A DNA stretch of 64,000 nucleotides, taken from the NCBI GenBank assembly GCA_025351345.1, contig JANXWB010000011.1, forward strand, positions 1-64,000. Reading direction: 5' to 3'. The translations under genes and the position numbers were made by a program. The DNA is from Synechococcales cyanobacterium GL140_1_metabat_312 (GTDB lineage Bacteria; Cyanobacteriota; Cyanobacteriia; Leptolyngbyales; Leptolyngbyaceae). Shown here in pieces: positions 1 to 64,000 of this stretch (positions are counted from its first letter, which is position 1; every line of letters starts with the position of its first letter). Below the pieces are notes generated by a model. That model searched no databases, was not told the DNA's origin, and saw only the letters and a list, made by a program, of their open reading frames with translations.

Positions 1-316
1 TCATCGATTTGGCCGCCCAACTAAAGGCAGGCGTAGGCGCAAAGCATTCTGAAAGTAATACGTCGAACCCGCAGTTCTGAATGGTTTTGGCGGTGGTGAG
101 AGCAAATTCTTCCGAGAGAAAGCGCCGATCGTAACCCACGACAATAGTATTGCTTCCGGTTGTTGGACCGTAGGTTTCTTTAAGAACTTGGGCCGCCAAT
201 GGTGCGACAAATACTAAGCGCTCAAATGTAAAGTCAGCGGCAATGAGTCCACGCCAGCCATCAGTGCCAAATTTAATCGGATTAATTGTTGTAATTCCGA
301 GTGATTGTTCTGCCAT
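1..316 (-). CDS. Phosphoglucomutase/phosphomannomutase family protein, N-terminal part (3' end outside window)
   Basis: Alpha-D-phosphohexomutase family; members interconvert hexose 1- and 6-phosphates for glycogen, cell-wall or lipopolysaccharide precursors. The translated N-terminus contains the family opening motif FGTDGWRGLIA at about residues 16-26, followed by VVGYDRRFLS and the CFAPTPA stretch that precedes the active-site serine loop. That loop (TASHNP in the family) would lie just beyond the window edge, so activity cannot be judged. The start is the ATG at 316-314; no clear ribosome site precedes it. It lies on the same strand as pdxJ, downstream of it. Sugar specificity cannot be assigned. 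Confidence 0.85.
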   Translation of the reverse strand, partial: MAEQSLGITTINPIKFGTDGWRGLIAADFTFERLVFVAPLAAQVLKETYGPTTGSNTIVVGYDRRFLSEEFALTTAKTIQNCGFDVLLSECFAPTPAFSWAAKSM

Positions 317-422
317 AGGAGAAGAGACCTTAAAGTTAAAAATAATCAGTACAAATTAGGAATGAAAACACCCGCTTAGTTATTCTACAGTTCTGGTCCC
401 TGCTCTTGACAGAATTTAGAAT

Positions 423-1160
423 TTAAAGCGCGGATCGTTGCAGTTCACCCGCGATCGCCAGCTTCATTTCCCGCACGGCTCGCTCTAAACCGACCAATAC
501 AGCACGGCTGATAATCGTATGGCCAATATTCAATTCTTCCATGCCGGGAAGCTGACCGACGGGATAAACATTCCAATAGGTCAACCCGTGACCTGCATTA
601 ATCCGCAGATTTAAGGACGTAGCAATTTCACAGCCAAGTTTCAAGAGATGTAATTGCGTGGCCCGATCGTCTTCGTTTTTGGCTTCCGCATATTGCCCCG
701 TGTGCAGTTCAATGAACTTTGCCTTAGACTTTGCGGCGGCTTGAATTTGAATTTCGTCGGCATCAATGAATAAGCTCACCGGAATGCCTGCCGATTGCAA
801 TTTATCCACCACTTTCGTCATTCGATCGATCGGTCCTGCAATGTCCAATCCGCCCTCCGTCGTCACTTCTTCCCGCCGTTCAGGCACAAGCGTCACGTAG
901 TCAGGTTTGATTGCTAAGGCGATTTTCACCATCTCGTCTGTCGCAGCCATTTCTAAATTGAGATGGGTCCGAACGGTCTCCCGTAACAGCCGCACGTCTC
1001 GGTCCTGCATGTGACGACGGTCTTCTCGTAGATGCACCGTAATCCCTTCCGCACCCGCTAATTCGGCCAACACTGCCGCCGCTATCGGGTCTGGCTCAAC
1101 GGTCTGGCGAGCTTGGCGGATGGTGGCAACGTGATCGATGTTGACTCCCAACGTAGGCAT
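423..1160 (-). CDS. pdxJ: Pyridoxine 5'-phosphate synthase PdxJ
   Basis: Condenses 1-deoxy-D-xylulose 5-phosphate with 3-amino-2-oxopropyl phosphate to give pyridoxine 5'-phosphate, the last step of the DXP-dependent vitamin B6 route; cytosolic TIM barrel. The 245-residue protein has the family N-terminus [15 protein letters not shown], a VHLREDRRH segment, and [10 protein letters not shown] near the C-terminus, at the normal family length. An AAGGAG ribosome site lies 5-7 bases before the ATG. It is transcribed toward the phosphohexomutase gene with about 100 bases between them. Confidence 0.95.
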
Positions 1161-1312
1161 GGCGACTCCTTAAAAAATTTTAAATCCTTCCTAGGCTAAT
1201 CATTCTAGCGCCCACAGATCCAAAGCCTGGAAATTCGGTCCTGTGAGGTTCAACACTTTATGACAAAATGTTAAGTAGAGATTGACCTTCAGTTTAGCTG
1301 GATTTAGCCATC

Positions 1313-1882
1313 ATGACTTTTACTCTATCCATTTCCAGTTTTATTCGTCACACAATTGATCGATCGGTTGCAATTATCGTTGCGATCGTTTTTTTGGTGT
1401 GCTTGAGTCAGCCCGCTATGGCGATGGGAGGCAAGCTTCCACCGTTAGATAAACCTGCGCCTGCGTTCACATTACCGACGAATACGGGGCAGGGCAACGT
1501 CAGCCTTTCAGATTATCAGGGGAAATGGTTGGTGGCTTATTTCTATCCGAAGGATTTCACGTCGGGCTGTACGTTGGAGGCGCAACGGTTTCAGAAGGAT
1601 TTGCAGAAGTATCACGATCGGAATACCGAGGTGATTGGCATCAGTGCGGATTCCGTGGATTCCCATGCGGAGTTTTGCGATTCGGAAGGCTTGAAGTTTC
1701 CCTTATTGGCGGATGAGGATGGTTCGGTGAGTAAGGCGTATGGTTCTTGGTTGGGTGTTGTGTCGTCACGCCATACTTTCATTGTTGATCCAGAAGGCAT
1801 AATACGATCGATTTTTCTGGGCGTGAATCCTAGTGTTCATAGCCGCGAGGTGCTGGCAAAATTGGCTGAGTTACAGAGTTGA
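1313..1882 (+). CDS. PrxQ/BCP-type peroxiredoxin with N-terminal membrane or signal segment
   Basis: Thiol peroxidase reducing H2O2 and organic hydroperoxides with electrons from thioredoxin. Residues 18-37 form a hydrophobic export segment ending in AMA, so the mature enzyme is probably periplasmic, lumenal or membrane anchored. The peroxidatic Cys is C86 in FTSGCTLEA. The classical resolving Cys five residues later is absent (Gln), but C122 lies 36 residues downstream, the spacing known from PrxQ enzymes that form their disulfide with helix alpha-3 (Xanthomonas type). It is therefore probably a 2-Cys enzyme of that subtype rather than a 1-Cys enzyme. It stands alone, divergent from pdxJ. 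Confidence 0.9.
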   Translation: MTFTLSISSFIRHTIDRSVAIIVAIVFLVCLSQPAMAMGGKLPPLDKPAPAFTLPTNTGQGNVSLSDYQGKWLVAYFYPKDFTSGCTLEAQRFQKDLQKYHDRNTEVIGISADSVDSHAEFCDSEGLKFPLLADEDGSVSKAYGSWLGVVSSRHTFIVDPEGIIRSIFLGVNPSVHSREVLAKLAELQS

Positions 1883-1938
1883 TCGATTTGGTTCGTATAC
1901 AATGTAAATCATCTGTCGTCGTTTAGAGGAGATTGAGT

Positions 1939-2574
1939 ATGACTCTTATTTTGGAACAATCGATCGTCCAAAAGAAAGCACTACAGCAGACTATACCCAG
2001 TCATCTAGTTTTCTCTGATGACGATCGATTAAGCCAACACATTGTGATATCGGGTCAGTGGGAACATTTTGAGATGATTCAACAAGGCTTTGAATATTCT
2101 AAAGCGCGCTTATCATATTATGACGGAAGAATTGAGATCATCATGCCGGGACGTTTTCATGAATTGTTTAAAAGAATGATTGGGTTGTTAATTGAGGCTT
2201 ATTTACTCGATCGTCAAATCAATTTCTTCCCGACAAGTGCGATGACTCAGAAAGTCGAAAAAATTGCTTCTGTTGAAGCGGATGAATCCTATGAGATTGG
2301 TGAACTTAAGCTTTCTATTGAAGTTCGAGTGACCAACGGTAGTCTTGACAAACTCATGGTTTACAAAGCGTTGGGTGTGAATGAAGTTTGGTTTTGGGAA
2401 GATGGTGTTTTGGCGATTTACCATTTGAACAATGATGAATATGAGAAATGTGATTCTAGTCAAATTCCACAACTGAGTGGGCTTGATATTGCTGTATTTA
2501 ATCAATGTGTTTTGATGGGTGAGACCGATCGGGTGAAGGCTGTAACGACATTGCGGTTAGCTCATCCAGTTTAA
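1939..2574 (+). CDS. Uma2 family endonuclease-like protein (DUF820)
   Basis: Uma2/DUF820 proteins have a PD-(D/E)XK nuclease fold and are greatly expanded in cyanobacteria; their biological role is mostly unknown. The protein shows the family features: YYDGRIEIIMPG near residue 60, an ELKLSIEVRV core strand and the VNEVWFWEDG segment. The usual catalytic pattern (Asp, then Glu-X-Lys) is not clean: the core strand reads IEVRV rather than the more common SPS-type motif. The ATG at 1939 is preferred over the TTG two codons upstream because AGAGGAGA lies about 6 bases before it. No partner gene is adjacent. Confidence 0.8.
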   Translation: MTLILEQSIVQKKALQQTIPSHLVFSDDDRLSQHIVISGQWEHFEMIQQGFEYSKARLSYYDGRIEIIMPGRFHELFKRMIGLLIEAYLLDRQINFFPTSAMTQKVEKIASVEADESYEIGELKLSIEVRVTNGSLDKLMVYKALGVNEVWFWEDGVLAIYHLNNDEYEKCDSSQIPQLSGLDIAVFNQCVLMGETDRVKAVTTLRLAHPV

Positions 2575-2920
2575 AATCATCGCCGATCGTTCTAATGAAT
2601 TCATCATTTCTTAAGGTAAGTCCATTTATCACCTCTTTCACCAACAGATTTTAGGGGCGATCGTTGCAATAAAAAATGTACGGCATTTATACAGGTTTAT
2701 ACCAGCATTCCCATAGAATACGATCGTCACACCCTTCCACTACGGCCTCAACTCAAACCTCTTGGCACTGCTCCTACTCAACAAAAAACTTCAATAACGA
2801 TCGCAACTTTGTGCGGAGACAGATAACGGCTTGGGCGTCAGCGGGGGTAAGTATTTTCGAGTCATTATCAGAGTGTTGAGGCTATCTACTGCACGCCCTG
2901 GTTGGGTGGCTGGCGACTGG
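2575..2920. other. Intergenic stretch without recognisable gene
   Basis: About 345 bases between the Uma2 gene and the end of the PIN toxin gene. It contains several CGATCG cores and a short open frame on the plus strand (2676-2879) with no recognisable protein features. I see no RNA gene, strong terminator or mobile-element end. Confidence 0.4.
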
Positions 2921-3310
2921 CTACCAAGATACTGTTTGCAGACTTTCCACCTCCTGAAAATGTGCATCTTGTGTTACTAATGTCAAACCATACTGCAACG
3001 CCAATGCTGCGATCCAAACATCATTCTCAGGCAACGGACGACCGTTAATTCTCAGTCTGTTCTTGACATCACCATATTGACGGGCTGTACTAGCATCACA
3101 CTCAATGATCGTGTTGTTTGCAACAAACTCTTCGATCCGTTCTAAATTCTTTTGGGAGCGCCCTGATTTTCTTGCGCCGTAATGTAATTCTCCAAGTGCA
3201 ATACTTGGAATGAACACTTCATCGGCTTGGGCAAGATTATTGACGATTGATGCTTCGCCTGCGAATAAAGCAATAATGATATTGGTGTCCAGCAGATACC
3301 TACCACTCAT
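2921..3310 (-). CDS. PIN-domain ribonuclease toxin (VapC-like)
   Basis: Probable toxin of a type II toxin-antitoxin pair; VapC toxins cut specific RNAs through a PIN domain with a Mg2+ centre. The four acidic positions are visible: D8 in YLLDTNIII, E41 in LGELHYGA, D97 in ENDVWIAA and D115 in VTQDAHF, so the nuclease looks intact. At 129 residues it has normal VapC length. Its ATG overlaps the 3' end of the upstream antitoxin by 11 bases, the usual coupling. Target RNA unknown. Confidence 0.9.
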   Translation of the reverse strand: MSGRYLLDTNIIIALFAGEASIVNNLAQADEVFIPSIALGELHYGARKSGRSQKNLERIEEFVANNTIIECDASTARQYGDVKNRLRINGRPLPENDVWIAALALQYGLTLVTQDAHFQEVESLQTVSW

Positions 3311-3527
3311 TTAAGTCAACCTGTTCACAGTTCTGCTCAATCGCCTCTTGCATCAGTTGCAGATCGTCAATAGGAATTGTACCTGTAAATCGCAATAGCT
3401 GTTGACCGGAAACACCTTGAACTTTAGAACTTATCAAAGTACGTGCAAACTCCAGAACTTCCCATTGCAGGGGTTGTGGCATAGATCTTAATTGCTTAAC
3501 GACTTGATCGATGACGGATATACTCAT
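3300..3527 (-). CDS. Antitoxin paired with PIN toxin (DUF2281-like)
   Basis: A 75-residue protein immediately upstream of, and overlapping, the PIN toxin gene. The N-terminus (residues 1-32) has the pattern of cyanobacterial DUF2281-type antitoxins: an amphipathic helix with PQPLQWEVLEFARTL. The acidic C-terminus, ending in CEQVDLNEW, is suited to wrap the toxin. The start is supported by an AGGAGG ribosome site 6-8 bases before the ATG. The role as antitoxin is inferred mainly from gene order and the family pattern. Confidence 0.8.
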   Translation of the reverse strand: MSISVIDQVVKQLRSMPQPLQWEVLEFARTLISSKVQGVSGQQLLRFTGTIPIDDLQLMQEAIEQNCEQVDLNEW

Positions 3528-3588
3528 TTTGCCCTCCTGTTTACCGTCATTTTAACATTTACCAAGGACGTAACTAAATTTTCAATGG

Positions 3589-4062
3589 TTATCTAATAAG
3601 CTTAGGATCAACTCTCATCAGATAATCTCGAAATATTTGATGTGCAGTTTTACGATCGCCTTCTGGAGACATATTACAAATCCACCACAAAAAACTGCTT
3701 TGATAACATCTTGCCTGATCAGTTGCAATTAATCGACCAAGATGTTCACAATTCCAGCCAGTGAAAGTATATTGCCAATCAGAAAAAACATAGAGAGCTT
3801 GTTTTATTCGCTTAATAGTTTGCTCTGGTTTAAACGCTATGTCGTCAATACTAAAAACAAATTTCACCTCGTTTCTCTCAAATGGACATAATCCTTGACC
3901 TGTATCAAAAATATGTGTATCTGAAAGACCAATTCCATAGTGCCAGAAGGGATCAGGTAGATTTTGTCCATTAAGCAAACGTCCATAACGCTCACTTAAT
4001 GGATCAACAAGACGTTCAACTGATTCTATAGCCTTCTCAATTTCATTTAGAGATAACGGCAT
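3589..4062 (-). CDS. LRAT-like (permuted NlpC/P60 fold) protein
   Basis: A 157-residue protein with the hallmarks of the LRAT/NC group of circularly permuted papain-like enzymes: H41 in FWHYGIGL, H50 in DTHIFDTG, and C105 within WNCEHLGR, followed by the conserved small-residue/Gln segment RCYQSSFLWW. In the family the His pair and the Cys form the catalytic site of acyltransferases or amidases, often acting on lipids. No signal peptide is visible, so it is probably cytosolic. It lies downstream of a 700-base spacer and upstream of, but separate from, the toxin-antitoxin pair. Substrate is unknown; it may act on lipids, or be an effector-like protein. Confidence 0.6.
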   Translation of the reverse strand: MPLSLNEIEKAIESVERLVDPLSERYGRLLNGQNLPDPFWHYGIGLSDTHIFDTGQGLCPFERNEVKFVFSIDDIAFKPEQTIKRIKQALYVFSDWQYTFTGWNCEHLGRLIATDQARCYQSSFLWWICNMSPEGDRKTAHQIFRDYLMRVDPKLIR

Positions 4063-4778
4063 AGCTAGAATTTTTGCAAATGAAGTTTAGAATACTATTT
4101 TAACCAACAATTTAAGACACCTAACTATTTAACATACAGAAACATTCTGAATATCATCCCAATTTGGGCGAATATCCCAACACTTTCCGCATAATTGGGC
4201 AGATACTAAGACAGATTACGTGTATCCCCCTCATGTTTGATAATTTATCCTGATTTGATAGGACAACACAAGTTGTTTTCCCTGGAAAATAGTAAATTGT
4301 TATGACCGATCGTACTGACCGATCGGACCTTCGCAGGCGATCGATTGATTGCGCCAGATTGTCAGCCGTCACAGAATAGAGCTTAAAGAATACTTGAGCT
4401 AGATAATGAGGCGCGATCGTTGTCCCTCTGTAGAATTTGAACCAACTAAGAAACCCTGGTTTCAGACTCTGGGAAAACAGCGTTACCCATGTCGCATCGG
4501 GACTGTCCCCGTAGCATCTTAATTTGGGCCTTGATTTTTAACTTAATCCCTATGAATTAAAGTTTCTAATTGAAAGGATTAAACTCTTTTTGTACCAATT
4601 AAACAGCACTAGAGAAAGCGTTAAAGGTATTAGTTGCTTCCTACTTTAGATAAGTTTACCTCAACCTATAGAACGATGTTTTCCCTTATCCTTTCCTCCA
4701 TGATGAGCAGAGTAATGAACCCCATTTTTCAACACCTGAAAATGGTTCAGCAATAATAATTATCAGGAACAATAAGCC
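4063..4778. other. Long intergenic region upstream of manganese catalase
   Basis: About 715 bases without a credible gene. It carries a direct repeat of GACCGATCG at about 4305-4325 and an AT-rich final 250 bases leading into the catalase gene. I looked for a yybP-ykoY-type manganese riboswitch and did not recognise one. A short minus-strand frame at 4154-4372 has no protein-like features. Confidence 0.4.
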
Positions 4779-5492
4779 ATGTTTTTTCACAAAAAAGAAC
4801 TCATTCACAGCGTTGAGATTAAAGAAGCGAATCCTCGATATGCTCAACTGCTACTAGAGCAATTTGGTGGAGCTACGGGAGAGCTTTCTGCGGCATTGCA
4901 ATATTGGGTGCAGTCATTCCATGTAGAGAATGCAGAGATGCGCGATATGTTGCAGGACATTGCGATCGAAGAATTTAGCCATCTCGAAATGGTGGGCAAA
5001 CTTATCGAAGGCCACACTAAAAATGTCGATCAAACAGAAGCATTTAAAAGCACATTATTCGCTGTGCGGGGAGTCGGTCCTCACTTTCTAGACAGTCAGG
5101 GCAGTGCATGGACTGCAAACTATCTGAATGAGGGAGGTGACATTGTGCGCGACCTTAGAGCAAATATTGCCGCAGAAGCGGGGGCACGCCAAACTTACGA
5201 AGAACTGATCAAATTAGCGACAGATGAAGGAACCAAAAAAACCTTAGTCCATCTGTTATCGCGAGAAATTTCTCACACGAAGATGTTCATGAAAGCGTTG
5301 GACTCGTTAGGCAAATTGGACGAGCCATTTTTCGGCAATATTCAACCTGACGAAACCGTTGATCTTTACTTCAACTTGTCATCTGATGGGGAGAAAGATA
5401 AGCGTGGTCCTTGGAATTCTGATGAGAACTTTAAATACATTGCAGATCCCGTTCCCCACGGCAAAGCTCAAGCTCAAGGCAAAGCTAAATAA
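4779..5492 (+). CDS. katB: Manganese (non-haem) catalase, KatB-type
   Basis: Dismutates H2O2 with a di-manganese centre in a ferritin-like four-helix bundle; important for oxidative and salt or drought stress in cyanobacteria. At 237 residues it matches the short cyanobacterial Mn-catalases. Visible ligands are E35 in ATGELSAA, E65 and H68 in AIEEFSHLEM, and the second helix pair around ANIAAEAGARQTYEEL and LSREISHTKMF. The ATG is preceded by AGGA at 4765-4768. Monocistronic, facing the convergent transglutaminase-like gene. The name KatB follows the Anabaena enzyme. Confidence 0.92.
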   Translation: MFFHKKELIHSVEIKEANPRYAQLLLEQFGGATGELSAALQYWVQSFHVENAEMRDMLQDIAIEEFSHLEMVGKLIEGHTKNVDQTEAFKSTLFAVRGVGPHFLDSQGSAWTANYLNEGGDIVRDLRANIAAEAGARQTYEELIKLATDEGTKKTLVHLLSREISHTKMFMKALDSLGKLDEPFFGNIQPDETVDLYFNLSSDGEKDKRGPWNSDENFKYIADPVPHGKAQAQGKAK

Positions 5493-5592
5493 AAGTCAGG
5501 GTAGTGTTCTGGACCTGTTTCCTGAACTGAATGGCATTGATAAGGCTGTATTGAATTAAGTACTAGCAGGAAAGTTTAAATGTTCGCTCAAG

Positions 5593-6375
5593 TCATTCAG
5601 CGGCATCGACCCACACCCGCATATTTACTAGTTCAATCGGCCCAAAATTGCTCATTAAAGCAACATCAGTGGCATCTCGACCGTAGGCGATCGCAATCCG
5701 GTTGCCACGAGGTTCTGCTTGGGTCGCATCAAAGGTATACCAACGATCGCCGACAAATACTTCAAACCACGCATGAAGATCCATCGGGTCTAATTGATAG
5801 AGATATCCCACTACCATTCGGGCGGGAATGGTTAAGCTCCGACATAGCGCAATCCCCAAATGGGCAAAATCGCGACAAACTCCAACTTTGCTGGCTACCG
5901 TATCGATCGCCGAGGTGGAGGCATCACTCGTACCGTATTGGTATTCCACTTGAGCATGAATCCAATCGCAAATAGTGCGAACTTGCTCGTAAGCGGGGCT
6001 TTCTCCATCCACAATCTGATTAGCTAAATCTCCTAACTGGTCAGACTGACAATAGCGACTAGGTAAAAGAAACTGTAGGACATCCTCGGGTAAATCTTCC
6101 ACAGGAATGAAGGCCGCTTCAGGATCCACATCAATCGTATCAGCGGTCTCGACACAGGAAGTCGTATAAACCCGAAAATCCCCGATCGGCACCACTAGGC
6201 GTTGACACAAATTGCCATAGCTATCGGTATACTCCACGATCGGAGTCATTGGCTCTAACTTATATTCTTCTTGTAAAATCCATTGTCCTGATCCACTCCG
6301 GGGCCGAAGCATCAGAATCACGGGTGTGGGTAGGTTCGTGTTTAACAGTAGCTCGCATCCAGCAATAAGTTTCAT
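5593..6375 (-). CDS. Transglutaminase-like cysteine protease family protein
   Basis: Transglutaminase core domain protein; bacterial members are mostly cysteine proteases or peptide-modifying enzymes rather than cross-linkers. The full catalytic triad is visible: C167 in VGVCRDFAH, H201 in DLHAWFEVF and D216 in TFDATQAEP (numbering from the ATG at 6375). The N-terminal half, about 110 residues, resembles the beta-sandwich found before the core in this family. The ATG at 6375 is chosen over an upstream TTG because GAGGGG lies just before it. No signal peptide. Convergent with katB; substrate unknown. Confidence 0.85.
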   Translation of the reverse strand: MKLIAGCELLLNTNLPTPVILMLRPRSGSGQWILQEEYKLEPMTPIVEYTDSYGNLCQRLVVPIGDFRVYTTSCVETADTIDVDPEAAFIPVEDLPEDVLQFLLPSRYCQSDQLGDLANQIVDGESPAYEQVRTICDWIHAQVEYQYGTSDASTSAIDTVASKVGVCRDFAHLGIALCRSLTIPARMVVGYLYQLDPMDLHAWFEVFVGDRWYTFDATQAEPRGNRIAIAYGRDATDVALMSNFGPIELVNMRVWVDAAE

Positions 6376-6666
6376 AGGCCCCTCTGTGGGAAAAGTACTC
6401 AATTTGACTCAACACAAGATCCCTAATTACCTCGCTTTTTAGAGATTGCAGAATCATCCATTTTTTATAATCTGACAGCTTCCACTAAAATTCGCTGTCG
6501 CCGAGGCGTCCAAATGACTAATTTTTTGAGGCATACTGCATTCTGTGCTGGTTGGGATTATGGGTATAAACCGCTAGAAGACTGATTTGAATTGCATTCT
6601 CGCAGATTTTGGACTCTGTTTTTATGGCCTTGTTAAGATATCAGTGGTGAAAGTTTGTAGAATTTT

Positions 6667-7644
6667 ATGCTGAACAATTTCTGGTACGCCGTTGAGTTTA
6701 GCCAAGAAATCGGAGCGCAGCCCACATTATTGCGCCTCTTCGATCGCCCCATTGTTCTTTTCCGCGACAGTAGCGGCTTGCTCCATGCATTAGATAACGT
6801 TTGTCCCCACAGAGGTGCGGCTTTGGCCCAGGGGAAGGTGGAGGGGGATTGTTTGGTTTGTCCGTATCATGGCTGGCAGTTTGACGGCGATGGAACTTGT
6901 GTGAAAATTCCCGCGAATTTGCCTGGTGCCTCGATTCCAAAGCGGGCGATCGTCCAAACCTACCCCATCCGCGAAAAAGATGGCTGGGTCTGGTTATTTT
7001 TTGGGGATAGTGCGCGATCGGAAACGGTTGCGATTCCTGATGTGCCTCTGGTTGGCGATGAGACGTTGCGATCGATTCAAGGGGACTTCTCCTGGCGGGT
7101 GAATTATGAGCGGGCCATGGATAACGGTTTGGATTTTGCCCATGCGCCTTTCGTCCATGCAGGAGCCTTTGGTAATCCCGATGAACCGCAGGTGGAGGCG
7201 TTGGAGATAACTACGGATCCTTGGGGCGCGCAGGCGACGGTGATGTTGAAAGCGAATTCACCGAAGGGGATCTGGAAGCTATTAATGCGTCAGAAACCGG
7301 AGCCAGTGAAGACTCGGACGGGGTTCATGCTACCGAATCTGACATTTCTGGAGGTGTCATTACCGTTTGGTCGGTTGGTGATTTGGACGGCCCATGTCCC
7401 GATCGATGCAACGACCACCGTGAGCAAGTGGATGAATTTCCGCAGTTTCTTTACCGGAGCTTGGGCGGATGGAGATGCCCGCAAGCGTACGCTGAAAATT
7501 TTTGAGCAGGATCGACCGATCGTTGAAGGTCAGCGCCCCCAAGCTTTGCCCCAGAGCTACGATCAGGAGATCTTTGTAGCCGCTGATGCGTTGCAGGTGA
7601 AGTTTCGAGAGATGCGCGATCGGGCGTTGGGGACAGATCAATAG
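6667..7644 (+). CDS. Rieske [2Fe-2S] non-haem iron oxygenase, alpha subunit type
   Basis: A 325-residue protein with an N-terminal Rieske domain, C46-X-H48 in NVCPHRG and C65-XX-H68 in LVCPYHGW, and a C-terminal mononuclear iron site in MDNGLDFAHAPFVHAG (D156, H159, H164). This two-domain layout is that of ring-hydroxylating or O-demethylating oxygenases. No C-terminal membrane helices are evident, which argues against the chloroplast PaO/CAO subgroup. A reductase partner is not adjacent. The substrate cannot be read from sequence; an aromatic or tetrapyrrole-like compound is possible. Confidence 0.88.
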   Translation: MLNNFWYAVEFSQEIGAQPTLLRLFDRPIVLFRDSSGLLHALDNVCPHRGAALAQGKVEGDCLVCPYHGWQFDGDGTCVKIPANLPGASIPKRAIVQTYPIREKDGWVWLFFGDSARSETVAIPDVPLVGDETLRSIQGDFSWRVNYERAMDNGLDFAHAPFVHAGAFGNPDEPQVEALEITTDPWGAQATVMLKANSPKGIWKLLMRQKPEPVKTRTGFMLPNLTFLEVSLPFGRLVIWTAHVPIDATTTVSKWMNFRSFFTGAWADGDARKRTLKIFEQDRPIVEGQRPQALPQSYDQEIFVAADALQVKFREMRDRALGTDQ

Positions 7645-7754
7645 GGAATAGGTTCCTTTCTCGGCAAGTCCGATCGTTAAGAGATCAGTTCTTGGTGGGC
7701 TGAGTTGTCCCAACGATCGCCAGCTTCTCTAATCTTAGAAATTGTAGCCAAAAT

Positions 7755-7967
7755 CTATTCTAGTGTATTGGATTTAATGAACAGTTCTTGTTTGATTGAA
7801 TAAAGCACATGTTCCTCTAAAGGATGACCGATCGGCACTAGAGGAGGATTAAAATTTTGATTGATATTATTCATTCCAATTCGCTGCATGACGCGCTGCG
7901 ATCTATGATTCAATACCGCCGTAAATGAAACAACTTCTTCTAATTTCAGAGTATGAAATGCAAATGA
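7755..7967 (-). pseudogene. C-terminal fragment of a GNAT (RimJ/RimL-type) acetyltransferase
   Basis: Reading the minus strand gives about 70 codons with the unmistakable end of a RimJ/RimL-like N-acetyltransferase: EEVVSFTAVLNHRSQRVM, then QRIGM, then PLVPIGHPLEEHVLY, then a TAG stop at 7757-7755. Directly upstream the frame is closed by consecutive TAA and TAG codons (7973-7968), and no start codon or acetyl-CoA-binding loop is present. It is therefore a decayed 3' remnant of a gene whose usual length would be about 170-190 residues. It is flanked by non-coding sequence. Confidence 0.75.
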
Positions 7968-8088
7968 CTATTAGGTGTGGATACAATATCTAGTTAACAC
8001 AATGCCTAATTCAATTATCAAACATACAGTGATTTTAAAAAATATACGATCGTTATACACAAGTGGTCAGCAATCATAATTACTGATT

Positions 8089-10221
8089 CTAATTTATGCC
8101 ATAACCGCCAAAGCCCTGAGAAACCTTTACGCCAAAAGGAATAATCCAATCTTGAGTTAACTTCAATTCCAGCATTTGACCGGGTTGAATCGTCGCAACT
8201 TTCGGAGCTGTTACATAGGATGCGATCGCCCCCGCCGCTGCCCCACCGATCGCACTGCCCCCGCTCAATCCACCAATCAATACTCCTGCCAATACGCCAA
8301 TTCCCGAGTTCTGAAGCAAACTACGCTCAGACGGACTCCGCGCTCCACCTAAATTGGGAGATTCGGCAATCAATGATACTAACTGGCCCTGAATCATAAT
8401 AGACTCCGCCACAAACTGATTGGTCCCGCCTTCAAATGAACCATAAATCGTCGTTCCTTCTGGCGCAATGATCATCCCGTTGCGATCGCGAATGGCCGAC
8501 TGAAGTACTAGCATTTCCTTGCGGGAACCATCTTTGACGTTCAAGGATGAAATTCCGGTATACCGCACCGTCAATCTCGTTCCTGAGGGCAATCCCGTAC
8601 GTCCATCATTGGCTGTTAAGGTCACAAGGGCGGTCGTCGAATTTGTTCCGGAGGTTGGCACAGCTTGGGATGACGGAAGCGGTGTGATGGGTCGTAATGG
8701 TTGCCCAAAACTAATCACCTCGGGCTGTACGGATGATGGACTGGATGCGATCGGATTTCGGTCTACGGGTTGAGCGATGCCTGCGGTTGGAAAAATGCTC
8801 GGCTGTCTCATCGGCTGTGTCGTGAACTGGGGCACGATCGGCTGCGGCTGTGTCTTCAACGGTTCGGGTTGGGGCACACGATCGGGTAATGGAAACGCCA
8901 TTGGGTTCACATTTGGCACGACATTTGGCACTGCATTTGGGACCTGAGTAGGAACGATCGGTGGTTGAATTCTAGGCTGTGCTATGGGAGAAATTGTCGA
9001 TAGGGGTGGGACCGAAACGGTTGTGGGTTGGAGAATGGTCGGGGTGACTGTTGGCAGCGAATCCGGCAGGACCAATCCATCGCCTGTTTTTGCGACGATT
9101 TGGGAATTTGGCGCGGGAACGATCGGTTCAACGGTGACATTCAAACTATTGGCGGGCGGGGGAACATTTAACGCTTGCGATACCGAGATAGGCGAAGGAT
9201 TAGGTGCTTCAAAGTTTGGCGCTGGTGGTGTTAGTTGTGGTGGTGCGTCTGGCGTTATTTCTGGCTTTGGTGCTTCGATCGGCTGCGGTGTCTCGATCGG
9301 CTGCGGACGCTCCATCCTTGGCTTAGGCACCTCGATCGTTACTGATTTCACAGCGTCTACTTTCAGCGGTGAGGACGTTACGGTCTCTAATTTTGGCAGC
9401 GGAATTGCCTTTGTAGAAAGGTTGGGTAACCTAATTGCAGGCGACGCAATGGTAGAACTGGGCTTCTGCGGAAGTAATACGGAAGCCATTCCAGGTGGCA
9501 ACTCTTCAAGCTTTGGTGGAGTCGCAGGTTCAATGTTCGCGAACCGAGACGCAATGCTGGGAATAAAACTATTATTGGGAATATCCGATTTTGCTGGGGG
9601 AACTGCGATCGGGATGCTTTGTGAGATCGGTGCTGTTGGTAATACTAGAGTCTGGGTTTCAGCTTTAAGTTGGATTTGAGATGGGGTGCTGCTTCCTGGC
9701 GTGCTATTTGTGGCCATACCGCTTGGATTATTAAGCAACGGACGTAACGTCCAAACATCACTGGTCCCCCGATTGCCATCGCCCAGCCGATCGAGCGCCA
9801 CCTGTCCCTTCGTAAACACCGTACTCGGGAACATATATAGCGTTATCCGCGTGAGTAACGGTTGAAGCTGTACCACCGTAATCCGTTGAATTGGGCCGGA
9901 CGTATAGCTAGTCTCTGGAGGTGCGTTGCCAATTTGTGTATTTAGCAAATCCACCACAATTCGCGCAGGCTGAGCCATTAGAAAGTGACGCGGTTTAACC
10001 CCATCTTCGATTTCAAATTCAACTTGGCCTTTCTCGGGATCGTACTTCCATCCATCAATTGCCATGGCGCTAGCACTGCTTACGATCGTCAAAACGCCGC
10101 CCAGCACTAATATCGACCCGAACGTTATCGCTCCAAACCTCTTCATCATGGCCTGAGCAATGGTCGATGGAATGATTTTTTGTAAAGACGAATAGGAATT
10201 ACGCAGCAATGAAGATGGCAT
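8089..10221 (-). CDS. AMIN-domain envelope protein with Pro-rich linker and TrbI/VirB10-like C-terminal region
   Basis: A 710-residue exported protein. Residues about 27-53 form a signal or anchor helix ending in ASA. The AMIN domain follows at about 55-160 (WKYDPEKGQVEFEIEDG, ARIVVDLLN, QRITVVQLQP, TRITLYMF); AMIN domains bind peptidoglycan or secretin complexes. A 350-residue linker is rich in Pro, Ile and Thr. The C-terminal 170 residues resemble TrbI/VirB10-like beta-barrel segments (LPSGTRLTVRYTG, IAPEGTTIYGSF) and contain a Gly/Ala-rich membrane-like hairpin near 645-665. Probably a cyanobacterial cell-envelope protein; precise role unknown. No partner genes adjacent. Confidence 0.75.
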   Translation of the reverse strand: MPSSLLRNSYSSLQKIIPSTIAQAMMKRFGAITFGSILVLGGVLTIVSSASAMAIDGWKYDPEKGQVEFEIEDGVKPRHFLMAQPARIVVDLLNTQIGNAPPETSYTSGPIQRITVVQLQPLLTRITLYMFPSTVFTKGQVALDRLGDGNRGTSDVWTLRPLLNNPSGMATNSTPGSSTPSQIQLKAETQTLVLPTAPISQSIPIAVPPAKSDIPNNSFIPSIASRFANIEPATPPKLEELPPGMASVLLPQKPSSTIASPAIRLPNLSTKAIPLPKLETVTSSPLKVDAVKSVTIEVPKPRMERPQPIETPQPIEAPKPEITPDAPPQLTPPAPNFEAPNPSPISVSQALNVPPPANSLNVTVEPIVPAPNSQIVAKTGDGLVLPDSLPTVTPTILQPTTVSVPPLSTISPIAQPRIQPPIVPTQVPNAVPNVVPNVNPMAFPLPDRVPQPEPLKTQPQPIVPQFTTQPMRQPSIFPTAGIAQPVDRNPIASSPSSVQPEVISFGQPLRPITPLPSSQAVPTSGTNSTTALVTLTANDGRTGLPSGTRLTVRYTGISSLNVKDGSRKEMLVLQSAIRDRNGMIIAPEGTTIYGSFEGGTNQFVAESIMIQGQLVSLIAESPNLGGARSPSERSLLQNSGIGVLAGVLIGGLSGGSAIGGAAAGAIASYVTAPKVATIQPGQMLELKLTQDWIIPFGVKVSQGFGGYGIN

Positions 10222-10724
10222 AGGGGCAAACCTGAAATTTCCGCGTGACGGTGGCCGAAATGAGGAAATAAACGCACGGAGAATTTACATCTGGTGACGC
10301 TATATCTAGCGCATATTCTCTCAACTGCCTACCAAGATAGCCCCAAGTTTTGACTTTGCACGAAAATCTTTGGACGATCGATCTAAACCCAGCTATTCCA
10401 AATTCAAAAATCTCAGAGCCTGCTGGACTGAAAATTAAAAAACGATCGCGATCGGCCCTCGAATTTAATTAAGTAGGGCGATCGACCCGATCGTCAATTT
10501 TGTATAGTGCGTAATTTTGGAATTTTTAGCAGACTAACGAATTCTTTCTCATAGCAATATACTGAAGTAGTCGGCCTAAGATACTAATTTCGGCACTTAT
10601 GCTTACAAATTGTCGGTCTAAGACCCATAAAGTGGACTTAGATAGAAAGCGTCGGTCTAAGATCCTCAAGGGGTACTTATGCGAAAACTTTCCATTTACA
10701 TAATTGTTAGGCTAAAAGCATTCC
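10222..10724. other. Intergenic region between the AMIN gene and the ParA gene
   Basis: Five hundred bases with two distinct halves. The part near the AMIN gene (10222-10500) has several CGATCG cores and normal base composition. The part next to the parA-like gene carries the three spaced repeats annotated separately and has no CGATCG. No coding frame with recognisable protein features. Confidence 0.5.
10570..10682. repeat. Three tandem-spaced repeats (iteron-like) beside the orphan ParA gene
   Basis: Three imperfect copies begin at 10570, 10612 and 10651, so the spacing is 42 and 39 bases. Each begins GTCGGYCTAAGA and has ACTTA about 13-16 bases further on, so each contains a short inverted pair CTAAG...CTTAG (exact in copy 2, CTTAT in copies 1 and 3). 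This is the look of protein-binding iterons or partition sites. They lie directly downstream of the ParA stop codon. Function is inferred only from position and pattern. Confidence 0.6.
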
Positions 10725-11783
10725 CTACTCAATTTGTTGTACAAGTCCCGCTATGTTTGGCACTTGTTTATCTAGTTGGGATTGATTGATCAGAACTTTT
10801 CTACCAGCCACCGTTTTTTGACCAGCGGTTAAAGATCCAATTGGGATGCCCAATGCACCTGAAACAACTGATGCAGTGTTGGCATCATTAACTTCGTACT
10901 GAAACATATCCTTGAAGGCTTTTTGACTAACTGGTGTTGAAGCACCACCAGGGTGAATACAGAAAAACTGAGGGGTTGTTTTCCAAACGTCCCAGATTTC
11001 TTTACCGATTTCACTCACTACAGTTTTAAAGGCAGATGCAGAGGAACTATTCATTTGTGTGAGTCTATTACCCACATACATATATATGGTGGGTTGAGCC
11101 ATACGATACCTTTCTGTCTCTAAGAAGAATTCCGATTGAGTGTCCCCAGCATGTCTTCGGATACCATAAACCAGTGCTAACACTGCCTTAACTGCTCTCT
11201 TTGAAGAACCATCAGCAGAAAAAGGAATTATCAACCGTTCGGCAGCCGTTAGCGCTAACTCCGTGTAAATAGAGAAACTTGGATTACAGTCAATAAAAAC
11301 ACAGCTATCTGCATCGTTCCAAGAGTTTTGAATATCTACGATTAGATCTCTTATCCATAGATGGACAATGCGCCAAGCGTCTTGTGGACCTGGATTCGTA
11401 GCACTAGACACTCTTGAAGATTGTATTTCAAGTTGCTCATCTCCAGCTACAAGATACACATTGCTTGGCACTGTATTGTTGTACTGCGAAACTTGTGTAA
11501 TATACCCAGCGCCTGAATTCGGAGACATATATGGACTCCGAATTCTATCTTCAATATATCCAGAAATTGTGCGTCTTGGCGACTGTATATGAATTTCGGT
11601 AAGTTTCGCCTCTCCCTGCTCTATACCGCCCAAAAGCATAGAAGAAGAGTTGGCTTGCGGGCATAGGTCAACCACTAAAACTTTCTTGCGCGGATTCTGA
11701 CGTGCATATTCTGAAGCCAGTTGAAAAGTTAGGTAGCTTTTCCCCACACCGCCTTTGTTGTTCCATATCGCGTAGATTGCCAT
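10725..11783 (-). CDS. Orphan ParA-family ATPase
   Basis: ParA/MinD-type P-loop ATPase of 352 residues. The deviant Walker A is NNKGGVGKS (signature Lys K10, K15), Walker A' is VLVVDLCPQAN (D39) and Walker B is CVFIDCNPSF (D165), so ATP binding and dimerisation look intact. It has an unusual insert at about 60-135 between A' and B and a C-terminal extension of unknown type. Plasmid ParA proteins normally precede a ParB gene; no ParB is adjacent here. Three repeats lie just downstream. The gene and its flanks lack CGATCG over about 1.6 kb, in contrast to the rest of the window, which suggests acquisition from elsewhere. Confidence 0.85.
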   Translation of the reverse strand: MAIYAIWNNKGGVGKSYLTFQLASEYARQNPRKKVLVVDLCPQANSSSMLLGGIEQGEAKLTEIHIQSPRRTISGYIEDRIRSPYMSPNSGAGYITQVSQYNNTVPSNVYLVAGDEQLEIQSSRVSSATNPGPQDAWRIVHLWIRDLIVDIQNSWNDADSCVFIDCNPSFSIYTELALTAAERLIIPFSADGSSKRAVKAVLALVYGIRRHAGDTQSEFFLETERYRMAQPTIYMYVGNRLTQMNSSSASAFKTVVSEIGKEIWDVWKTTPQFFCIHPGGASTPVSQKAFKDMFQYEVNDANTASVVSGALGIPIGSLTAGQKTVAGRKVLINQSQLDKQVPNIAGLVQQIE

Positions 11784-12091
11784 TTATCCGAAAATCCTAT
11801 TCAGCTGCTTACTTCCGAGAATTCTAGACGAGTTAGGTCTATTACTGTTACTACAATTCTTTGTGATGTTTTGCAATGATTGCTAGCTAGACCCACAAAA
11901 TAATGGTATTCAGCTAATATTCTCGTTGAGATACCCTAGCCGTGATCAGCCTAACAATTCGGTTGCAGCGAACTGTTGGTTAGTGCTTAGGGGGTAGCAA
12001 AGCTTGTTTGCAGCCGCTCAAGCGCACCGCTAGATGGCAGAAATTCAAAAATTTCAGAGCTTGGGGCCGATTCCGCATTTGGAATTACTGC
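11784..12091. other. Intergenic region upstream of the ParA gene
   Basis: About 300 bases holding presumably the ParA promoter and the end of the DUF1802 transcription unit. No CGATCG core occurs here either. No ORF, RNA or clear terminator was recognised. Confidence 0.35.
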
Positions 12092-12721
12092 TTAATCCCT
12101 CTCATCCCTCAATGCTAAAATTTCTCGTACCTTCTGCGTATACCGATCGTCACTCAACACCGCCACCGAGTCCGAAGCGTCAATTTTAGGCTGTAACGTA
12201 GTCCACGATCGGCATCCACCATAGACAGGCTCGAAGGGGATTTCTACCGATTTATTCAATCGAAATACCCGAAGAAAGACCACCGTCAACGCCAGGTTCG
12301 GTTTCCATTTCAGTCGCATTTCCGTAAAATCTTTATTCCAGATATAGTGTGGCATCAACCGATCGAGCTGCCCTTGCTCCTTTAACTCACATTGATGCGT
12401 AATCATCGCCCAAGCCCCAATGGACACCCGCCCAGGATGCCAACCGGGTGAAACTGTCGTCACCAGATTTGCGTAGTTTGGTTTGAGCAACTCCGGTTTC
12501 TGATGTTCATAGGTCGGATATAGCCAAAATGGTCTGTTGTCCACCTTAAACCCCGCCTCCCGAATTCCGCCCTTCCGTAGCAACACCACCGTTTCTGCGG
12601 CTATCAAAGCATCAACCGCAACGGCCCATTCTTTCAGTGCAGCTTGAAATGATTGCAGTGCTTGGAATGGCTCTGCTTTAAATTCCTCTGGTTCAAAGGG
12701 CTGGGATGACGGATGGCCCAT
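12092..12721 (-). CDS. DUF1802 family protein
   Basis: Conserved cyanobacterial protein of unknown function, 209 residues from the ATG at 12721. The family pattern is clear: IAAETVVLLRKGGIRE, RPFWLYPTYEHQ, and a C-terminal half that ends with YTQKVREILALRD. DUF1802 proteins are soluble and have no assigned activity. The ATG at 12721 is chosen over a TTG at 12733 because GGGAAG lies just before it and it follows the upstream stop codon by one base. It is therefore very probably cotranscribed with the upstream small membrane protein gene. Confidence 0.8.
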   Translation of the reverse strand: MGHPSSQPFEPEEFKAEPFQALQSFQAALKEWAVAVDALIAAETVVLLRKGGIREAGFKVDNRPFWLYPTYEHQKPELLKPNYANLVTTVSPGWHPGRVSIGAWAMITHQCELKEQGQLDRLMPHYIWNKDFTEMRLKWKPNLALTVVFLRVFRLNKSVEIPFEPVYGGCRSWTTLQPKIDASDSVAVLSDDRYTQKVREILALRDERD

Positions 12722-12722
12722 A

Positions 12723-13085
12723 TCACTTCCCAAATTTTAGAGCGAAAAAAGTCGTAACAAACATGATCAATGGATACAGTACGCCCACCAACCCCAGCCA
12801 TCCTAAGCTCTGAGCAAACAGCGCCCCGATCTTTTTTGAGTCTCTGGCTCCTTCACGATCGCCCGCCGTTGCCATAAACCGAGAACTGATCGTCAACAGC
12901 CCAATGCCGCCAATCCCGTAGACCAGACTCCAAGGAAACCAAGTTCGCCGCAGCACCCCAGACGGATCAAAACCTTCCACGATCGAAGGCAGAAACAGCA
13001 GCCCTACAAATTCAGCCGCCACCCAAAGCGTGAAAGATTCAACTAAGTCCCGGCGCTGACTTTCTTCTGACGAAAAACGACCCAT
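12723..13085 (-). CDS. Small integral membrane protein of unknown function
   Basis: About 120 residues from the ATG at 13085 (a TTG eight codons upstream is possible). Three hydrophobic segments are visible, near the start (LWVAAEFVGLLFLP), the middle (WSLVYGIGGIGLLTI) and the end (LVGVLYPLIMFVTTFFAL), so it should span the membrane three times. I recognise no family. It forms a tight two-gene unit with the DUF1802 gene: its TGA ends one base before that gene's ATG, which suggests translational coupling and a shared role. Confidence 0.65.
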   Translation of the reverse strand: MGRFSSEESQRRDLVESFTLWVAAEFVGLLFLPSIVEGFDPSGVLRRTWFPWSLVYGIGGIGLLTISSRFMATAGDREGARDSKKIGALFAQSLGWLGLVGVLYPLIMFVTTFFALKFGK

Positions 13086-13288
13086 AATTAACGACTGTTT
13101 AAAGTTCAAGTAACCTGAAAACCTTTAGCTTTTCTCAAGCCTTTTCCTATATCAAGGAAACGATCGCTGCTCTAGCATAAGAGGGAGGAGACAACCTGAA
13201 CACGTTACGGGATGATTTGTTTTAAGCCACACCGTTGACGGGTTGAGATTTTACTCATGATGTAATTGTATAGGACAGGATTTTTAAA

Positions 13289-13384
13289 ATGACAGCTCAC
13301 GATTTATTAACCCTTGCGCTCATGCTCAGCCCCGGCTTACTCCTTTCCGCACTAGTTATGGGAGCCTTTGCAGCGGGCGGCTGA
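13289..13384 (+). CDS. Putative 31-residue single-span membrane protein
   Basis: A short open frame with an ATG at 13289 and TGA at 13382-13384, preceded by a purine-rich AGGACAGGA. The peptide is one hydrophobic helix, HDLLTLALMLSPGLLLSALV, ending in GAFAAGG. Its size and shape are those of the small thylakoid subunits of photosystems, cytochrome b6f or NDH-1, but I could not match it to PsaI, PsaM, PsbM, PsbX, PetN, PetL or Psb30. It lies in a spacer rich in small photosynthesis-like ORFs. Real expression is not proven. Confidence 0.45.
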   Translation: MTAHDLLTLALMLSPGLLLSALVMGAFAAGG

Positions 13385-13679
13385 CTTGCCTTGTTTCTAT
13401 GCTAGCTGAATTTCCGCCAGTCGCTGTTGAAGAGAGAGTCCGGCGGTAGTGGCGAGAAAGTTTATAACTCTATATTGCCACCCACCGCATCTCTTGCCAA
13501 AGGAATTAAGTCGTCTTTTGGATGAGTATGGACGAAAATGGCATGAAAAACGCCGATCGCATTTACTTTACCTCCTAGGGTGTAACCCGAACCTCTTGCG
13601 AATCCGATATGTAATGTAACAGTGTGTTAAGGTATGTGAACAACACCCTTCATCTCCGCATAACTTGCGAGCAACCACA

Positions 13680-13892
13680 ATGTTAAATCTTCTCCTCACC
13701 ACGACTAACGGCGCAGTTCACTCCGAATTCTACCTTGTGCTTTTCAATGCAGTGTATTCCGTTGGCGCCTTGGCCGCAGGCGTTGTCGGTGCGATCGCTT
13801 GGTACAACTCAAAGCGCCCCGTTGGTTGGGAAGATCGCGCTCGTCCTAGCTTTATTCCAGCTATCAAAACCAATTTGTCTGAGGAAGTTTAA
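13680..13892 (+). CDS. Small single-span thylakoid-type membrane protein (possibly Psb35-like)
   Basis: A 70-residue protein with one membrane helix (FYLVLFNAVYSVGALAAGVV, extended to GAIAW) followed by a conserved-looking basic tail YNSKRPVGWEDRARPSFIP. The tail pattern is typical of a small cyanobacterial membrane protein family; from memory it resembles the CP47-associated Psb35 (Ssl2148) type, but I cannot confirm this by alignment. The ATG at 13680 is preferred over a TTG at 13665. A terminator hairpin follows at 13939. Confidence 0.6.
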   Translation: MLNLLLTTTNGAVHSEFYLVLFNAVYSVGALAAGVVGAIAWYNSKRPVGWEDRARPSFIPAIKTNLSEEV

Positions 13893-13938
13893 GGCTTGTT
13901 GAGGTTCTTCTCTAAATCTTAAAATTTTGAACTAGTCT

Positions 13939-13983
13939 AAAGCGCTCGATAGAAGTCACCCCAACTCTTCTGTTGAGCGTTTT
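13939..13983 (+). terminator. Rho-independent terminator after the small membrane protein gene
   Basis: AAAGCGCTC pairs with GAGCGTTTT; an inner AGAAG/CTTCT stem extends the hairpin, which ends in a short T run. It follows the 70-residue protein gene by about 45 bases. Confidence 0.6.
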
Positions 13984-14115
13984 AATGTTGTGGGCTTAAT
14001 GTTGTGGGCATTATTACGACAGAGGGTCTAAGGGTGGGTTGCAGCGTTGTATTGCAAAACGCGGGATCGCTCCAAAAATCTAGTTAAAATAGTGACAAAG
14101 CTGAAGGAGACTTAG

Positions 14116-15183
14116 ATGCCTGATCGTCCCTACCTGTCACCCAGTTCCATTGCTGCCCTTCGGGGTGAAGTGAATCTATTGCTCGACCAGTTACCCTCGT
14201 CCGCTAATGGCGACCTAATGGTACAAGCATTGACCACACTGACTGAAATTGGCCAAGCTGATAACGATCGGTTGGACTTAAAAATCCTTACTTCGACGCT
14301 GAAAGATATAGGCCGAGCTTTTCGGACCCTAGCGCCTTACCGTCACGATCGTAAAATTGCTATCTTCGGCTCGGCCCGCACCTCTCCCCAAGCGGCTGAA
14401 TATCAAATGGCAAAAGACTTTTCGGCCTGTGTTACCTCGCAAGGGTTTATGGTAATTACAGGGGGCGGCGGTGGCATTATGGAAGCCGGGAGTAAAGGTG
14501 CGGGCGATGGAAAGTCTTTGGGGCTTAATATTGAGCTGCCCTTTGAACAGGGATCTAATGCTTTCATTAATAGCAATGATATGTTAGTGACCTTTAAGTA
14601 TTTCTTTACCCGAAAACTATTCTTTCTTAAAGAAAGTGATGCCTTAGCCATTTTTCCAGGCGGCTTTGGGACTCAAGATGAAGCGTTTGAATGCCTAACT
14701 CTGAGCCAAACAGGTAAATCTGTTCCGGTCCCTATTGTTCTCATTGATAAACCCGGTGGCGACTATTGGCAAAATTGGGCCAAGTATGTAGAAAAAAATC
14801 TACTGGGTCAAGGCTTAATTAATGCCAATGATTTCAGTTTGTTTACCATTACCGATCGGCTGGATGTAGCTTGCGAAGCAATTTCGAGTTTTTATACGGT
14901 GTACCATTCCAGTCGCTATGTCGATGGAAAGTTAATTCTGAGGTTGAAAGCAGCTTTATCCGATGAGGCGATAGCAGAGTTGAACGATCGGTTTAGCGAT
15001 ATTTTGCTTAAAGGGACAATCGATCGTACTCCCGCGTTACCCCAAGAACTCTACGACGAAACCGTTGCTTTGCCTCGCCTTGTGTTGCATTTTAACCAGC
15101 GCGATCTAGGCCGATTGTACGAAATGATCAGAGCCATTAATCGGCTGGGAACCGTTCAATTTGCCCATCCTGAACGCAAGTAG
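14116..15183 (+). CDS. LOG family protein (Rossmann-fold nucleoside-monophosphate hydrolase-like)
   Basis: Long LOG-family member of 355 residues. The core (about 80-255) has KIAIFGSART, the ITGGGGGIMEAGSKGA loop and the signature PGGFGTQDEAFE, the conserved PGGXGTXXE motif of cytokinin-activating phosphoribohydrolases and related enzymes once annotated as lysine decarboxylases. N-terminal 75 and C-terminal 100 residues are extensions typical of the larger cyanobacterial type. Nucleotide binding is likely; the substrate is not established. The start has a good GAAGGAGA ribosome site 5 bases before the ATG. Monocistronic. Confidence 0.85.
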   Translation: MPDRPYLSPSSIAALRGEVNLLLDQLPSSANGDLMVQALTTLTEIGQADNDRLDLKILTSTLKDIGRAFRTLAPYRHDRKIAIFGSARTSPQAAEYQMAKDFSACVTSQGFMVITGGGGGIMEAGSKGAGDGKSLGLNIELPFEQGSNAFINSNDMLVTFKYFFTRKLFFLKESDALAIFPGGFGTQDEAFECLTLSQTGKSVPVPIVLIDKPGGDYWQNWAKYVEKNLLGQGLINANDFSLFTITDRLDVACEAISSFYTVYHSSRYVDGKLILRLKAALSDEAIAELNDRFSDILLKGTIDRTPALPQELYDETVALPRLVLHFNQRDLGRLYEMIRAINRLGTVQFAHPERK

Positions 15184-15225
15184 CGTCCGAATAACTCTGG
15201 ACTACAATTCAAACCCCATATCCAA

Positions 15226-16440
15226 TTAATTCCCATACACCACACGTTTTGGCGTTAATAGCGACTGCATCCGAATCGACCCAAAACCCGATCGTCCTGT
15301 TGTCCCCAGCACGACATCTCCCTCCGTAAATTGACAGCGTTGAAAGCGCCCGATCGCATTTAAATACACTGTCGTACTCCTAATCTGCTGCACAAATTCC
15401 TGACTTGCCCCGTAGGATTCCGTCACTATAGAATCCGCATGACCGCTGCTGTGAGTATTAATAAATTCTATTGCTCCCGCAATATTTTCTACGCCCCGAA
15501 ACGCGACCTGCTTACGAAAACAAGGTTTATTCCAGTCCTCATCCGGCAATCGTTTCACATCTGGAAACTCTGCCACGATCGCGTCATCTCCAAAAATCTC
15601 AAATCCCTTCGATCGTAAATCAGCCCACAGTCTAACCAAACTGGATGAACTATGCTGCGGATGGACCAACACTTTTTCAATCGCATTAACAGCCTCAGGT
15701 TCACCGATATGACTTGCTAAAATCATCTCTCGGACTGAATCAACACCGCCCGACGCTGCCCAATATAAGTAACAATTCCCAATCATGGCCTCCATCACGC
15801 TGGACTTAACCTGTTCTCGGATGGCCGATCGCCAAGCCGGACGACCATAAACAATCCATTGCCTAACCCGATCGGATTCAGCGTTAAATTCAGGCCGATC
15901 CATCGACAGAACACAGCCATCAGGTAAATGCTGCGACGAGAGCGAATCTTGACATATTTGCAGCAATGCCGCATGAGTGTGGGCATTCTCTAGACTTGGG
16001 TAAAGGATGAGACTATTGGCCGTTTTCAAGCTCATCCCAATGGCCATTACTGCCACTTCCGTCAACCCCTCATAGGCTAACCCCAGCACTCCCAGCGGCA
16101 TCCAATGGCATTGTCGAGGACTATAGAACCCCGCCATCTGTCTGAGCGGGTCCGGCATTCCGGCGATTAAACTAAATGCCTTAATCCACCGCTGAATTTG
16201 TTCTTTAGTCAACCGCAACCATTCACTAGGGATGGGATTAATCTGGGCAGCAGCCTGTGATTCTGCATTGGTGCGTTGCCAATTTTGCATTGCTTCGAGA
16301 TCTAAAGTATTGGCTTCTAGAAGCAGATAATAGTTCTGCTCAAAGGCTTGGGCGATGCAACGAATTGCTGCATCTCGTTGTTGGCATGTCATCATTGCCA
16401 ACTGGTGCGATGCCGCTTGGGCCATGGCGATGCTGCTCAT
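15226..16440 (-). CDS. ProA-like aldehyde dehydrogenase paralogue lacking the catalytic cysteine
   Basis: Aligns by eye with glutamate-5-semialdehyde dehydrogenase (ProA) through its 404 residues: MPLGVLGLAYE at 114, SLKTANSLIL at 138, AIEKVLVH at 253, NTHSSGHADSIVTE and STTVYLNAIGRF near 350-370, and a C-terminal VVYGN. In true ProA the active-site Cys sits in a CNAMETLLVH-type motif; here the position is V251 (EAVNAIEKVLVH, codon GTT). The NAD(P)-loop segment YESRPNV of ProA is also changed, to YEGLTEV. It is therefore unlikely to be a working dehydrogenase and may be a regulatory or structural paralogue. The frame is intact. Confidence 0.75.
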   Translation of the reverse strand: MSSIAMAQAASHQLAMMTCQQRDAAIRCIAQAFEQNYYLLLEANTLDLEAMQNWQRTNAESQAAAQINPIPSEWLRLTKEQIQRWIKAFSLIAGMPDPLRQMAGFYSPRQCHWMPLGVLGLAYEGLTEVAVMAIGMSLKTANSLILYPSLENAHTHAALLQICQDSLSSQHLPDGCVLSMDRPEFNAESDRVRQWIVYGRPAWRSAIREQVKSSVMEAMIGNCYLYWAASGGVDSVREMILASHIGEPEAVNAIEKVLVHPQHSSSSLVRLWADLRSKGFEIFGDDAIVAEFPDVKRLPDEDWNKPCFRKQVAFRGVENIAGAIEFINTHSSGHADSIVTESYGASQEFVQQIRSTTVYLNAIGRFQRCQFTEGDVVLGTTGRSGFGSIRMQSLLTPKRVVYGN

Positions 16441-16492
16441 GAAAAAGATCCTCTACTCGCATAAAAAATTAATCAGCGTGAAAATTAAGGAA

Positions 16493-16870
16493 CTAACGAC
16501 TCAGGAGATCAATCACCATCGGGAAACAGACAATCGCCAGAATACAAGCCAGAATAGCCCATTGCCCTGGGAATAGCTGGGCCATTATCCAGATTAGAAG
16601 ACTCCATAGAATAATGACAGATATCAATATAATCGATCGTTTTAATGAATATTTACGGTTTACGGACTGCCAACTTTTCCCATTCCAGCCCAAAACTCGC
16701 TTTACTCCAGGCATTCCCGAAACTTGTTCAATACTCATCCGGTCATTAATAATCACGTAGACATTGGAACATTTGTCGCAGCCTAGCGCTTCTGTCAGTG
16801 CGATCGGGACAAGTCGGGCATCTCTACGACAAGGACAAGGATAATCAGAACCTGTTTCAATTTTCTGCAT
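16493..16870 (-). CDS. Small membrane protein with N-terminal Cys-rich knuckle
   Basis: A 125-residue protein with two halves. Residues 10-40 hold CPC and CDKC motifs (DYPCPCRRD, LGCDKCSNVYVI), which looks like a metal-binding ribbon. The C-terminal part has two adjacent membrane helices (IILISVIILWSLLIWIMA and WAILACILAIVCFPMVI). Similar architectures occur as conserved hypothetical proteins in cyanobacteria; I know no function. It lies between the ProA paralogue and tRNA-Gly, all on the minus strand. Confidence 0.7.
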   Translation of the reverse strand: MQKIETGSDYPCPCRRDARLVPIALTEALGCDKCSNVYVIINDRMSIEQVSGMPGVKRVLGWNGKSWQSVNRKYSLKRSIILISVIILWSLLIWIMAQLFPGQWAILACILAIVCFPMVIDLLSR

Positions 16871-16947
16871 CGTTTAGGAGTAAATATCTTCAATCGCTGC
16901 TGTTCTACTTTGGTCGCTGCTCTTTCACGGAAGAGTGTGTCTAAGAA

Positions 16948-17018
16948 GCGGGCGATGGGATTCGAACCCACGACATTCACCTTGGCAAGGTGACGCTCTA
17001 CCACTGAGCTACGCCCGC
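16948..17018 (-). tRNA. tRNA-Gly (anticodon GCC)
   Basis: The minus strand folds into a full 71-base cloverleaf: acceptor GCGGGCG/CGCCCGC, D arm GCTC/GAGC, anticodon stem TCACC/GGTGA with loop TTGCCAA (anticodon GCC) and T arm GTGGG/CCCAT with TTCGAAT loop. CCA is not encoded. Confidence 0.97.
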
Positions 17019-17391
17019 ATAAATTGCGGTATTGTGACCTGCTTGCCGACTAGGTTCGCTTTGCACAAGATTTATAATCGCAAATCTGGTGAAGTATGTC
17101 AACTCTTTTTTCAGTCTATTTTATGAAATAACATCTGCTCCTTGAAAAATACCCTTTCGACTTTAATTTCCTTTTATCAAATAAAGCGATTAACACTGGA
17201 AAACTAGACGATCGGGCCATTATTCCGCCTCATTAGTTCTACGGAAGTTTTGCTATGGGTTCCCATTAAAATCCGTAGTTCCCAGATCTACAGGTATGTC
17301 GTAACTCTCTTGCGGGCGGGAATGATGATCCGATACGGTCCGACTCTATGCCTAATCTTTGTCATAACATCCTGATATCGAGTCACTTCTT
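17019..17391. other. Intergenic region between tRNA-Gly and the TPR gene
   Basis: About 370 bases, AT-rich, containing the promoters of the divergent tRNA and TPR genes. No ORF with protein features, hairpin terminator or RNA element was recognised. Confidence 0.35.
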
Positions 17392-18585
17392 ATGGATGAC
17401 CAGTCCTCCCAGTGGGTTCACTCCTTACCCGTTGCATCTACTGAAAAATGCTCATGCAGTTCCGTAGACCAACTCGTTCCCATAGATTGCGGTGATGGTT
17501 TGCCCCGTGACACGATATTGCCTATGAGCGTTCTGCCTGCGAATGTAGGCCCTATTCATTCGATCGATCTCCTCCATGATCGCTCACAGGCATTGCACAC
17601 ATTGCCTCTTCTAGATGAAACCTATGGGCAGGCTTTACAAGATGGCGAGAATTTGTTCCAACTTGGCCTAACCCATCTGCAAAATCAAGGCTATCCAGAA
17701 GCGATCGCGGCTTTCGACCAAGCGCTTAGTCGTTATATTTTGTTGGATTTGCGAGAGGATCAAGTTCATCTGTTGAGCTATCTCACCTTGGCGGCTTATA
17801 GCAATGGCGAGTATCACAATTCGATTAACTCAGGTCAGCGCACGTTAGTCCTAGCTCATGAATTCGATCAGCACGCGATCGCGATTACAGTTTTGGGGAC
17901 AGTCGGAAATGCTTATCGTCACCTAGGTAATACCGATCGGGCCAGTCATTTTCAGTATGAAAGTTTAGCTCTTGCCAAAAAAATAGGGGACTCTCGGGGT
18001 TCCATGGCAGCGCTTAATAATTTGGGGCTTGTCTTCAAAGCAAGGCAGGACTACGCCCAAGCTATTTTTTACGAGAAGCAGGCATTAGTGTTGGCCCAAA
18101 GTTTGCAGGATGTCTCGGTGGAAGCGCAGGTGCTTAAAAATTTGGGTAATGCCTACTATGCGATTGGAGAGTCTGAAACGGCGATTGACTATTACAAAAA
18201 ACGACTTGTTTTAGTCCGATTGATGAAGAATCCGCGCTTGGAAATTCAGGTTCTCAAGCATCTCAGCACTGTCTGTTATTCCATTGGTAGGCCCACCGAG
18301 TCTATCAACTATGCCCGCGATCGCTTTAATTTAGCGAAGGTACTTAGAGATGTAGTTGGAGAAGAGCAAGCCTTGCGGAGTATGGCTATTTTTTATGAAG
18401 GTCTAGGACAATCATGGGAGGCGGTGGAAGTGCATCAACGTCGGCTGATTGCAGCTCGGGTGTTGGGGGATGCGACCTTATTTATGGAAGTTCAAACGGA
18501 TTTAAAGCGGTTATTTTTTAATCTTGGAGCCTTCGATCGGGCCAACTTAGTGAGTCAGGAGAATCTTCTTTCAGGCGGAAGATAA
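17392..18585 (+). CDS. Tetratricopeptide-repeat protein (Rap/LGN-like)
   Basis: A 397-residue helical repeat protein. From about residue 85 onward there are six to seven TPR units of the paired 40-residue kind, with recurring patterns such as GNAYRHLGNTDRASHFQYE, NNLGLVFKARQDYAQAIFYE and KNLGNAYYAIGESETAIDYY. The first 80 residues are low in structure. Such repeats bind partner proteins and the sub-type resembles scaffold or regulatory TPRs. It lies 125 bases upstream of, and codirectional with, the unusual histidine-kinase-like gene, which may be its partner; that link is inference. Confidence 0.85.
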   Translation: MDDQSSQWVHSLPVASTEKCSCSSVDQLVPIDCGDGLPRDTILPMSVLPANVGPIHSIDLLHDRSQALHTLPLLDETYGQALQDGENLFQLGLTHLQNQGYPEAIAAFDQALSRYILLDLREDQVHLLSYLTLAAYSNGEYHNSINSGQRTLVLAHEFDQHAIAITVLGTVGNAYRHLGNTDRASHFQYESLALAKKIGDSRGSMAALNNLGLVFKARQDYAQAIFYEKQALVLAQSLQDVSVEAQVLKNLGNAYYAIGESETAIDYYKKRLVLVRLMKNPRLEIQVLKHLSTVCYSIGRPTESINYARDRFNLAKVLRDVVGEEQALRSMAIFYEGLGQSWEAVEVHQRRLIAARVLGDATLFMEVQTDLKRLFFNLGAFDRANLVSQENLLSGGR

Positions 18586-18710
18586 AATTTAAGCCTTTGT
18601 TTTTCAAAAAATGTTCAATTTCTCCGAAAATATGGCTAGATTTGTAGTAAGTTGCACAATCTGTCAGTTGCATTCATTTAAATTTCTTCTTCGTCCTCTT
18701 TTGCCCCACC

Positions 18711-20240
18711 ATGACTCTACCTACGCCGCCCGTCCGATCGCTTTTTGAGTCTTTAACCCAACAGAAAAGTTCGCCGGAAGCCGTTTCTATTAGTCCAACC
18801 ACCTTGAAAGGAATGGTGGGAAGCTGGGTCGATAGTTTAGTGGAGCAATCGTGTAGCGCGCTGATATGGGCCAAGTTTCCCCGAGGCGAGGCTTGGCAGG
18901 CTGAACTTTTGAGATGTCTAGCGCTTTTGCCTGACGATCGTCAGGTCTACGGTTTAGGGAGTGCTTCTGATGAGGGTGCTGTTCCTTTAATAGGCTCCCT
19001 GGAGACCGATACGGTTCTGGCGAGTAGTGATAATCAGCCTGTAATGGTCCATTTAAAGGCTGACAATCCACTGCGGCGGGAATTTTTTTTCATGGTGGTG
19101 TCCCAGGAGTTCTGTGGTTTGATTGTGGCTCAGCGGGTCAAGGTGAAGCGCGCGTCCTCAGAACTGGTCGTAGAATCGACAACTGATGGGGTCGATCGGC
19201 GCAATATGTTGATAATGTCCTGTGCGATAGGCTGGGCGGAGGTTCAGCCACTTCTGAACGTTCTAGAATCGATTTTAGAAACTCAGACCGAAGAAATATC
19301 AGATGGAGCACGGTCTGAAATGACGTTCGTCGGGTGCTTAGAGAAATGGCGATCGCAACTGACGGCGTGGAATTTGAAACAGACTGCTGAGGTAATAACT
19401 CCAGTGGCGATCGCTCCAGTCACAGCGGGTTTAATTAACCGTCAGATTTATCGCCAAGAAGATCTTTGGCAGCGAATGATGGTGTATCGAAAGCAATCTG
19501 AGGCAGTCTGTCGGTTGCAGATGCAAAATGCGGAGTTGGTTCAGGCGGTCCGATCGAAGGATGAATTTCTAAGCACTGTCGGGCAAGAGTTGCGAACGCC
19601 ATTGACCAATATGAAAACAGCTCTAACTCTGCTGAATTCCCCAAATATTAAACCGCCTCAACGACAGCGTTACATGGAGTTGTTGGTGCGCGAGTGCAAT
19701 CGGCAAACTTCCTTAATTGGCACTTTATTGGATCTCGTTAACCTAGATCAAATGGGCGGACGGGAGACGCTTCAAGCTATTTTCTTGTCTGATGTGGTGC
19801 CGGGAGTAGTAAGTACTTATCAACCATTGGCGGAAGAAAAAGGGGTACGACTGTCTTACACGATTCCCGATGACTTGCCCCCGATCGCATGCTTAGTCCC
19901 TTGGCTACGACAAATTGTGGTGGGGCTGATGCATAATGGCGTTAAATTTACACCCCCTGGTGGTCAAGTGTCGGTGAAGGCGAAGCAGCAAGGAGATTTC
20001 TTGCAACTAGAAATTAGAGATACTGGCATTGGTATTTCGGTGCAGGAGATTCCCAAGATCTTCGATCGGTTTTATCGGGTACGTCAAGTGAGTGGTAAAG
20101 ATCTGGGCGGGACAGGGTTGGGGCTGACCATAGTGCAGCAGTTGCTATTGCGTTGTGGAGGGTCTATTTCGGTAAAAAGTCGGCCAGGTGAAGGGTCTGT
20201 TTTTAGTGTGATGATGCCGATCTATGTGTATCACGAATAG
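18711..20240 (+). CDS. Histidine-kinase-like sensor (DICT-like N-terminal domain) with Gln at the phospho-acceptor position
   Basis: A 509-residue soluble protein. Residues about 20-140 resemble the DICT sensory domain common in cyanobacterial signalling proteins. The HisKA-like dimerisation helix is at 280-345 and the ATPase domain at 370-505, with N box LMHNGVKFTPPGG, G1 DTGIGI, F box FDRFYR and G2 GGTGLGLTIVQQ, all intact. The H box reads STVGQELRTPL: Q292 (codon CAA) stands where the phosphorylated His should be. It cannot autophosphorylate on that residue. I believe related cyanobacterial proteins share the substitution, which would mean a conserved non-canonical function. Confidence 0.8.
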   Translation: MTLPTPPVRSLFESLTQQKSSPEAVSISPTTLKGMVGSWVDSLVEQSCSALIWAKFPRGEAWQAELLRCLALLPDDRQVYGLGSASDEGAVPLIGSLETDTVLASSDNQPVMVHLKADNPLRREFFFMVVSQEFCGLIVAQRVKVKRASSELVVESTTDGVDRRNMLIMSCAIGWAEVQPLLNVLESILETQTEEISDGARSEMTFVGCLEKWRSQLTAWNLKQTAEVITPVAIAPVTAGLINRQIYRQEDLWQRMMVYRKQSEAVCRLQMQNAELVQAVRSKDEFLSTVGQELRTPLTNMKTALTLLNSPNIKPPQRQRYMELLVRECNRQTSLIGTLLDLVNLDQMGGRETLQAIFLSDVVPGVVSTYQPLAEEKGVRLSYTIPDDLPPIACLVPWLRQIVVGLMHNGVKFTPPGGQVSVKAKQQGDFLQLEIRDTGIGISVQEIPKIFDRFYRVRQVSGKDLGGTGLGLTIVQQLLLRCGGSISVKSRPGEGSVFSVMMPIYVYHE

Positions 20241-20312
20241 AGAATGACTCTCTAAGGCCGTGATAGATTAGGGCGTGCAGTTTAGATACTTAGATTTTAA
20301 ATACTTAGATTT

Positions 20313-20786
20313 ATGACCACAACCTTGACGGTGACGGCAGAACAAATTTTTGCTGTGAATACGCGTGATGCAGAGGCTGTGATCGACGGTCTAATGGCAG
20401 ATTGGCGTGAGCATGAGAAGCAAGTCAAATTTGAGATTGTGTTTCCCCGTGAGGTCATGGATCCCCGTGAACTCTCTGAGATTCCTGAAATTCGGCTGTG
20501 GTTCATTCGGCTGGATGCAAAATATCCGGGGTTGCCGTTGCTACTAGATTGGCAGTCCGGAGAATTGGCTCGATATGTGGCAATGTTGGTGCCTCACCAG
20601 TTTCATCTGAAGGACGGGATTCAGTTCAACCCGGAAGCGTTGGAAATTTTCGTCATGCACAAGGTGTTTGTGGTGATGAATTGGTTACGATCGCAAGACC
20701 TTTCGGGCCGATCGAGGGTACAGGGCATGACCCAAATGCTGGGCTATGAGCTGGATGACGAGTTTTTTAAAGTGTTGGGATTTTAG
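20313..20786 (+). CDS. crr6: CRR6-type NdhI maturation factor
   Basis: Homologue of plant CRR6 (chlororespiratory reduction 6), a stromal or cytosolic factor for maturation of the NdhI subunit during assembly of the photosynthetic NDH-1 complex. Diagnostic segments are DPRELSEIPEIRLWFIRLD, then LLLDWQSGELARYVAMLVPH, then NPEALEIFVMHKVFV, and MLGYELDDEFF close to the C-terminus. The 157-residue length is that of the cyanobacterial family. The neighbouring small gene follows by only 13 bases. Confidence 0.9.
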   Translation: MTTTLTVTAEQIFAVNTRDAEAVIDGLMADWREHEKQVKFEIVFPREVMDPRELSEIPEIRLWFIRLDAKYPGLPLLLDWQSGELARYVAMLVPHQFHLKDGIQFNPEALEIFVMHKVFVVMNWLRSQDLSGRSRVQGMTQMLGYELDDEFFKVLGF

Positions 20787-20799
20787 AGGAGTGAGCTTC

Positions 20800-21069
20800 A
20801 TGATCAGGATTAATGGTGTAGGCGGTTGGGCGAGTGTAATGACCGTGGCGGCGGTGAGTTTAATCATCGGGCGGCAGACCATAGCTCAGGCTCTCGGACC
20901 ATCAACCGCACCATTAGCGCCGCTTATGATTCGATCGGGACCAAATGCCGGGACAACATCCAATCTGCGTCTGCCCGATTGGCCTGGTGTCGGAATCTAC
21001 CGTACTAAAGGCAAAACCAGGGAAGCGTTGTGGTTTGTCAGCCGAGACATGACATGGCTGATAGAATAA
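20800..21069 (+). CDS. Small exported protein of unknown function
   Basis: An 89-residue protein with an N-terminal signal-like helix (GGWASVMTVAAVSLIIG) ending near QTIAQALG, and a short mature part with Pro, Gly and Trp residues. I recognise no family. A GAGGAG ribosome site lies 7-10 bases before the ATG at 20800, and the gene starts 13 bases after crr6, so cotranscription is likely. Confidence 0.6.
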   Translation: MIRINGVGGWASVMTVAAVSLIIGRQTIAQALGPSTAPLAPLMIRSGPNAGTTSNLRLPDWPGVGIYRTKGKTREALWFVSRDMTWLIE

Positions 21070-21095
21070 TGGTAGATCGACCGGGAGGTTATCTC

Positions 21096-21350
21096 ATGTC
21101 GCTGATTAAACAACGTCTTCTGTCTGCGATCGAGCAAACGCCGGAACCACTGTTAGACCAAACGTTAGCGTTTCTTGAGTTTTTGACCGCTCGAACGCAA
21201 TCTGCGATCGCCTCAGATTTGACGCCAGATTTCGATCCAGACACTGATTCCAGTCCCCAAATTCTCGCGGATCTCAAGGCATCTCTCCATCAAGCCAAAG
21301 CTAGACAGACTTTTCCGATCGCCGAACTCTGGGATGGCATCAATGTCTGA
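21096..21350 (+). CDS. Probable antitoxin of a decayed RelE/ParE pair
   Basis: An 84-residue protein starting at the ATG at 21096, preceded by GGGAGG. The N-terminal half (SLIKQRLLSAIEQTPEPLLD, QTLAFLEFL) resembles DUF2281-type antitoxins, and the C-terminal half is acidic, ending AELWDGINV. The following ATG (21343) overlaps its stop by eight bases, the classical antitoxin-toxin arrangement. The downstream toxin frame is broken, so this antitoxin is probably left without a functional partner. Confidence 0.65.
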   Translation: MSLIKQRLLSAIEQTPEPLLDQTLAFLEFLTARTQSAIASDLTPDFDPDTDSSPQILADLKASLHQAKARQTFPIAELWDGINV

Positions 21351-21559
21351 GGTGTCTGTCCAACTACGATTCACGGCACTCTTCAAACGGCGTTTCAAAG
21401 GACTCGCTAAAAAATATCGCCAAATTCAAACTGACATTGAACCCGTTCTCGTTCAGATTAGTCGTGGCGATGTCATTGGCCGTATATAAGATTCGTTCGC
21501 GGAATAGCGATGCTCAGTCGGGTAAGAGTGGTGGCTATCGGTTGATTTATCAAGGGTAA
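21343..21559 (+). pseudogene. Frameshifted RelE/ParE-family toxin
   Basis: Frame 1 starts at 21343 (SVQLRFTALFKRRFKGLAKK, then YRQIQTDIEPVLVQISRGD) and ends at a TAA at 21487-21489. A second frame then continues from about 21480 with VYKIRSRNSDAQSGKSGGYR and LIYQG, which is the characteristic core of RelE-type toxins (basic residues, GKSGGYR). The two halves can only be joined by a frameshift, and the C-terminal strands of the toxin are missing after 21559. This is a dead toxin next to an intact antitoxin. Confidence 0.7.
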
Positions 21560-21642
21560 TAGAATCGCACGATCGTTGAACAACTGAATCACGATCGCAT
21601 CCATTCAGTGAATATCTAAGCCAATATCGAAACATTGAATCC

Positions 21643-22560
21643 CTAGCGAATGAAATTGCCAGATACCCACCCTTTGGTCCCGCTTTCTGTCTGGACTAAA
21701 AACCATCCATTTTGTGGACCTTTAACGGTTTTTACAAGCGTTTCATTAATTCAGGGTTCGCCTATCGTAGGATATTTTTTCTCATCAGGACCAGTACGAA
21801 TGAATGCGGCTTGCTTTCCTATAACGCTAACATCAATACGATGATTAGGCGTAAAACGACCGTCATCGGGCAGAATATCAATATGCGCAATACGACTCTG
21901 CCCCCTGTCTGCCGCTATTTGACCAGGCATCTTAGGTAGTTTCCCAATATTCATAACACCTAAAATAATTAAGCCAATGATGGCTATAGCCATACATCCT
22001 ATGAGTGAATCATCGCTTCCAGATGAACTTGCACTTGAATAAGATGGTTGATAGCTGGAAGGATATGAATTAAAATCAGTAGCCGATTCTCCTAATCTCA
22101 GATATTGATTGCAGTAATTATTGACAGAATCGAAAAAATTATAGCCTTCCGCAATCAGTGGTTCTTCCTCGCTCTCACATAGACTCTCATCAATCCAGTA
22201 TTTAGCCATAACTTCCCCATAAGCACGATAGACCTCATCAAGATCATCCTCATGGAAATCAAACCATTCTCCATTTTTGCGATATTTTGAGAAATGTTGG
22301 TGGAGGCATTTTTCAGCAGCATTACAATCATTCACTTCAATCCATCCAATTACACCAATTGGAAATGCAGCTTGCTTCCCATTGAGTTCTTGGATGCGAG
22401 TCTTGAGGCGACCTTGCTTGGTAAGACCAATTTTATATCGACCAATTTTGTCTTGAACTTGAGCAACAGTATGGAGAAAATAAACGTAACCTGGTCTGAA
22501 CGTCGATTCAGGTTCATATTCAAGATTGAGAGGGATGTAGAATATTAGACTTTCAAGTAA
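21643..22560 (-). pseudogene. Decayed T5orf172/GIY-YIG-like protein with TM segment and SH3b domain
   Basis: On the minus strand an open frame from 22560 encodes a GIY-YIG-related T5orf172 domain: GYVYFLHT, GRYKIGLTKQGRLKTRIQEL, then NDCNAAEKCLHQHF and NGEWFDF. Then come a Ser-rich linker, a membrane helix (LIGCMAIAIIGLIILGV) and a bacterial SH3 domain. The SH3b is cut by an in-frame TGA at 21753-21751 after YPTIGEP; beyond it the same frame continues with GPQNGWFLVQTESGTKGWVS to a TAG at 21645-21643. No ATG, GTG or TTG precedes the nuclease domain (a TGA lies at 22563-22561; the first GTG is at 22335, inside it). Both ends are therefore damaged. Confidence 0.7.
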
Positions 22561-22743
22561 TCACATAAAATTATCCAATAGCAAAATGGAAGTAGAGTGT
22601 GGATCATCAAAACTTTATTTTTCATCTTTCATCTGATGTCTCTCCATAAAATCCAGGTTCTAGTTTCGCGCTTCCCCTCAGACCCGATCGCCCATCCCCC
22701 ACGGTTTATACGGGAAGATATCGATTCGTAGGTCTTATCCACC

Positions 22744-23013
22744 ATGACCCAAATCAGCTTAACCGAAGCCCAACTTCATCTTTCCGAACTCATAGCCGAA
22801 CTCCAACCGGGTGAAGAAGTCCAAATTTGTCAGGACGATCGCCCCATTGCCCGTCTCACAATCGAACCCCGAAAGACACGAAAACCTCGTCAGCCGGGAA
22901 GCGCGATGACCTACGGTCGGTCGCAGACCATCGGAACATTTACGATCGTTGCTGACAATAATGATCATCTTGAAGCCTGTAGCGAATACATGCCATACCA
23001 ATATGATTTCTGA
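22744..23013 (+). CDS. Phd/YefM-like antitoxin, orphan copy
   Basis: An 89-residue protein of the prevent-host-death type: N-terminal DNA-binding pattern SLTEAQLHLSELIAELQPGE followed by VQICQDDRPIARLTI and a C-terminal toxin-binding tail ending EYMPYQYDF. These antitoxins normally precede a PIN toxin; none follows here. The segment between RQPGSA and the tail looks altered compared with the family. The middle 102 bases are duplicated almost exactly 1100 bases downstream. Confidence 0.7.
   Translation: MTQISLTEAQLHLSELIAELQPGEEVQICQDDRPIARLTIEPRKTRKPRQPGSAMTYGRSQTIGTFTIVADNNDHLEACSEYMPYQYDF
22801..22902 (+). repeat. Direct duplication, copy 1 (partner 23901-24002)
   Basis: This 102-base stretch of the Phd-like gene recurs at 23901-24002 with only three differences, all single T/C or A/G changes. 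The offset is exactly 1100 bases, indicating a recent duplication within the toxin-antitoxin cluster. Confidence 0.85.
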
Positions 23014-23091
23014 TTACATTGATGTGCGTCGTCTTTGCTCGCTCTTCCCCCACGGTTTATAATGGAAAAATCGATCGCACAACAGATCCAC

Positions 23092-23182
23092 CCCATGATC
23101 ACCTACGTCACGCTCCCCGAGCCACCGCTAACATCGTCCAACTCCTCGTTGGTGAAGCCTCCCGGAACGAGAATCGCGTCTA
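23092..23182 (+). pseudogene. Possible fragment of a third antitoxin
   Basis: After a leader resembling that of the other two Phd-like genes (CACGGTTTATAATGG), a frame opens MITYVTLPE and, after a one-base shift, continues ATANIVQLLVGEASRNENRV to a TAA. The two halves together read like the N-terminal helix of a Phd-type antitoxin. Short and degenerate; low certainty. Confidence 0.35.
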
Positions 23183-23231
23183 AAAGTCAGTCGCGTTATA
23201 ATTGAGATTGTAGTTGCTGGTCACGCTTGCT

Positions 23232-23471
23232 ATGCCGATCGCCGAACTCCTCCAACAAACCCGATTTCTAACCAATAGTCTCGGTGAACAAACCGATGTC
23301 GTTATTCCGATCGATGCCTGGAATACTGTCATTGCCTTAGTTGAAAGCCTTCAGTCGATTGACGATGCTCACTGGGCACAGCAAGCCGAGCAAGCTCGAA
23401 ATAGTAGCGCAATGGTCGGCACTGATCTATTCATCCAAGAAATCAAACGTCTCGCTTCTTTGGACGGATAA
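23232..23471 (+). CDS. Antitoxin of RelBE-like pair
   Basis: A 79-residue protein upstream of a RelE-like toxin, four bases before its ATG. The N-terminus (ELLQQTRFLTNSLGEQTDVV) followed by an amphipathic helix (AWNTVIALVESLQ) and an acidic/helical tail fits small antitoxins of RelE partners in cyanobacteria. The ATG at 23232 is chosen over an upstream TTG at 23214. The assignment rests largely on gene order. Confidence 0.65.
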   Translation: MPIAELLQQTRFLTNSLGEQTDVVIPIDAWNTVIALVESLQSIDDAHWAQQAEQARNSSAMVGTDLFIQEIKRLASLDG

Positions 23472-23475
23472 ATCA

Positions 23476-23760
23476 ATGCCTAAACTTGATGGACTAGGGC
23501 AGGCACTAGATTTTCTGAAAGGTCTACAACCTAAAATTGCCGCCCAAATTGCAAAAAAGATATTTGCGCTCAATCTTGATCCACTCCCTAGCGATAGCAA
23601 AGCTCTCATCGGCTATCCAGATCATTTTCGGGTAGACATTGGAGAATATCGCATCATCTATTCCTATGTTTCTAGCGATGACCTCGTAGAAATTGTTCTT
23701 GTAGGTAAACGGAATGATGATGAAGTGTATAAGCGATTAAAGCGTCTCCTCGGATATTAG
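23476..23760 (+). CDS. RelE/ParE-family toxin
   Basis: A 94-residue RelE-like mRNA interferase. The family core is visible: ALDFLKGLQPKIAAQI, DPLPSDSKALIGYPDHFRVD, GEYRIIYSY and the C-terminal VGKRNDDEVYKRL. The first residues before ALDFL are shorter than in many homologues, but the basic patch and C-terminal motif are present, so it may be active. It follows its antitoxin by four bases. This is the only pair in the 21-24 kb cluster that appears intact. Confidence 0.8.
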   Translation: MPKLDGLGQALDFLKGLQPKIAAQIAKKIFALNLDPLPSDSKALIGYPDHFRVDIGEYRIIYSYVSSDDLVEIVLVGKRNDDEVYKRLKRLLGY

Positions 23761-23858
23761 ATTCATCGTTACCCAACAAACATCAGCCATGACCAACCTA
23801 CGATCGCCCTTTCCGCACGGTTGCTAATGGAATAACTGATTCGTAGCTCTTATCCATC

Positions 23859-24023
23859 ATGACCCGAATCACCTTAACCGAAGCCGAACTCATCGCCAAA
23901 CTCCAACCGGGTGAAGAAGTCCAAATTTGTCAGGACGATCGCCCCATCGCCCGTCTCACGATCGAACCCCGAAAGACACGAAAACCTCGCCAGCCGGGAA
24001 GCTCGATCGAAATGATGAAGTGA
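23859..24023 (+). pseudogene. Truncated second copy of the Phd-like antitoxin
   Basis: ATG at 23859 opens a 54-codon frame nearly identical to the first Phd-like gene: TRITLTEAELIAKLQPGEEV, then QICQDDRPIARLTIEPRKTR. Compared with copy 1 it lacks five codons (QLHLS) near the start, and after RQPGS it runs into unrelated sequence and stops at TGA 24021-24023. The toxin-binding tail is lost. It also retains a copy of the leader before its ATG. Confidence 0.7.
23901..24002 (+). repeat. Direct duplication, copy 2 (partner 22801-22902)
   Basis: Second copy of the 102-base duplicated segment, 99 of 102 positions identical. Similarity ends abruptly at 24002, marking a recombination junction. Confidence 0.85.
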
Positions 24024-24205
24024 TCGAACGCATCTACATAGGTCGCCGCTTCAAAAACGATACCGATCGCCTCGAAAAACTGTTTGAATTGTGGTCTGAA
24101 TCTCTGCGCGATCGTCAAGCAAAAGCGCGGATCGATATTCGCATTCGTTGTTTGAACAAGTCCGATATGATCCGAAGACAGCAAGTCTTACGCGGCTCTG
24201 ACTAA
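24008..24205 (+). pseudogene. Unidentified C-terminal gene fragment fused to the duplicated antitoxin
   Basis: Starting at the junction, a different frame reads RNDEVIERIYIGRRFKNDTD, RLEKLFELW and so on to a TAA at 24203-24205. The composition is protein-like (charged helices) and it has no start codon of its own upstream of the junction. I recognise the look of a conserved domain but cannot name it. It is probably the 3' remnant of a gene interrupted by the duplication. Confidence 0.35.
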
Positions 24206-24260
24206 AACAAAACTTCGGTTATCATTAGCTCAAGTTTTAACTCCTGTGTGAGGCTCCCGA

Positions 24261-25040
24261 ATGGCTCCAGCCCTGTCTAATTCGTTGAAAATTTCCCCAA
24301 AAGCGATCGCCTGGATAGACATTGCCGCGATCGGGGCTTGGGGAATTTTGCTGTTGGAGTATTGGTTTACGCAAAAACTAAGTCTATTGATTCATCCTAG
24401 CTATAATCCGCTGTCGTTGATTTCGGGAATTTTACTGCTGACGATCGCGGCCTATCGAGCTTGGACGGTGGTGAATCAAGCACGATCGGGACAGCCATTG
24501 CCTGTCGTGCAGCACTTGAGTTTGTTGCCCAATGGTGTGGGAAGTTTTTTGTTGTTGGGAGTGGCTATTTCTGCCATAGTTATCACGCCACAACCGTTTA
24601 ATAGCACAACGGCCATCCAGCGCGGGGTTGGAGAAATAATTACTAATACCCAAGTCAAACCTCAATCCTTTCGCGCCTTAACAAAGCCTGAAAATCGTAC
24701 TTTAGTAGACTGGATTCGCACCTTACAGGTCATGCCCGAGCCGGATACTTACATCGGCCAAAAGGTGAACGTAAAAGGATTTGTGGTTTATCCCGACAAT
24801 TTATCGCCCCAATATTTTAGAATCACCCGTTTTATTATCACCTGTTGCGCAGCAGATGCTTATCCTATTAGTCTGCCTGTGCGCCTCAGGGAAGGCGATC
24901 GATCTTCATACAAACCTGATAGTTGGCTGGATGTGGAAGGGACAATCATTGTTGAGACCTTGGCTAACCAACGCCAAATTGTAATTCAAGCCAATAGGCT
25001 CAAACCTTCTCCCCAACCCGATCGGCCCTACGACTATTGA
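24261..25040 (+). CDS. TIGR03943/DUF1980 family protein (YcgQ-like putative permease subunit)
   Basis: A 259-residue protein with N-terminal membrane helices (WIDIAAIGAWGILLLEYW, LISGILLLTIAAYRAW, GSFLLLGVAISAIVI) and a C-terminal soluble domain. The soluble domain has the family motif FIITCCAADAYPISLPV and the GQKVNVKGFV and WLDVEGTI strands. In Bacillus and many other bacteria this protein (YcgQ) is encoded beside a permease (YcgR); that partner gene is not adjacent here. Possibly metal-related transport; the function is not firmly established. Confidence 0.85.
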   Translation: MAPALSNSLKISPKAIAWIDIAAIGAWGILLLEYWFTQKLSLLIHPSYNPLSLISGILLLTIAAYRAWTVVNQARSGQPLPVVQHLSLLPNGVGSFLLLGVAISAIVITPQPFNSTTAIQRGVGEIITNTQVKPQSFRALTKPENRTLVDWIRTLQVMPEPDTYIGQKVNVKGFVVYPDNLSPQYFRITRFIITCCAADAYPISLPVRLREGDRSSYKPDSWLDVEGTIIVETLANQRQIVIQANRLKPSPQPDRPYDY

Positions 25041-25255
25041 GCGGATTGGAGGCCCCATAAGTGCTTACTTTCCTACGAAGTGTAAACTTTATTAAAAACT
25101 ACTTCCGATCGAAGAAGCTTCACGATATATTCAAATCAACGAATTCATATCTGCGTTAAGGCCGGGATCGACCGAAGGATCAACCTTGCCGCATAGCATA
25201 ACAAAGCTTTGAACTGATTCGAATACCTTTACCACCCCTCTAGGAGGATACGGCT

Positions 25256-25633
25256 ATGGCATTTGCTAACAGCTCGACTACCGCAAATCAGTTTCAGCTG
25301 GTGACTACCATCAAAAGCATTTTGGTCTGGTCATTTGTTTTGACAGTTTGTATGCTTGTAATTGGGTTTCCGATTTTGATGCTCATGGTTGCAGTTGGGT
25401 CTTTGACGGCTGTGACACTCCATGCAATTTTGCCCACTAGCGCAATGCTGATAACAGCGATCGGATTTATTGGCACTCATATTTTAGGGATTTTGGCAGC
25501 AGCATCCTTCTTGACCCTGAAAGGAATTCATCCTCAGGAAGTCGAATGGCTTCGCTGGTTGAATGGTCAAGCGAATCCTGTCACCATCTCTACCTATGCG
25601 TCTTGCCCATTGACCTGTGATGTTAAAGGCTAA
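25256..25633 (+). CDS. Small membrane protein of unknown function
   Basis: A 125-residue protein with two long hydrophobic segments, SILVWSFVLTVCMLVIGFPI leading into LMLMVAVGSLTAVTL, and AMLITAIGFIGTHILGILAA. The N-terminus is short and polar; the C-terminal 35 residues, with two Cys (SCPLTC), follow the last helix. I know no family. TAGGAGGATA lies a few bases before the ATG and a strong terminator follows the stop codon by about 27 bases, so it is a well-defined single-gene transcript. Confidence 0.65.
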   Translation: MAFANSSTTANQFQLVTTIKSILVWSFVLTVCMLVIGFPILMLMVAVGSLTAVTLHAILPTSAMLITAIGFIGTHILGILAAASFLTLKGIHPQEVEWLRWLNGQANPVTISTYASCPLTCDVKG

Positions 25634-25659
25634 TGTCGCGGCTTGAATGAAATGGTTTT

Positions 25660-25688
25660 AAGGCTCAGCAACATTGCTGAGCCTTTTC
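25660..25688 (+). terminator. Rho-independent terminator
   Basis: AAGGCTCAGCAA and TTGCTGAGCCTT are perfectly complementary, leaving a tiny loop, followed by TTTT. It ends the transcript of the small membrane protein gene. Confidence 0.85.
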
Positions 25689-25870
25689 TGTGGCAAATTT
25701 TAGTTATGAGGTTTTATTTATAGAGACTATCATTTTGCTAGTTATTTACTACTTAGGGTTGTAGTTGTACGAGACTCTAGCTCCAGAAAGGCGCCGATCG
25801 TAGCTCTTAGCCCCTAGCATAGTGAGCAGTTGTACGGTCTTCGCCCACGCCATCCTGCCATCATCCTGCC

Positions 25871-26992
25871 ATGAACTTATCTCCTATCCCGGTTTGCATT
25901 ACAGTCGGGACTCGGCCCGAAGCGATCAAAATGGCTCCGGTCATTCAAGCCTTTAAACGATCGCCCCAATTTCACACTACGGTCATTCTCACAGGACAAC
26001 ATCGAGAAATGGTGGACCAAGTGATGCAGTTGTTCGAGTTAAAAGCCGACTACGACTTAGCCATCATGCAGCCAAAGCAAACGCTCACCGACATCACTTG
26101 CAACGCATTACGGGGACTTGATGAGTTATTTCAAAAATTAAATCCCGCGATCGTCCTAGTTCAAGGTGACACAACCACGGCCTTTGCTGCTGCCCTCGCC
26201 GCGTTTTATCAAAAAATTCCAGTCGGGCATGTCGAAGCGGGATTACGTACGGATAATATTTTTAATCCCTTTCCCGAAGAAGCGAACCGTCGGTTAGTGT
26301 CTCAAATTGCACAATTGCACTTTGCACCGACTAGTCTTTCTGTCGAAAATTTAAAGAAATCCGGCGTTCTCAGCGGTATTCATCAAACAGGTAATACTGT
26401 TATTGACGCGTTGTTACAAGTCGCCGATCGCAATCCACCCTGTGAAATTCCAGGACTGGACTGGACTGAATATCGGGTTATTCTGTCTACGGTCCACCGT
26501 CGCGAAAACTGGGGCGAACCCTTAAGTGACATTGCCCAGGGAATGCTTAAAGTATTAGAAGCCTTTCCTGACACCGCACTTTTGTTACCTCTGCACCGAA
26601 ATCCCACCGTCCGCGAACCCTTAACCGCCATGTTAGGTAATCATCCTCGCGTCTTTCTGATAGAACCGTTGGACTATGTGGAATTGGTGGGGGCCATGAA
26701 ACGATCGTACCTATTGCTCACGGATTCCGGCGGTATTCAAGAAGAAGCTCCAAGTTTGGGCAAACCCGTGTTGGTGTTGCGGGAAACTACTGAACGCCCG
26801 GAAGCGATGATGGCGGGCACTGCGAAGTTGATTGGGACAGACACCGATCGAATTTTAACTGAAACTAGTGCGCTGTTGAGTGATCAAAAATCTTATGACG
26901 CAATGGCGGGTGCAATTAATCCATTTGGGGATGGAAAGGCCGCCGATCGGATTGTCAAGCTTGTGGCTGATTATTTCTCCTTAGGAACCTAG
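25871..26992 (+). CDS. wecB: UDP-N-acetylglucosamine 2-epimerase (non-hydrolysing)
   Basis: Interconverts UDP-GlcNAc and UDP-ManNAc for surface polysaccharide synthesis; cytosolic GT-B fold. The 373-residue protein has all family marks: VGTRPEAIKMAPVI at the N-terminus, HVEAGLRTDN, FPEEANRRLVSQIAQLHFAP, ILSTVHRRENWG, and the C-terminal LLTDSGGIQEEAPSLGKPVL with VLRETTERPEA. Length is normal. Its end overlaps the 3' end of the convergent small DUF7219-like gene by 12 bases. Confidence 0.96.
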   Translation: MNLSPIPVCITVGTRPEAIKMAPVIQAFKRSPQFHTTVILTGQHREMVDQVMQLFELKADYDLAIMQPKQTLTDITCNALRGLDELFQKLNPAIVLVQGDTTTAFAAALAAFYQKIPVGHVEAGLRTDNIFNPFPEEANRRLVSQIAQLHFAPTSLSVENLKKSGVLSGIHQTGNTVIDALLQVADRNPPCEIPGLDWTEYRVILSTVHRRENWGEPLSDIAQGMLKVLEAFPDTALLLPLHRNPTVREPLTAMLGNHPRVFLIEPLDYVELVGAMKRSYLLLTDSGGIQEEAPSLGKPVLVLRETTERPEAMMAGTAKLIGTDTDRILTETSALLSDQKSYDAMAGAINPFGDGKAADRIVKLVADYFSLGT

Positions 26993-27220
26993 CAAATTAT
27001 GTTTTGACTCGCGTAACTCCTTCCAGAGCTGCTTAATTTTTTCATAAGCTTCATCAGGCGGAATCTTCCCAGCGTTTTCCAAATTGCACAAAATTGAAAT
27101 CCGCTGGGCAAATTCTTGAAGATTAGCATCAAAAGCTAAATGCTCAGGCGAAAATTCTCCCCGAAACGGAGCACGAGGCGCTAAAAAATTTTCCTTGTTC
27201 ACGTTAGAATCTTGACTCAT
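26981..27220 (-). CDS. Small conserved cyanobacterial protein (DUF7219-like), copy 1
   Basis: A 79-residue soluble protein with the pattern NFLAPRAPFRGEFSPEHLAF, DANLQEFAQR, and GKIPPDEAYEKIKQLWKELR. A clear paralogue (NFFNPRSRYRGHFKPENLAF and so on) lies at 57773-58033. The family is small and cyanobacterial with no known function; I recall it as DUF7219. It is convergent with wecB, overlapping its end by 12 bases, and ends in LGS without further domains. Confidence 0.75.
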   Translation of the reverse strand: MSQDSNVNKENFLAPRAPFRGEFSPEHLAFDANLQEFAQRISILCNLENAGKIPPDEAYEKIKQLWKELRESKHNLLGS

Positions 27221-27355
27221 TCCAAACGACCTCGCCTTGTAAAAGTTCTACAAAAGTATTGAAGTCTATCGTATCTTGTGATTCTTCCGGTGTCGTTGCC
27301 CATACTAAACCTAGTTTCGTCGTCCTAGACTTATATCCTCTGGACTCTAGATCCC

Positions 27356-28399
27356 ATGCAAACGTCTCTCACGATCGCCGTCTCGGTCATTATTCCAATT
27401 TATAACGGTCAATCGGATTTGCCTGATTTGCTCCGATCGCTCTATGCTCAAACCTACGATCGTCATCTAGTCGAATATTTAATCATCGATAATTGTAGCC
27501 AAGACAATACCTGGAACGCTCTCCAACAGGCCGAGATTCAAGCCCACTTCGATCGCTTCCCGTTAAAAATTCTTCAAGAATCCAAAATCCAAGGTTCCTA
27601 CGCTGCCCGAAATCAAGGGATTCGCGTCGCAACTGCTGAAATCCTTGCCTTCACCGATGCAGACTGTCGTCCTGAACCGGATTGGCTGATGAATTTAATA
27701 CAACCGTTTAACTCGAATTTATCTATTAATTCAGACCCTAATCCCATAAATAATCCTGTCAATAATCCCGCGAATCTAGGTTGGGTAGCAGGTGAAGTTA
27801 GTGCGTTGCCCAGCAAAAATTGGTTGGAGCGTTATGCCGATCGGGCCGAGACTCTCTCACAAAAGCACACCCTAGCGAATTCCTTTTCACCCTACGGCCA
27901 AACGGCTAACCTCGCTGTCCGAAAACTCTGTTTTAGTGAAGTTGGATTATTTCGGCCCTATCTAACCACAGGGGGCGATGCTGATCAATGCTGGCGAATT
28001 CTGCGTGAAACCGATCGGCAATGGCAGTTTGCAGCAACTGCTGTTGTGCGTCACCGTCACCGATCGACGCTTAAAGAACTGATGAGTCAATGGCAGCGCT
28101 ATGGTCGATCGAATCGATTTCTCCACGATCTCCATGGAATCGAACTGATGAAATGCCCTAAACTTAGCTATTATGTCTATCGCCTCAGTCGTTGGTTGCT
28201 TAAAGAGTTGCCGATCGCAGTGGTGAAGTGGAATCTATTAGATGCACTCTCGACTCCCGTGGGGTTGCTATGTTTACGATCGCGGTGGCGCGGCCAACTA
28301 AATGTGACCTTGCCCGACTCCGCCCGAGAAATTCCCGTCCTTGCCGTACCTCAACCCGAATACGGAGAACCGCAAATCTCGTCCAAGCCATTGCGGTAA
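27356..28399 (+). CDS. Glycosyltransferase family 2 protein
   Basis: GT-A fold transferase of 347 residues. The N-terminal donor-binding core is clear: VSVIIPIYNGQSDLPDLLRS, LIIDNCSQDNTW, GSYAARNQGIRVA and the metal-binding FTDADCRPEPDWL (D-X-D type). The acceptor part includes GGDADQCWRI, equivalent to the ED-type catalytic motif. No membrane domain is obvious, apart from a short hydrophobic stretch near the end. It lies downstream of wecB across a convergent gene and probably serves surface glycan assembly; donor sugar unknown. Confidence 0.9.
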   Translation: MQTSLTIAVSVIIPIYNGQSDLPDLLRSLYAQTYDRHLVEYLIIDNCSQDNTWNALQQAEIQAHFDRFPLKILQESKIQGSYAARNQGIRVATAEILAFTDADCRPEPDWLMNLIQPFNSNLSINSDPNPINNPVNNPANLGWVAGEVSALPSKNWLERYADRAETLSQKHTLANSFSPYGQTANLAVRKLCFSEVGLFRPYLTTGGDADQCWRILRETDRQWQFAATAVVRHRHRSTLKELMSQWQRYGRSNRFLHDLHGIELMKCPKLSYYVYRLSRWLLKELPIAVVKWNLLDALSTPVGLLCLRSRWRGQLNVTLPDSAREIPVLAVPQPEYGEPQISSKPLR

Positions 28400-28444
28400 A
28401 GTGATGACAATATAACTTTATTTTCCAAACGAAGGCTGTAAATA

Positions 28445-29149
28445 ATGAGTGATCAACTTCTTCTCGTCGATGACGAACCCGCACTGCGATCGGCGGTCCA
28501 AGCCTATCTTGAAGAAAGTGGCTTCACAGTCCAAACTGCCACAAATGGTAACGAAGGCTGGGAGATGGTTCAACGCTTTACGCCCGACTTGGTAATTAGT
28601 GATGTCATGATGCCTCAGGCGGATGGCTATCAATTTTTGAAAAAGCTTCGGGATGATGTGCGATTTCAAGCCTTGCCTGTAATCTTTTTGACAGCGCGGG
28701 GCATGACGGGCGATCGGATTACGGGCTATGACGCAGGATGTGATGCGTATATTTCCAAGCCTTTTGATCCCGATGAGCTGGTCGCCATTATCAAAAGTAT
28801 CCTTACGCGCCAACGGGCAGCCCAAGCCGGATCCGGTGATGTCGAAAATCCAGATGTTGCCGAACTCGCCCGCCAAATCAAAGAAATTAAAGCCCTACTT
28901 ACCCAGAAAAACGTTTTTCAACCCAGTGGCCCCCCCGTCAACATCGACTTCACCCCCCGCGAACAGAGCGTCCTAGAACTAGTCGTCGATGGCCTAATGA
29001 ATAAAGAAATTGCCCGTCGCCTAGAAACGAGTGTCCGAAATGTTGAAAAATATGTCAGCCGATTGTTTACTAAAACAGGGACTAACAGCCGTACTGAGCT
29101 AGTCCGATTTGCTCTAGAACATGGCCTAATTCCACCTCGATCGGTCTAA
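28445..29149 (+). CDS. rre1: NarL-type response regulator, Rre1/Ycf29 type
   Basis: Two-domain response regulator of 234 residues. The receiver domain (1-125) has DDE at 9-11, phospho-acceptor D53 in VISDVMMPQADGY, the conserved Thr in VIFLTARG and Lys in YISKPFDP. A linker follows and then a LuxR-type helix-turn-helix (FTPREQSVLELVVDGLMNKE, IARRLETSVRNVEKYVSRL, TGTNSRTELVRFAL). The whole protein closely follows the Rre1/Ycf29 pattern, the cyanobacterial stress regulator partnered with Hik2 or Hik34 in Synechocystis. No kinase is adjacent, as usual for this gene. Confidence 0.88.
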   Translation: MSDQLLLVDDEPALRSAVQAYLEESGFTVQTATNGNEGWEMVQRFTPDLVISDVMMPQADGYQFLKKLRDDVRFQALPVIFLTARGMTGDRITGYDAGCDAYISKPFDPDELVAIIKSILTRQRAAQAGSGDVENPDVAELARQIKEIKALLTQKNVFQPSGPPVNIDFTPREQSVLELVVDGLMNKEIARRLETSVRNVEKYVSRLFTKTGTNSRTELVRFALEHGLIPPRSV

Positions 29150-29173
29150 TACTTCTTAAAAATTGATGTGGTT

Positions 29174-29214
29174 TATCTAATGGATCCTAATTGAGTAATA
29201 GAATCCATTAGATA
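29174..29214 (+). terminator. Inverted repeat after rre1 (probable terminator or mRNA hairpin)
   Basis: TATCTAATGGAT at 29174-29185 is a perfect 12-base inverted match to ATCCATTAGATA at 29203-29214, 17-base loop. No T run follows, so it may act as a stabilising 3' hairpin rather than a classic terminator. Confidence 0.5.
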
Positions 29215-29363
29215 GATTGCAACTCATCCATTACTTTTTGTAAAGTGTCAATCCACACATTCATAAGATTCTTGTACTACAGTAAGAAATATTAATAGAA
29301 GCTGAGATAAAAAATAGTTAGAAAATATTTTTAGACGAGTCAATTTACTCGGAGGCACCTCCA

Positions 29364-30095
29364 ATGGCGGTTGTTTCGGCTGGTACAGTTACGTGTGAAA
29401 GACCGTTGTATGAACGGAGACCTCCATCACAGGATTCTGATGCGTTACGGAAAGTCTTTTCGTCTATTGACGAAAATAGCTGTCCGACGATTTATAACTT
29501 CCACATGCACACCACGCATTCTGATGGACAGTTGAGTCCCGATCGGATAATTGACCAAGTATTAGAAATTGGCCTAAGCGGATTTGCCATTACGGATCAT
29601 CATTCAGTCTCTGGTTCTAGAGTCGCGCAGAAATATCTTCAAGATTGGAGTTTAAAGGCGGAAAATTTAGACAAAAAAACGCCCCATCTTTGGTTTGGAA
29701 CCGAAATTACGTCTCAATTGCTTGATATTGAGGTACATATCTTAGGCTATGCTTTTGATCCAGAGCATCCCGCGATCGCTAGTTATCTTCAAGGTATATC
29801 TCCGAAGGGCGATCGCGCGCAGGCACATCGGGTCGTCGCTGCCATTCAGAAAAGTGGTGGTATTGCAGTTTTAGCCCATCCCGCCCGTTATCGTAAGCCG
29901 TATGAACAGCTCATTCCAGCGGCGGTAATGATTGGAATTGATGGCGTGGAGACGTTTTATGCCTATGGAAATCCAAAACCTTGGAAAGCGAGTGCTAATG
30001 AGACTCAAAAGGTAGGGGAACTGAGCGTTCACTACAATTTACTTAATACCTGTGGGACGGATACCCATGGCAAGAGTCTACTTCAACGGGTCTAA
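29364..30095 (+). CDS. PHP-domain metal-dependent phosphoesterase
   Basis: A 243-residue PHP-domain hydrolase. The family metal-binding motifs are all visible: FHMHTTHSDGQLSP (HXH), FAITDHHSV, WFGTEITSQ, VLAHPARYR, and CGTDTHGKS at the C-terminus. These residues bind a trinuclear metal centre. Related bacterial enzymes hydrolyse nucleoside or oligonucleotide phosphates (RNase AM/YciV type). The first 40 residues are a variable extension. An ATG with upstream GGAGGCACCTCC starts the gene. Confidence 0.88.
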   Translation: MAVVSAGTVTCERPLYERRPPSQDSDALRKVFSSIDENSCPTIYNFHMHTTHSDGQLSPDRIIDQVLEIGLSGFAITDHHSVSGSRVAQKYLQDWSLKAENLDKKTPHLWFGTEITSQLLDIEVHILGYAFDPEHPAIASYLQGISPKGDRAQAHRVVAAIQKSGGIAVLAHPARYRKPYEQLIPAAVMIGIDGVETFYAYGNPKPWKASANETQKVGELSVHYNLLNTCGTDTHGKSLLQRV

Positions 30096-30130
30096 AACGG
30101 AGCAAAGTAATTGTTTCTAAATAGGTTTAA

Positions 30131-30152
30131 AGCCCCGAGAAAATCCGGGGCT
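30131..30152. terminator. Bidirectional terminator hairpin between PHP gene and small minus-strand ORF
   Basis: AGCCCCG at 30131-30137 pairs perfectly with CGGGGCT at 30146-30152. It follows the PHP stop codon by about 35 bases on the plus strand and the TAA of a 33-codon ORF by 5 bases on the minus strand. T runs are modest on both sides. Confidence 0.6.
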
Positions 30153-30157
30153 AATTC

Positions 30158-30259
30158 TTAGAAACGAGACGACATAAAAATCAATATTCCACAGGTCACA
30201 ACTAATAATGTAACTAACCCAATGGACTGACCAAGAGGCCTAGAAGACTTACTTTCCAT
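30158..30259 (-). CDS. Putative 33-residue single-span membrane protein
   Basis: ATG at 30259-30257 and TAA at 30160-30158 enclose a peptide with a short polar start (ESKSSRPLGQS) and one hydrophobic helix (IGLVTLLVVTCGILIFM) ending SSRF. The size and layout match small thylakoid or cytoplasmic membrane subunits. A GC-rich terminator hairpin follows the stop by five bases, which supports a real transcription unit. I cannot match it to a named photosystem, b6f or NDH-1 subunit. Confidence 0.5.
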   Translation of the reverse strand: MESKSSRPLGQSIGLVTLLVVTCGILIFMSSRF

Positions 30260-30481
30260 GGGAGACTCACTGCAAATTATTGCGTAAATTTAGGTACTCA
30301 GACCTTAGCAGTTACGTGAGGGGATCAGTGATTTTGTTCACTAAACTTGGTCTGAGCTAGACTTACTTTAATAAGGCTTTACTAAGGCAAATAAATCTTA
30401 GTCTTTCGTTATCAAAAAAGTTCAATCTAGAATTAACTACTCATCATTTATTGCGATTTGTATTTTGCTTATACTCTAACC

Positions 30482-31606
30482 TTAGGTCCGATCGGATTGT
30501 GCTTCCGGCAAAATTAACATCGCATCTCCAAACGAGAAAAAACGATAGTCCTTTTGAATTGCTTCTGCATAGACCTCTAATAATCGACAGCGCCCCATTA
30601 ATGCACTCACCATCATCATTAGGCTCGATTTCGGTAGATGAAAATTGGTGATTAATCCATCCACCACGCGCCATTCATAGCCAGGATAAATAAACATGTT
30701 GGTTTGACCGCAATAGGGCTGAAGCGACCCTGAACTAGCTGCGCCTTCCAACGATCGAACACTTGTGGTACCCACCGCAAAGACTCGCCCACCCCGCGCT
30801 TTGGTCTGCTGAATTTTGTTGACCGTTTCCGACGACACCTCTATCCATTCGCCATGCATTTCGTGCCGTGTAATATCTTCAGATTCCACCGGGCGGAAAG
30901 TTCCGATGCCCACGTGTAACGTCACAAAAGCCCGATCGATGCCTTTTTCTGCCAGTCGATTCAGTAATTCCGGTGTGAAATGTAATCCTGCTGTTGGAGC
31001 TGCCGCTGCGCCTAAGGTTTCGGCGTACACCGTTTGGTATCGATGACCTTCGGTCGGTCGGAGACCATCGTCCTTGGCTGTGGACTGGGTAATATAGGGC
31101 GGCAACGGCATATGACCATAGTCGTCCAGAACTTCCAGCAGCGATGGCTTACGATCGGTCGAAGGCTCTTGTCCAGGGTTTACCGTAAATTCTAGAATCC
31201 GGCCCCCACTGGGATCATCACGGTCCGTGACAACAGCACTAAGACCCCCTACCGCCTCTGTATCTGAATTCCGCATGAAATGAATCACAGCACCGGGCTG
31301 GAGCTTTCGTCCCGGCTTAACCAACGCCAACCAGCAGTTATGCGATCGTTCCTCCAAAAGTAAAACCTCTACCTTGCTTCCCGTGGGCTTATGACCGTAC
31401 AGGCGCGCTGGGATCACCTTTGTGTTGTTCAGAACCAAAAGATCTCCCGATTTCAGGATTTCGTCTAGCTCATAAAAATGACGATGCTCAACGCTGTTTC
31501 CAATCACTAAAAGCTTGGAATGGTCTCGCGGTTCGGCGGGATTTTGGGCGATATGGCCATCTGGAAGTAGATAGTCGTAGCTAGAAAGTTGACGATCGGG
31601 ATCCAT
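30482..31606 (-). CDS. queA: S-adenosylmethionine:tRNA ribosyltransferase-isomerase QueA
   Basis: Transfers and isomerises the ribosyl group of SAM onto preQ1-modified tRNA to give epoxyqueuosine in the queuosine pathway. The 374-residue protein has [20 protein letters not shown] at the start, then [53 protein letters not shown] and [10 protein letters not shown]. Length slightly above the usual 345-360, with an internal insertion near residue 110-160. Monocistronic on the minus strand. Confidence 0.96.
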
Positions 31607-31895
31607 GAAAATTGTGACTGGGGATGAAAGTTGAGGTGGAGATTAATTGTTTTTTGATGAAATCTGTAATGAATATAAAGAAACACTACTATAGTTCGAT
31701 CCAATGCATTGGGATATGGCGTATAGTTACGAGTAATAAGAGCTGAAAAACATAGAATTAATTAACAAGTTATGGCGCAAGTGATGGTTTGACATTTGGG
31801 TAGTCTCCCGCTCCTAGATTGGGGCATTGCCCTCTACTCGAAACACACAATGCGCTGGAAAATCAAAGTATTGCATTTGCAGGACGATCATTTCC

Positions 31896-32285
31896 ATGGA
31901 TTACCTTTACTATCTTGCGAATGCCAGCTTAACCGTGAGGGTTGTAGAGTTTCTACATGCTCGCACTCAATTGCCGTTAGGCTTCATGACCGTGATTCAT
32001 CGTCTTGATGGATGGGTGGTTCGAGTGAAGTTTTCACAACCAATTGATGCTAGGCAAGATGGAGACTTTAGATCTTTTCTAAATGAGCTTGGCATTCCCT
32101 ATGATCCTAATGTTCGAGTCAAGATGGCGCTTTGGGGATTAGAGAACGGTCAAAGTCCCGTGGAAGTGATGCAGCAATATCAAATTGCGGTTGTTTCCCA
32201 TGGTCGTCCCGATCGGATTGAAATAGAAGCCTTCCGTGAGCAATTTGTTCAAGGATTGGGCTATTGTCCTGAAACGTTAGCGTAG
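31896..32285 (+). CDS. Conserved hypothetical protein
   Basis: A 129-residue soluble protein from the ATG at 31896; AGGACG lies upstream. Features are DYLYYLANASLTVRVVEFLH, WVVRVKFSQPIDAR, and a C-terminal segment with EVMQQYQIAVVSHG and EQFVQGLGYCPETLA. No signal peptide, membrane helix or catalytic motif is apparent. I do not recognise the family. It stands between queA and yraN with its own orientation. Confidence 0.6.
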   Translation: MDYLYYLANASLTVRVVEFLHARTQLPLGFMTVIHRLDGWVVRVKFSQPIDARQDGDFRSFLNELGIPYDPNVRVKMALWGLENGQSPVEVMQQYQIAVVSHGRPDRIEIEAFREQFVQGLGYCPETLA

Positions 32286-32374
32286 ATTTTTTTGCTGAAC
32301 TTGCGTTTACGATCGCTCGAACAATGAGATTTCAATCCCACAGCTTTATCGCATCGATCTTATCCCATAGGTTT

Positions 32375-32833
32375 TTACGGTATCGGTTGCTCAAATGCAT
32401 GTACTAAGTAATTAATCAATATGAACTCATGTTTTTCAAACGTCCGGGTGAAGCCACTCGGACGTTTAGTTTTGGGAGAGTGGGAGGCTTGTGTTCGCGG
32501 GTGCTGAGCTAGTTGCCATTGGACTAGGGCAATATCGAAGCGACAGTTACGAGATTGGTGGTTTGGGTGTTTCAGTAAGAATAGTTGAGCGGTTTTCCAA
32601 AGTTTAATTTGCTTGCTGCGAGTGACGGCTAACACGCCATCTTGGTCAATGTTGTAGGACGATCGGGTCTTAACTTCAATGAATATCAAGTCGCCCGTTG
32701 CGTTTAGCGCAATGATGTCAAGCTCACCTAGTACACAATGCCAGCGCTGGGCCAAGACTTTTCCCCCTTTAGTCGGAATCCATTCAGCGACGAGATCTTC
32801 GCCCGATCGTCCGAGTTCGTCTGTTGCGGGCAT
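32375..32833 (-). CDS. yraN: YraN family (UPF0102) endonuclease-like protein
   Basis: UPF0102/YraN proteins have a Holliday-junction-resolvase-like PD-(D/E)XK fold; role uncertain. The core is complete: GRSGEDLVAEW, GELDIIALN and LIFIEVKTRSS (E-X-K), then the VTRSKQIKLWKTA helix and CRFDIALVQW. The family usually ends near here, about residue 115-120; this protein continues about 35 residues. The extra part is encoded partly by a hairpin that looks like a terminator (32438-32467), suggesting a lost original stop codon. Confidence 0.9.
   Translation of the reverse strand: MPATDELGRSGEDLVAEWIPTKGGKVLAQRWHCVLGELDIIALNATGDLIFIEVKTRSSYNIDQDGVLAVTRSKQIKLWKTAQLFLLKHPNHQSRNCRFDIALVQWQLAQHPRTQASHSPKTKRPSGFTRTFEKHEFILINYLVHAFEQPIP
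32438..32467. terminator. Terminator-like hairpin inside the 3' end of yraN
   Basis: AAACGTCCG at 32438-32446 and CGGACGTTT at 32459-32467 form a perfect nine-pair stem with a 12-base loop. On the minus strand the hairpin is followed by GAAAAAC rather than a T run; on the plus strand by AGTTTT. It lies within the yraN reading frame. Confidence 0.5.
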
Positions 32834-32880
32834 GATGGTAAATTTAGTATTGATCTTGTCGTTGAGAGTGGTTAGTGATC

Positions 32881-33405
32881 ATGGTCAGAGCGCACATTCT
32901 GGATTATTGCCGTCAACAAATCCGTTGCATGTTTCAAGTTGTCATGACGATTGTAATTGTGGGCGCGGGGCTAGTTTGGGGGAGTGCCGCCGCTATTGCG
33001 GATGACTATACAAAAGATGTGCTGATTCGGGTGGACATGTCTGGTAGAGACTTGAGAGATTCTCAGTTTAACCATACCAATTTGCGAGAGTCGAATCTAA
33101 GCAATACCAACCTCCATGCCGTAAATTTGTTCGCCGCAAACTTAGAATTTGTTAACCTATCGGGCGCGGATTTGAGTTTTGCGACCTTGGAAAGTGCCCG
33201 GATTACCGATGCTAATCTAAGCAATGCTAACTTGGAAGGCGCGTATACCTCCAATGCAAAGTTCGATCGGTCCAACATTGAAGGGGCGGATTTTACAGAC
33301 GTAGACATGCGGGAGGATATTCGTAAAGATTTGTGTAAGGTTGCCTCCGGTGTAAATTCTCAGACAGGTCGCGCCACTCGGGAAACACTGTTCTGTGATT
33401 ACTAA
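32881..33405 (+). CDS. Exported pentapeptide-repeat protein (lumenal TL17/TL15-like)
   Basis: A protein of about 174 residues (a GTG two codons upstream is also possible). Residues about 15-38 form a signal sequence (FQVVMTIVIVGAGLVWG, cut near AIAD). The mature part is a run of pentapeptide repeats of the A(D/N)LXX type: VDMSGRDLRDSQFNHTNLRE, SNLSNTNLHAVNLFAANLEF, ARITDANLSNANLEGAYTS. This forms a right-handed quadrilateral beta helix. A short Cys-containing tail (DLCKVASG ... TLFCDY) may form a disulfide, as in lumenal homologues. Role unknown. Confidence 0.85.
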   Translation: MVRAHILDYCRQQIRCMFQVVMTIVIVGAGLVWGSAAAIADDYTKDVLIRVDMSGRDLRDSQFNHTNLRESNLSNTNLHAVNLFAANLEFVNLSGADLSFATLESARITDANLSNANLEGAYTSNAKFDRSNIEGADFTDVDMREDIRKDLCKVASGVNSQTGRATRETLFCDY

Positions 33406-33480
33406 GTTCTGTGATTGCTAAGTTCTGTGATTGCTAAGTTTTATGGTCACTAAGTTCTGTGATTGCTAAGTTTTGCCTAG
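33391..33480. repeat. Five and a half tandem 16-bp repeats spanning the stop codon of the pentapeptide gene
   Basis: Units of consensus TTCTGTGATTGCTAAG start at 33391, 33407, 33423, 33439 and 33455, with a partial unit at 33471. Unit 4 is divergent. The first unit codes the last four residues and the TAA of the pentapeptide protein and runs into the 3' end of the convergent lipoprotein gene. Confidence 0.85.
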
Positions 33481-34406
33481 TTGCTACATTGCGAGAATTC
33501 CACAATATTCTGATCGCGTTTTATATTAATGTTGCAGTCCCCAAAAAAGTCGTGCCCCAAAAGTGCCTCGGTCCCGATCGCAACGGGTAATCCCGGAATT
33601 AAATTGTCGCCGATACCAATAGATTCCACATAGCCCACCTGAAACTCGACTTCTCCGCTGGGTGTTTTGGCGGGCACCGATCGAACTGGCTTAACGTGGA
33701 GTGCTTTAGACATGGACTCCGTGATCATCGTATTGCTCGCTCCCGTATCCAGCATCATTTCAAAGCTGACCGTTCCATTAAACATCACATCAATAATAGG
33801 GATATTGTTGCGATAGGACTTGATAGTTGCTTGGTATTTAGATCCAGTGGCGATCGGATTTGGGCTAGGTTTGGTTGGGACAATGGCGACTGGTTCGGGA
33901 AGGCTCGGTCGTTTACTGGATTGCATTTGAAATTCTTTGAGCTTTGCCTTCGATCGCGCTACCCCTTCTTCTAAGGTCACTAAATTCTTCAACGCTGCCG
34001 TGTGGTTTGTATCATTCTCTGGAATTTTTTGCATTAAATTCACCGCCGTTTGCCACTGAATCACTACCGCTTGCCAGTCTTCCACGGATTTTGCCTCTTG
34101 ACCCAGTTGAGTGGCGGTTTCGGCAGTAGCGATCGCGGTTTTATAGAGGGGACTGGTGGAAATTTTTGTGGATTGGATGGGCAAGGGTTGCAGAATGGGG
34201 GGCGCGATCGCTTTAGGTGGCGGCACGACTGTTTTTTGGCATCCAGTCCCGGCCATCACAACAATAAACGCTACGATCTGAAGGCGTAGAAAACAGGGAT
34301 GGACACGATTGCGACGCGTGGAATTTAGGCCGATGGGTAAAATCTGAAACGTCATGGGGATAGAGAAATATAACCAGGAATTGGATTCAAATTCGACAAT
34401 CCTCAT
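33477..34406 (-). CDS. Lipoprotein with retropepsin-like aspartic protease domain
   Basis: A 309-residue protein with a lipobox at MAGTGCQ (C56), so anchored by lipid in the periplasm or lumen. The usual short signal would start at M18 (ATG 34355), an alternative start. Residues about 85-160 are helical and resemble a TPR or coiled segment. The C-terminal part (about 190-305) is a single-domain clan AA protease: IDVMFNGTVSFEMMLDTGAS with D220 in the DTGA motif, NTMITESMSKAL, and the second strand LLGHDFFGDCNINI. These enzymes act as dimers. Substrate unknown. It faces the pentapeptide gene. Confidence 0.8.
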   Translation of the reverse strand: MRIVEFESNSWLYFSIPMTFQILPIGLNSTRRNRVHPCFLRLQIVAFIVVMAGTGCQKTVVPPPKAIAPPILQPLPIQSTKISTSPLYKTAIATAETATQLGQEAKSVEDWQAVVIQWQTAVNLMQKIPENDTNHTAALKNLVTLEEGVARSKAKLKEFQMQSSKRPSLPEPVAIVPTKPSPNPIATGSKYQATIKSYRNNIPIIDVMFNGTVSFEMMLDTGASNTMITESMSKALHVKPVRSVPAKTPSGEVEFQVGYVESIGIGDNLIPGLPVAIGTEALLGHDFFGDCNINIKRDQNIVEFSQCSN

Positions 34407-34513
34407 TTGAGTGAATCATGTCTATGCAATAATGATCCGGATTTGTTTATTTTTGATCATCCTTTTATTCAGCTCCCTCTTTTGCTCAGTCCGTTCATTG
34501 CAGGTAATCGCTA

Positions 34514-35680
34514 ATGGTCTCCCTCTCTTCCGCCCAACCTGCGCTTTTAGTGCTGGCCGATGGTACTGCCTACCCAGGATTTTCCTTTGGTGCATTGGGG
34601 ACAACGATCGGTGAGGTGGTTTTCAATACTGGAATGACAGGCTACCAAGAAGTGCTGACGGACCCAAGCTACAGCGGTCAAATGGTCACCTTTACTTACC
34701 CAGAACTTGGAAACACAGGAGTCAATGATGAGGATGAAGAGTCCGATCGGCCCCATGTCAAAGGCGTGATTGCAAGAAATATCTGTCAGCGTCCTAGCAA
34801 TTGGCGATCGTCTCAATCCCTACCCGACTATCTGACGCGCCATAATGTCGTCGGCATTTACGGCATTGATACTCGATCGCTCACCCGAAAACTTCGATCG
34901 TCCGGGGCCATGAATGGTGCCATTTCTACAGAAATTTTGGACCCAGCAGATTTAGTTCTACAGGTCCAAGCCGCTCCCAGTATGGCCGGACTTAATCTCG
35001 TTAAAGCCGTGACAACTCCGCAAACCTACGAATGGACCGAGCCGACTGAAGCGCAGTGGGAATTCAGTGACATCGCCGCGAAATCGACTGCAAAATCTCC
35101 AGAACTTGCCCCAGAATTTACCGTAGTGGCCCTCGACTTCGGCATCAAGCGTAACATTTTGAAGCGACTTGCTAGCTATGGCTGTCGTGTCATTGTTGTG
35201 CCTGCGGATACGTCCGTTGAAGAAATTTTGAGCCATAATCCTGACGGTATTTTTCTGTCTAATGGTCCCGGTGACCCGGCTGCTGTCTTGGAAGGTATTG
35301 CCACAACCCGATCGCTATTGGATTCCGGTAAGCCCATTTTTGGGATTTGTATGGGGCATCAGCTGCTGGGGTTAGCTCTGGGTGCGGAGACCTTTAAGCT
35401 AAAATTTGGCCATCGAGGTCTCAATCATCCAGCAGGCTTAACCGAAAAAATCGAAATCACCAGTCAAAATCATGGTTTTGCGATCGAGCCGGATAGTTTA
35501 GCCCTCGATCGGCTGGAAATCACCCACTTAAACCTAAACGATCGAACCGTGGCGGGCCTTAAACACAAGACTTTGCCGATATTCTCTGTGCAATATCATC
35601 CTGAAGCAAGTCCGGGTCCCCACGATGCAGATTATCTCTTTGAGCAATTTGTCGGCACATTTAGGAAAAATGGTTTATAA
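34514..35680 (+). CDS. carA: Carbamoyl-phosphate synthase small subunit CarA
   Basis: Glutaminase subunit of carbamoyl-phosphate synthase; supplies ammonia for the CarB large subunit, leading to arginine and pyrimidines. The N-terminal CarA domain ([36 protein letters not shown]) is followed by a class I amidotransferase with C279 in [11 protein letters not shown], the LSNGPGDPA loop and the HPE dyad in [13 protein letters not shown]. At 388 residues it has normal length. carB is not adjacent, as usual in cyanobacteria. Confidence 0.97.
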
Positions 35681-35736
35681 TGGCTCGTTGAATTAATAGA
35701 TATCGAGTTGTAAGACATCGAGCTAGGAGGCGCGCT

Positions 35737-36105
35737 ATTCCTGAGCAACTGACCTTGACTGTTAGCCTAAGAGGCACGCGGGACGTCAAGGATAATTACC
35801 AAATCTTTCGCCTTGCCGGATTACTGGACGCATTTTCTGAAGCAATCTTCCGTAAGGTTGTGGCCAAATGCGTTGACGATAGCTTTAAGAATGTCATTCT
35901 AGATCTCTCCCAGATTGACCTGATGGATAGTTCTGGCTTAGGGGCGATCGTTCAAATTTCTAAGAAGGTCACTTCTTCGGAAGGAGTTCTTAAGATTGTG
36001 ACGAATGCCCGTGTGACCCAAACGTTGAAGCTGGTGAAACTTGACAAAGTTTTTTCCCTTCATCCCGATTTGGTGAGCGCTGTTGAAGCTCTTAAATCGG
36101 CCTAA
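35737..36105 (+). CDS. STAS-domain anti-sigma factor antagonist-like protein, probable ATT start
   Basis: A single STAS domain (about 122 residues) of the SpoIIAA/RsbV type: NYQIFRLAGLLDAFSE, NVILDLSQIDLMDSSGLGAI with the phosphorylatable Ser in DSSG, and LKIVTNARVTQTLKLVKLD. It probably works in partner-switching with an anti-sigma kinase. A textbook AGGAGG at 35725-35730 sits six bases before ATT (35737), which would give the N-terminus PEQLTLTVSLRG after Met. The next standard start is TTG at 35755, 24 bases after the ribosome site. No ATG, GTG or TTG fits between. Confidence 0.8.
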   Translation: MPEQLTLTVSLRGTRDVKDNYQIFRLAGLLDAFSEAIFRKVVAKCVDDSFKNVILDLSQIDLMDSSGLGAIVQISKKVTSSEGVLKIVTNARVTQTLKLVKLDKVFSLHPDLVSAVEALKSA

Positions 36106-36262
36106 TGCTTTCTCTTTGGGGACTGCCATTAATCTGCTAATTTAACCATCTGACGTAAATCGTTGTATTTATGCTTGATTTCGTGCTACTCAGATTAATC
36201 AGGCAAGGTACTTCTTGGGACTTGTCTAGAGGATTCTGGGTAGTTTTTTGTGACTGTACTTT

Positions 36263-36685
36263 GTGATTAATTCTGTTTCCAGCCTATCGGCTTCCCTGCA
36301 ACCGTCTCTATCATTAGCCGACGTTCAGCGCATTTCTCCTAGTGCACTGGCGTATTTGGGTGATGCCGTCTATGAGATGTACGTGCGACAGTTGTTTATC
36401 TTTCCGCCTCAACGAATCCAGTCTTATCATCAACAGGTGGTATCTTGGGTTCGGGCGGAGTCTCAGGCCAAAACCCTCGATCGGTTATTAGTCCATTTAA
36501 GCGAGTCTGAGTTGGCTATTGTAAAACGTGGTCGCAATTCGTCTCCCCAACGGTTAAAACGGGTTGATCCCGAGATCTATCAAAAAGCAACTGCTTTAGA
36601 AACTCTTGTGGGTTACTTACATTTGACTGATGGCGCTCGGTTAATGATGCTTTTTCAGACTATTGCGAAAGATTTAGAGCCTTAA
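36263..36685 (+). CDS. mrnC: Mini-ribonuclease III
   Basis: RNase III-like enzyme without a dsRNA-binding domain that matures 23S rRNA and intron-derived RNAs. The 140-residue protein has the single catalytic segment SALAYLGDAVYEMYVRQ near residue 26-42, then QAKTLDRLLVHL, KRGRNS and ATALETLVGYLHLTDG, the second acidic motif. The start is a GTG at 36263. Stands alone upstream of rlmB. Confidence 0.93.
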   Translation: MINSVSSLSASLQPSLSLADVQRISPSALAYLGDAVYEMYVRQLFIFPPQRIQSYHQQVVSWVRAESQAKTLDRLLVHLSESELAIVKRGRNSSPQRLKRVDPEIYQKATALETLVGYLHLTDGARLMMLFQTIAKDLEP

Positions 36686-37001
36686 TAAGATTTAAAAGTT
36701 GATCGATCGACTTTACATCTATGGACTTTAACGTCTTCTAAACATTTGCTATTGTCCTCAATCTCCTAAATCTTGATTAGTTGAAATTTGTCCCCTAAGG
36801 GTTTAGTGTGATAGACCGCGTTCATACACAATTGATGAATGGCGTTGTCCTAAAATTTTGTCATGATCACGGCCTAGGGTTTACGACCCATGAGTTCTGA
36901 CGCACGAGATCTCAAGGGTTTACAACTTGCTTTTAGGCCGATTTTGAAATTGTTTTTTGTTTTGTTCTCTTCAGTTTCCCTGTTGGTAGGGTGGTTTCCA
37001 T
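36686..37001. other. Intergenic region upstream of the Gly-rich rlmB
   Basis: About 315 bases with no gene. A near-perfect 20-base palindrome, AAAGTTGATC then GATCGACTTT, lies at 36694-36713 just after mrnC. The last 100 bases are T-rich and probably hold the rlmB promoter. Confidence 0.4.
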
Positions 37002-38906
37002 ATGGCATACGACAAGCGCAGTTCTAACGATAAACCCCGTCGCAAGCCAGCAGGTAGCTCCTCCGGCAGCAGTGGTGGTGGTGGCGGATATCAAGGTAGT
37101 GGCGGCGGCGGTTATAAAGGTCGATCCGATAGCGGCGGTGGATATCAAGGTGGTGGTGGCTACAAACGTCGCGATGAAGGTACTAGCGGCGGTGGATATC
37201 AAGGCGATAGTCCTCGTCGTGAAAGCGGTGGTAGTGGCGGTTATCAAGGCGACAGCCCTCGTCGTGAAGGCGGTGGTAGTGGCAGTTATCAAGGCCGATC
37301 ATCGGAAGGTGGCGGTGGATATCAAGGCAGCAATCCACGACGTGAAGGCGGTGGCGGGTATCAAGGCAGCAATCCACGACGTGAAAGCGGTGGTGGCGGC
37401 GGTTATCAAGGCCGATCATCGGAAGGTGGTGGCGGTTATCAAGGCAGTAATCCACGACGTGAAGGCGGTGGTGGTGGCGGTTATCAAGGCCGATCGGAAG
37501 GTGGTGGTTATAAAGGAAAATCAGAAGGTGGTGGCTATCAAGGTCGCTCGGAAGGCGGTGGTTATCAAGGCAGCAATCCACGACGTGAAGGCGGTGGTAG
37601 TTATCAAGGTAGTAATCCACGACGTGAAGGCGGCGGCTATCAAGGTCGCTCGGAAGGTGGCGGTGGCTATCAAGGTAGTAATCCACGACGTGAAGGCGGC
37701 GGTGGATATAAAGGCGGTGGCGGTGGCTACAAAGGTCGCTCGGAAGGAGGTGGCAGTGGGTATAACCGTGATGAATCTCGATCGGATTCCGGTGGACGGC
37801 CATCGTTCGACCGCAAACCACCCGCTCGGCGCGACGATCGGGAGAATTCGTTTAACCGTGATATTTCCCCCAACCGTGAATTCAGCGAAAGTCGTGGCGA
37901 TCGGGATAACCGAGGCGGCTACAACAAATCTGAAGGCGGCCATAACAAATTTGAAGGCAGAAGTAAGTTTGGTGGTGGAGACGATGGCCAAGGCCGTGCG
38001 TTTACCGACGAAGAAAAAATCGATCGCTATGAAAGCAGTCGCCTAGAGGCATTCAGTGTCGCATCTCCTGAAACAGAAAATGCACAGACTGAACAGGACG
38101 ACATGATTTACGGTCGTCACTCAGTTCAAGCCGCCCTCGAAACTGGTCGTACCCTCAACCGAGTCTGGGTCACAGCCCGTCTGCGCTACGATAATCGTTT
38201 CCACACCTTACTTAATGATGCCAAATCCCAAGGCACCGTCATTGATGAAGTAGAACCTAAGCGTTTGAGCCAGATCACTCAATTCGCCAACCACCAAGGG
38301 ATTGCAGCCCAAGTCTCGCCCCATGAATATAAAGATCTGACGGAACTAATCACAGCAGCTAAGGAAAAAACAACTCAGCCCGTCATTGTCGTTGCAGACG
38401 GAATCACCGATCCCCATAATTTGGGTGCGATCGTCCGAACTGCCGAAGCCATGGGTGCCCAAGGATTAGTCATTCCTCAGCGTAGAGCTGTGGGCGTGAC
38501 TTCCACGGTGCGTAAAGTTGCAGCAGGTGCCCTCGAATCATTAGCGATCGCCCGCGTTGTGAATCTTGCCCGTGCCCTTGAAGAACTCAAGGAAGCTGGA
38601 TTCTGGATTTATGGAACTTCTGGTGAAGCCTCAGCTCAGAGCATCCAAACCGTTGATTTTGCCAAAGCAACCGTCATCGTTATTGGTAGTGAAGGCGACG
38701 GATTGAGCTTAGTCACTCAGAAAGCCTGTGACCTCTTAGTCTCAATTCCATTATCGGGATCAACCCCGAGCTTGAATGCGTCTGTCGCAGCAGGTATGGC
38801 CTTATATGAAGTTTATCGTCAAAGAGTGAGTACAACCCTTGATCCCTGGAAATTAAAGGCATCTGCCATTGAAAATCCGGTGGGGAGCGAGTATAAAGAG
38901 GATTAG
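37002..38906 (+). CDS. rlmB: TrmH-family 23S rRNA 2'-O-methyltransferase RlmB with long Gly-rich repeat extension
   Basis: Methylates the ribose of a 23S rRNA guanosine (G2251 in E. coli numbering). The enzyme part begins at M368 ([13 protein letters not shown]) with the L30e-like substrate domain, then the knotted SPOUT domain: [27 protein letters not shown] and [20 protein letters not shown]. In front lies an extension of 367 residues, most of it about 20 units of GGYQG or GGYKG alternating with [15 protein letters not shown] and similar. It is Gly-, Arg-, Ser- and Tyr-rich, disordered and probably RNA-binding. DNA in this part is highly repetitive. Confidence 0.93.
37069..37770 (+). repeat. 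Coding tandem repeats ([11 protein letters not shown] units)
   Basis: Degenerate tandem repeats of about 27-45 bases built on GGTGGTTATCAAGG-like and AGCAATCCACGACGTGAAG-like modules. Six near-identical copies encode GSNPRRE. The identity at DNA level suggests recent expansion by slippage or unequal recombination. Confidence 0.85.
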
Positions 38907-38927
38907 CTTTTTGAAAAACTAACCCAT

Positions 38928-39155
38928 ATGAAAGAACTAATACTGAGCGCTATGGCGCAAGTTGGAATGGCGTGGTGGGTTGAGGTGAAAACCGAATTAC
39001 CTACCTGCACTTACTACTTTGGTCCGTTTTCGTCCTCTAGTGATGCCGTTGGACATCAGCCCGGTTATCTCGACGATCTTCGTCAGGAAGGGGCACAGAA
39101 CATCCATGTAGAAGTTAAACGCTGTAGGCCCACCAATCTTACGATTAGCGATTAA
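38928..39155 (+). CDS. DUF1816 domain protein
   Basis: A 75-residue protein of the cyanobacterial DUF1816 family: GMAWWVEVKTELPTCTYYFG, PFSSSSDAVGHQPGYLDDL, and GAQNIHVEVKRCRP. The family resembles the CpcD-like small phycobilisome linker fold, but a linker role is unproved for these stand-alone forms. It lies 21 bases after rlmB on the same strand and is followed by a terminator, so it is probably the second gene of that transcript. Confidence 0.85.
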   Translation: MKELILSAMAQVGMAWWVEVKTELPTCTYYFGPFSSSSDAVGHQPGYLDDLRQEGAQNIHVEVKRCRPTNLTISD

Positions 39156-39209
39156 ATTCGACGATCGACTTTTGGCTCAGTTTAGTTCTATCTAGATTTA
39201 GATAAAATA

Positions 39210-39243
39210 CCTCTGAATTCATTTTAGTTCGGAGGCATTTTTC
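39210..39243. terminator. Rho-independent terminator after DUF1816 gene
   Basis: CCTCTGAA pairs with TTCGGAGG (one G-T pair) and the hairpin is followed by CATTTTT. It also sits next to the end of the convergent hydrolase gene. Confidence 0.75.
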
Positions 39244-39252
39244 AGCGTTTTA

Positions 39253-40101
39253 TTAGTCGTGCGGCGTTTGTTGAGATGCCGATCGAAGCATTTCGGGATG
39301 CGCCGCCAGCCATTGTTGAATACGTTCTAATAATTCTTCAGGACATTCCCAGGGAATTAAATGCGCCGCCTTGAAGGTTGCCCATTCGCACCCGACGATT
39401 GCTTTCGCCGTCTCAAGACTAGCCGAGGGCGCAATATGCCGATCGAATTCCCCAATCAACATCAGTGCTGGGCAGCTTAGTTCTGGCAAATCCGGCACTC
39501 GGTTGTATCCTGACTTAATCGCCTGATTCAACGCTTGATCTGCCTGACGTGACGTCTTGAAATAGGCATACACCGCTTCTCGGGCCAGATAGTGATAAAC
39601 AGCAGGTGTTTGCTGTCGGACTAGATGGCGAAATAACGATCGCGACCCTAACTGGTCAATATTCCATTGCCAACCGGGACGCAAAATATTCAAGATCCCG
39701 GCCAATCCAGTGAAAAGATTGTCAGCTAACGAAATTTTTGGATGGTTCCCCCAAGGTCTCGCTGCTGTCGCCACCAAGATTAACCCGCTAACCCGATTGG
39801 GATATCGCAACGCTAACTCCATCGCAAAAATTCCACCCAGCGACCACCCCAGCACTATAGTCCGGTCGATTTTTAGCTGATCCAGCAGATGAATCAAGTC
39901 GTCAATGTGTTGCGTAATTTCAAAGCTTTCCTTAGTTTGACTTTTTCCATAGCCCCGTAGGTCCGGTGAAATCACCCGAAACCTATGGTTCAGCCGCGCC
40001 GCAAAAATGCCCATACTGCGTGCCGAACCCGGATGACCATGGAGACAAAGCAACGGAAAACCAGTTCCCGAGTCTTCGGTGTATAAAGAAAATTGAGTCA
40101 T
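39253..40101 (-). CDS. Alpha/beta hydrolase
   Basis: Alpha/beta-hydrolase fold enzyme of 282 residues. HGHPGS forms the oxyanion loop, VLGWSLGGIFAMELAL contains the nucleophile serine (G-W-S-L-G), the acid is in LIGEFDRHIAPS and the His in KAAHLIPWECPE. The ATG at 40101 (MTQFSLYTEDSG) is preferred over an upstream TTG. No signal peptide. The substrate cannot be predicted; esterase or C-C hydrolase-like. Confidence 0.88.
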   Translation of the reverse strand: MTQFSLYTEDSGTGFPLLCLHGHPGSARSMGIFAARLNHRFRVISPDLRGYGKSQTKESFEITQHIDDLIHLLDQLKIDRTIVLGWSLGGIFAMELALRYPNRVSGLILVATAARPWGNHPKISLADNLFTGLAGILNILRPGWQWNIDQLGSRSLFRHLVRQQTPAVYHYLAREAVYAYFKTSRQADQALNQAIKSGYNRVPDLPELSCPALMLIGEFDRHIAPSASLETAKAIVGCEWATFKAAHLIPWECPEELLERIQQWLAAHPEMLRSASQQTPHD

Positions 40102-40170
40102 AAGCTTCAAATTGCCGATCGTGCCCGAGGTTAATGCAGTTGTCTGAATCGTTTATGATAGACATTACCA

Positions 40171-40683
40171 ATGAACCAGATTTTAGCCATGCCTGACGAA
40201 AAAGAGCCAATTATCGCGGAACAAGTTGAATCAATAAGCAATGAAAAAGCAGCGAAGGCCCCTGACGCTGAAAAGCCTCCAGCAAAAAAAGAAAAGCCCC
40301 CTGCGATCGAAGCTAAGCCCTTTCAAGCCTTCATCAATGAGCATTACTTACCGGGACTCAAAGCCGCATTTGATGGTGCTGGCATTGATCCCGTTGACCT
40401 TCAATTTGTGAAGCAAAAAGTGGAAGTTGTGGGCTATGGTGATGCACCAGAATGCTGGCAAATCCAAGGGAAATGGGATACCGCTGCCGAAAAGCGCCAA
40501 TTCAACCTATATTTCTACACTGAAGACATTCAAGGTCAACGTGGTTTCTCTGTCACTAACACCGCATCCCAAGCCAGCACACTTGAATCGTTCCGGATTG
40601 ATGAACGCAAAGTCACGCTCGACTTATTGCTTCTCGGTGTAACGCAGCGATTAAATGGTCAAAAATGGTTTACGCGTAACTAG
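40171..40683 (+). CDS. DUF2996 family protein
   Basis: A 170-residue protein (ATG at 40189 is a possible second start). The first 50 residues are charged, Lys/Glu/Pro-rich (EKPPAKKEKPPAIEAKP) and likely disordered. The rest is the DUF2996 domain: FQAFINEHYLPGLKAAFDGA, CWQIQGKWDTAAEKRQFNLY, ESFRIDERKVTLDLLLLGV and the end RLNGQKWF. Found across cyanobacteria and plastids; function not known to me. Divergent from the hydrolase gene. Confidence 0.85.
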   Translation: MNQILAMPDEKEPIIAEQVESISNEKAAKAPDAEKPPAKKEKPPAIEAKPFQAFINEHYLPGLKAAFDGAGIDPVDLQFVKQKVEVVGYGDAPECWQIQGKWDTAAEKRQFNLYFYTEDIQGQRGFSVTNTASQASTLESFRIDERKVTLDLLLLGVTQRLNGQKWFTRN

Positions 40684-40948
40684 CACTAACGCCTACAGGT
40701 AAGATCAAGGACGTTACGAAGGCTTAAGGGTTGATGTAGGAAATTGAGCTAATGTAACAAAACATCAACATCCTCAGTTTTCCGATCGGATCCCTCTAGT
40801 GCCTTTGGTACACTGATGAAATATGTTCAAGAAAAGCTTGCATGAACTTAGAGTTTTAGAACTCAGGGTTTTAGGCCCAGGTCGTCAATCTTAATTCAAG
40901 AATAATCAAAAATCCACGTCAACCCGCCAAGAGCGCGCGATCGCACCC

Positions 40949-42025
40949 ATGGTAGATTCTCTTAAAAAACCTGCATTACAAGAGTTGCGTCCTGGTACGC
41001 TAGCTCCGTCCAAAGAAACCATCCTCACCCCACGCTTCTACACCACTGACTTTGAAGAGATGGCGAAGATGGACATGTCGGTCAACGAAGAAGAGTTGTC
41101 CGCCTTGATGGAAGAGTTTCGCGCCGATTACAACCGTCATCACTTTGTCCGCAACGAATTATTCGATCGCTCCTTCGATCACATCAGCGGCGAAGCACGT
41201 AAGTTATTCATTGAGTTTTTAGAGCGTTCCTGTACTGCCGAGTTCTCCGGATTTTTACTGTACAAAGAACTCTCCCGCAAACTGAAAGAGCGGAATCCCC
41301 TCTTGGCGGAAGGTTTTGCTCTCATGTCTCGTGATGAAGCCCGTCATGCTGGGTTTCTGAACAAAGCGATGTCCGACTTCAATATGTCTTTGGATTTGGG
41401 CTTCTTGACTAAAAGTCGGAAGTACACCTTCTTCAAGCCGAAGTTTATTTTCTACGCGACCTACATCTCGGAAAAAATTGGCTACTGGCGCTACATCACC
41501 ATTTATCGTCATCTAGAGCAGCATCCTGAGAATCAGCTCTACCCGATTTTTAATTTCTTTGAAAACTGGTGCCAAGATGAAAATCGTCATGGCGACTTCT
41601 TCGATGCCGTGATGCGTGCCCAGCCTTACACCCTGACGGGCTTGAAATCTCGGCTTTGGTGTCGTTTCTTCTTGCTTTCGGTGTTTGTCACCATGTACCT
41701 GAACGATATGCAGCGTACAGGCTTCTACGAAATGTTGGGATTCACCACTCGTGATTTTGAGCGCGAGGTAATCAACAAAACCAATCGATCGGCTGGAAAA
41801 GTTTTCCCCGTTATTATTGACGTGGATCACCCCCGATTCTATCCAAGTCTTGAGACCTGTGTGAGCAACAATGAAAAGCTCGCAACGATCGGTGCATCTA
41901 GTGCCCCAGCACCGCTTAAGTTCTTGAAAAAACTCCCTTACTACGCTAGCACCGTGACTCAGCTTCTGAAGCTATATTTCATTAAGCCGATCGACATGGA
42001 AAAAATTCATGGAACGGTTCTCTAG
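40949..42025 (+). CDS. acsF: Magnesium-protoporphyrin IX monomethyl ester oxidative cyclase AcsF
   Basis: Oxygen-dependent diiron enzyme forming the isocyclic E ring of chlorophyll (Mg-protoporphyrin monomethyl ester to protochlorophyllide). The 358-residue protein is highly typical: [19 protein letters not shown], diiron motifs in [28 protein letters not shown] and [13 protein letters not shown], and a C-terminus ending [11 protein letters not shown]. It acts on the thylakoid or envelope membrane with Ycf54. Monocistronic with a terminator after it. Confidence 0.98.
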
Positions 42026-42036
42026 ACCATAATCTC

Positions 42037-42069
42037 AATCCTTGGTGCAATGTTGAATAGCCAAGGATT
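42037..42069 (+). repeat. Perfect inverted repeat after acsF
   Basis: AATCCTTGG at 42037-42045 is an exact inverted match of CCAAGGATT at 42061-42069. No T run follows; it may protect the 3' end of the acsF mRNA. Confidence 0.5.
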
Positions 42070-42103
42070 GAAATTATTCCCATAAAAATTGATACGATGA
42101 CAA

Positions 42104-42129
42104 GGCTTCACTACGGTGGAGTCTTTTTT
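42104..42129 (+). terminator. Rho-independent terminator downstream of acsF
   Basis: GGCTTCAC and GTGGAGTC form an eight-pair stem (two G-T pairs) with loop TACG, followed by TTTTTT. Confidence 0.8.
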
Positions 42130-42193
42130 ATATGACTTAATGTGCTTTGTGACTATCTTCAATGATGATTCTCTATGACTGTGCTGATTGACT

Positions 42194-42778
42194 ATGCCCA
42201 TCGATATTCCTCCTCAAATTCACAATAGCCCAACGCTACAAAAATGGCTCAACCAAGCACCCGACATTCGCCAAGAAATTGCTAATGATCCAAGTTTTCG
42301 GACCCGCCTTCAGATTGGTTATTCACGATTCACCGACGCTAATACGAATGCCGTGACGATCGGCCTTGAAGATTTACGTCTTGGCCCAACTCCCGTCACA
42401 GTTAGCTCCCATTTCAGCAGCGGTGGCGCTATTACTAGCTTGGGGGTTGATGCCCAAACCTATCTATTGCCCTTAGGTGGGTATATCAATATTGCCCCCG
42501 TGGTGGGATGGCGATCGCTTTCCACTGCCAATATCCAGAACCAAGGATTAAATGTCGGCGCAAAACTGATGCTAATCCCGTCTCGTGGTGGTGGGGCAGA
42601 TGTCGCACTTCAGCAAACTTGGATCAATGTGGGAAGCGATCGGGAAGTTGGCATTGGTAAGGTATACGTTGGCTATGCCGTAGCGCCACAACTTCGTCTA
42701 GCCACTACAATAGAGCGTTGGCAAGGCCGAGCTATCTCTGAAACCCGCAGTAGCCTTTTATTAGAATGGATGCCTTAG
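42194..42778 (+). CDS. Conserved hypothetical protein, beta-rich
   Basis: A 194-residue protein from the ATG at 42194. The N-terminal 45 residues are helical (PTLQKWLNQAPDIRQEIAND). The rest is made of alternating hydrophobic/polar strands (VTIGLEDLRLGPTPVTVSSH, YLLPLGGYINIAPVVGWRSL, EVGIGKVYVGYAVAPQLRL), typical of a small beta barrel or outer-membrane-like fold, but there is no signal peptide. I recognise a cyanobacterial hypothetical type but no function. It faces the kinase gene, 26 bases from its end. Confidence 0.7.
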   Translation: MPIDIPPQIHNSPTLQKWLNQAPDIRQEIANDPSFRTRLQIGYSRFTDANTNAVTIGLEDLRLGPTPVTVSSHFSSGGAITSLGVDAQTYLLPLGGYINIAPVVGWRSLSTANIQNQGLNVGAKLMLIPSRGGGADVALQQTWINVGSDREVGIGKVYVGYAVAPQLRLATTIERWQGRAISETRSSLLLEWMP

Positions 42779-42804
42779 CTGAGTCAAAATTCAAATTCAA
42801 ATCA

Positions 42805-44412
42805 CTACCAACTGCCGCCGCGCTTGCCATTAGGTTTAATGGTCATCCAATTGGTCTTTGCCATTGCCAATTGTTCCGGTGTAACTTTTGCACCCGTTAG
42901 ATTTGCACCCCCCAAATTCGTGCCCCGTAGATTTGCATTGAGTAAGTAAGCACTGCGTAAGTCAGCCCCACGTAAATCGGCATCCTGAAGATCCGCATTA
43001 CTCATATACGCCTTCACCAAAATCGCATCCCGCAGATTTGCACCCTGAAGATTTGCCCGTCCGAAATCAACATTGGTTAAGGTCGCACCTTGTAGGTTGA
43101 CTTGTCTGAGATTGGCCTGATGAAAATTTGCCTCTGTCAAGTCCAGACGTGGAAGTTGGAGCATTTCTAGATGATGGGCTGCAAAATCTCGTCGGCCTTT
43201 GGCGTAATAATTCTGAACGCCCGCCGCATCTAACCGGGCAGGTACGTGACCTGTGGTTGCTCCACTATTGGCAATGCGGCCTTTTGAGTCCCCTCGGCCC
43301 ATGGAATTGGAAATCGATCGCGCCGCCACCGATCGTTGCCGAATCGCTTCTGGTGAATTAAGGGTGGTGGCTTCTTTGGGTTGTTGACGTGCCTGAATCG
43401 CCATGGCTGTCCGGGTAGCGGGGGAGATGGCACCACTGCCCGACGAGAGTGGAAGAGATGAAGGGGGCGGAGTGCTGCGTTTAGTAGTCATACTGTTATT
43501 AAGGCTGTCTAGATAGGGTTCGAGATCTAGCGCACGAAAAACCTCCATTGCAGTCTGGTAGCGATGTCGGACAGAGACTTCCAACATTTTTGATAGGACG
43601 CTGGCAAAATGGTCGCTCACATTGACATGCTTCTGCCAGAGCATTTCTCCCGTCATAGGGTCGTAGGCCAAATCCTTCGGTGCCTTTCCCGTGAACATGT
43701 AAATACAGGTGACTCCTAATGCATAGATGTCGCTAGCAAATACAGGCCGCATTGCCATTTGTTCAGGGGGGGCAAAGCCGGGAGTGCCGATCGCATAGGA
43801 GGTGAATGCTGTATTCTCGGAGGCTTCTGTGACGGTGGATTGGACGTGATTCTTTACTGCCCCAAAATCGATTAGTACTAGCTTTTGATCGTGCGATCGG
43901 CGAATCAAGTTAGCGGGTTTAATGTCTCGATGAATCACTTGCTGACTATGGATGTAATCCAACACGGGAAGAATTTCACTGAGAAAATGCTTTACCTTTA
44001 GTTCGCCCATGCAGCCGTGGCGTTTGACTTCCTGTTGAATGGTCGAGCCACTCACATACTCCTGGACTAGATAGAACTCCTGACTCGACTCAAAATAATC
44101 GAGTAATCGAGGAATTTGAGGGTGGTTGCCAATCCGCCCGAGAGTCTCGGCTTCTCGCTCAAAAAGTTCCCGCGCCATCTGCATGATGTGCAGTGCGGTG
44201 GTGTTGGGGCGAAGCTGTTTAATCACACAATTAGGTTGACCAGGCAGCACCTCATCCCTGGATAAATAGGTCGCGCCAAAGCCTCCCTGTCCTAGAGCAT
44301 GAAGAACTCTGTACCGCCCCTGCAATAGGAGAGGAGAACCGCAAGCTTGACAGGTTTCAGCATCGATTAAATTTTCTGGATTGGGACAACCTGGACTCAA
44401 GCAATAGCTCAT
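42805..44412 (-). CDS. spkB: Serine/threonine protein kinase with pentapeptide repeats, SpkB type
   Basis: A 535-residue eukaryotic-type kinase. An N-terminal Cys knuckle (CLSPGCPNPE and CQACGSPLL) precedes the kinase domain (about 33-300): GQGGFGATY, CVIKQ, HRDIKPANLI, LIDFGAV and the activation segment GTPGFAPPEQ. A Ser/Thr-rich linker follows and the C-terminal 110 residues are pentapeptide repeats (LDLTEANFHQANLRQVNLQG and onward). This layout is that of Synechocystis SpkB (Slr1697), implicated in oxidative stress. All catalytic residues are present. Monocistronic. Confidence 0.9.
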   Translation of the reverse strand: MSYCLSPGCPNPENLIDAETCQACGSPLLLQGRYRVLHALGQGGFGATYLSRDEVLPGQPNCVIKQLRPNTTALHIMQMARELFEREAETLGRIGNHPQIPRLLDYFESSQEFYLVQEYVSGSTIQQEVKRHGCMGELKVKHFLSEILPVLDYIHSQQVIHRDIKPANLIRRSHDQKLVLIDFGAVKNHVQSTVTEASENTAFTSYAIGTPGFAPPEQMAMRPVFASDIYALGVTCIYMFTGKAPKDLAYDPMTGEMLWQKHVNVSDHFASVLSKMLEVSVRHRYQTAMEVFRALDLEPYLDSLNNSMTTKRSTPPPSSLPLSSGSGAISPATRTAMAIQARQQPKEATTLNSPEAIRQRSVAARSISNSMGRGDSKGRIANSGATTGHVPARLDAAGVQNYYAKGRRDFAAHHLEMLQLPRLDLTEANFHQANLRQVNLQGATLTNVDFGRANLQGANLRDAILVKAYMSNADLQDADLRGADLRSAYLLNANLRGTNLGGANLTGAKVTPEQLAMAKTNWMTIKPNGKRGGSW

Positions 44413-44898
44413 GCACCTTACCCGCGCTTAGCTCAACAACGATCGGACTGAAATTGAAAAAAGAACCTCGTAACCCAAACTTCGTGACTACATTCTCATT
44501 ATCGGGTCATCGATTCCTCGGTTTTACCCTACTATCTCAACTCTACTTAAACAGGTAGTAACTTAGATTTCCATTATCCCACAATGGATATAGACATTTT
44601 TATAGAGAATTTATGCAATGCCTACAAATAGAGGGTGCTTATAAAACTGGCATGATCCCTTCTTCTATTATTCGTCGTTCTTTCCGGAATTAACGGCCTT
44701 ATTCAAATTTTATTGAATCGACGAATAACAGCATAGTCTATATGCTTCCTATGCTCACCTCTATAGGGGTTGGCATCGTGTGTCATTTCCTGAATTTCTC
44801 ATTAAAGCAGCGAGGTCTCCCTTGGGTTGGGCGTTCTGGTGGAGACCTGAAGGCGTTACAATCTTAAGGATTTAGCACTCTTCACAGCAAACGGTCCG
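44413..44898. other. Long intergenic region upstream of pheT
   Basis: About 485 bases, AT-rich, between divergent spkB and pheT. No gene found. The last 90 bases contain the hairpin annotated at 44813-44848, which may be in the pheT leader. Confidence 0.4.
44813..44848 (+). promoter_or_regulatory. Hairpin in the presumed pheT leader
   Basis: AGGTCTCC at 44813-44820 and GGAGACCT at 44841-44848 are perfectly complementary with a 20-base G/T-rich loop; the stem ends 50 bases before the pheT ATG. Could be an attenuator-like or mRNA-stability structure; no T run follows. Confidence 0.4.
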
Positions 44899-47346
44899 AT
44901 GCGTATCTCTTTATCTTGGCTTCAAGAATTTGTTGACATTTCCCACTCTCCCGAAGATTTATCTCATCTGTTGACAATGGCGGGGTTTGAGGTAGAGGAG
45001 ATAGAGGATCGTCGGACTTGGGCGGAGGGCGTTAAGGTGGGCCGTGTAGTCAGCCGAGAACCCCATCCTAATGCGGATAAGCTCAGTGTCTGTCAGGTTG
45101 ATATTGGGACCGGGGAACTTCAGCAGATTGTCTGTGGTGCGGCGAACGTTAAGGCTGACATCTTTGTCGCGGTGGCAACGATCGGCGCTTTTTTGCCGAA
45201 ATGTGGTGCGGAAGGGCTAAAAATCAGGCCCGCCAAATTACGGGGTGAGCCATCCAACGGAATGATTTGTTCGCTGTCCGAGGTGGGGCTGACTAAGGAT
45301 TCCGATGGGATTCATATTTTTGACGAGACCATGACAACGCTTGAACCTGGACTTGATGCTGGACCTTTGCTGGGCCTTGACGAGGTGATTTTAGACTTGA
45401 GTTCGACCGCGAACCGTGCGGATGCCTTGAGCATGATTGGCATTGCCCGTGAGATTGCAGCGTTGACGGGTGCAAGGTTGAAAATGCCCGAGACTACTTC
45501 TGTCGTGTCGCCAGAGTCCGATCGGTTGTCAATTCATTTAACTAACTCTGCCGCTTGTCCAACTTACATAGTCACGGCGATCGATGGCGTTCAGGTGATG
45601 GATTCCCCTCTGTGGTTACAGCGACGATTGCAATCCGCTGGAGTGCGGCCCATCAGCAACATTGTGGATGTGACCAACTATGTGATGTTGGAGTGGGGAC
45701 AGCCGCTTCATGCCTTTGATGGCGATCGCTTGGCTCAGGTGGCGGGCACTGCACCGATCGTATTGGGAACTCGGTTGGCGGATGTGGGAGAAACGCTCAA
45801 AACTTTGGATGGCCAAATCCGAACGGCCACCGATCAAACCCATTACATCACCGCCAATAATAATCCGATCGCCCTTGCTGGAGTTATGGGCGGTAGCGAG
45901 ACCGAAGTCTTTGATGGAACCCGTAATCTGGTGTTGGAAGCTGCGATTTTTGATGCCGCAGTTACGCGCCGATCGTCCCGTAGTCAAGGGTTACGATCGG
46001 AAGCTTCGGCCCGGTATGAACGAGGAGTGAACCATGCTGAACTAGAACTCGCTCACCAACGCGCTGTACAGCTTATTTTGGAATTGGCAGGCGGACAAGT
46101 GGCGGCGCAAGCGATCGAGGATCATCGGCCTGAAACTTTGACCCGCACCATCGATTTACGATTATCCCGAGTCCAGCAAGTGTTGGGTTTGGTCGAACGA
46201 GATGATGATGATCTAGGTGAACTGGAAGGGGCGGAAGTCGAAAAAGCGCTGCGATTGCTCAATTGCGTGGTGACTCCGACTCGTAAAGGTGAATGGACGG
46301 TTACGGTGCCCGCCTACCGATACCGGGATTTGGAGCGGGAAATTGACCTAATTGAAGAAGTCGCCCGGATGTACGGCTTCAACAACTTCTGCGACACACT
46401 GCCTGAAAAAGGAGAAGCCGGGGCATTATCCCTCGAACAAGCCGTGTTGCGTCGTTTACGATCGGCCCTGCGTGGAGCCGGATTGACTGAACTTATGCAC
46501 TATTCCCTAAATAAATGTGGGAACGATCGGGAAGTTATTCTCAGTAATCCGCTGTTAGTAGAATATTCTGCACTGCGGACTAACTTGATGGACGGTGCGA
46601 TCGATGCCTTCCAATTCAACTGGGAACAGGGCAACGGCGCACTGAATGGCTTTGACATTGGCCATATTTTCTTCCAAGACGAAGAAGGATTTGGTGAAGC
46701 CGAAGTCGTGGGCGGCATCATGGGCGGCGATATATCCCGTGGACGCTGGCCGAGCAGTGGAAAAGAGTCTCCCTTGAACTGGTATGAGGCTAAAGGCTTG
46801 CTGGATTCCGTCTTTGATCAATTGAGTTTGCCCGTTGAATATCAGCCGGACAGTCGCGACACCACCAAGCTTCATCCCGGACGCACCGCATCACTTTGGC
46901 TCAAAGGCGAACGACTGGGCACCTTGGGCCAATTGCATCCACAGTTTGCGCAAGATCGCGGATTGCCAGACGGCGTTGTCACCTTTGAGTTTGACCTAGA
47001 TCTGATTTATAAGCACTTCGATGCCGATGGTGGGATGGTACCGATTTATGCGCCGTTCTCGACCTATCCCGCCAGCGATCGGGATCTTGCCTTCTTCGTC
47101 AAAACCACTACCTCCGTGGCTGAACTAGAGCGAGCCATGCGAAGAGCGGGTGGAAAACTACTCGATTCCGTTGAACTGTTTGATGAATACAAAGGGAAAG
47201 GTGTTCCAGAGGGCAAACGCAGCCTCGCCTTCCGCATGGTCTACCGGACGATCGATCGGACCTTGACCGATGGCGATGTGGATCCAATTCAGCAGGAAAT
47301 TCGGGACGTTTTGGTCGATCGCTTTCAAGTCGAGTTACGCAGTTAG
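44899..47346 (+). CDS. pheT: Phenylalanyl-tRNA synthetase beta subunit
   Basis: Beta chain of the alpha2-beta2 enzyme that charges tRNA-Phe and edits Tyr-tRNA-Phe. The 815-residue protein has all domains in order: N-terminal [14 protein letters not shown], the tRNA-binding EMAP domain ([20 protein letters not shown]), the B3/B4 editing region ([32 protein letters not shown]), B5 domain and the C-terminal anticodon-binding FDX domain ([14 protein letters not shown]). pheS is not adjacent, as is normal in cyanobacteria. Confidence 0.98.
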
Positions 47347-47416
47347 TGCCATCGGCATGGTGCGACCGATCGTCGAATTAGAGCATAGTGATAATCGGAT
47401 TCTGTACCCAATCATC

Positions 47417-47809
47417 CTATGCTTCGATAGGTTGGTTTAAAAAGTGTTTCAGGCAGAGCAAACTTAAACTTTGTCCCACATTAATCGGTAGCCAAGACAC
47501 GCCTTCAATCCGAGACTGAACCCAACCGTCGCCCCACGCCCATTCATGGAATCCATCAATCCCTTGACTTAACGTGAACCGGATCCGATTGCCTTCCAGT
47601 AGCTCTACTTCATGGCTCACCGGAACTGCCCCACCCGCCAAACTCAAAAACTGATTACCCACCGCTAAGGTCTCAGGCAAATCGGCTGGAAACCGCTGAA
47701 AGGTGAGCCATTTTTTTAATAGTTTTGGATCCGTAAAACAGGCTTTTAAACGATCGCATTCTGCATCGACTTCAATCCGGAGATGGCTGTGTTGAAAGGT
47801 TCCCAGCAT
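47417..47809 (-). CDS. SRPBCC (START-like) family protein
   Basis: A 130-residue small ligand-binding fold protein. From the ATG at 47809 it begins MLGTFQHSHLRIEVDAECDR (AGGA lies upstream), then LLKKWLTFQRFPADLPETL, GGAVPVSHEVELLEGNRIRF and the C-terminal helix VGQSLSLLCLKHFL. This is the helix-grip pattern of SRPBCC proteins, which bind hydrophobic ligands in a cavity. No adjacent partner; the bound ligand is unknown. Convergent with pheT. Confidence 0.7.
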   Translation of the reverse strand: MLGTFQHSHLRIEVDAECDRLKACFTDPKLLKKWLTFQRFPADLPETLAVGNQFLSLAGGAVPVSHEVELLEGNRIRFTLSQGIDGFHEWAWGDGWVQSRIEGVSWLPINVGQSLSLLCLKHFLNQPIEA

Positions 47810-47972
47810 GAAAATTTTCCTAGTGACTAATTTAAAGTGAATTGGTGAATTGAACGCTTTAACCATGATCCCATTCGATCAAAGTGTACCGAGTCTTGCA
47901 GAAATAATCGCTTGTGTGACGAAAGCCGCCCTAAAATGTAACCAGATGTGTAAAGAACGGTAAAGAACAGCT

Positions 47973-48878
47973 ATGGCAGACCAGCTTATTCGCGCCACGG
48001 CAGCGGACAACGGAATTCGGGCAGTGGGCGTGATTACGACTCAGCTCACCCAGGAAGCTAGGGAGCGCCACGGCCTTTCCTATGTGGCAACAGCGGCTCT
48101 CGGACGCAGCATGGCTGGGGCATTGTTGCTCGCGTCTAGTATGAAGCAGCCTCAAGCTCGGGTGACGTTAAGGGTGAAGGGCAATGGACCCATGAAAGGG
48201 TTGTATGTGGATGCGGGATTAAATGGGACTGTGCGGGGCTATGTGGATGATCACACTATAGAATTGCCGCTGAACCTGCAAGGCAAGCTGGATGTGGGCG
48301 GTGCGATCGGAAACGTTGGCTATCTAAATGTGCTTCGGGATATTGGCTACGGTCAACCGCATTCCAGTACCACCGAATTGATTTCGGGTGAAATTGGCGA
48401 AGATTTGACCTACTACCTCGCCACTTCAGAACAAACCCCGTCTGCGTTGATGTTGGGTGTGTTTGTAGAGGAAAAATCAGTGGAAGCGGCGGGTGGATTG
48501 CTGATTCAGATTATGCCGAAAGCGTCCATTGATGAAGCGTTAGTCAGTTTGTTGGAATCCCGAATCTCAGGGTTACAGTCGTTTTCGAGCTTGCTACGAT
48601 CGGGCAAAACCCTGCCAATCATTTTTGAGGAGTTGCTGGGCGATTTGGGGCTGAATATTTTTCCAGATGTGCAGCCTGTGCGTTTTCATTGTCCCTGTAC
48701 TCGCGATCGGGTAACGGCAGCGATTCCATTGTTGGGAGAGTCAGATTTGGCCGATATGATTTCTCAGCAGGAGACAGCGGAGGCAACCTGTCATTTTTGT
48801 AATCAGACGTATTACGTTGATCCGATGGAACTCCGGGAAATTTTGGCCCAAATGCGATCGGGTTCTCTAGCTTCCTAA
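47973..48878 (+). CDS. hslO: Redox-regulated chaperone Hsp33
   Basis: Holdase chaperone switched on by oxidation in the cytosol. The 301-residue protein has the N-terminal substrate domain (ALGRSMAGALLLASSMKQPQ, KGNGPMKGLYVDAG) and the C-terminal zinc switch with C240-X-C242 (RFHCPCTRDRV) and C273-XX-C276 (ATCHFCNQTY), so the redox switch is complete. The final VDPMELREIL is also typical. Monocistronic. Confidence 0.97.
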   Translation: MADQLIRATAADNGIRAVGVITTQLTQEARERHGLSYVATAALGRSMAGALLLASSMKQPQARVTLRVKGNGPMKGLYVDAGLNGTVRGYVDDHTIELPLNLQGKLDVGGAIGNVGYLNVLRDIGYGQPHSSTTELISGEIGEDLTYYLATSEQTPSALMLGVFVEEKSVEAAGGLLIQIMPKASIDEALVSLLESRISGLQSFSSLLRSGKTLPIIFEELLGDLGLNIFPDVQPVRFHCPCTRDRVTAAIPLLGESDLADMISQQETAEATCHFCNQTYYVDPMELREILAQMRSGSLAS

Positions 48879-49090
48879 TGGAGCAGAACTAGCTAGAAGC
48901 ACAGTCAATATGACTGGGAAATGACTGCGAGAATAGCCGTTAATCACTTAGAAATTTGGATCTAGCCGATCGTTTAGGTGAAATTTGCAAAGAAATCTAT
49001 ATAAAATCAGTGTTTCAGCGTTCGGTTTGGAAAAAATAGACATAGAATTGGGTCTTCTAACTCTTACCGTGTCATCCCAGGAGACAACCC

Positions 49091-49375
49091 ATGAATAAAG
49101 GCGAACTAGTCGATGTAGTGGCAGAAAAGGCCAACATCACCAAAAAAGAAGCAGATGCCATCATCTCAGCCACCATTGAATCCATTATGGAAGCCGTTTC
49201 GAGCGATAACAAAGTAACCCTTGTGGGCTTTGGTTCCTTCGAGCCTCGGGTCCGTATGGCTCGGGAAGGACGCAATCCTAAAACCAACGAAAAAATGGTG
49301 ATTCCTCAAACGACGGTTCCAGCCTTCTCGGCAGGGAAGGCCTTTAAGGATAAAGTTGCGCCTAATAAAGCATAA
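49091..49375 (+). CDS. hup: HU family DNA-binding protein
   Basis: Nucleoid protein that bends DNA as a dimer. The 94 residues follow the HU pattern: MNKGELVDVVAEKANITKKE, VGFGSFEPRVRMAREGRNPKT with the Pro-containing beta arm near residue 60-65, and a C-terminal KAFKDKVAPNKA. A CCAGGAGA ribosome site precedes the ATG by a few bases. It is the single HU type expected in cyanobacteria. Confidence 0.97.
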   Translation: MNKGELVDVVAEKANITKKEADAIISATIESIMEAVSSDNKVTLVGFGSFEPRVRMAREGRNPKTNEKMVIPQTTVPAFSAGKAFKDKVAPNKA

Positions 49376-49466
49376 GCCTTGCTGAAAAGATATTGGCTTA
49401 AGTAGCCTTTTAACTTACCTTAACCAATCCTGGTCAACCAATCCTGATTTATCCTGAGAACTGACT

Positions 49467-50594
49467 TTGAAACGACCGACGCATGGGGGGAATTTAAGCT
49501 GGGCAGCGGAAATTGCCGACTGTTCCCCTAATGCGTTGCTTGACTTTTCTGCCAGCATTAATCCTTTGGGAATACCAAATAGCGCGATCGACGTTTTGAC
49601 TCAATCTATCGACGCGCTGACGGCCTACCCGGATCCAGATTATTCAGCCTTAAAAGTAGCGATCGCAGCCCATCACCATATTGATCCCCATTGGATTCTT
49701 CCTGGAAACGGCGCGGCTGAATTGCTGACTTGGGCTTGTCGGGAACTCGCCGAACTCAAGAAGACATATTTACTAACACCGGGATTTGCCGATTACGATC
49801 GTGCGCTAGCCGCTTTTGCTGCCCGAGTGACCCGCGTTCCACTTCAAGATTTTAGCCAGAGTTTATTGCCCACCAATGGATTACCGCGATCGTTAAGCGC
49901 GCCCACAGCACTGAAGCAAAATAATGGCATCTTAATTAATAATCCCCACAATCCCACGGGACAATGGGCTACGGCGGCAATCTTGCGCTCGGAAATCTTG
50001 GACAATCCTCACTACAGTTTGGTGGTGGTGGATGAAGCGTTTATGGATTTTTTGCCAGAGTCGCAGTCTCAAAGTGTGATTCCTTGGATTCAGGATTATC
50101 CACAGCTTGTCGTGGTGCGATCGTTGACGAAGTTTTATGCAATTCCGGGACTGCGGCTAGGGTATGCAATTGCTCATCCCGATCGATTGACCCGATGGCA
50201 GCAATGGCGCGATCCTTGGTCGGTGAATACGTTGGCGGCGAAGGTGGGTGAGGTGGTGCTGCAAGATCAGGCATTTCAAGCAAAGACCTATGCTTGGTTG
50301 GCGGAGGCAAAACCGCTATTTGTGGATGGATTACGATCGATTTCTGGGTTGCAAATCTACGAAGGGACCGTTAACTTTTTACTCATCCGATTGAACTATT
50401 CGGTGATGGAATTACAAATCAGGCTTTTGCGAAATCATCGAATTTATATCCGAGATTGTATGAGTTTCCCCGAATTAGGCGATCGGTTCTTTCGCGTTGC
50501 GTTGCGGACTGTGGCTGAAAATCAAACCTTAGTCACCGCTTTGAGAGTGGAATTGGCCGAGATGGTAGAACTGACTGAAATAACATCATGCTAA
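49467..50594 (+). CDS. cobD: L-threonine-O-3-phosphate decarboxylase CobD-like
   Basis: PLP enzyme of aminotransferase fold class I. CobD makes (R)-1-amino-2-propanol O-2-phosphate for the cobalamin nucleotide loop; histidinol-phosphate aminotransferases are close relatives. CobD-like marks are the N-terminal HGGNLSWAAEIADCSPNALL, DFSASINPLG, and the PLP lysine K222 in RSLTKFYAIPGLRLGY. The PLP-binding Asp is in VVVDEAFMDF. The last codons overlap the next gene by seven bases. Assignment to CobD rather than HisC rests on the N-terminal motif. Confidence 0.88.
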   Translation: MKRPTHGGNLSWAAEIADCSPNALLDFSASINPLGIPNSAIDVLTQSIDALTAYPDPDYSALKVAIAAHHHIDPHWILPGNGAAELLTWACRELAELKKTYLLTPGFADYDRALAAFAARVTRVPLQDFSQSLLPTNGLPRSLSAPTALKQNNGILINNPHNPTGQWATAAILRSEILDNPHYSLVVVDEAFMDFLPESQSQSVIPWIQDYPQLVVVRSLTKFYAIPGLRLGYAIAHPDRLTRWQQWRDPWSVNTLAAKVGEVVLQDQAFQAKTYAWLAEAKPLFVDGLRSISGLQIYEGTVNFLLIRLNYSVMELQIRLLRNHRIYIRDCMSFPELGDRFFRVALRTVAENQTLVTALRVELAEMVELTEITSC

Positions 50595-51949
50595 TTGAAT
50601 ATGATTTAGTGATTATTGGCGCGACCGAGTTGGGCTGTCGGATGGCGTTGCGCGCTAGACAACTGGGGGCAAGGGTGGCGCTTGTAGAACAAGGGGAACG
50701 ACCTGAAACCACGATCGCCTGGCGACATTGGTTGGCCATTGACTCAACGGAGCTTGTGACAGAACTTTCGACCCAACTTAATGCTCTTGCGATTTCTGAT
50801 GAATCCAAACCCCTAACTCCAGAAGCATTACAAATTCAGGGCGTAGATTATTTGGCCGCAACTGGGACTTGGATTGAACACCCAAAAGCTGGATTTCAGG
50901 TGGGCGATCGCCTCTTACGATCGAGTTCTTATGTGGCAACCTTGCACCCTAATCGTCGTATTCCTGTTGCGCTCTGGGGAATTACTTGTGGAAGGCCAGA
51001 AGACTTTATCAACCGCAAATCTGCACCCGATCGAGTAGCAATTTTTGGGGATACGATCGTCGCAGTTGAGTTAGCTATGGCACTGCGATCGCGGGGTTCA
51101 ACCGTAACCCTAATTATCCCAACACCACAACTATTGCCTCAAGTCGATCCCGATGGATCCATTCAGATTCAAATGGTCTTAGAAGCATCCGGCATTCAGA
51201 TATTAACTAAAACACGGATTGAATCGGTTCAAACTGTCGGGTTAATTCAACGTCTGACCCTAGATCGCTCTCTTCATCGCCAAAGCGTTCACGTCCCTCA
51301 AATTCTTGAAGTGGATGAGATTATTCTAGCCACGCCCTCTGAACGACTGGATCCCAATCGATTAGGACTTCGATCGTTGAGTTCAAAATCTCTGCGTTCT
51401 CATCGGCTGAAGTTGGTCGGAGCTGCGAATCGGACCACACCGATCGATGGCTTAACGGCAAATTGTGACGCGATCGCTGTCACGGAAGTCCAAGCCATTT
51501 TGCAACCTTGGAAATCAACGCGCTCAGTTTCTGTTGGACGACTCATCCGCCTCCCCAGTTTCTGGATTGGACCAGTGCCCCAGAAAAACCATCGGCTTAT
51601 ATCGATCGCGGGCCAAACCGCCTCAGGGAATCTTTGGTATGACCTAAAGCTGAAAAGTAATGGCCAATTGACCAATGCGACGTTAGTGGGTGAACTCGCA
51701 CCGCATTTGGGAAGCCTCCTAAGTCTGGCGATCCGATCAAAAATATCACTCCCCCAGCTTCTAACACTGCCCCTCAGCGATTTCGCCCACACCCAAGTGA
51801 TTTCCCAATGGATTGAACAATGGGAGCAAAGTACCCGATCGCGGTATCCCTTGTTTCATGAATTATTTTTAGACTGGCTAAGAGTACGCCGACGATCGGT
51901 ACGAGATCTCGCTCGTCCCATCCCAGAATCATCGAACATCTCAAAATAA
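50588..51949 (+). CDS. FAD/NAD(P)-binding oxidoreductase lacking the redox disulfide
   Basis: A 453-residue relative of pyridine-nucleotide disulfide oxidoreductases (mercuric reductase/lipoamide dehydrogenase group). The FAD-binding N-terminus is YDLVIIGATELGCRMALRAR, and the NAD(P) domain has VAIFGDTIVAVELAMALRSR at about 155-175. The GXXCXXXXC active-site disulfide that follows the first helix in the family is absent: there is no Cys at all after the N-terminal GATELGC until TCG near residue 139. It overlaps cobD by seven bases, so it is translated from the same mRNA. Function unknown. Confidence 0.75.
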   Translation: MLIEYDLVIIGATELGCRMALRARQLGARVALVEQGERPETTIAWRHWLAIDSTELVTELSTQLNALAISDESKPLTPEALQIQGVDYLAATGTWIEHPKAGFQVGDRLLRSSSYVATLHPNRRIPVALWGITCGRPEDFINRKSAPDRVAIFGDTIVAVELAMALRSRGSTVTLIIPTPQLLPQVDPDGSIQIQMVLEASGIQILTKTRIESVQTVGLIQRLTLDRSLHRQSVHVPQILEVDEIILATPSERLDPNRLGLRSLSSKSLRSHRLKLVGAANRTTPIDGLTANCDAIAVTEVQAILQPWKSTRSVSVGRLIRLPSFWIGPVPQKNHRLISIAGQTASGNLWYDLKLKSNGQLTNATLVGELAPHLGSLLSLAIRSKISLPQLLTLPLSDFAHTQVISQWIEQWEQSTRSRYPLFHELFLDWLRVRRRSVRDLARPIPESSNISK

Positions 51950-51950
51950 A

Positions 51951-51990
51951 AAAGCGACCTTCTCAGATTGGTCTTGGAAGATCGCGTTTT
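51951..51990. terminator. Bidirectional terminator
   Basis: AAAGCGACCTTC pairs with GAAGATCGCGTTTT, with one mismatch and one bulge; A and T tracts flank both sides. It separates the flavoprotein gene from the convergent ycf66-like gene. Confidence 0.7.
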
Positions 51991-52003
51991 AAATTCTCAA
52001 GTC

Positions 52004-52966
52004 TCAATTTTCATTCTCAATTTCCCTGACGGATTCTCCTGATTCGATCGTTTTCTCCTCTAAAACCTCACTGATTACGGCTGGATCGGTCGTAGAGGCC
52101 ATCACCGTCATCTCATCGGTAGACACCACCACCGTCAGTTCCACGACATCTTTTACCACTGTATCCGTATCCCCAAAATCAAAATCATCATCGATCGCGG
52201 CCTCAGATACTGCCTTAGAAGTTTCCATAGATGATGTAGGTGTCTCAGAACTGCGATCGCGGAACTCTTTCCGCACATACACTTCTTTTGGCTCTGTCTT
52301 CTTTGAAGTATTCAGCCCACTGACCAACCCCATCGCCCGATCGAATAATCCACCGAACGGATTTTTAGAAACCGGGGTTGAAAACGACTTCATCGAAGGC
52401 TTAGTCGCTGTCGTATTCACAAGAACCTTGGGGGGATTGCCAAAATCTTCCGGTTTTAACGGAACATCCGCCCGCTTCAACAATTCTGTCACCTCAGCCG
52501 CCGCATTAGATGTCGCGTTAGTCGTCGCCTTTGCCGCAGATTTCGCCCCCGTTTCCACCGTAACGCCCAAATCCTGCACTTTCTCTTGCGCTTTACTAAT
52601 AGCGTCTTGCGCCTGGTTCTTTAGCTTTACCGCTGTATCCGATCGACCTAACTCCACTAAACTACTGCGCCAGCCCGCAACCTTCCCCGAACTCACACGC
52701 TCAGCTTCCGGAACTGAATTCCAGCGGTTTTCGACCATCTGCCAACCCAGCCAGCCCATTAACGCCACACTCGCCATCTGACCCAGCAGCACTCCCCCCG
52801 TAATCCGGCCCGCACAGACCCACAGCACCAGCCCATAAAATAATCCCACTCCACTCCAGACGAGATCGTTTTTCCGTGACACTTCGGGTATGACAAACGT
52901 TGTACTGTACAAGCCTAAACTTGCCAGAACTACCACTAGAGCCAAAACATAGGTCAGCATAAGCAC
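52004..52966 (-). CDS. ycf66: Ycf66 family membrane protein
   Basis: A 320-residue protein. The first 90 residues are the conserved Ycf66 domain with three membrane helices: LTYVLALVVVLASLGLY, DLVWSGVGLFYGLVLWVCAG and GGVLLGQMASVALMGWLGWQ. The rest is a long hydrophilic tail rich in Ala, Thr, Ser, Val and acidic residues, probably disordered; a helical Ala-rich part lies near 115-165. Ycf66 occurs in cyanobacteria and some plastids; function unknown. It starts 228 bases upstream of the divergent gnd gene. Confidence 0.88.
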   Translation of the reverse strand: MLMLTYVLALVVVLASLGLYSTTFVIPEVSRKNDLVWSGVGLFYGLVLWVCAGRITGGVLLGQMASVALMGWLGWQMVENRWNSVPEAERVSSGKVAGWRSSLVELGRSDTAVKLKNQAQDAISKAQEKVQDLGVTVETGAKSAAKATTNATSNAAAEVTELLKRADVPLKPEDFGNPPKVLVNTTATKPSMKSFSTPVSKNPFGGLFDRAMGLVSGLNTSKKTEPKEVYVRKEFRDRSSETPTSSMETSKAVSEAAIDDDFDFGDTDTVVKDVVELTVVVSTDEMTVMASTTDPAVISEVLEEKTIESGESVREIENEN

Positions 52967-53193
52967 CGCGCCTCCACAATTTAAAAAACTAAGCTCAAAA
53001 AACTAAGCTCAAAACTAAGTCATTACCCTTCATCCTGAAGGACAAAACCATAACAGCCAAGGGGGACTTTCCGATCGAAACCCGGCTGATCCCAAAAGCT
53101 TTTAGTCTGTTTTAAGCCGCTTTTAAAGCGACAGGCTACCCTGATTGTATAAACGACGATCGTTCTCTAGATCTGAACTACAACATAAAACTT

Positions 53194-54603
53194 ATGACTC
53201 AAAGCTTTGGTGTGATTGGATTGGCCGTCATGGGCGAAAACTTAGCCCTCAATGTGGAACGCAATGGTTTTCCGATCGCTGTCTACAATCGCAGCCGTGA
53301 AAAAACTGACGAATTCATGAAAACCCGCGCCGTTGGGAAAAACGTTAAAGCTGGCTACACCCTTGAAGAATTTGTGGGTCTCCTAGAACGCCCCCGTAAA
53401 ATTCTCATTATGGTCAAAGCAGGTGCTCCCGTTGATGCGGTAATAGAGCAACTCAAACCACTCCTTGATGAAGGCGATATTTTAATTGACGGCGGCAACT
53501 CGTTATTTACGGATACTGCTCGCCGTGCCGCAGATCTAGAAGGCTCCAAGTTTACCTTCATTGGTATGGGCGTGAGTGGCGGCGAAGAAGGTGCCCTAAA
53601 TGGTCCGAGCCTCATGCCCGGTGGTACCTTAACGGCCTATAAATACTTAGAACCCATTTTGACCAAGATAGCGGCTCAGGTAGACGATGGACCTTGCGTC
53701 ACTTACATCGGTCCCGGCGGTGCTGGTCACTACGTCAAAATGATCCATAACGGGATTGAATATGGTGATATGCAGCTCATTGCAGAAGCCTATGACTTGC
53801 TTAAAAATGTGGTCGGCTTAAATGGGGACGAAATCGCCCAAACGTTCACCGAATGGAACAAAACGGAAGAGCTGAACTCTTATCTGATCGAAATCACAGC
53901 AGATATATTCCGCAAAAAAGACGACGATTCAGGGAAAGCGCTGGTCGAAGTGATCATGGATGCTGCGGGCCAAAAAGGGACCGGACGCTGGACGGTGAAT
54001 GATGCGCTAGAACTTGGAGTTGCGATCCCCACAATCACGGCAGCGGTGAATGCTCGAATCTTGTCTTCCATTAAACTGGAGAGAGTCGAAGCGGCTAAGT
54101 TGATTTCGGGTCCAAATGTCACTTTTGAGGGCGATCGTGCCCAATTTATCAACCAAGTCCGTGACGCGCTGTATTGCTCCAAAATCTGTTCTTATGCCCA
54201 GGGAATGGCGTTGCTCAGTGCAGCATCTAAGTCATATGGGTTTACTTTAGACTTGGCAGAATGTTCTCGAATTTGGAAAGGCGGTTGCATCATTCGTGCG
54301 GGCTTCCTAGATAAAATCCGGGCCGCATTCAGCACTGATCCTCTACTTGCCAATCTGTTGTTGGCTCCTGAGTTTCGCGATACGGTCATGAGTCGTCAAA
54401 CTGCATGGCGAGCCGTGATTATGGAGGCGGCCCGATCGGGTATTGCTGTTCCAGCTTTCAGCGCGTCTCTTGATTACTTCGATAGCTATCGTCGCGATCG
54501 TCTTCCCCAAAACGTCACCCAAGCCCAACGCGACTTCTTCGGGGCACACACCTACGAACGTATTGACAAGCCCGGTGTCTTTCACACGGAATGGATGGAC
54601 TAG
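53194..54603 (+). CDS. gnd: 6-phosphogluconate dehydrogenase (decarboxylating)
   Basis: Oxidative pentose-phosphate pathway: 6-phosphogluconate plus NADP gives ribulose 5-phosphate, CO2 and NADPH; main source of NADPH in the dark. The 469-residue protein shows IGLAVMGENLALNVERNGF, SGGEEGALNGPSLMPGG, the catalytic Lys in HYVKMIHNGIEYGDMQLIAE, GGCIIRAGFLDKI and the C-terminal RRDRLPQNVTQAQRDFFGAH. It is of the normal dimeric long type. A strong terminator follows. Confidence 0.98.
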   Translation: MTQSFGVIGLAVMGENLALNVERNGFPIAVYNRSREKTDEFMKTRAVGKNVKAGYTLEEFVGLLERPRKILIMVKAGAPVDAVIEQLKPLLDEGDILIDGGNSLFTDTARRAADLEGSKFTFIGMGVSGGEEGALNGPSLMPGGTLTAYKYLEPILTKIAAQVDDGPCVTYIGPGGAGHYVKMIHNGIEYGDMQLIAEAYDLLKNVVGLNGDEIAQTFTEWNKTEELNSYLIEITADIFRKKDDDSGKALVEVIMDAAGQKGTGRWTVNDALELGVAIPTITAAVNARILSSIKLERVEAAKLISGPNVTFEGDRAQFINQVRDALYCSKICSYAQGMALLSAASKSYGFTLDLAECSRIWKGGCIIRAGFLDKIRAAFSTDPLLANLLLAPEFRDTVMSRQTAWRAVIMEAARSGIAVPAFSASLDYFDSYRRDRLPQNVTQAQRDFFGAHTYERIDKPGVFHTEWMD

Positions 54604-54652
54604 AAATTTTTCCTCAGATCATCTGATGTCAGGGTGTTGAAAAGCCCACACT

Positions 54653-54688
54653 AAAAAGCTCCTAAGATTTTAACCTTGGGAGCTTTTT
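54653..54688 (+). terminator. Rho-independent terminator after gnd
   Basis: AAAAAGCTCC at 54653-54662 pairs with GGAGCTTTTT at 54679-54688; ten pairs including the A/T tract. Confidence 0.9.
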
Positions 54689-55197
54689 AATAGGGATTTT
54701 TAATACATTAGCCAATCTTCTCAATTGATCATGAAACCAATCATGAAACCAAATAGAAGAAACACACAACCAGCGAAAGTCGTTCATGTAGAAATACAGA
54801 AACTGATTTTAACCAAGATTAAATCTTGAATTAATCCTAGCCATGCGATCTAGATAACTCCTCTCCAAATAGACAAGACCCAGATAATAGGAGCAGAAAT
54901 CGAACGATCCCTGACACAAATCCACAGATATGGCGAATTTGCTCACTTAGTTATTCATCCCACAGGGTTTGCCTTCCGATCATCTCCGTCTTAAAGATCA
55001 GCCAGAAGGCGTAAATCTCTAAAGATCTTCCCTTTACCTGATTCTAAAATTCCAAAACAATGTTCTTTTAAAGTCTTTTTTACCAAACTCAACTGTTCGC
55101 CTTAATCAGCGGCCTTTTCTCTCCACGTCAGCGATAGCGCTCAGGTCACAAACCTGGTAAATTTGGCAAAAGTACCAGTAAGCTTCAGAAAATATAA
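54689..55197. other. Long intergenic region upstream of sqdB
   Basis: About 510 bases, AT-rich, with no open frame of protein character. A region rich in A/T stretches leads to the sqdB ATG. I see no riboswitch or repeat; sqdB regulation in some cyanobacteria responds to phosphate but I could not identify an exact Pho box. Confidence 0.4.
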
Positions 55198-56346
<1,149 letters not shown>

Positions 56347-56376
56347 TTTGAAAATAGATGCATAGCTAGACTTATG

Positions 56377-56405
56377 AGGGAGAGAGGTAACATTCTCTCT
56401 CTTTA
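56377..56405 (+). terminator. Terminator-like hairpin after sqdB
   Basis: AGGGAGAGAG pairs with CTCTCTCTTT around an eight-base loop, with a short T end. It may separate or attenuate read-through into sqdX. Confidence 0.6.
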
Positions 56406-56537
56406 ACCTATTTTAAAGTCATGAAATCCTTCCCTTGTTTCGCGTTGTATTGTCTTCAAGCATGGTTCAAGCACGATCGCCCCGAACTATTTTCTATTTA
56501 AACTCTAGACTCTAAAATTCTCAATTAAATACTCAAC

Positions 56538-57668
56538 ATGAGAATCGCCCTCTTTACCGAAACCTTTCTGCCCAAAGTAGACGGCATCGTTACCCGCCTC
56601 AAACATACCGTCGAGCATCTTCAACGCCAAGGCCATCAAGTCTTAATTTTTTCCCCAGACGGTGGACTTACTGAATATAAAGGCGCGATCGTCTATGGTG
56701 TGTCTGGTCTTCCGCTTCCCTGGTATCCCGAACTTAAGATGGCCTTCCCCAGTCCAGCCCTTCGGCGGGAGCTAAACCGTTTTAAACCAGACCTAATTCA
56801 CGTCGTCAATCCAGCCATTTTGGGACTTGGCGGCATCTATTACGCCCAAAAACTGAACATTCCCCTCGTCGCCTCGTACCATACGCATCTGCCTAAATAT
56901 TTGGAATACTATGGGCTGGGCAACTTAGAAGGTCTGCTCTGGTTTTTGCTCCGTCAAGCTCATAATCGTGCCCGTCTTAACCTCTGTACCTCCAGCGCGA
57001 TGGTTCAAACCCTTACCGACCATGGTATCCATCACACTGATTTATGGCAGCGTGGAGTAGATACGGAAACGTTTCATCCCCGCTTAGAAAGCCCGGACAT
57101 GCGATCGCGCCTAACTCAAGGCCATCCCGAGGATCCATTGCTTCTGTATGTCGGTCGTTTGGGGGCTGAAAAAGAAATCCATCGAATAAAACCAATCTTG
57201 CAAGCTATTCCTAACGCTCGTCTTGCTCTAGTTGGGGATGGACCAAATCGCGAAAATCTCGAAAAATATTTTGCGGGAACGAAAACTAATTTTATTGGAT
57301 ATTTGGCTGGGAAAGAATTGGGTTCGGCCTATGCTTCGGCAGATGTCTTTATTTTTCCGTCTCGTACTGAAACCTTAGGATTGGTTTTGCTGGAAGCGAT
57401 GGCTGCGGGCTGTCCGGTGGTTGCGGCAAATTCTGGCGGAATCCCTGACATTGTAACACCGGGTAAAAATGGGTATCTTTTCGATCCGCAGGATGAATTG
57501 AGCGCGATCGCAGCTACCCAACAACTCTTAGCCAACCCGCAACAACGATCGCAACTCCGCCAAAATGCCCGCCAAGAATCAGAGCGTTGGAACTGGAGCG
57601 CCGCTACTCAACAACTCTCTCGCTATTACGAAAATGTTCTAGGCAAAACCGCGATCGCGGCCCCCTAA
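56538..57668 (+). CDS. sqdX: Sulfoquinovosyltransferase SqdX
   Basis: Transfers sulfoquinovose from UDP-sulfoquinovose to diacylglycerol; final step of SQDG synthesis at the membrane. GT4 glycosyltransferase of 376 residues with IALFTETFLPKVDGIVTRLK, YHTHLPKYLEYYG, WQRGVDTETFHP, YVGRLGAEKE and the donor motif ETLGLVLLEAMAAGCPVVAA. The pairing with sqdB makes the identification firm. Confidence 0.95.
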   Translation: MRIALFTETFLPKVDGIVTRLKHTVEHLQRQGHQVLIFSPDGGLTEYKGAIVYGVSGLPLPWYPELKMAFPSPALRRELNRFKPDLIHVVNPAILGLGGIYYAQKLNIPLVASYHTHLPKYLEYYGLGNLEGLLWFLLRQAHNRARLNLCTSSAMVQTLTDHGIHHTDLWQRGVDTETFHPRLESPDMRSRLTQGHPEDPLLLYVGRLGAEKEIHRIKPILQAIPNARLALVGDGPNRENLEKYFAGTKTNFIGYLAGKELGSAYASADVFIFPSRTETLGLVLLEAMAAGCPVVAANSGGIPDIVTPGKNGYLFDPQDELSAIAATQQLLANPQQRSQLRQNARQESERWNWSAATQQLSRYYENVLGKTAIAAP

Positions 57669-57685
57669 AGTTAAAAATATTAAAA

Positions 57686-57721
57686 ATCCCTCCAGAACTT
57701 AAAACTCTGGAAGGATATTTT
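57686..57721. terminator. Terminator between sqdX and the convergent small gene
   Basis: ATCC and TCCAGA on one arm pair with TCTGGA and GGAT on the other, with single-base bulges, followed by ATTTT. Confidence 0.65.
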
Positions 57722-57772
57722 GATAGTAAGAACCGACCTCGGTTAACTATGGAATTTAATTTCCCCCAGTTC

Positions 57773-58033
57773 TTAACCCGCCTCAGCATCTCCAAAATGG
57801 GGACTTGTCTGACCAATACCTAAACTTTTCTTAGTTCGCTTCAAGTCTTTCCAGAGGGCTTTAATCTCTTGATAAGAATCTTCGGGAGAAATCTTACCAC
57901 CTGTCTCAAGGTTTGAGATTGTCATCACCCGACCCGCAAATTCTTGAAGATTGGCATTAAAGGCCAAATTTTCGGGTTTAAAGTGACCGCGATAACGGCT
58001 ACGAGGATTGAAAAAGTTCGATTGATCCGACAT
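57773..58033 (-). CDS. Small conserved cyanobacterial protein (DUF7219-like), copy 2
   Basis: An 86-residue paralogue of the gene at 26981-27220: SNFFNPRSRYRGHFKPENLA, FNANLQEFAGRV, then GGKISPEDSYQEIKALWKDL. The start is the ATG at 58033, where homology with the other copy begins. It has a slightly longer C-terminus (IGQTSPHFGDAEAG). No function known. It is convergent with sqdX, as copy 1 is with wecB. Confidence 0.75.
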   Translation of the reverse strand: MSDQSNFFNPRSRYRGHFKPENLAFNANLQEFAGRVMTISNLETGGKISPEDSYQEIKALWKDLKRTKKSLGIGQTSPHFGDAEAG

Positions 58034-58311
58034 CTTGACAGACGCTCCTGCTTGAAAATAGTGGCAATGTTGCTTCACTGAAGGCATGTTGGCTTCCGAT
58101 CGGAACCCAGTCTCCAGTTTTTACTCCATCAAAAAAGCTTTCCTTTACTGGAAGAATTGAAATGTATGGACTTAAACTACACTTAACCTAGCATTAACCT
58201 AAGAAAATGCAAAGTATGCGTAGACACTTTTTACACTGTCTTTATGAATTCTCTTGACAGTTATGTACCCTTTGATACTTTTGATACTGGTAAATTTCGA
58301 GCTGAGTAAAA

Positions 58312-59046
58312 TTAGTACTGTTCCTTCAAGCTTCTTGCCCCACTCATAGCTTCTTTTCTCAAGTCCTCGGCAATTCGGAACATTTCTATGCCGTCATGGA
58401 GGTAGGTTTCGTCATAGTTTTGGGTGAAGAAGTCTAACTCGTTCAGCGCGTCGGCCAATTGGTGCATACAGTAATAAAGATTTGCGGAGACTGCGGCAGC
58501 GATCGGAGGATTGGGCACAGTACAGGCCACCATTTGAGACTTATCGATTTTGGTTCGACAGTCTTCGATATAGGCCATGAACGCATCCATTAGCTCATCA
58601 TCAAACGGATCCGCTGACAGTGCCTTAATCTGCGATCGGAGGGGTTTTAGTATCTCGCCCATCAGCCTCACGACAGGTTTATAAACTTGTTTCATCCATT
58701 GTTCTAGAAGGTCGTCGGGTTCTGCGGTTTCCTGTTTGCGTCTGGCATTGTACTGTTGTCGGGCGGCTTCGGTACGATCGGTGCGGGTTTCGGTGCGTTG
58801 CCCTGGACCATAGCGCAACATTTGATCGTAAACCCGACGTTGATGGCTGTCGCTAAGGACTTCGTAGGCGGCGCTGAGGACTTGAAATTTTTCCAGAACT
58901 TGGCTTTGTTGGGTGCTGTTGCTGTGGCGATCGGGATGAAAAAGCTTTGCCAATCGTCGAAAAGATTGCTTGATCTCATCTCCCGTGGCCGTGGCGGATA
59001 CTTCTAATAATTCATAATGGGTGGGCGAAAGCGTTGGCTTACTCAT
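58312..59046 (-). CDS. DnaJ-domain protein
   Basis: A 244-residue protein with an N-terminal J domain (residues 7-75): HYELLEVSATATGDEIKQSF and the HPD motif in KLFHPDRHSN, then LSAAYEVLSDSHQRRVYDQM. It should stimulate a DnaK partner. No Gly/Phe-rich or zinc-finger domain follows; instead there is a linker with charged residues and a helical C-terminal domain from about 105 (VYKPVVRLMGEILKPLRSQI), of a type seen in cyanobacterial J-proteins with unknown clients. Confidence 0.92.
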   Translation of the reverse strand: MSKPTLSPTHYELLEVSATATGDEIKQSFRRLAKLFHPDRHSNSTQQSQVLEKFQVLSAAYEVLSDSHQRRVYDQMLRYGPGQRTETRTDRTEAARQQYNARRKQETAEPDDLLEQWMKQVYKPVVRLMGEILKPLRSQIKALSADPFDDELMDAFMAYIEDCRTKIDKSQMVACTVPNPPIAAAVSANLYYCMHQLADALNELDFFTQNYDETYLHDGIEMFRIAEDLRKEAMSGARSLKEQY

Positions 59047-59163
59047 GTCTATTAGTCATCTCTAAAAGGCGATCGGTCCCGCATCCAGCTCCCCTCAAGA
59101 AGCTAAAAATACCCATCGATTATAAAATGCTATTCTCTTGTCTCGTCAAACCAGCTATTGGGT

Positions 59164-60408
59164 TCATTTACCCAACCCTTCCTCAGGCACAATCGGAGAG
59201 GCTTCTGGCAGAGATTCAACTTGTCCGGTCGATCGAGCTAATTCTCTCTGCTGCGCCTGAATTACCAAGGGTTCCAACTGCTGAGCCACATTAGCCCGCT
59301 GTTCTACTTGCTGTGAACTCGACACCAACTTACTCAACCCATTAATTAGATTCCGCAAATTTTCCCGCAATTTTGGATCGCCCATCAAATCGTCTAAATC
59401 CGTAGTTATCTTTTGCGTATTTTGAAAAGTCGCCCGCGCCGAATCCAAGGTCTGCTGAAGCATTAATACATTAGTTGGGTCATTCACGGCTTTCGATGCA
59501 TCTCGTAAATTAACGGATGCGATCGCCGCATTTGCCGCCAGGGTTTCTAAGTTTTGTAGCAATTGCCCGCTCGTCACTCGATCGATCGCCGGACCCATTT
59601 TGGTAACCGCTACTTTCAACGATCCACTGCTTTGATTTAGATTCTCTAATGTCCCCACTAACAGCGATCGGTTTTCATTCACCAGCCCACTCACTTGAGC
59701 AAGGGTCAGATTAGCCCTGTTTGAGGTTTGGGTTAGCGACTGAGCCGTAGTAGAAAAATTTTGCATCGTCGCAGCAGTTGCCCCTGACACCGATCGCAAC
59801 TCCTGACGACTCGTCTGCGCCAAAAGCCCAAATTCCTTGCTAACCTTTGCCACTTCCAACGCCGCCGCATTAGAACTTTTCGTCAATGCGATTAAATTTC
59901 CCACAAACGCAGGGCTACTGTAGGCCGTTGTGAATTTCACACTTTCCTTTAACAACGCCTCCGTACTCACCCCAATCGAGCCTCTCACCTCTGCACCCTC
60001 ACAGATGATTACTGCCCGATCGCATTTGCCATCCCGAGGTTTAGTTGCTGTATTGATTCCACCATCCGGCGGCACAATATCCAAACTACTTGCGCCTAAA
60101 AAGCTAGATTGATTTACATTAAAAAGCGAATTTTTTGGCACCCGCAACTCCGGTTGATCAATCCGCACCTTCACCTTCACGCCGTCGTCACCAAAGGTTA
60201 CGCTTCGTACACTACCCACAGTGCTGCCCCGATAGCGCACAACGGAACCCTGAGACAGCCCCGATGTATCTTTGAATTGCACCACCACTTCATAGCCAGA
60301 CTGTCCAAAGGCGATGCCCCGCAGCCACAGCACACTTGCTCCCAATGCCCCCAATCCACCCAAAATAAATAGTCCTAACACCCCTTCCCGTCCTAGCCTT
60401 GTCCCCAT
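59164..60408 (-). CDS. MCE/MlaD-type lipid-transport protein
   Basis: Periplasmic substrate-binding component of an Mla/TGD-type ABC lipid transporter. An N-terminal membrane anchor (GVLGLFILGGLGALGASVLW) is followed by the MCE domain (about 38-120: YEVVVQFKDTSGLSQGSVVR, GSTVGSVRSVTF, NSLFNVNQSSFLG). The long C-terminal part is helical (coiled-coil-like), as in TGD2. The ATPase gene lies directly upstream on the same strand. The permease gene is not in the window. Confidence 0.92.
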   Translation of the reverse strand: MGTRLGREGVLGLFILGGLGALGASVLWLRGIAFGQSGYEVVVQFKDTSGLSQGSVVRYRGSTVGSVRSVTFGDDGVKVKVRIDQPELRVPKNSLFNVNQSSFLGASSLDIVPPDGGINTATKPRDGKCDRAVIICEGAEVRGSIGVSTEALLKESVKFTTAYSSPAFVGNLIALTKSSNAAALEVAKVSKEFGLLAQTSRQELRSVSGATAATMQNFSTTAQSLTQTSNRANLTLAQVSGLVNENRSLLVGTLENLNQSSGSLKVAVTKMGPAIDRVTSGQLLQNLETLAANAAIASVNLRDASKAVNDPTNVLMLQQTLDSARATFQNTQKITTDLDDLMGDPKLRENLRNLINGLSKLVSSSQQVEQRANVAQQLEPLVIQAQQRELARSTGQVESLPEASPIVPEEGLGK

Positions 60409-60476
60409 AACTTAACCTCTACTTTAATTTGGAAAAATATCTGGTAAACGTCCAAACTTAAAAATTTAAGCCTCAA

Positions 60477-61304
60477 CTAATCCAAAACCCGAATCGGTCC
60501 AGTCACGCTGCCCTCAAAAAATTGACGCACCAACGGATTAGTTGTCGTATCAATCTCGGCGATCGGGCGATCCCACCGTACCTTACCGTCGTATAAAAAC
60601 AACACGCGTTCCGCTGTTCGTCGAATTGTACTTTCCTGATGCGTTACCATTATTGAACTGCGCCCTCGTCCAGCCTTTTGACGCACCTCACAGACTAAAT
60701 CTTCAATGATAGTGGAGGCGATCGGATCCAATCCCGCTGTCGGTTCATCGTACAACAATACATTTGGCGTATCGTCAGGGTTTTGGGGATTTTCCAAAAT
60801 TGCCCGTGCAAAACTGACCCGCTTGCGCATTCCTCCCGATAATTCTGCTGGATACTTGTTGCCAATATTTGGCAATCCCACAGTCTTTAAACATTGGCTG
60901 ACTAATGCCTGTATTTCTGCTCGGTTCAAGGTTGAATGTTGATAGAGCAAGAAGCCCACATTCTCTTCCACCGTCAAGGAATCAAACAGCGCCGCCTGCT
61001 GAAATACCATGCCAATTCCGCTGCTGGCCAAATTATCTTCGGCCAATCCTTGACGCAGTTTTCCCCGGACAAAAATCTCCCCTGCATCAGCCGCCACCAA
61101 GCCCGCAATCACCCGAAGCACCGTCGATTTCCCGGTTCCGGATGGTCCAATAATCGCGATCGCTTCGCCGGGATAAATTTTTAAGCTAATGCCATCTAAA
61201 ACTTTTTGCGATCCAAATGATTTGGATATATTTCTCAGTTCCACTAACGGTGGCGCTAACGGTTCTAGAGATGACGTTTCAGATGATGATACGGACGGTG
61301 TCAT
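60477..61304 (-). CDS. ABC transporter ATP-binding protein, MlaF/TGD3-like
   Basis: A 275-residue ABC ATPase of the Mla/Ttg2 family. Walker A GPSGTGKST, Q-loop FQQAALFDSLTV, signature ELSGGMRKRVSFARAI, Walker B VLLYDEPTAGLDP and the H-loop SIMVTHQ are all present. The MRKR form of the signature is characteristic of MlaF/TGD3. It precedes the MCE gene by about 70 bases and is probably the first gene of that unit. Likely shuttles lipids between membranes. Confidence 0.93.
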   Translation of the reverse strand: MTPSVSSSETSSLEPLAPPLVELRNISKSFGSQKVLDGISLKIYPGEAIAIIGPSGTGKSTVLRVIAGLVAADAGEIFVRGKLRQGLAEDNLASSGIGMVFQQAALFDSLTVEENVGFLLYQHSTLNRAEIQALVSQCLKTVGLPNIGNKYPAELSGGMRKRVSFARAILENPQNPDDTPNVLLYDEPTAGLDPIASTIIEDLVCEVRQKAGRGRSSIMVTHQESTIRRTAERVLFLYDGKVRWDRPIAEIDTTTNPLVRQFFEGSVTGPIRVLD

Positions 61305-61503
61305 TTCACAAAACCTAATCTACATGCTTCAGTAAATCCGACTATCGTTATCTGCTTATTATCTATTTTAAGTTCTAGTGTTTTCTTTGAGGGAATACTT
61401 GCAGAAACAAGAACCTACGTTATTCTTCTCAGTATTACTGATTATTTTATTGTGCCTAAGTAAGGCATTGAGCAGGAAATTATTTATCCGGTTAACTAAA
61501 AGC

Positions 61504-62925
61504 ATGACAGCCCATCGTTCCTTTAAACTAGCCATTCGATCCGCTCGTCGGTTCCGATCGGTGCGTCAGTTCCGATCGCGCCAAGCAGCATCGCCTCACT
61601 GGATGATGATGCTTCCGGATGGCGTTGGCAAATGGATGAAATGGATGACTCCTGGAATGTCCATGAAGCGATGGATGTTGATTAGTGCGGGCGGGGTTCT
61701 GATGATTTCGTTGGGCTTTGCGATTTGGGTGAAGCTCACCCCGATTTTTTACATCACTCAGCTTTCTAGTGATCTTTTGGAATATGTCGCACGCACGGTG
61801 CCGAATTACGTCAGTGGTCCCATGGTGATTTTGACGGGCATGGCGTTAGTGTGGCTGGGGCAAACCCGCACCTTTAATTCCATTACCGAAGTGTTAATTC
61901 CTGATCATGACCAACGCCTAGTCGATATGATTTGGGATCATCGGCGCTTGAATCGAGGCCCAAGAATTGTCGTGATTGGCGGCGGAACTGGACTGAGTAC
62001 GTTGCTGCGTGGACTCAAAGTGCTCAGTACAAATTTGGTTGCGATCGTAACCGTGGCCGATGATGGTGGATCCTCTGGGCGATTACGTCGAGAAATTGGG
62101 GTGTTGCCGCCCGGTGACATTCGCAACTGTTTGGCGGCGTTGGCAGACGAAGAAAAATTGATTACTGAACTATTCCAATATCGATTTCAAGCGGGAGATG
62201 GCTTGGTTGGTCATAGCTTTGGCAATCTCTTCTTGACGGCTCTCAGCGAAGTGAGTGGAGATCTAGAGCGGGCGGTGGAAGCGAGTTCAAAAGTGCTAGC
62301 GATTAAGGGTGAAGTGTTTCCGGCCACTCTCAGCGACGTGCGCCTCTGGGTTGAACTCGAAGACGGTCGCCGGATTGAGGGTGAATCTCAAATTCCTGAA
62401 GCGCGGGGCAAAATCGTCAAAATCGGCTGTACTCCTGCTAATCCTCCCGCATTACCCAAGGCCATCCAAGCCATTCGTAATGCGGATTTCATTATCATTG
62501 GACCGGGCAGTCTCTACACGAGCATTGTCCCTAATTTGCTGGTTCCTGAAATTCGTGAAGCGATCGCTGCGACCCAAGTTCCCTGTGTATATGTCTCCAA
62601 TGTCATGACTCAACCGGGCGAAACCGATGGATACACCGTCGCGGATCATATTGAGGCGATCGATGAAATTTCTGGCTTTCCGTTATTTGATGCAGTGTTA
62701 GTCCAGCGCCGTCCGCCCTCGAAGTCGTCGATTGAAAATTATGCAAAAGAAGGTTCAATTCCCGTTGTTCTCGATACCGATCGGGTGACAAGCTTGGGCC
62801 GACGGATTATTCGAGCGGATGTGATGGAAGAAGACAGTGAAGGATTTGTGCGTCATAATCCCGATCGGTTAGCGAAAGTGCTGTTGCGTTGGTATGCTGC
62901 CATGAAACTTGAGCAGAAGTCATGA
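61504..62925 (+). CDS. yvcK: YvcK/CofD-like gluconeogenesis factor (UPF0052) with membrane anchor
   Basis: YvcK-family protein, 473 residues from the ATG at 61504 (a GTG at 61378 would add 42 residues including a hydrophobic helix). Two membrane segments come first ([20 protein letters not shown] and [19 protein letters not shown]), typical of the cyanobacterial form. The soluble core follows: [73 protein letters not shown]. YvcK binds UDP-sugars and affects cell shape and carbon flux. It overlaps tsaE by four bases. Confidence 0.93.
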
Positions 62926-63365
62926 ATCACCTTAATCTGCCCAATCTCCAAGCGACTCATGATCTTGGGGTCCGACTGGGAAAAACCTTAAAACCCGGCA
63001 CTGTTTTGCTTTTGACGGGTGACTTGGGAACGGGAAAAACGAGCCTTGTCCAGGGCATTGGGGTCGGATTGGGGATTGTCGAAACCCTAGAGAGTCCAAC
63101 CTTTACCCTGTTGAATGAATATCATGATGGTCGAGTCCCGCTCTATCACCTCGATCTCTACCGACTCACGCTCCCCGAAGTTGCAGAACTCTATCTCGAA
63201 GGCTATTGGGATGGAACAGAAGCGCCCTTGGGAATCATGGCGATCGAATGGTGCGATCGTCTGCCTTATTTGCCCGATCGATACCTCAATCTCACGCTTA
63301 CTCACGCTGAAATGGGTCGTAATTTAAGCTGGAATGCAATGGGCGATTCTCAGGAAATTATCTAG
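62922..63365 (+). CDS. tsaE: tRNA threonylcarbamoyladenosine biosynthesis protein TsaE
   Basis: P-loop ATPase needed with TsaB and TsaD for the t6A37 modification of tRNAs reading ANN codons. The 147-residue protein has Walker A in [17 protein letters not shown], the [15 protein letters not shown] segment, the YHLDLYRL motif, and [12 protein letters not shown] near the C-terminus. It starts with ATGA, overlapping the stop of yvcK, so the two are translated in tandem. Confidence 0.96.
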
Positions 63366-63458
63366 AAATCACTAGATTTGAGTAATTTGTTAAGCAAATA
63401 ATTTATTAGGTAATCAAACATTTTATTTATTAAGTAATCAAATAAGTAATCAAACATT

Positions 63459-64000
63459 TTATGTCTTTGGTTTTCGTTCTCCGATCGCAACTAGACGATT
63501 GATGCTTTTGGGCAAATAGTCTCCCCCCTTCTTTTCCGAACTGTCTCCTGCGCTGTATTGATCTAGATGTTGGAAAATTGCGATTGATGGCGTGACTCGG
63601 CAGCTAAAAAATTCTACGATCGCTCGACCATCTGGGAAAATTTTGACTTTAGAAGATAAATCCTTCACGTCTGTCCGCCATTGCCATCGGAGTTGTTGCG
63701 GGATTCTACTAATCAACGTATGTTTGCCCCAAATTCCCTGTTTACCGAGCGCTCCAAACTCTTGTAGTTCGCGGCGTAGTAACGAAGCATACACATAGGA
63801 CCCTGGACTGTTATCGCCTTCGATCGCTAGACTAATATCCTCTAGACAGTCCGACGGTTTCGGAGGTTCTTCTTCGGTTCCAGCAGCAGAGAGCGCTTGT
63901 TCTAGATTGGCGGTGGTGCCCATGGCTTCTGGAATGGCCCAAGTTTTACCCACCCCCTCTTCACCTTGGCGGTAAAGATACGTTGCTAGTCGGTACCCCG
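63459..64000 (-). CDS. Conserved hypothetical protein, C-terminal part (5' end outside window)
   Basis: The frame is open through the right edge of the window, so the apparent GTG at 63953 is internal; the translation at the edge reads GYRLATYLYRQGEEGVGKTW. Over 180 residues, the protein includes IPEAMGTTANLEQALSAAG, SPGSYVYASLLRRELQEFG, KHTLISRIPQQLRWQWRTDV and the end LPKSINRLVAIG. No catalytic motif is recognised. The pattern resembles a cyanobacterial hypothetical family. Convergent with tsaE. Confidence 0.6.
   Translation of the reverse strand, partial: GYRLATYLYRQGEEGVGKTWAIPEAMGTTANLEQALSAAGTEEEPPKPSDCLEDISLAIEGDNSPGSYVYASLLRRELQEFGALGKQGIWGKHTLISRIPQQLRWQWRTDVKDLSSKVKIFPDGRAIVEFFSCRVTPSIAIFQHLDQYSAGDSSEKKGGDYLPKSINRLVAIGERKPKT

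Follow-up and report, generated by a model that had tools for sequence, protein, structure and literature searches.

Gamma-glutamyl phosphate reductase (ProA) and the matching GPR domain of P5CS (TIGR00407, aldehyde dehydrogenase superfamily) are the closest described relatives of the protein studied here. In P5CS, a cysteine attacks gamma-glutamyl phosphate with formation of a thioacyl intermediate, followed by hydride transfer from NADPH (PMC8963878). The count in a phylogeny published in 2024 was a single ProA for each cyanobacterium (PMC11061531). In Synechocystis, sll0373 is annotated as the second ProA of the strain and has been treated as a second proA, its transcript being read as proline synthesis (PMC12386471). 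Retained, catalytically altered members of another, unrelated enzyme family have been described in cyanobacteria, namely the pseudo-orthocaspases (PMC6426788, PMC7889975). Within the part of the literature that was covered, a search on sll0372/sll0373 or a ProA pseudoenzyme yielded expression data and a signature-protein table, and no paper was found on a ProA pseudoenzyme or on the ProA-partner gene pair described below.

The locus considered here lies in a stretch of 64,000 nucleotides (the window) of Synechococcales cyanobacterium GL140_1_metabat_312 (assembly GCA_025351345.1, contig JANXWB010000011.1, positions 1 to 64,000). Its product shares the full-length fold of ProA and of the P5CS domain and descends from a catalytic ProA. 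It differs from both, together with its relatives, in carrying Val, Ile or Ala instead of the catalytic Cys, in the loss of 22 of the 58 columns that are near-invariant in functional ProAs (at least 95% one residue), and in a TIGR00407 score that for the window protein (143.6 bits) falls below the curated cut-off of 317.45. The operonic ProA of the Gloeobacterales forms the same pair with an upstream partner gene and is the nearest catalytic relative of the pseudoenzyme in our tree, but retains the Cys within a complete active site and is the only ProA that its genomes encode. Synechocystis sll0373, from its annotation, is possibly the orthologue of the window protein. The features discussed are as follows:

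15226..16440, minus strand: ProA-derived pseudoenzyme, 404 aa plus stop, Val251 in place of the catalytic Cys (sequence, alignments, AlphaFold2)
15661..15690, minus strand: VNAIEKVLVH, residues 251-260, former Cys active-site motif (alignment)
16048..16077, minus strand: AYEGLTEVAV, residues 122-131, former YEARPNV loop, with Leu126 in place of an Arg invariant in functional ProAs (alignment)
16493..16870, minus strand: operon partner, 125 aa, CPC...CxxC zinc-ribbon-like N-terminal part and two predicted hydrophobic helices (sequence, model)

Results

The window protein and its former active site

The first-pass annotation had read the gene as an intact 404-codon ProA paralogue with altered Cys motif and YESRPNV loop, and the intact frame and both motif changes hold: the frame is open over its whole length, VNAIEKVLVH aligns to CNAAEKLLVH of Thermotoga ProA (1o20) and CNTVETLLV of E. 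coli ProA, and YEGLTEV aligns to the YEARPNV loop of functional ProAs. A cysteine displaced to a nearby position was considered and ruled out, as none lies near V251 in the window protein; the closest are C223 and C307, and functional ProAs have C223 (in a GVC/GNC/GIC motif) alongside their catalytic Cys. All solved structures that a sequence search linked to the protein belong to gamma-glutamyl phosphate reductases or to the corresponding P5CS domain, with homology along nearly all 404 residues. The valine is not a sequencing error or a pseudogene of a single genome, because two other genomes of the genus encode the same protein (94-96% protein identity) with Val at the same place, and the dN/dS of 0.064-0.10 for the window-type protein indicates purifying selection. 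Judging from the sequence, gamma-glutamyl-phosphate reductase chemistry should not run in the window protein, because it is the cysteine that forms the thioacyl intermediate (PMC8963878).

The AlphaFold2 model of the protein (pLDDT 82.4, pTM 0.69) has the GPR fold; the stretch aligned with Asp374-Glu383 of the E. coli enzyme is poorly modelled, with residues 363-374 and 381-386 below 50. Both Foldseek and VIA-align rank GPR structures first among PDB matches (Z 33-39), and the comparison with E. coli GPR (8zon) gives Z 39.3 over the full-length fold. In the model, then, the GPR fold is retained and the catalytic residues are lost.

Conservation across the phylum

A scan of genome contigs returned 525 places encoding relatives, and the best 80 of these 525 are labelled as cyanobacterial with the exception of one Tatlockia bin. 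The divergent copy without Cys was present in 101 of 292 genomes sampled across the phylum, and among these 292 it was absent from the picocyanobacteria (family f2), from two Gloeomargarita genomes and from the sampled non-photosynthetic groups. Apart from the picocyanobacteria and a few others, nearly all cyanobacteria have this apparently dead copy. The names Gloeobacter, Gloeomargarita, Thermosynechococcus and Thermostichales, as used here for sampled genomes and orders, are putative assignments.

Whether the valine is conserved in cyanobacteria had been posed as a check, and it is: the catalytic column of 130 distinct pseudoenzyme sequences holds V in 126, I in 2, A in 1 and a gap in 1 (V, I or A in 129), and Cys in 34/34 functional ProAs. 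In the Thermosynechococcus genomes the motif is altered as well, to RALAIEK. Most pseudoenzymes have also replaced Arg122, Arg200, His226, Lys246, Asp374 and Glu383 (E. coli numbering), all invariant in ProA. In several columns the residue lost has given way to another near-invariant one (R65 to W, R200 to Y, H226 to Y, K246 to H, D374 to R), which, on the alignment, looks like new constraint and not decay. The pseudoenzyme has been selectively preserved since early cyanobacterial history and so probably has a task other than proline synthesis.

Canonical ProA in the same genomes

A second, normal ProA is encoded on another contig of the window's genome (G000:C9:308-1471), with the motif CNAIETLLVH and a score of 522 bits, above the TIGR00407 cut-off; the window protein shares about 25-29% identity with canonical ProA. 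The absence of any second proA, which had been named, together with proline prototrophy, as a point that would speak against a non-catalytic paralogue, thus does not apply to the window's genome, but was found in two others. G088 and G315 (L272, L273), each a single contig rated 99% complete, encode the pseudoenzyme and ProB and no canonical ProA, and their respective congeners G264 and G230 have canonical ProA. G315 encodes a TIGR00300 protein of 711 codons of the AgrE type, and AgrE makes proline from arginine (PMC8262935). The genome is rearranged relative to its congener, and synteny at the lost canonical proA was uninformative. No AgrE was found in G088, whose pseudoenzyme carries the usual Val. 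This genome is also without the neighbours that canonical proA has on either side in G264, and it likely lacks canonical proA through a segmental deletion or an assembly gap. If G088 grows without added proline and its assembly is right, either the Val protein works or another route exists.

The putative membrane partner and the gene pair

In the window, the partner gene lies 52 bases upstream of the pseudoenzyme gene on the same strand. Its hydrophobic helices are predicted at residues 76-99 and 103-124. Among 55 partner sequences C14, C31 and C34 are invariant and C12 is kept in at least 90%, a few members having shifted Cys or Pro spacing; tryptophans are conserved too. The cysteine spacing suggests that the partner may bind zinc. 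It matched no Pfam or NCBIfam family above cut-off, and its fold matched nothing in the PDB at E<=0.001.

In a first clustering, 68 loci had the same small protein immediately upstream in the same orientation; with a profile search the number rose to 77 of 80 loci, two of the three loci without it being contig ends. Across the 292 genomes the pseudoenzyme occurs in 101 and the partner in 95, with both in 93, the pseudoenzyme without a clear intact partner in 8 and the partner alone in 2, counts that are not phylogenetically independent. The evolutionary distances of the two proteins correlate once the RibH distance is removed (r 0.65, reached in 0 of 5000 permutations, 45 loci), with RibH as a single and imperfect control gene; we regard this residual correlation as support for the link between the two proteins and not as proof of it. 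Overall, the adjoining zinc-ribbon-like, predicted membrane protein is the strongest functional link of the pseudoenzyme that was found.

Several side observations concern the pair and its surroundings. In family f21, genus g73 (L196, L205), the partner frame is short or broken and the pseudoenzyme intact, and the Gloeomargarita genomes (L194, L195) keep the partner without the pseudoenzyme. A longer relative of the partner, of about 160-200 aa and scoring 40-70 bits, is encoded elsewhere in most of the genomes (L239-L248, e.g. L243:1447-1968), and carries the motif CPxCRHGE...LTEAFAC..CRHIFT...WRWNGR.W plus hydrophobic helices. A wider operon beyond the pair was considered and rejected, as psbZ- and ribH-like genes precede the pair in just some of the lineages, other lineages having other genes there. 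In a Gloeobacter genome (L202) the pair is divergent from rpsL-rpsG-fusA-tuf-like genes. A promoter and terminator scan of the pair gave no more than chance. In the window itself, the convergent neighbour (14116-15183), with a PGGFGTQDE motif, resembles by eye the LOG/lysine-decarboxylase-like family, and two very short hydrophobic ORFs (13290-13385 and 13681-13893, about 31 and 70 aa) are small-membrane-protein-like.

Origin of the operonic gene

In each of the 9 Gloeobacterales genomes a single ProA exceeds the cut-off, and this ProA carries YEARPNV, CN, IPRGG and GAE motifs. It has the partner directly upstream in 8 of the 9, and in the remaining one (G328) the pair is split between two contigs. 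In the trees, whose branches are long for the window's lineage (2.0 in an earlier tree) and for the Thermostichales, the pseudoenzymes group with the Thermostichales operonic copies (support 100/100), the Gloeobacterales ProA joins these two (100/99), and canonical cyanobacterial ProA clusters with two haloarchaeal ProAs (100/100). A tree constrained to unite the pseudoenzyme with canonical ProA is 77 log units worse and is rejected (p-AU 0.0004). Trees and AU test thus rule out a recent duplicate of canonical ProA. Of the original view of a retained, non-catalytic paralogue with a putative role in binding or regulating proline-pathway enzymes or aldehydes, one part stands, since this is a ProA homologue without Cys under purifying selection (dN/dS), and the notion of a spare duplicate of the genome's own ProA is not supported. 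The Thermostichales-type operonic copies (L255, L258-L265) have lost the whole CNA motif and not just the Cys (SEGIPIYQPL and variants), and the partner is upstream in 9/9 of them.

Discussion

Our results point to an old operonic cyanobacterial ProA that has turned pseudoenzyme and now has a non-catalytic role with a predicted membrane partner, a reading that we hold with moderate confidence. Its evolutionary side, in which the old operonic ProA became the pseudoenzyme and a ProA of another lineage carries the pathway, is highly likely to be right. Read plainly, the data make the operonic gene the older ProA in cyanobacteria, the direction and order of events being deduced. Trees and gene order support the view that the pair of a CPC...CxxC protein with two predicted membrane helices and ProA predates the split of the Gloeobacterales, where the operonic ProA still has a complete active site and no second ProA accompanies it. 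The remaining cyanobacteria have a ProA from another lineage, the sister of haloarchaeal ProA, and their operonic ProA is without the Cys and further invariant residues; the simplest account is a single loss before the Thermostichales and the rest diverged. By parsimony, the second ProA would have come first and the loss of Cys after it. Purifying selection has since maintained the pseudoenzyme, in nearly all cases next to its partner.

The two proteins probably became partners before catalysis was lost, because the partner already adjoins a catalytic ProA in the Gloeobacterales; the pseudoenzyme may therefore have retained a role in binding its partner, serving as a scaffold or a sensor. The pseudoenzyme would keep the non-catalytic half of the ancestral work and dock on the zinc-ribbon-like part of its partner, acting as a tethered scaffold or a ligand sensor, most plausibly in the glutamate/proline branch, instead of synthesizing glutamate semialdehyde. 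It might, for example, bind glutamate kinase or its product, any given ligand being a low-confidence proposal. A physical complex of the pseudoenzyme with its membrane partner could about equally well exist or not.

An alternative that we consider unlikely is that the pseudoenzyme is a regulatory subunit of the ProA/ProB pathway, which would tune proline synthesis by forming mixed oligomers with active ProA or by binding glutamate kinase, with the partner being secondary. The GPR domains of P5CS do dimerize and build larger assemblies that are coupled to glutamate kinase (PMC8963878), the GPR fold is kept, canonical ProA nearly always coexists with the pseudoenzyme, and some genomes retain the pseudoenzyme without the partner. 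However, mixed oligomers are less likely given the distance to canonical ProA (about 25-29% identity), the gene that is conserved next to the pseudoenzyme encodes the predicted membrane protein and is not proB or canonical proA, and G088 and G315 keep the pseudoenzyme without canonical ProA.

The residues near the former active-site motifs raise the alternative of an enzyme that performs a new, Cys-independent chemistry in the old pocket. Y198, R200, Y224, W227, H244, K256 and R368 are near-invariant there and are not drifting. Yet the Thermostichales copies differ at many such positions and are without the CNA motif, and together with the RALAIEK change of Thermosynechococcus this exceeds the variation normally seen in a catalytic site, so that we see new chemistry as quite improbable. 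Less probable still is a true if unusual ProA that still makes glutamate semialdehyde without the Cys. The combination of ProB and a Val-type protein with no canonical ProA in G088 and G315, with Val confirmed in the G088 copy, is what speaks for it. Against this stand the role of Cys in the thioacyl intermediate (PMC8963878), the parallel loss of R122, R200, H226, K246 and D374, which are invariant in functional ProAs, the canonical ProA also carried by almost all genomes with the pseudoenzyme, and the particulars of the two exceptions, G315 having AgrE and G088 being without the whole surrounding segment. The loss of catalytic residues and the great divergence of the window's lineage (branch length 2.0) would fit a functionless relic, but this reading is practically refuted: a dN/dS near 1 and disrupted frames would be expected of a relic, and we found dN/dS of 0.06-0.10, intact frames, near-invariant columns across the phylum and a conserved gene pair.

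Returning to the pseudoenzyme with a predicted membrane partner, we tentatively propose a cyanobacteria-specific, membrane-associated system of two proteins. Once a second ProA had taken charge of the chemistry, the original proline enzyme of the phylum may have been retained in this system as a scaffold or sensor without catalysis. If this is true, many second cyanobacterial 'proA' genes are misnamed. Moreover, the catalytic ancestor type (in the Gloeobacterales), its dead descendants and their apparent partner would all be extant, and the step from enzyme to pseudoenzyme would be directly testable.
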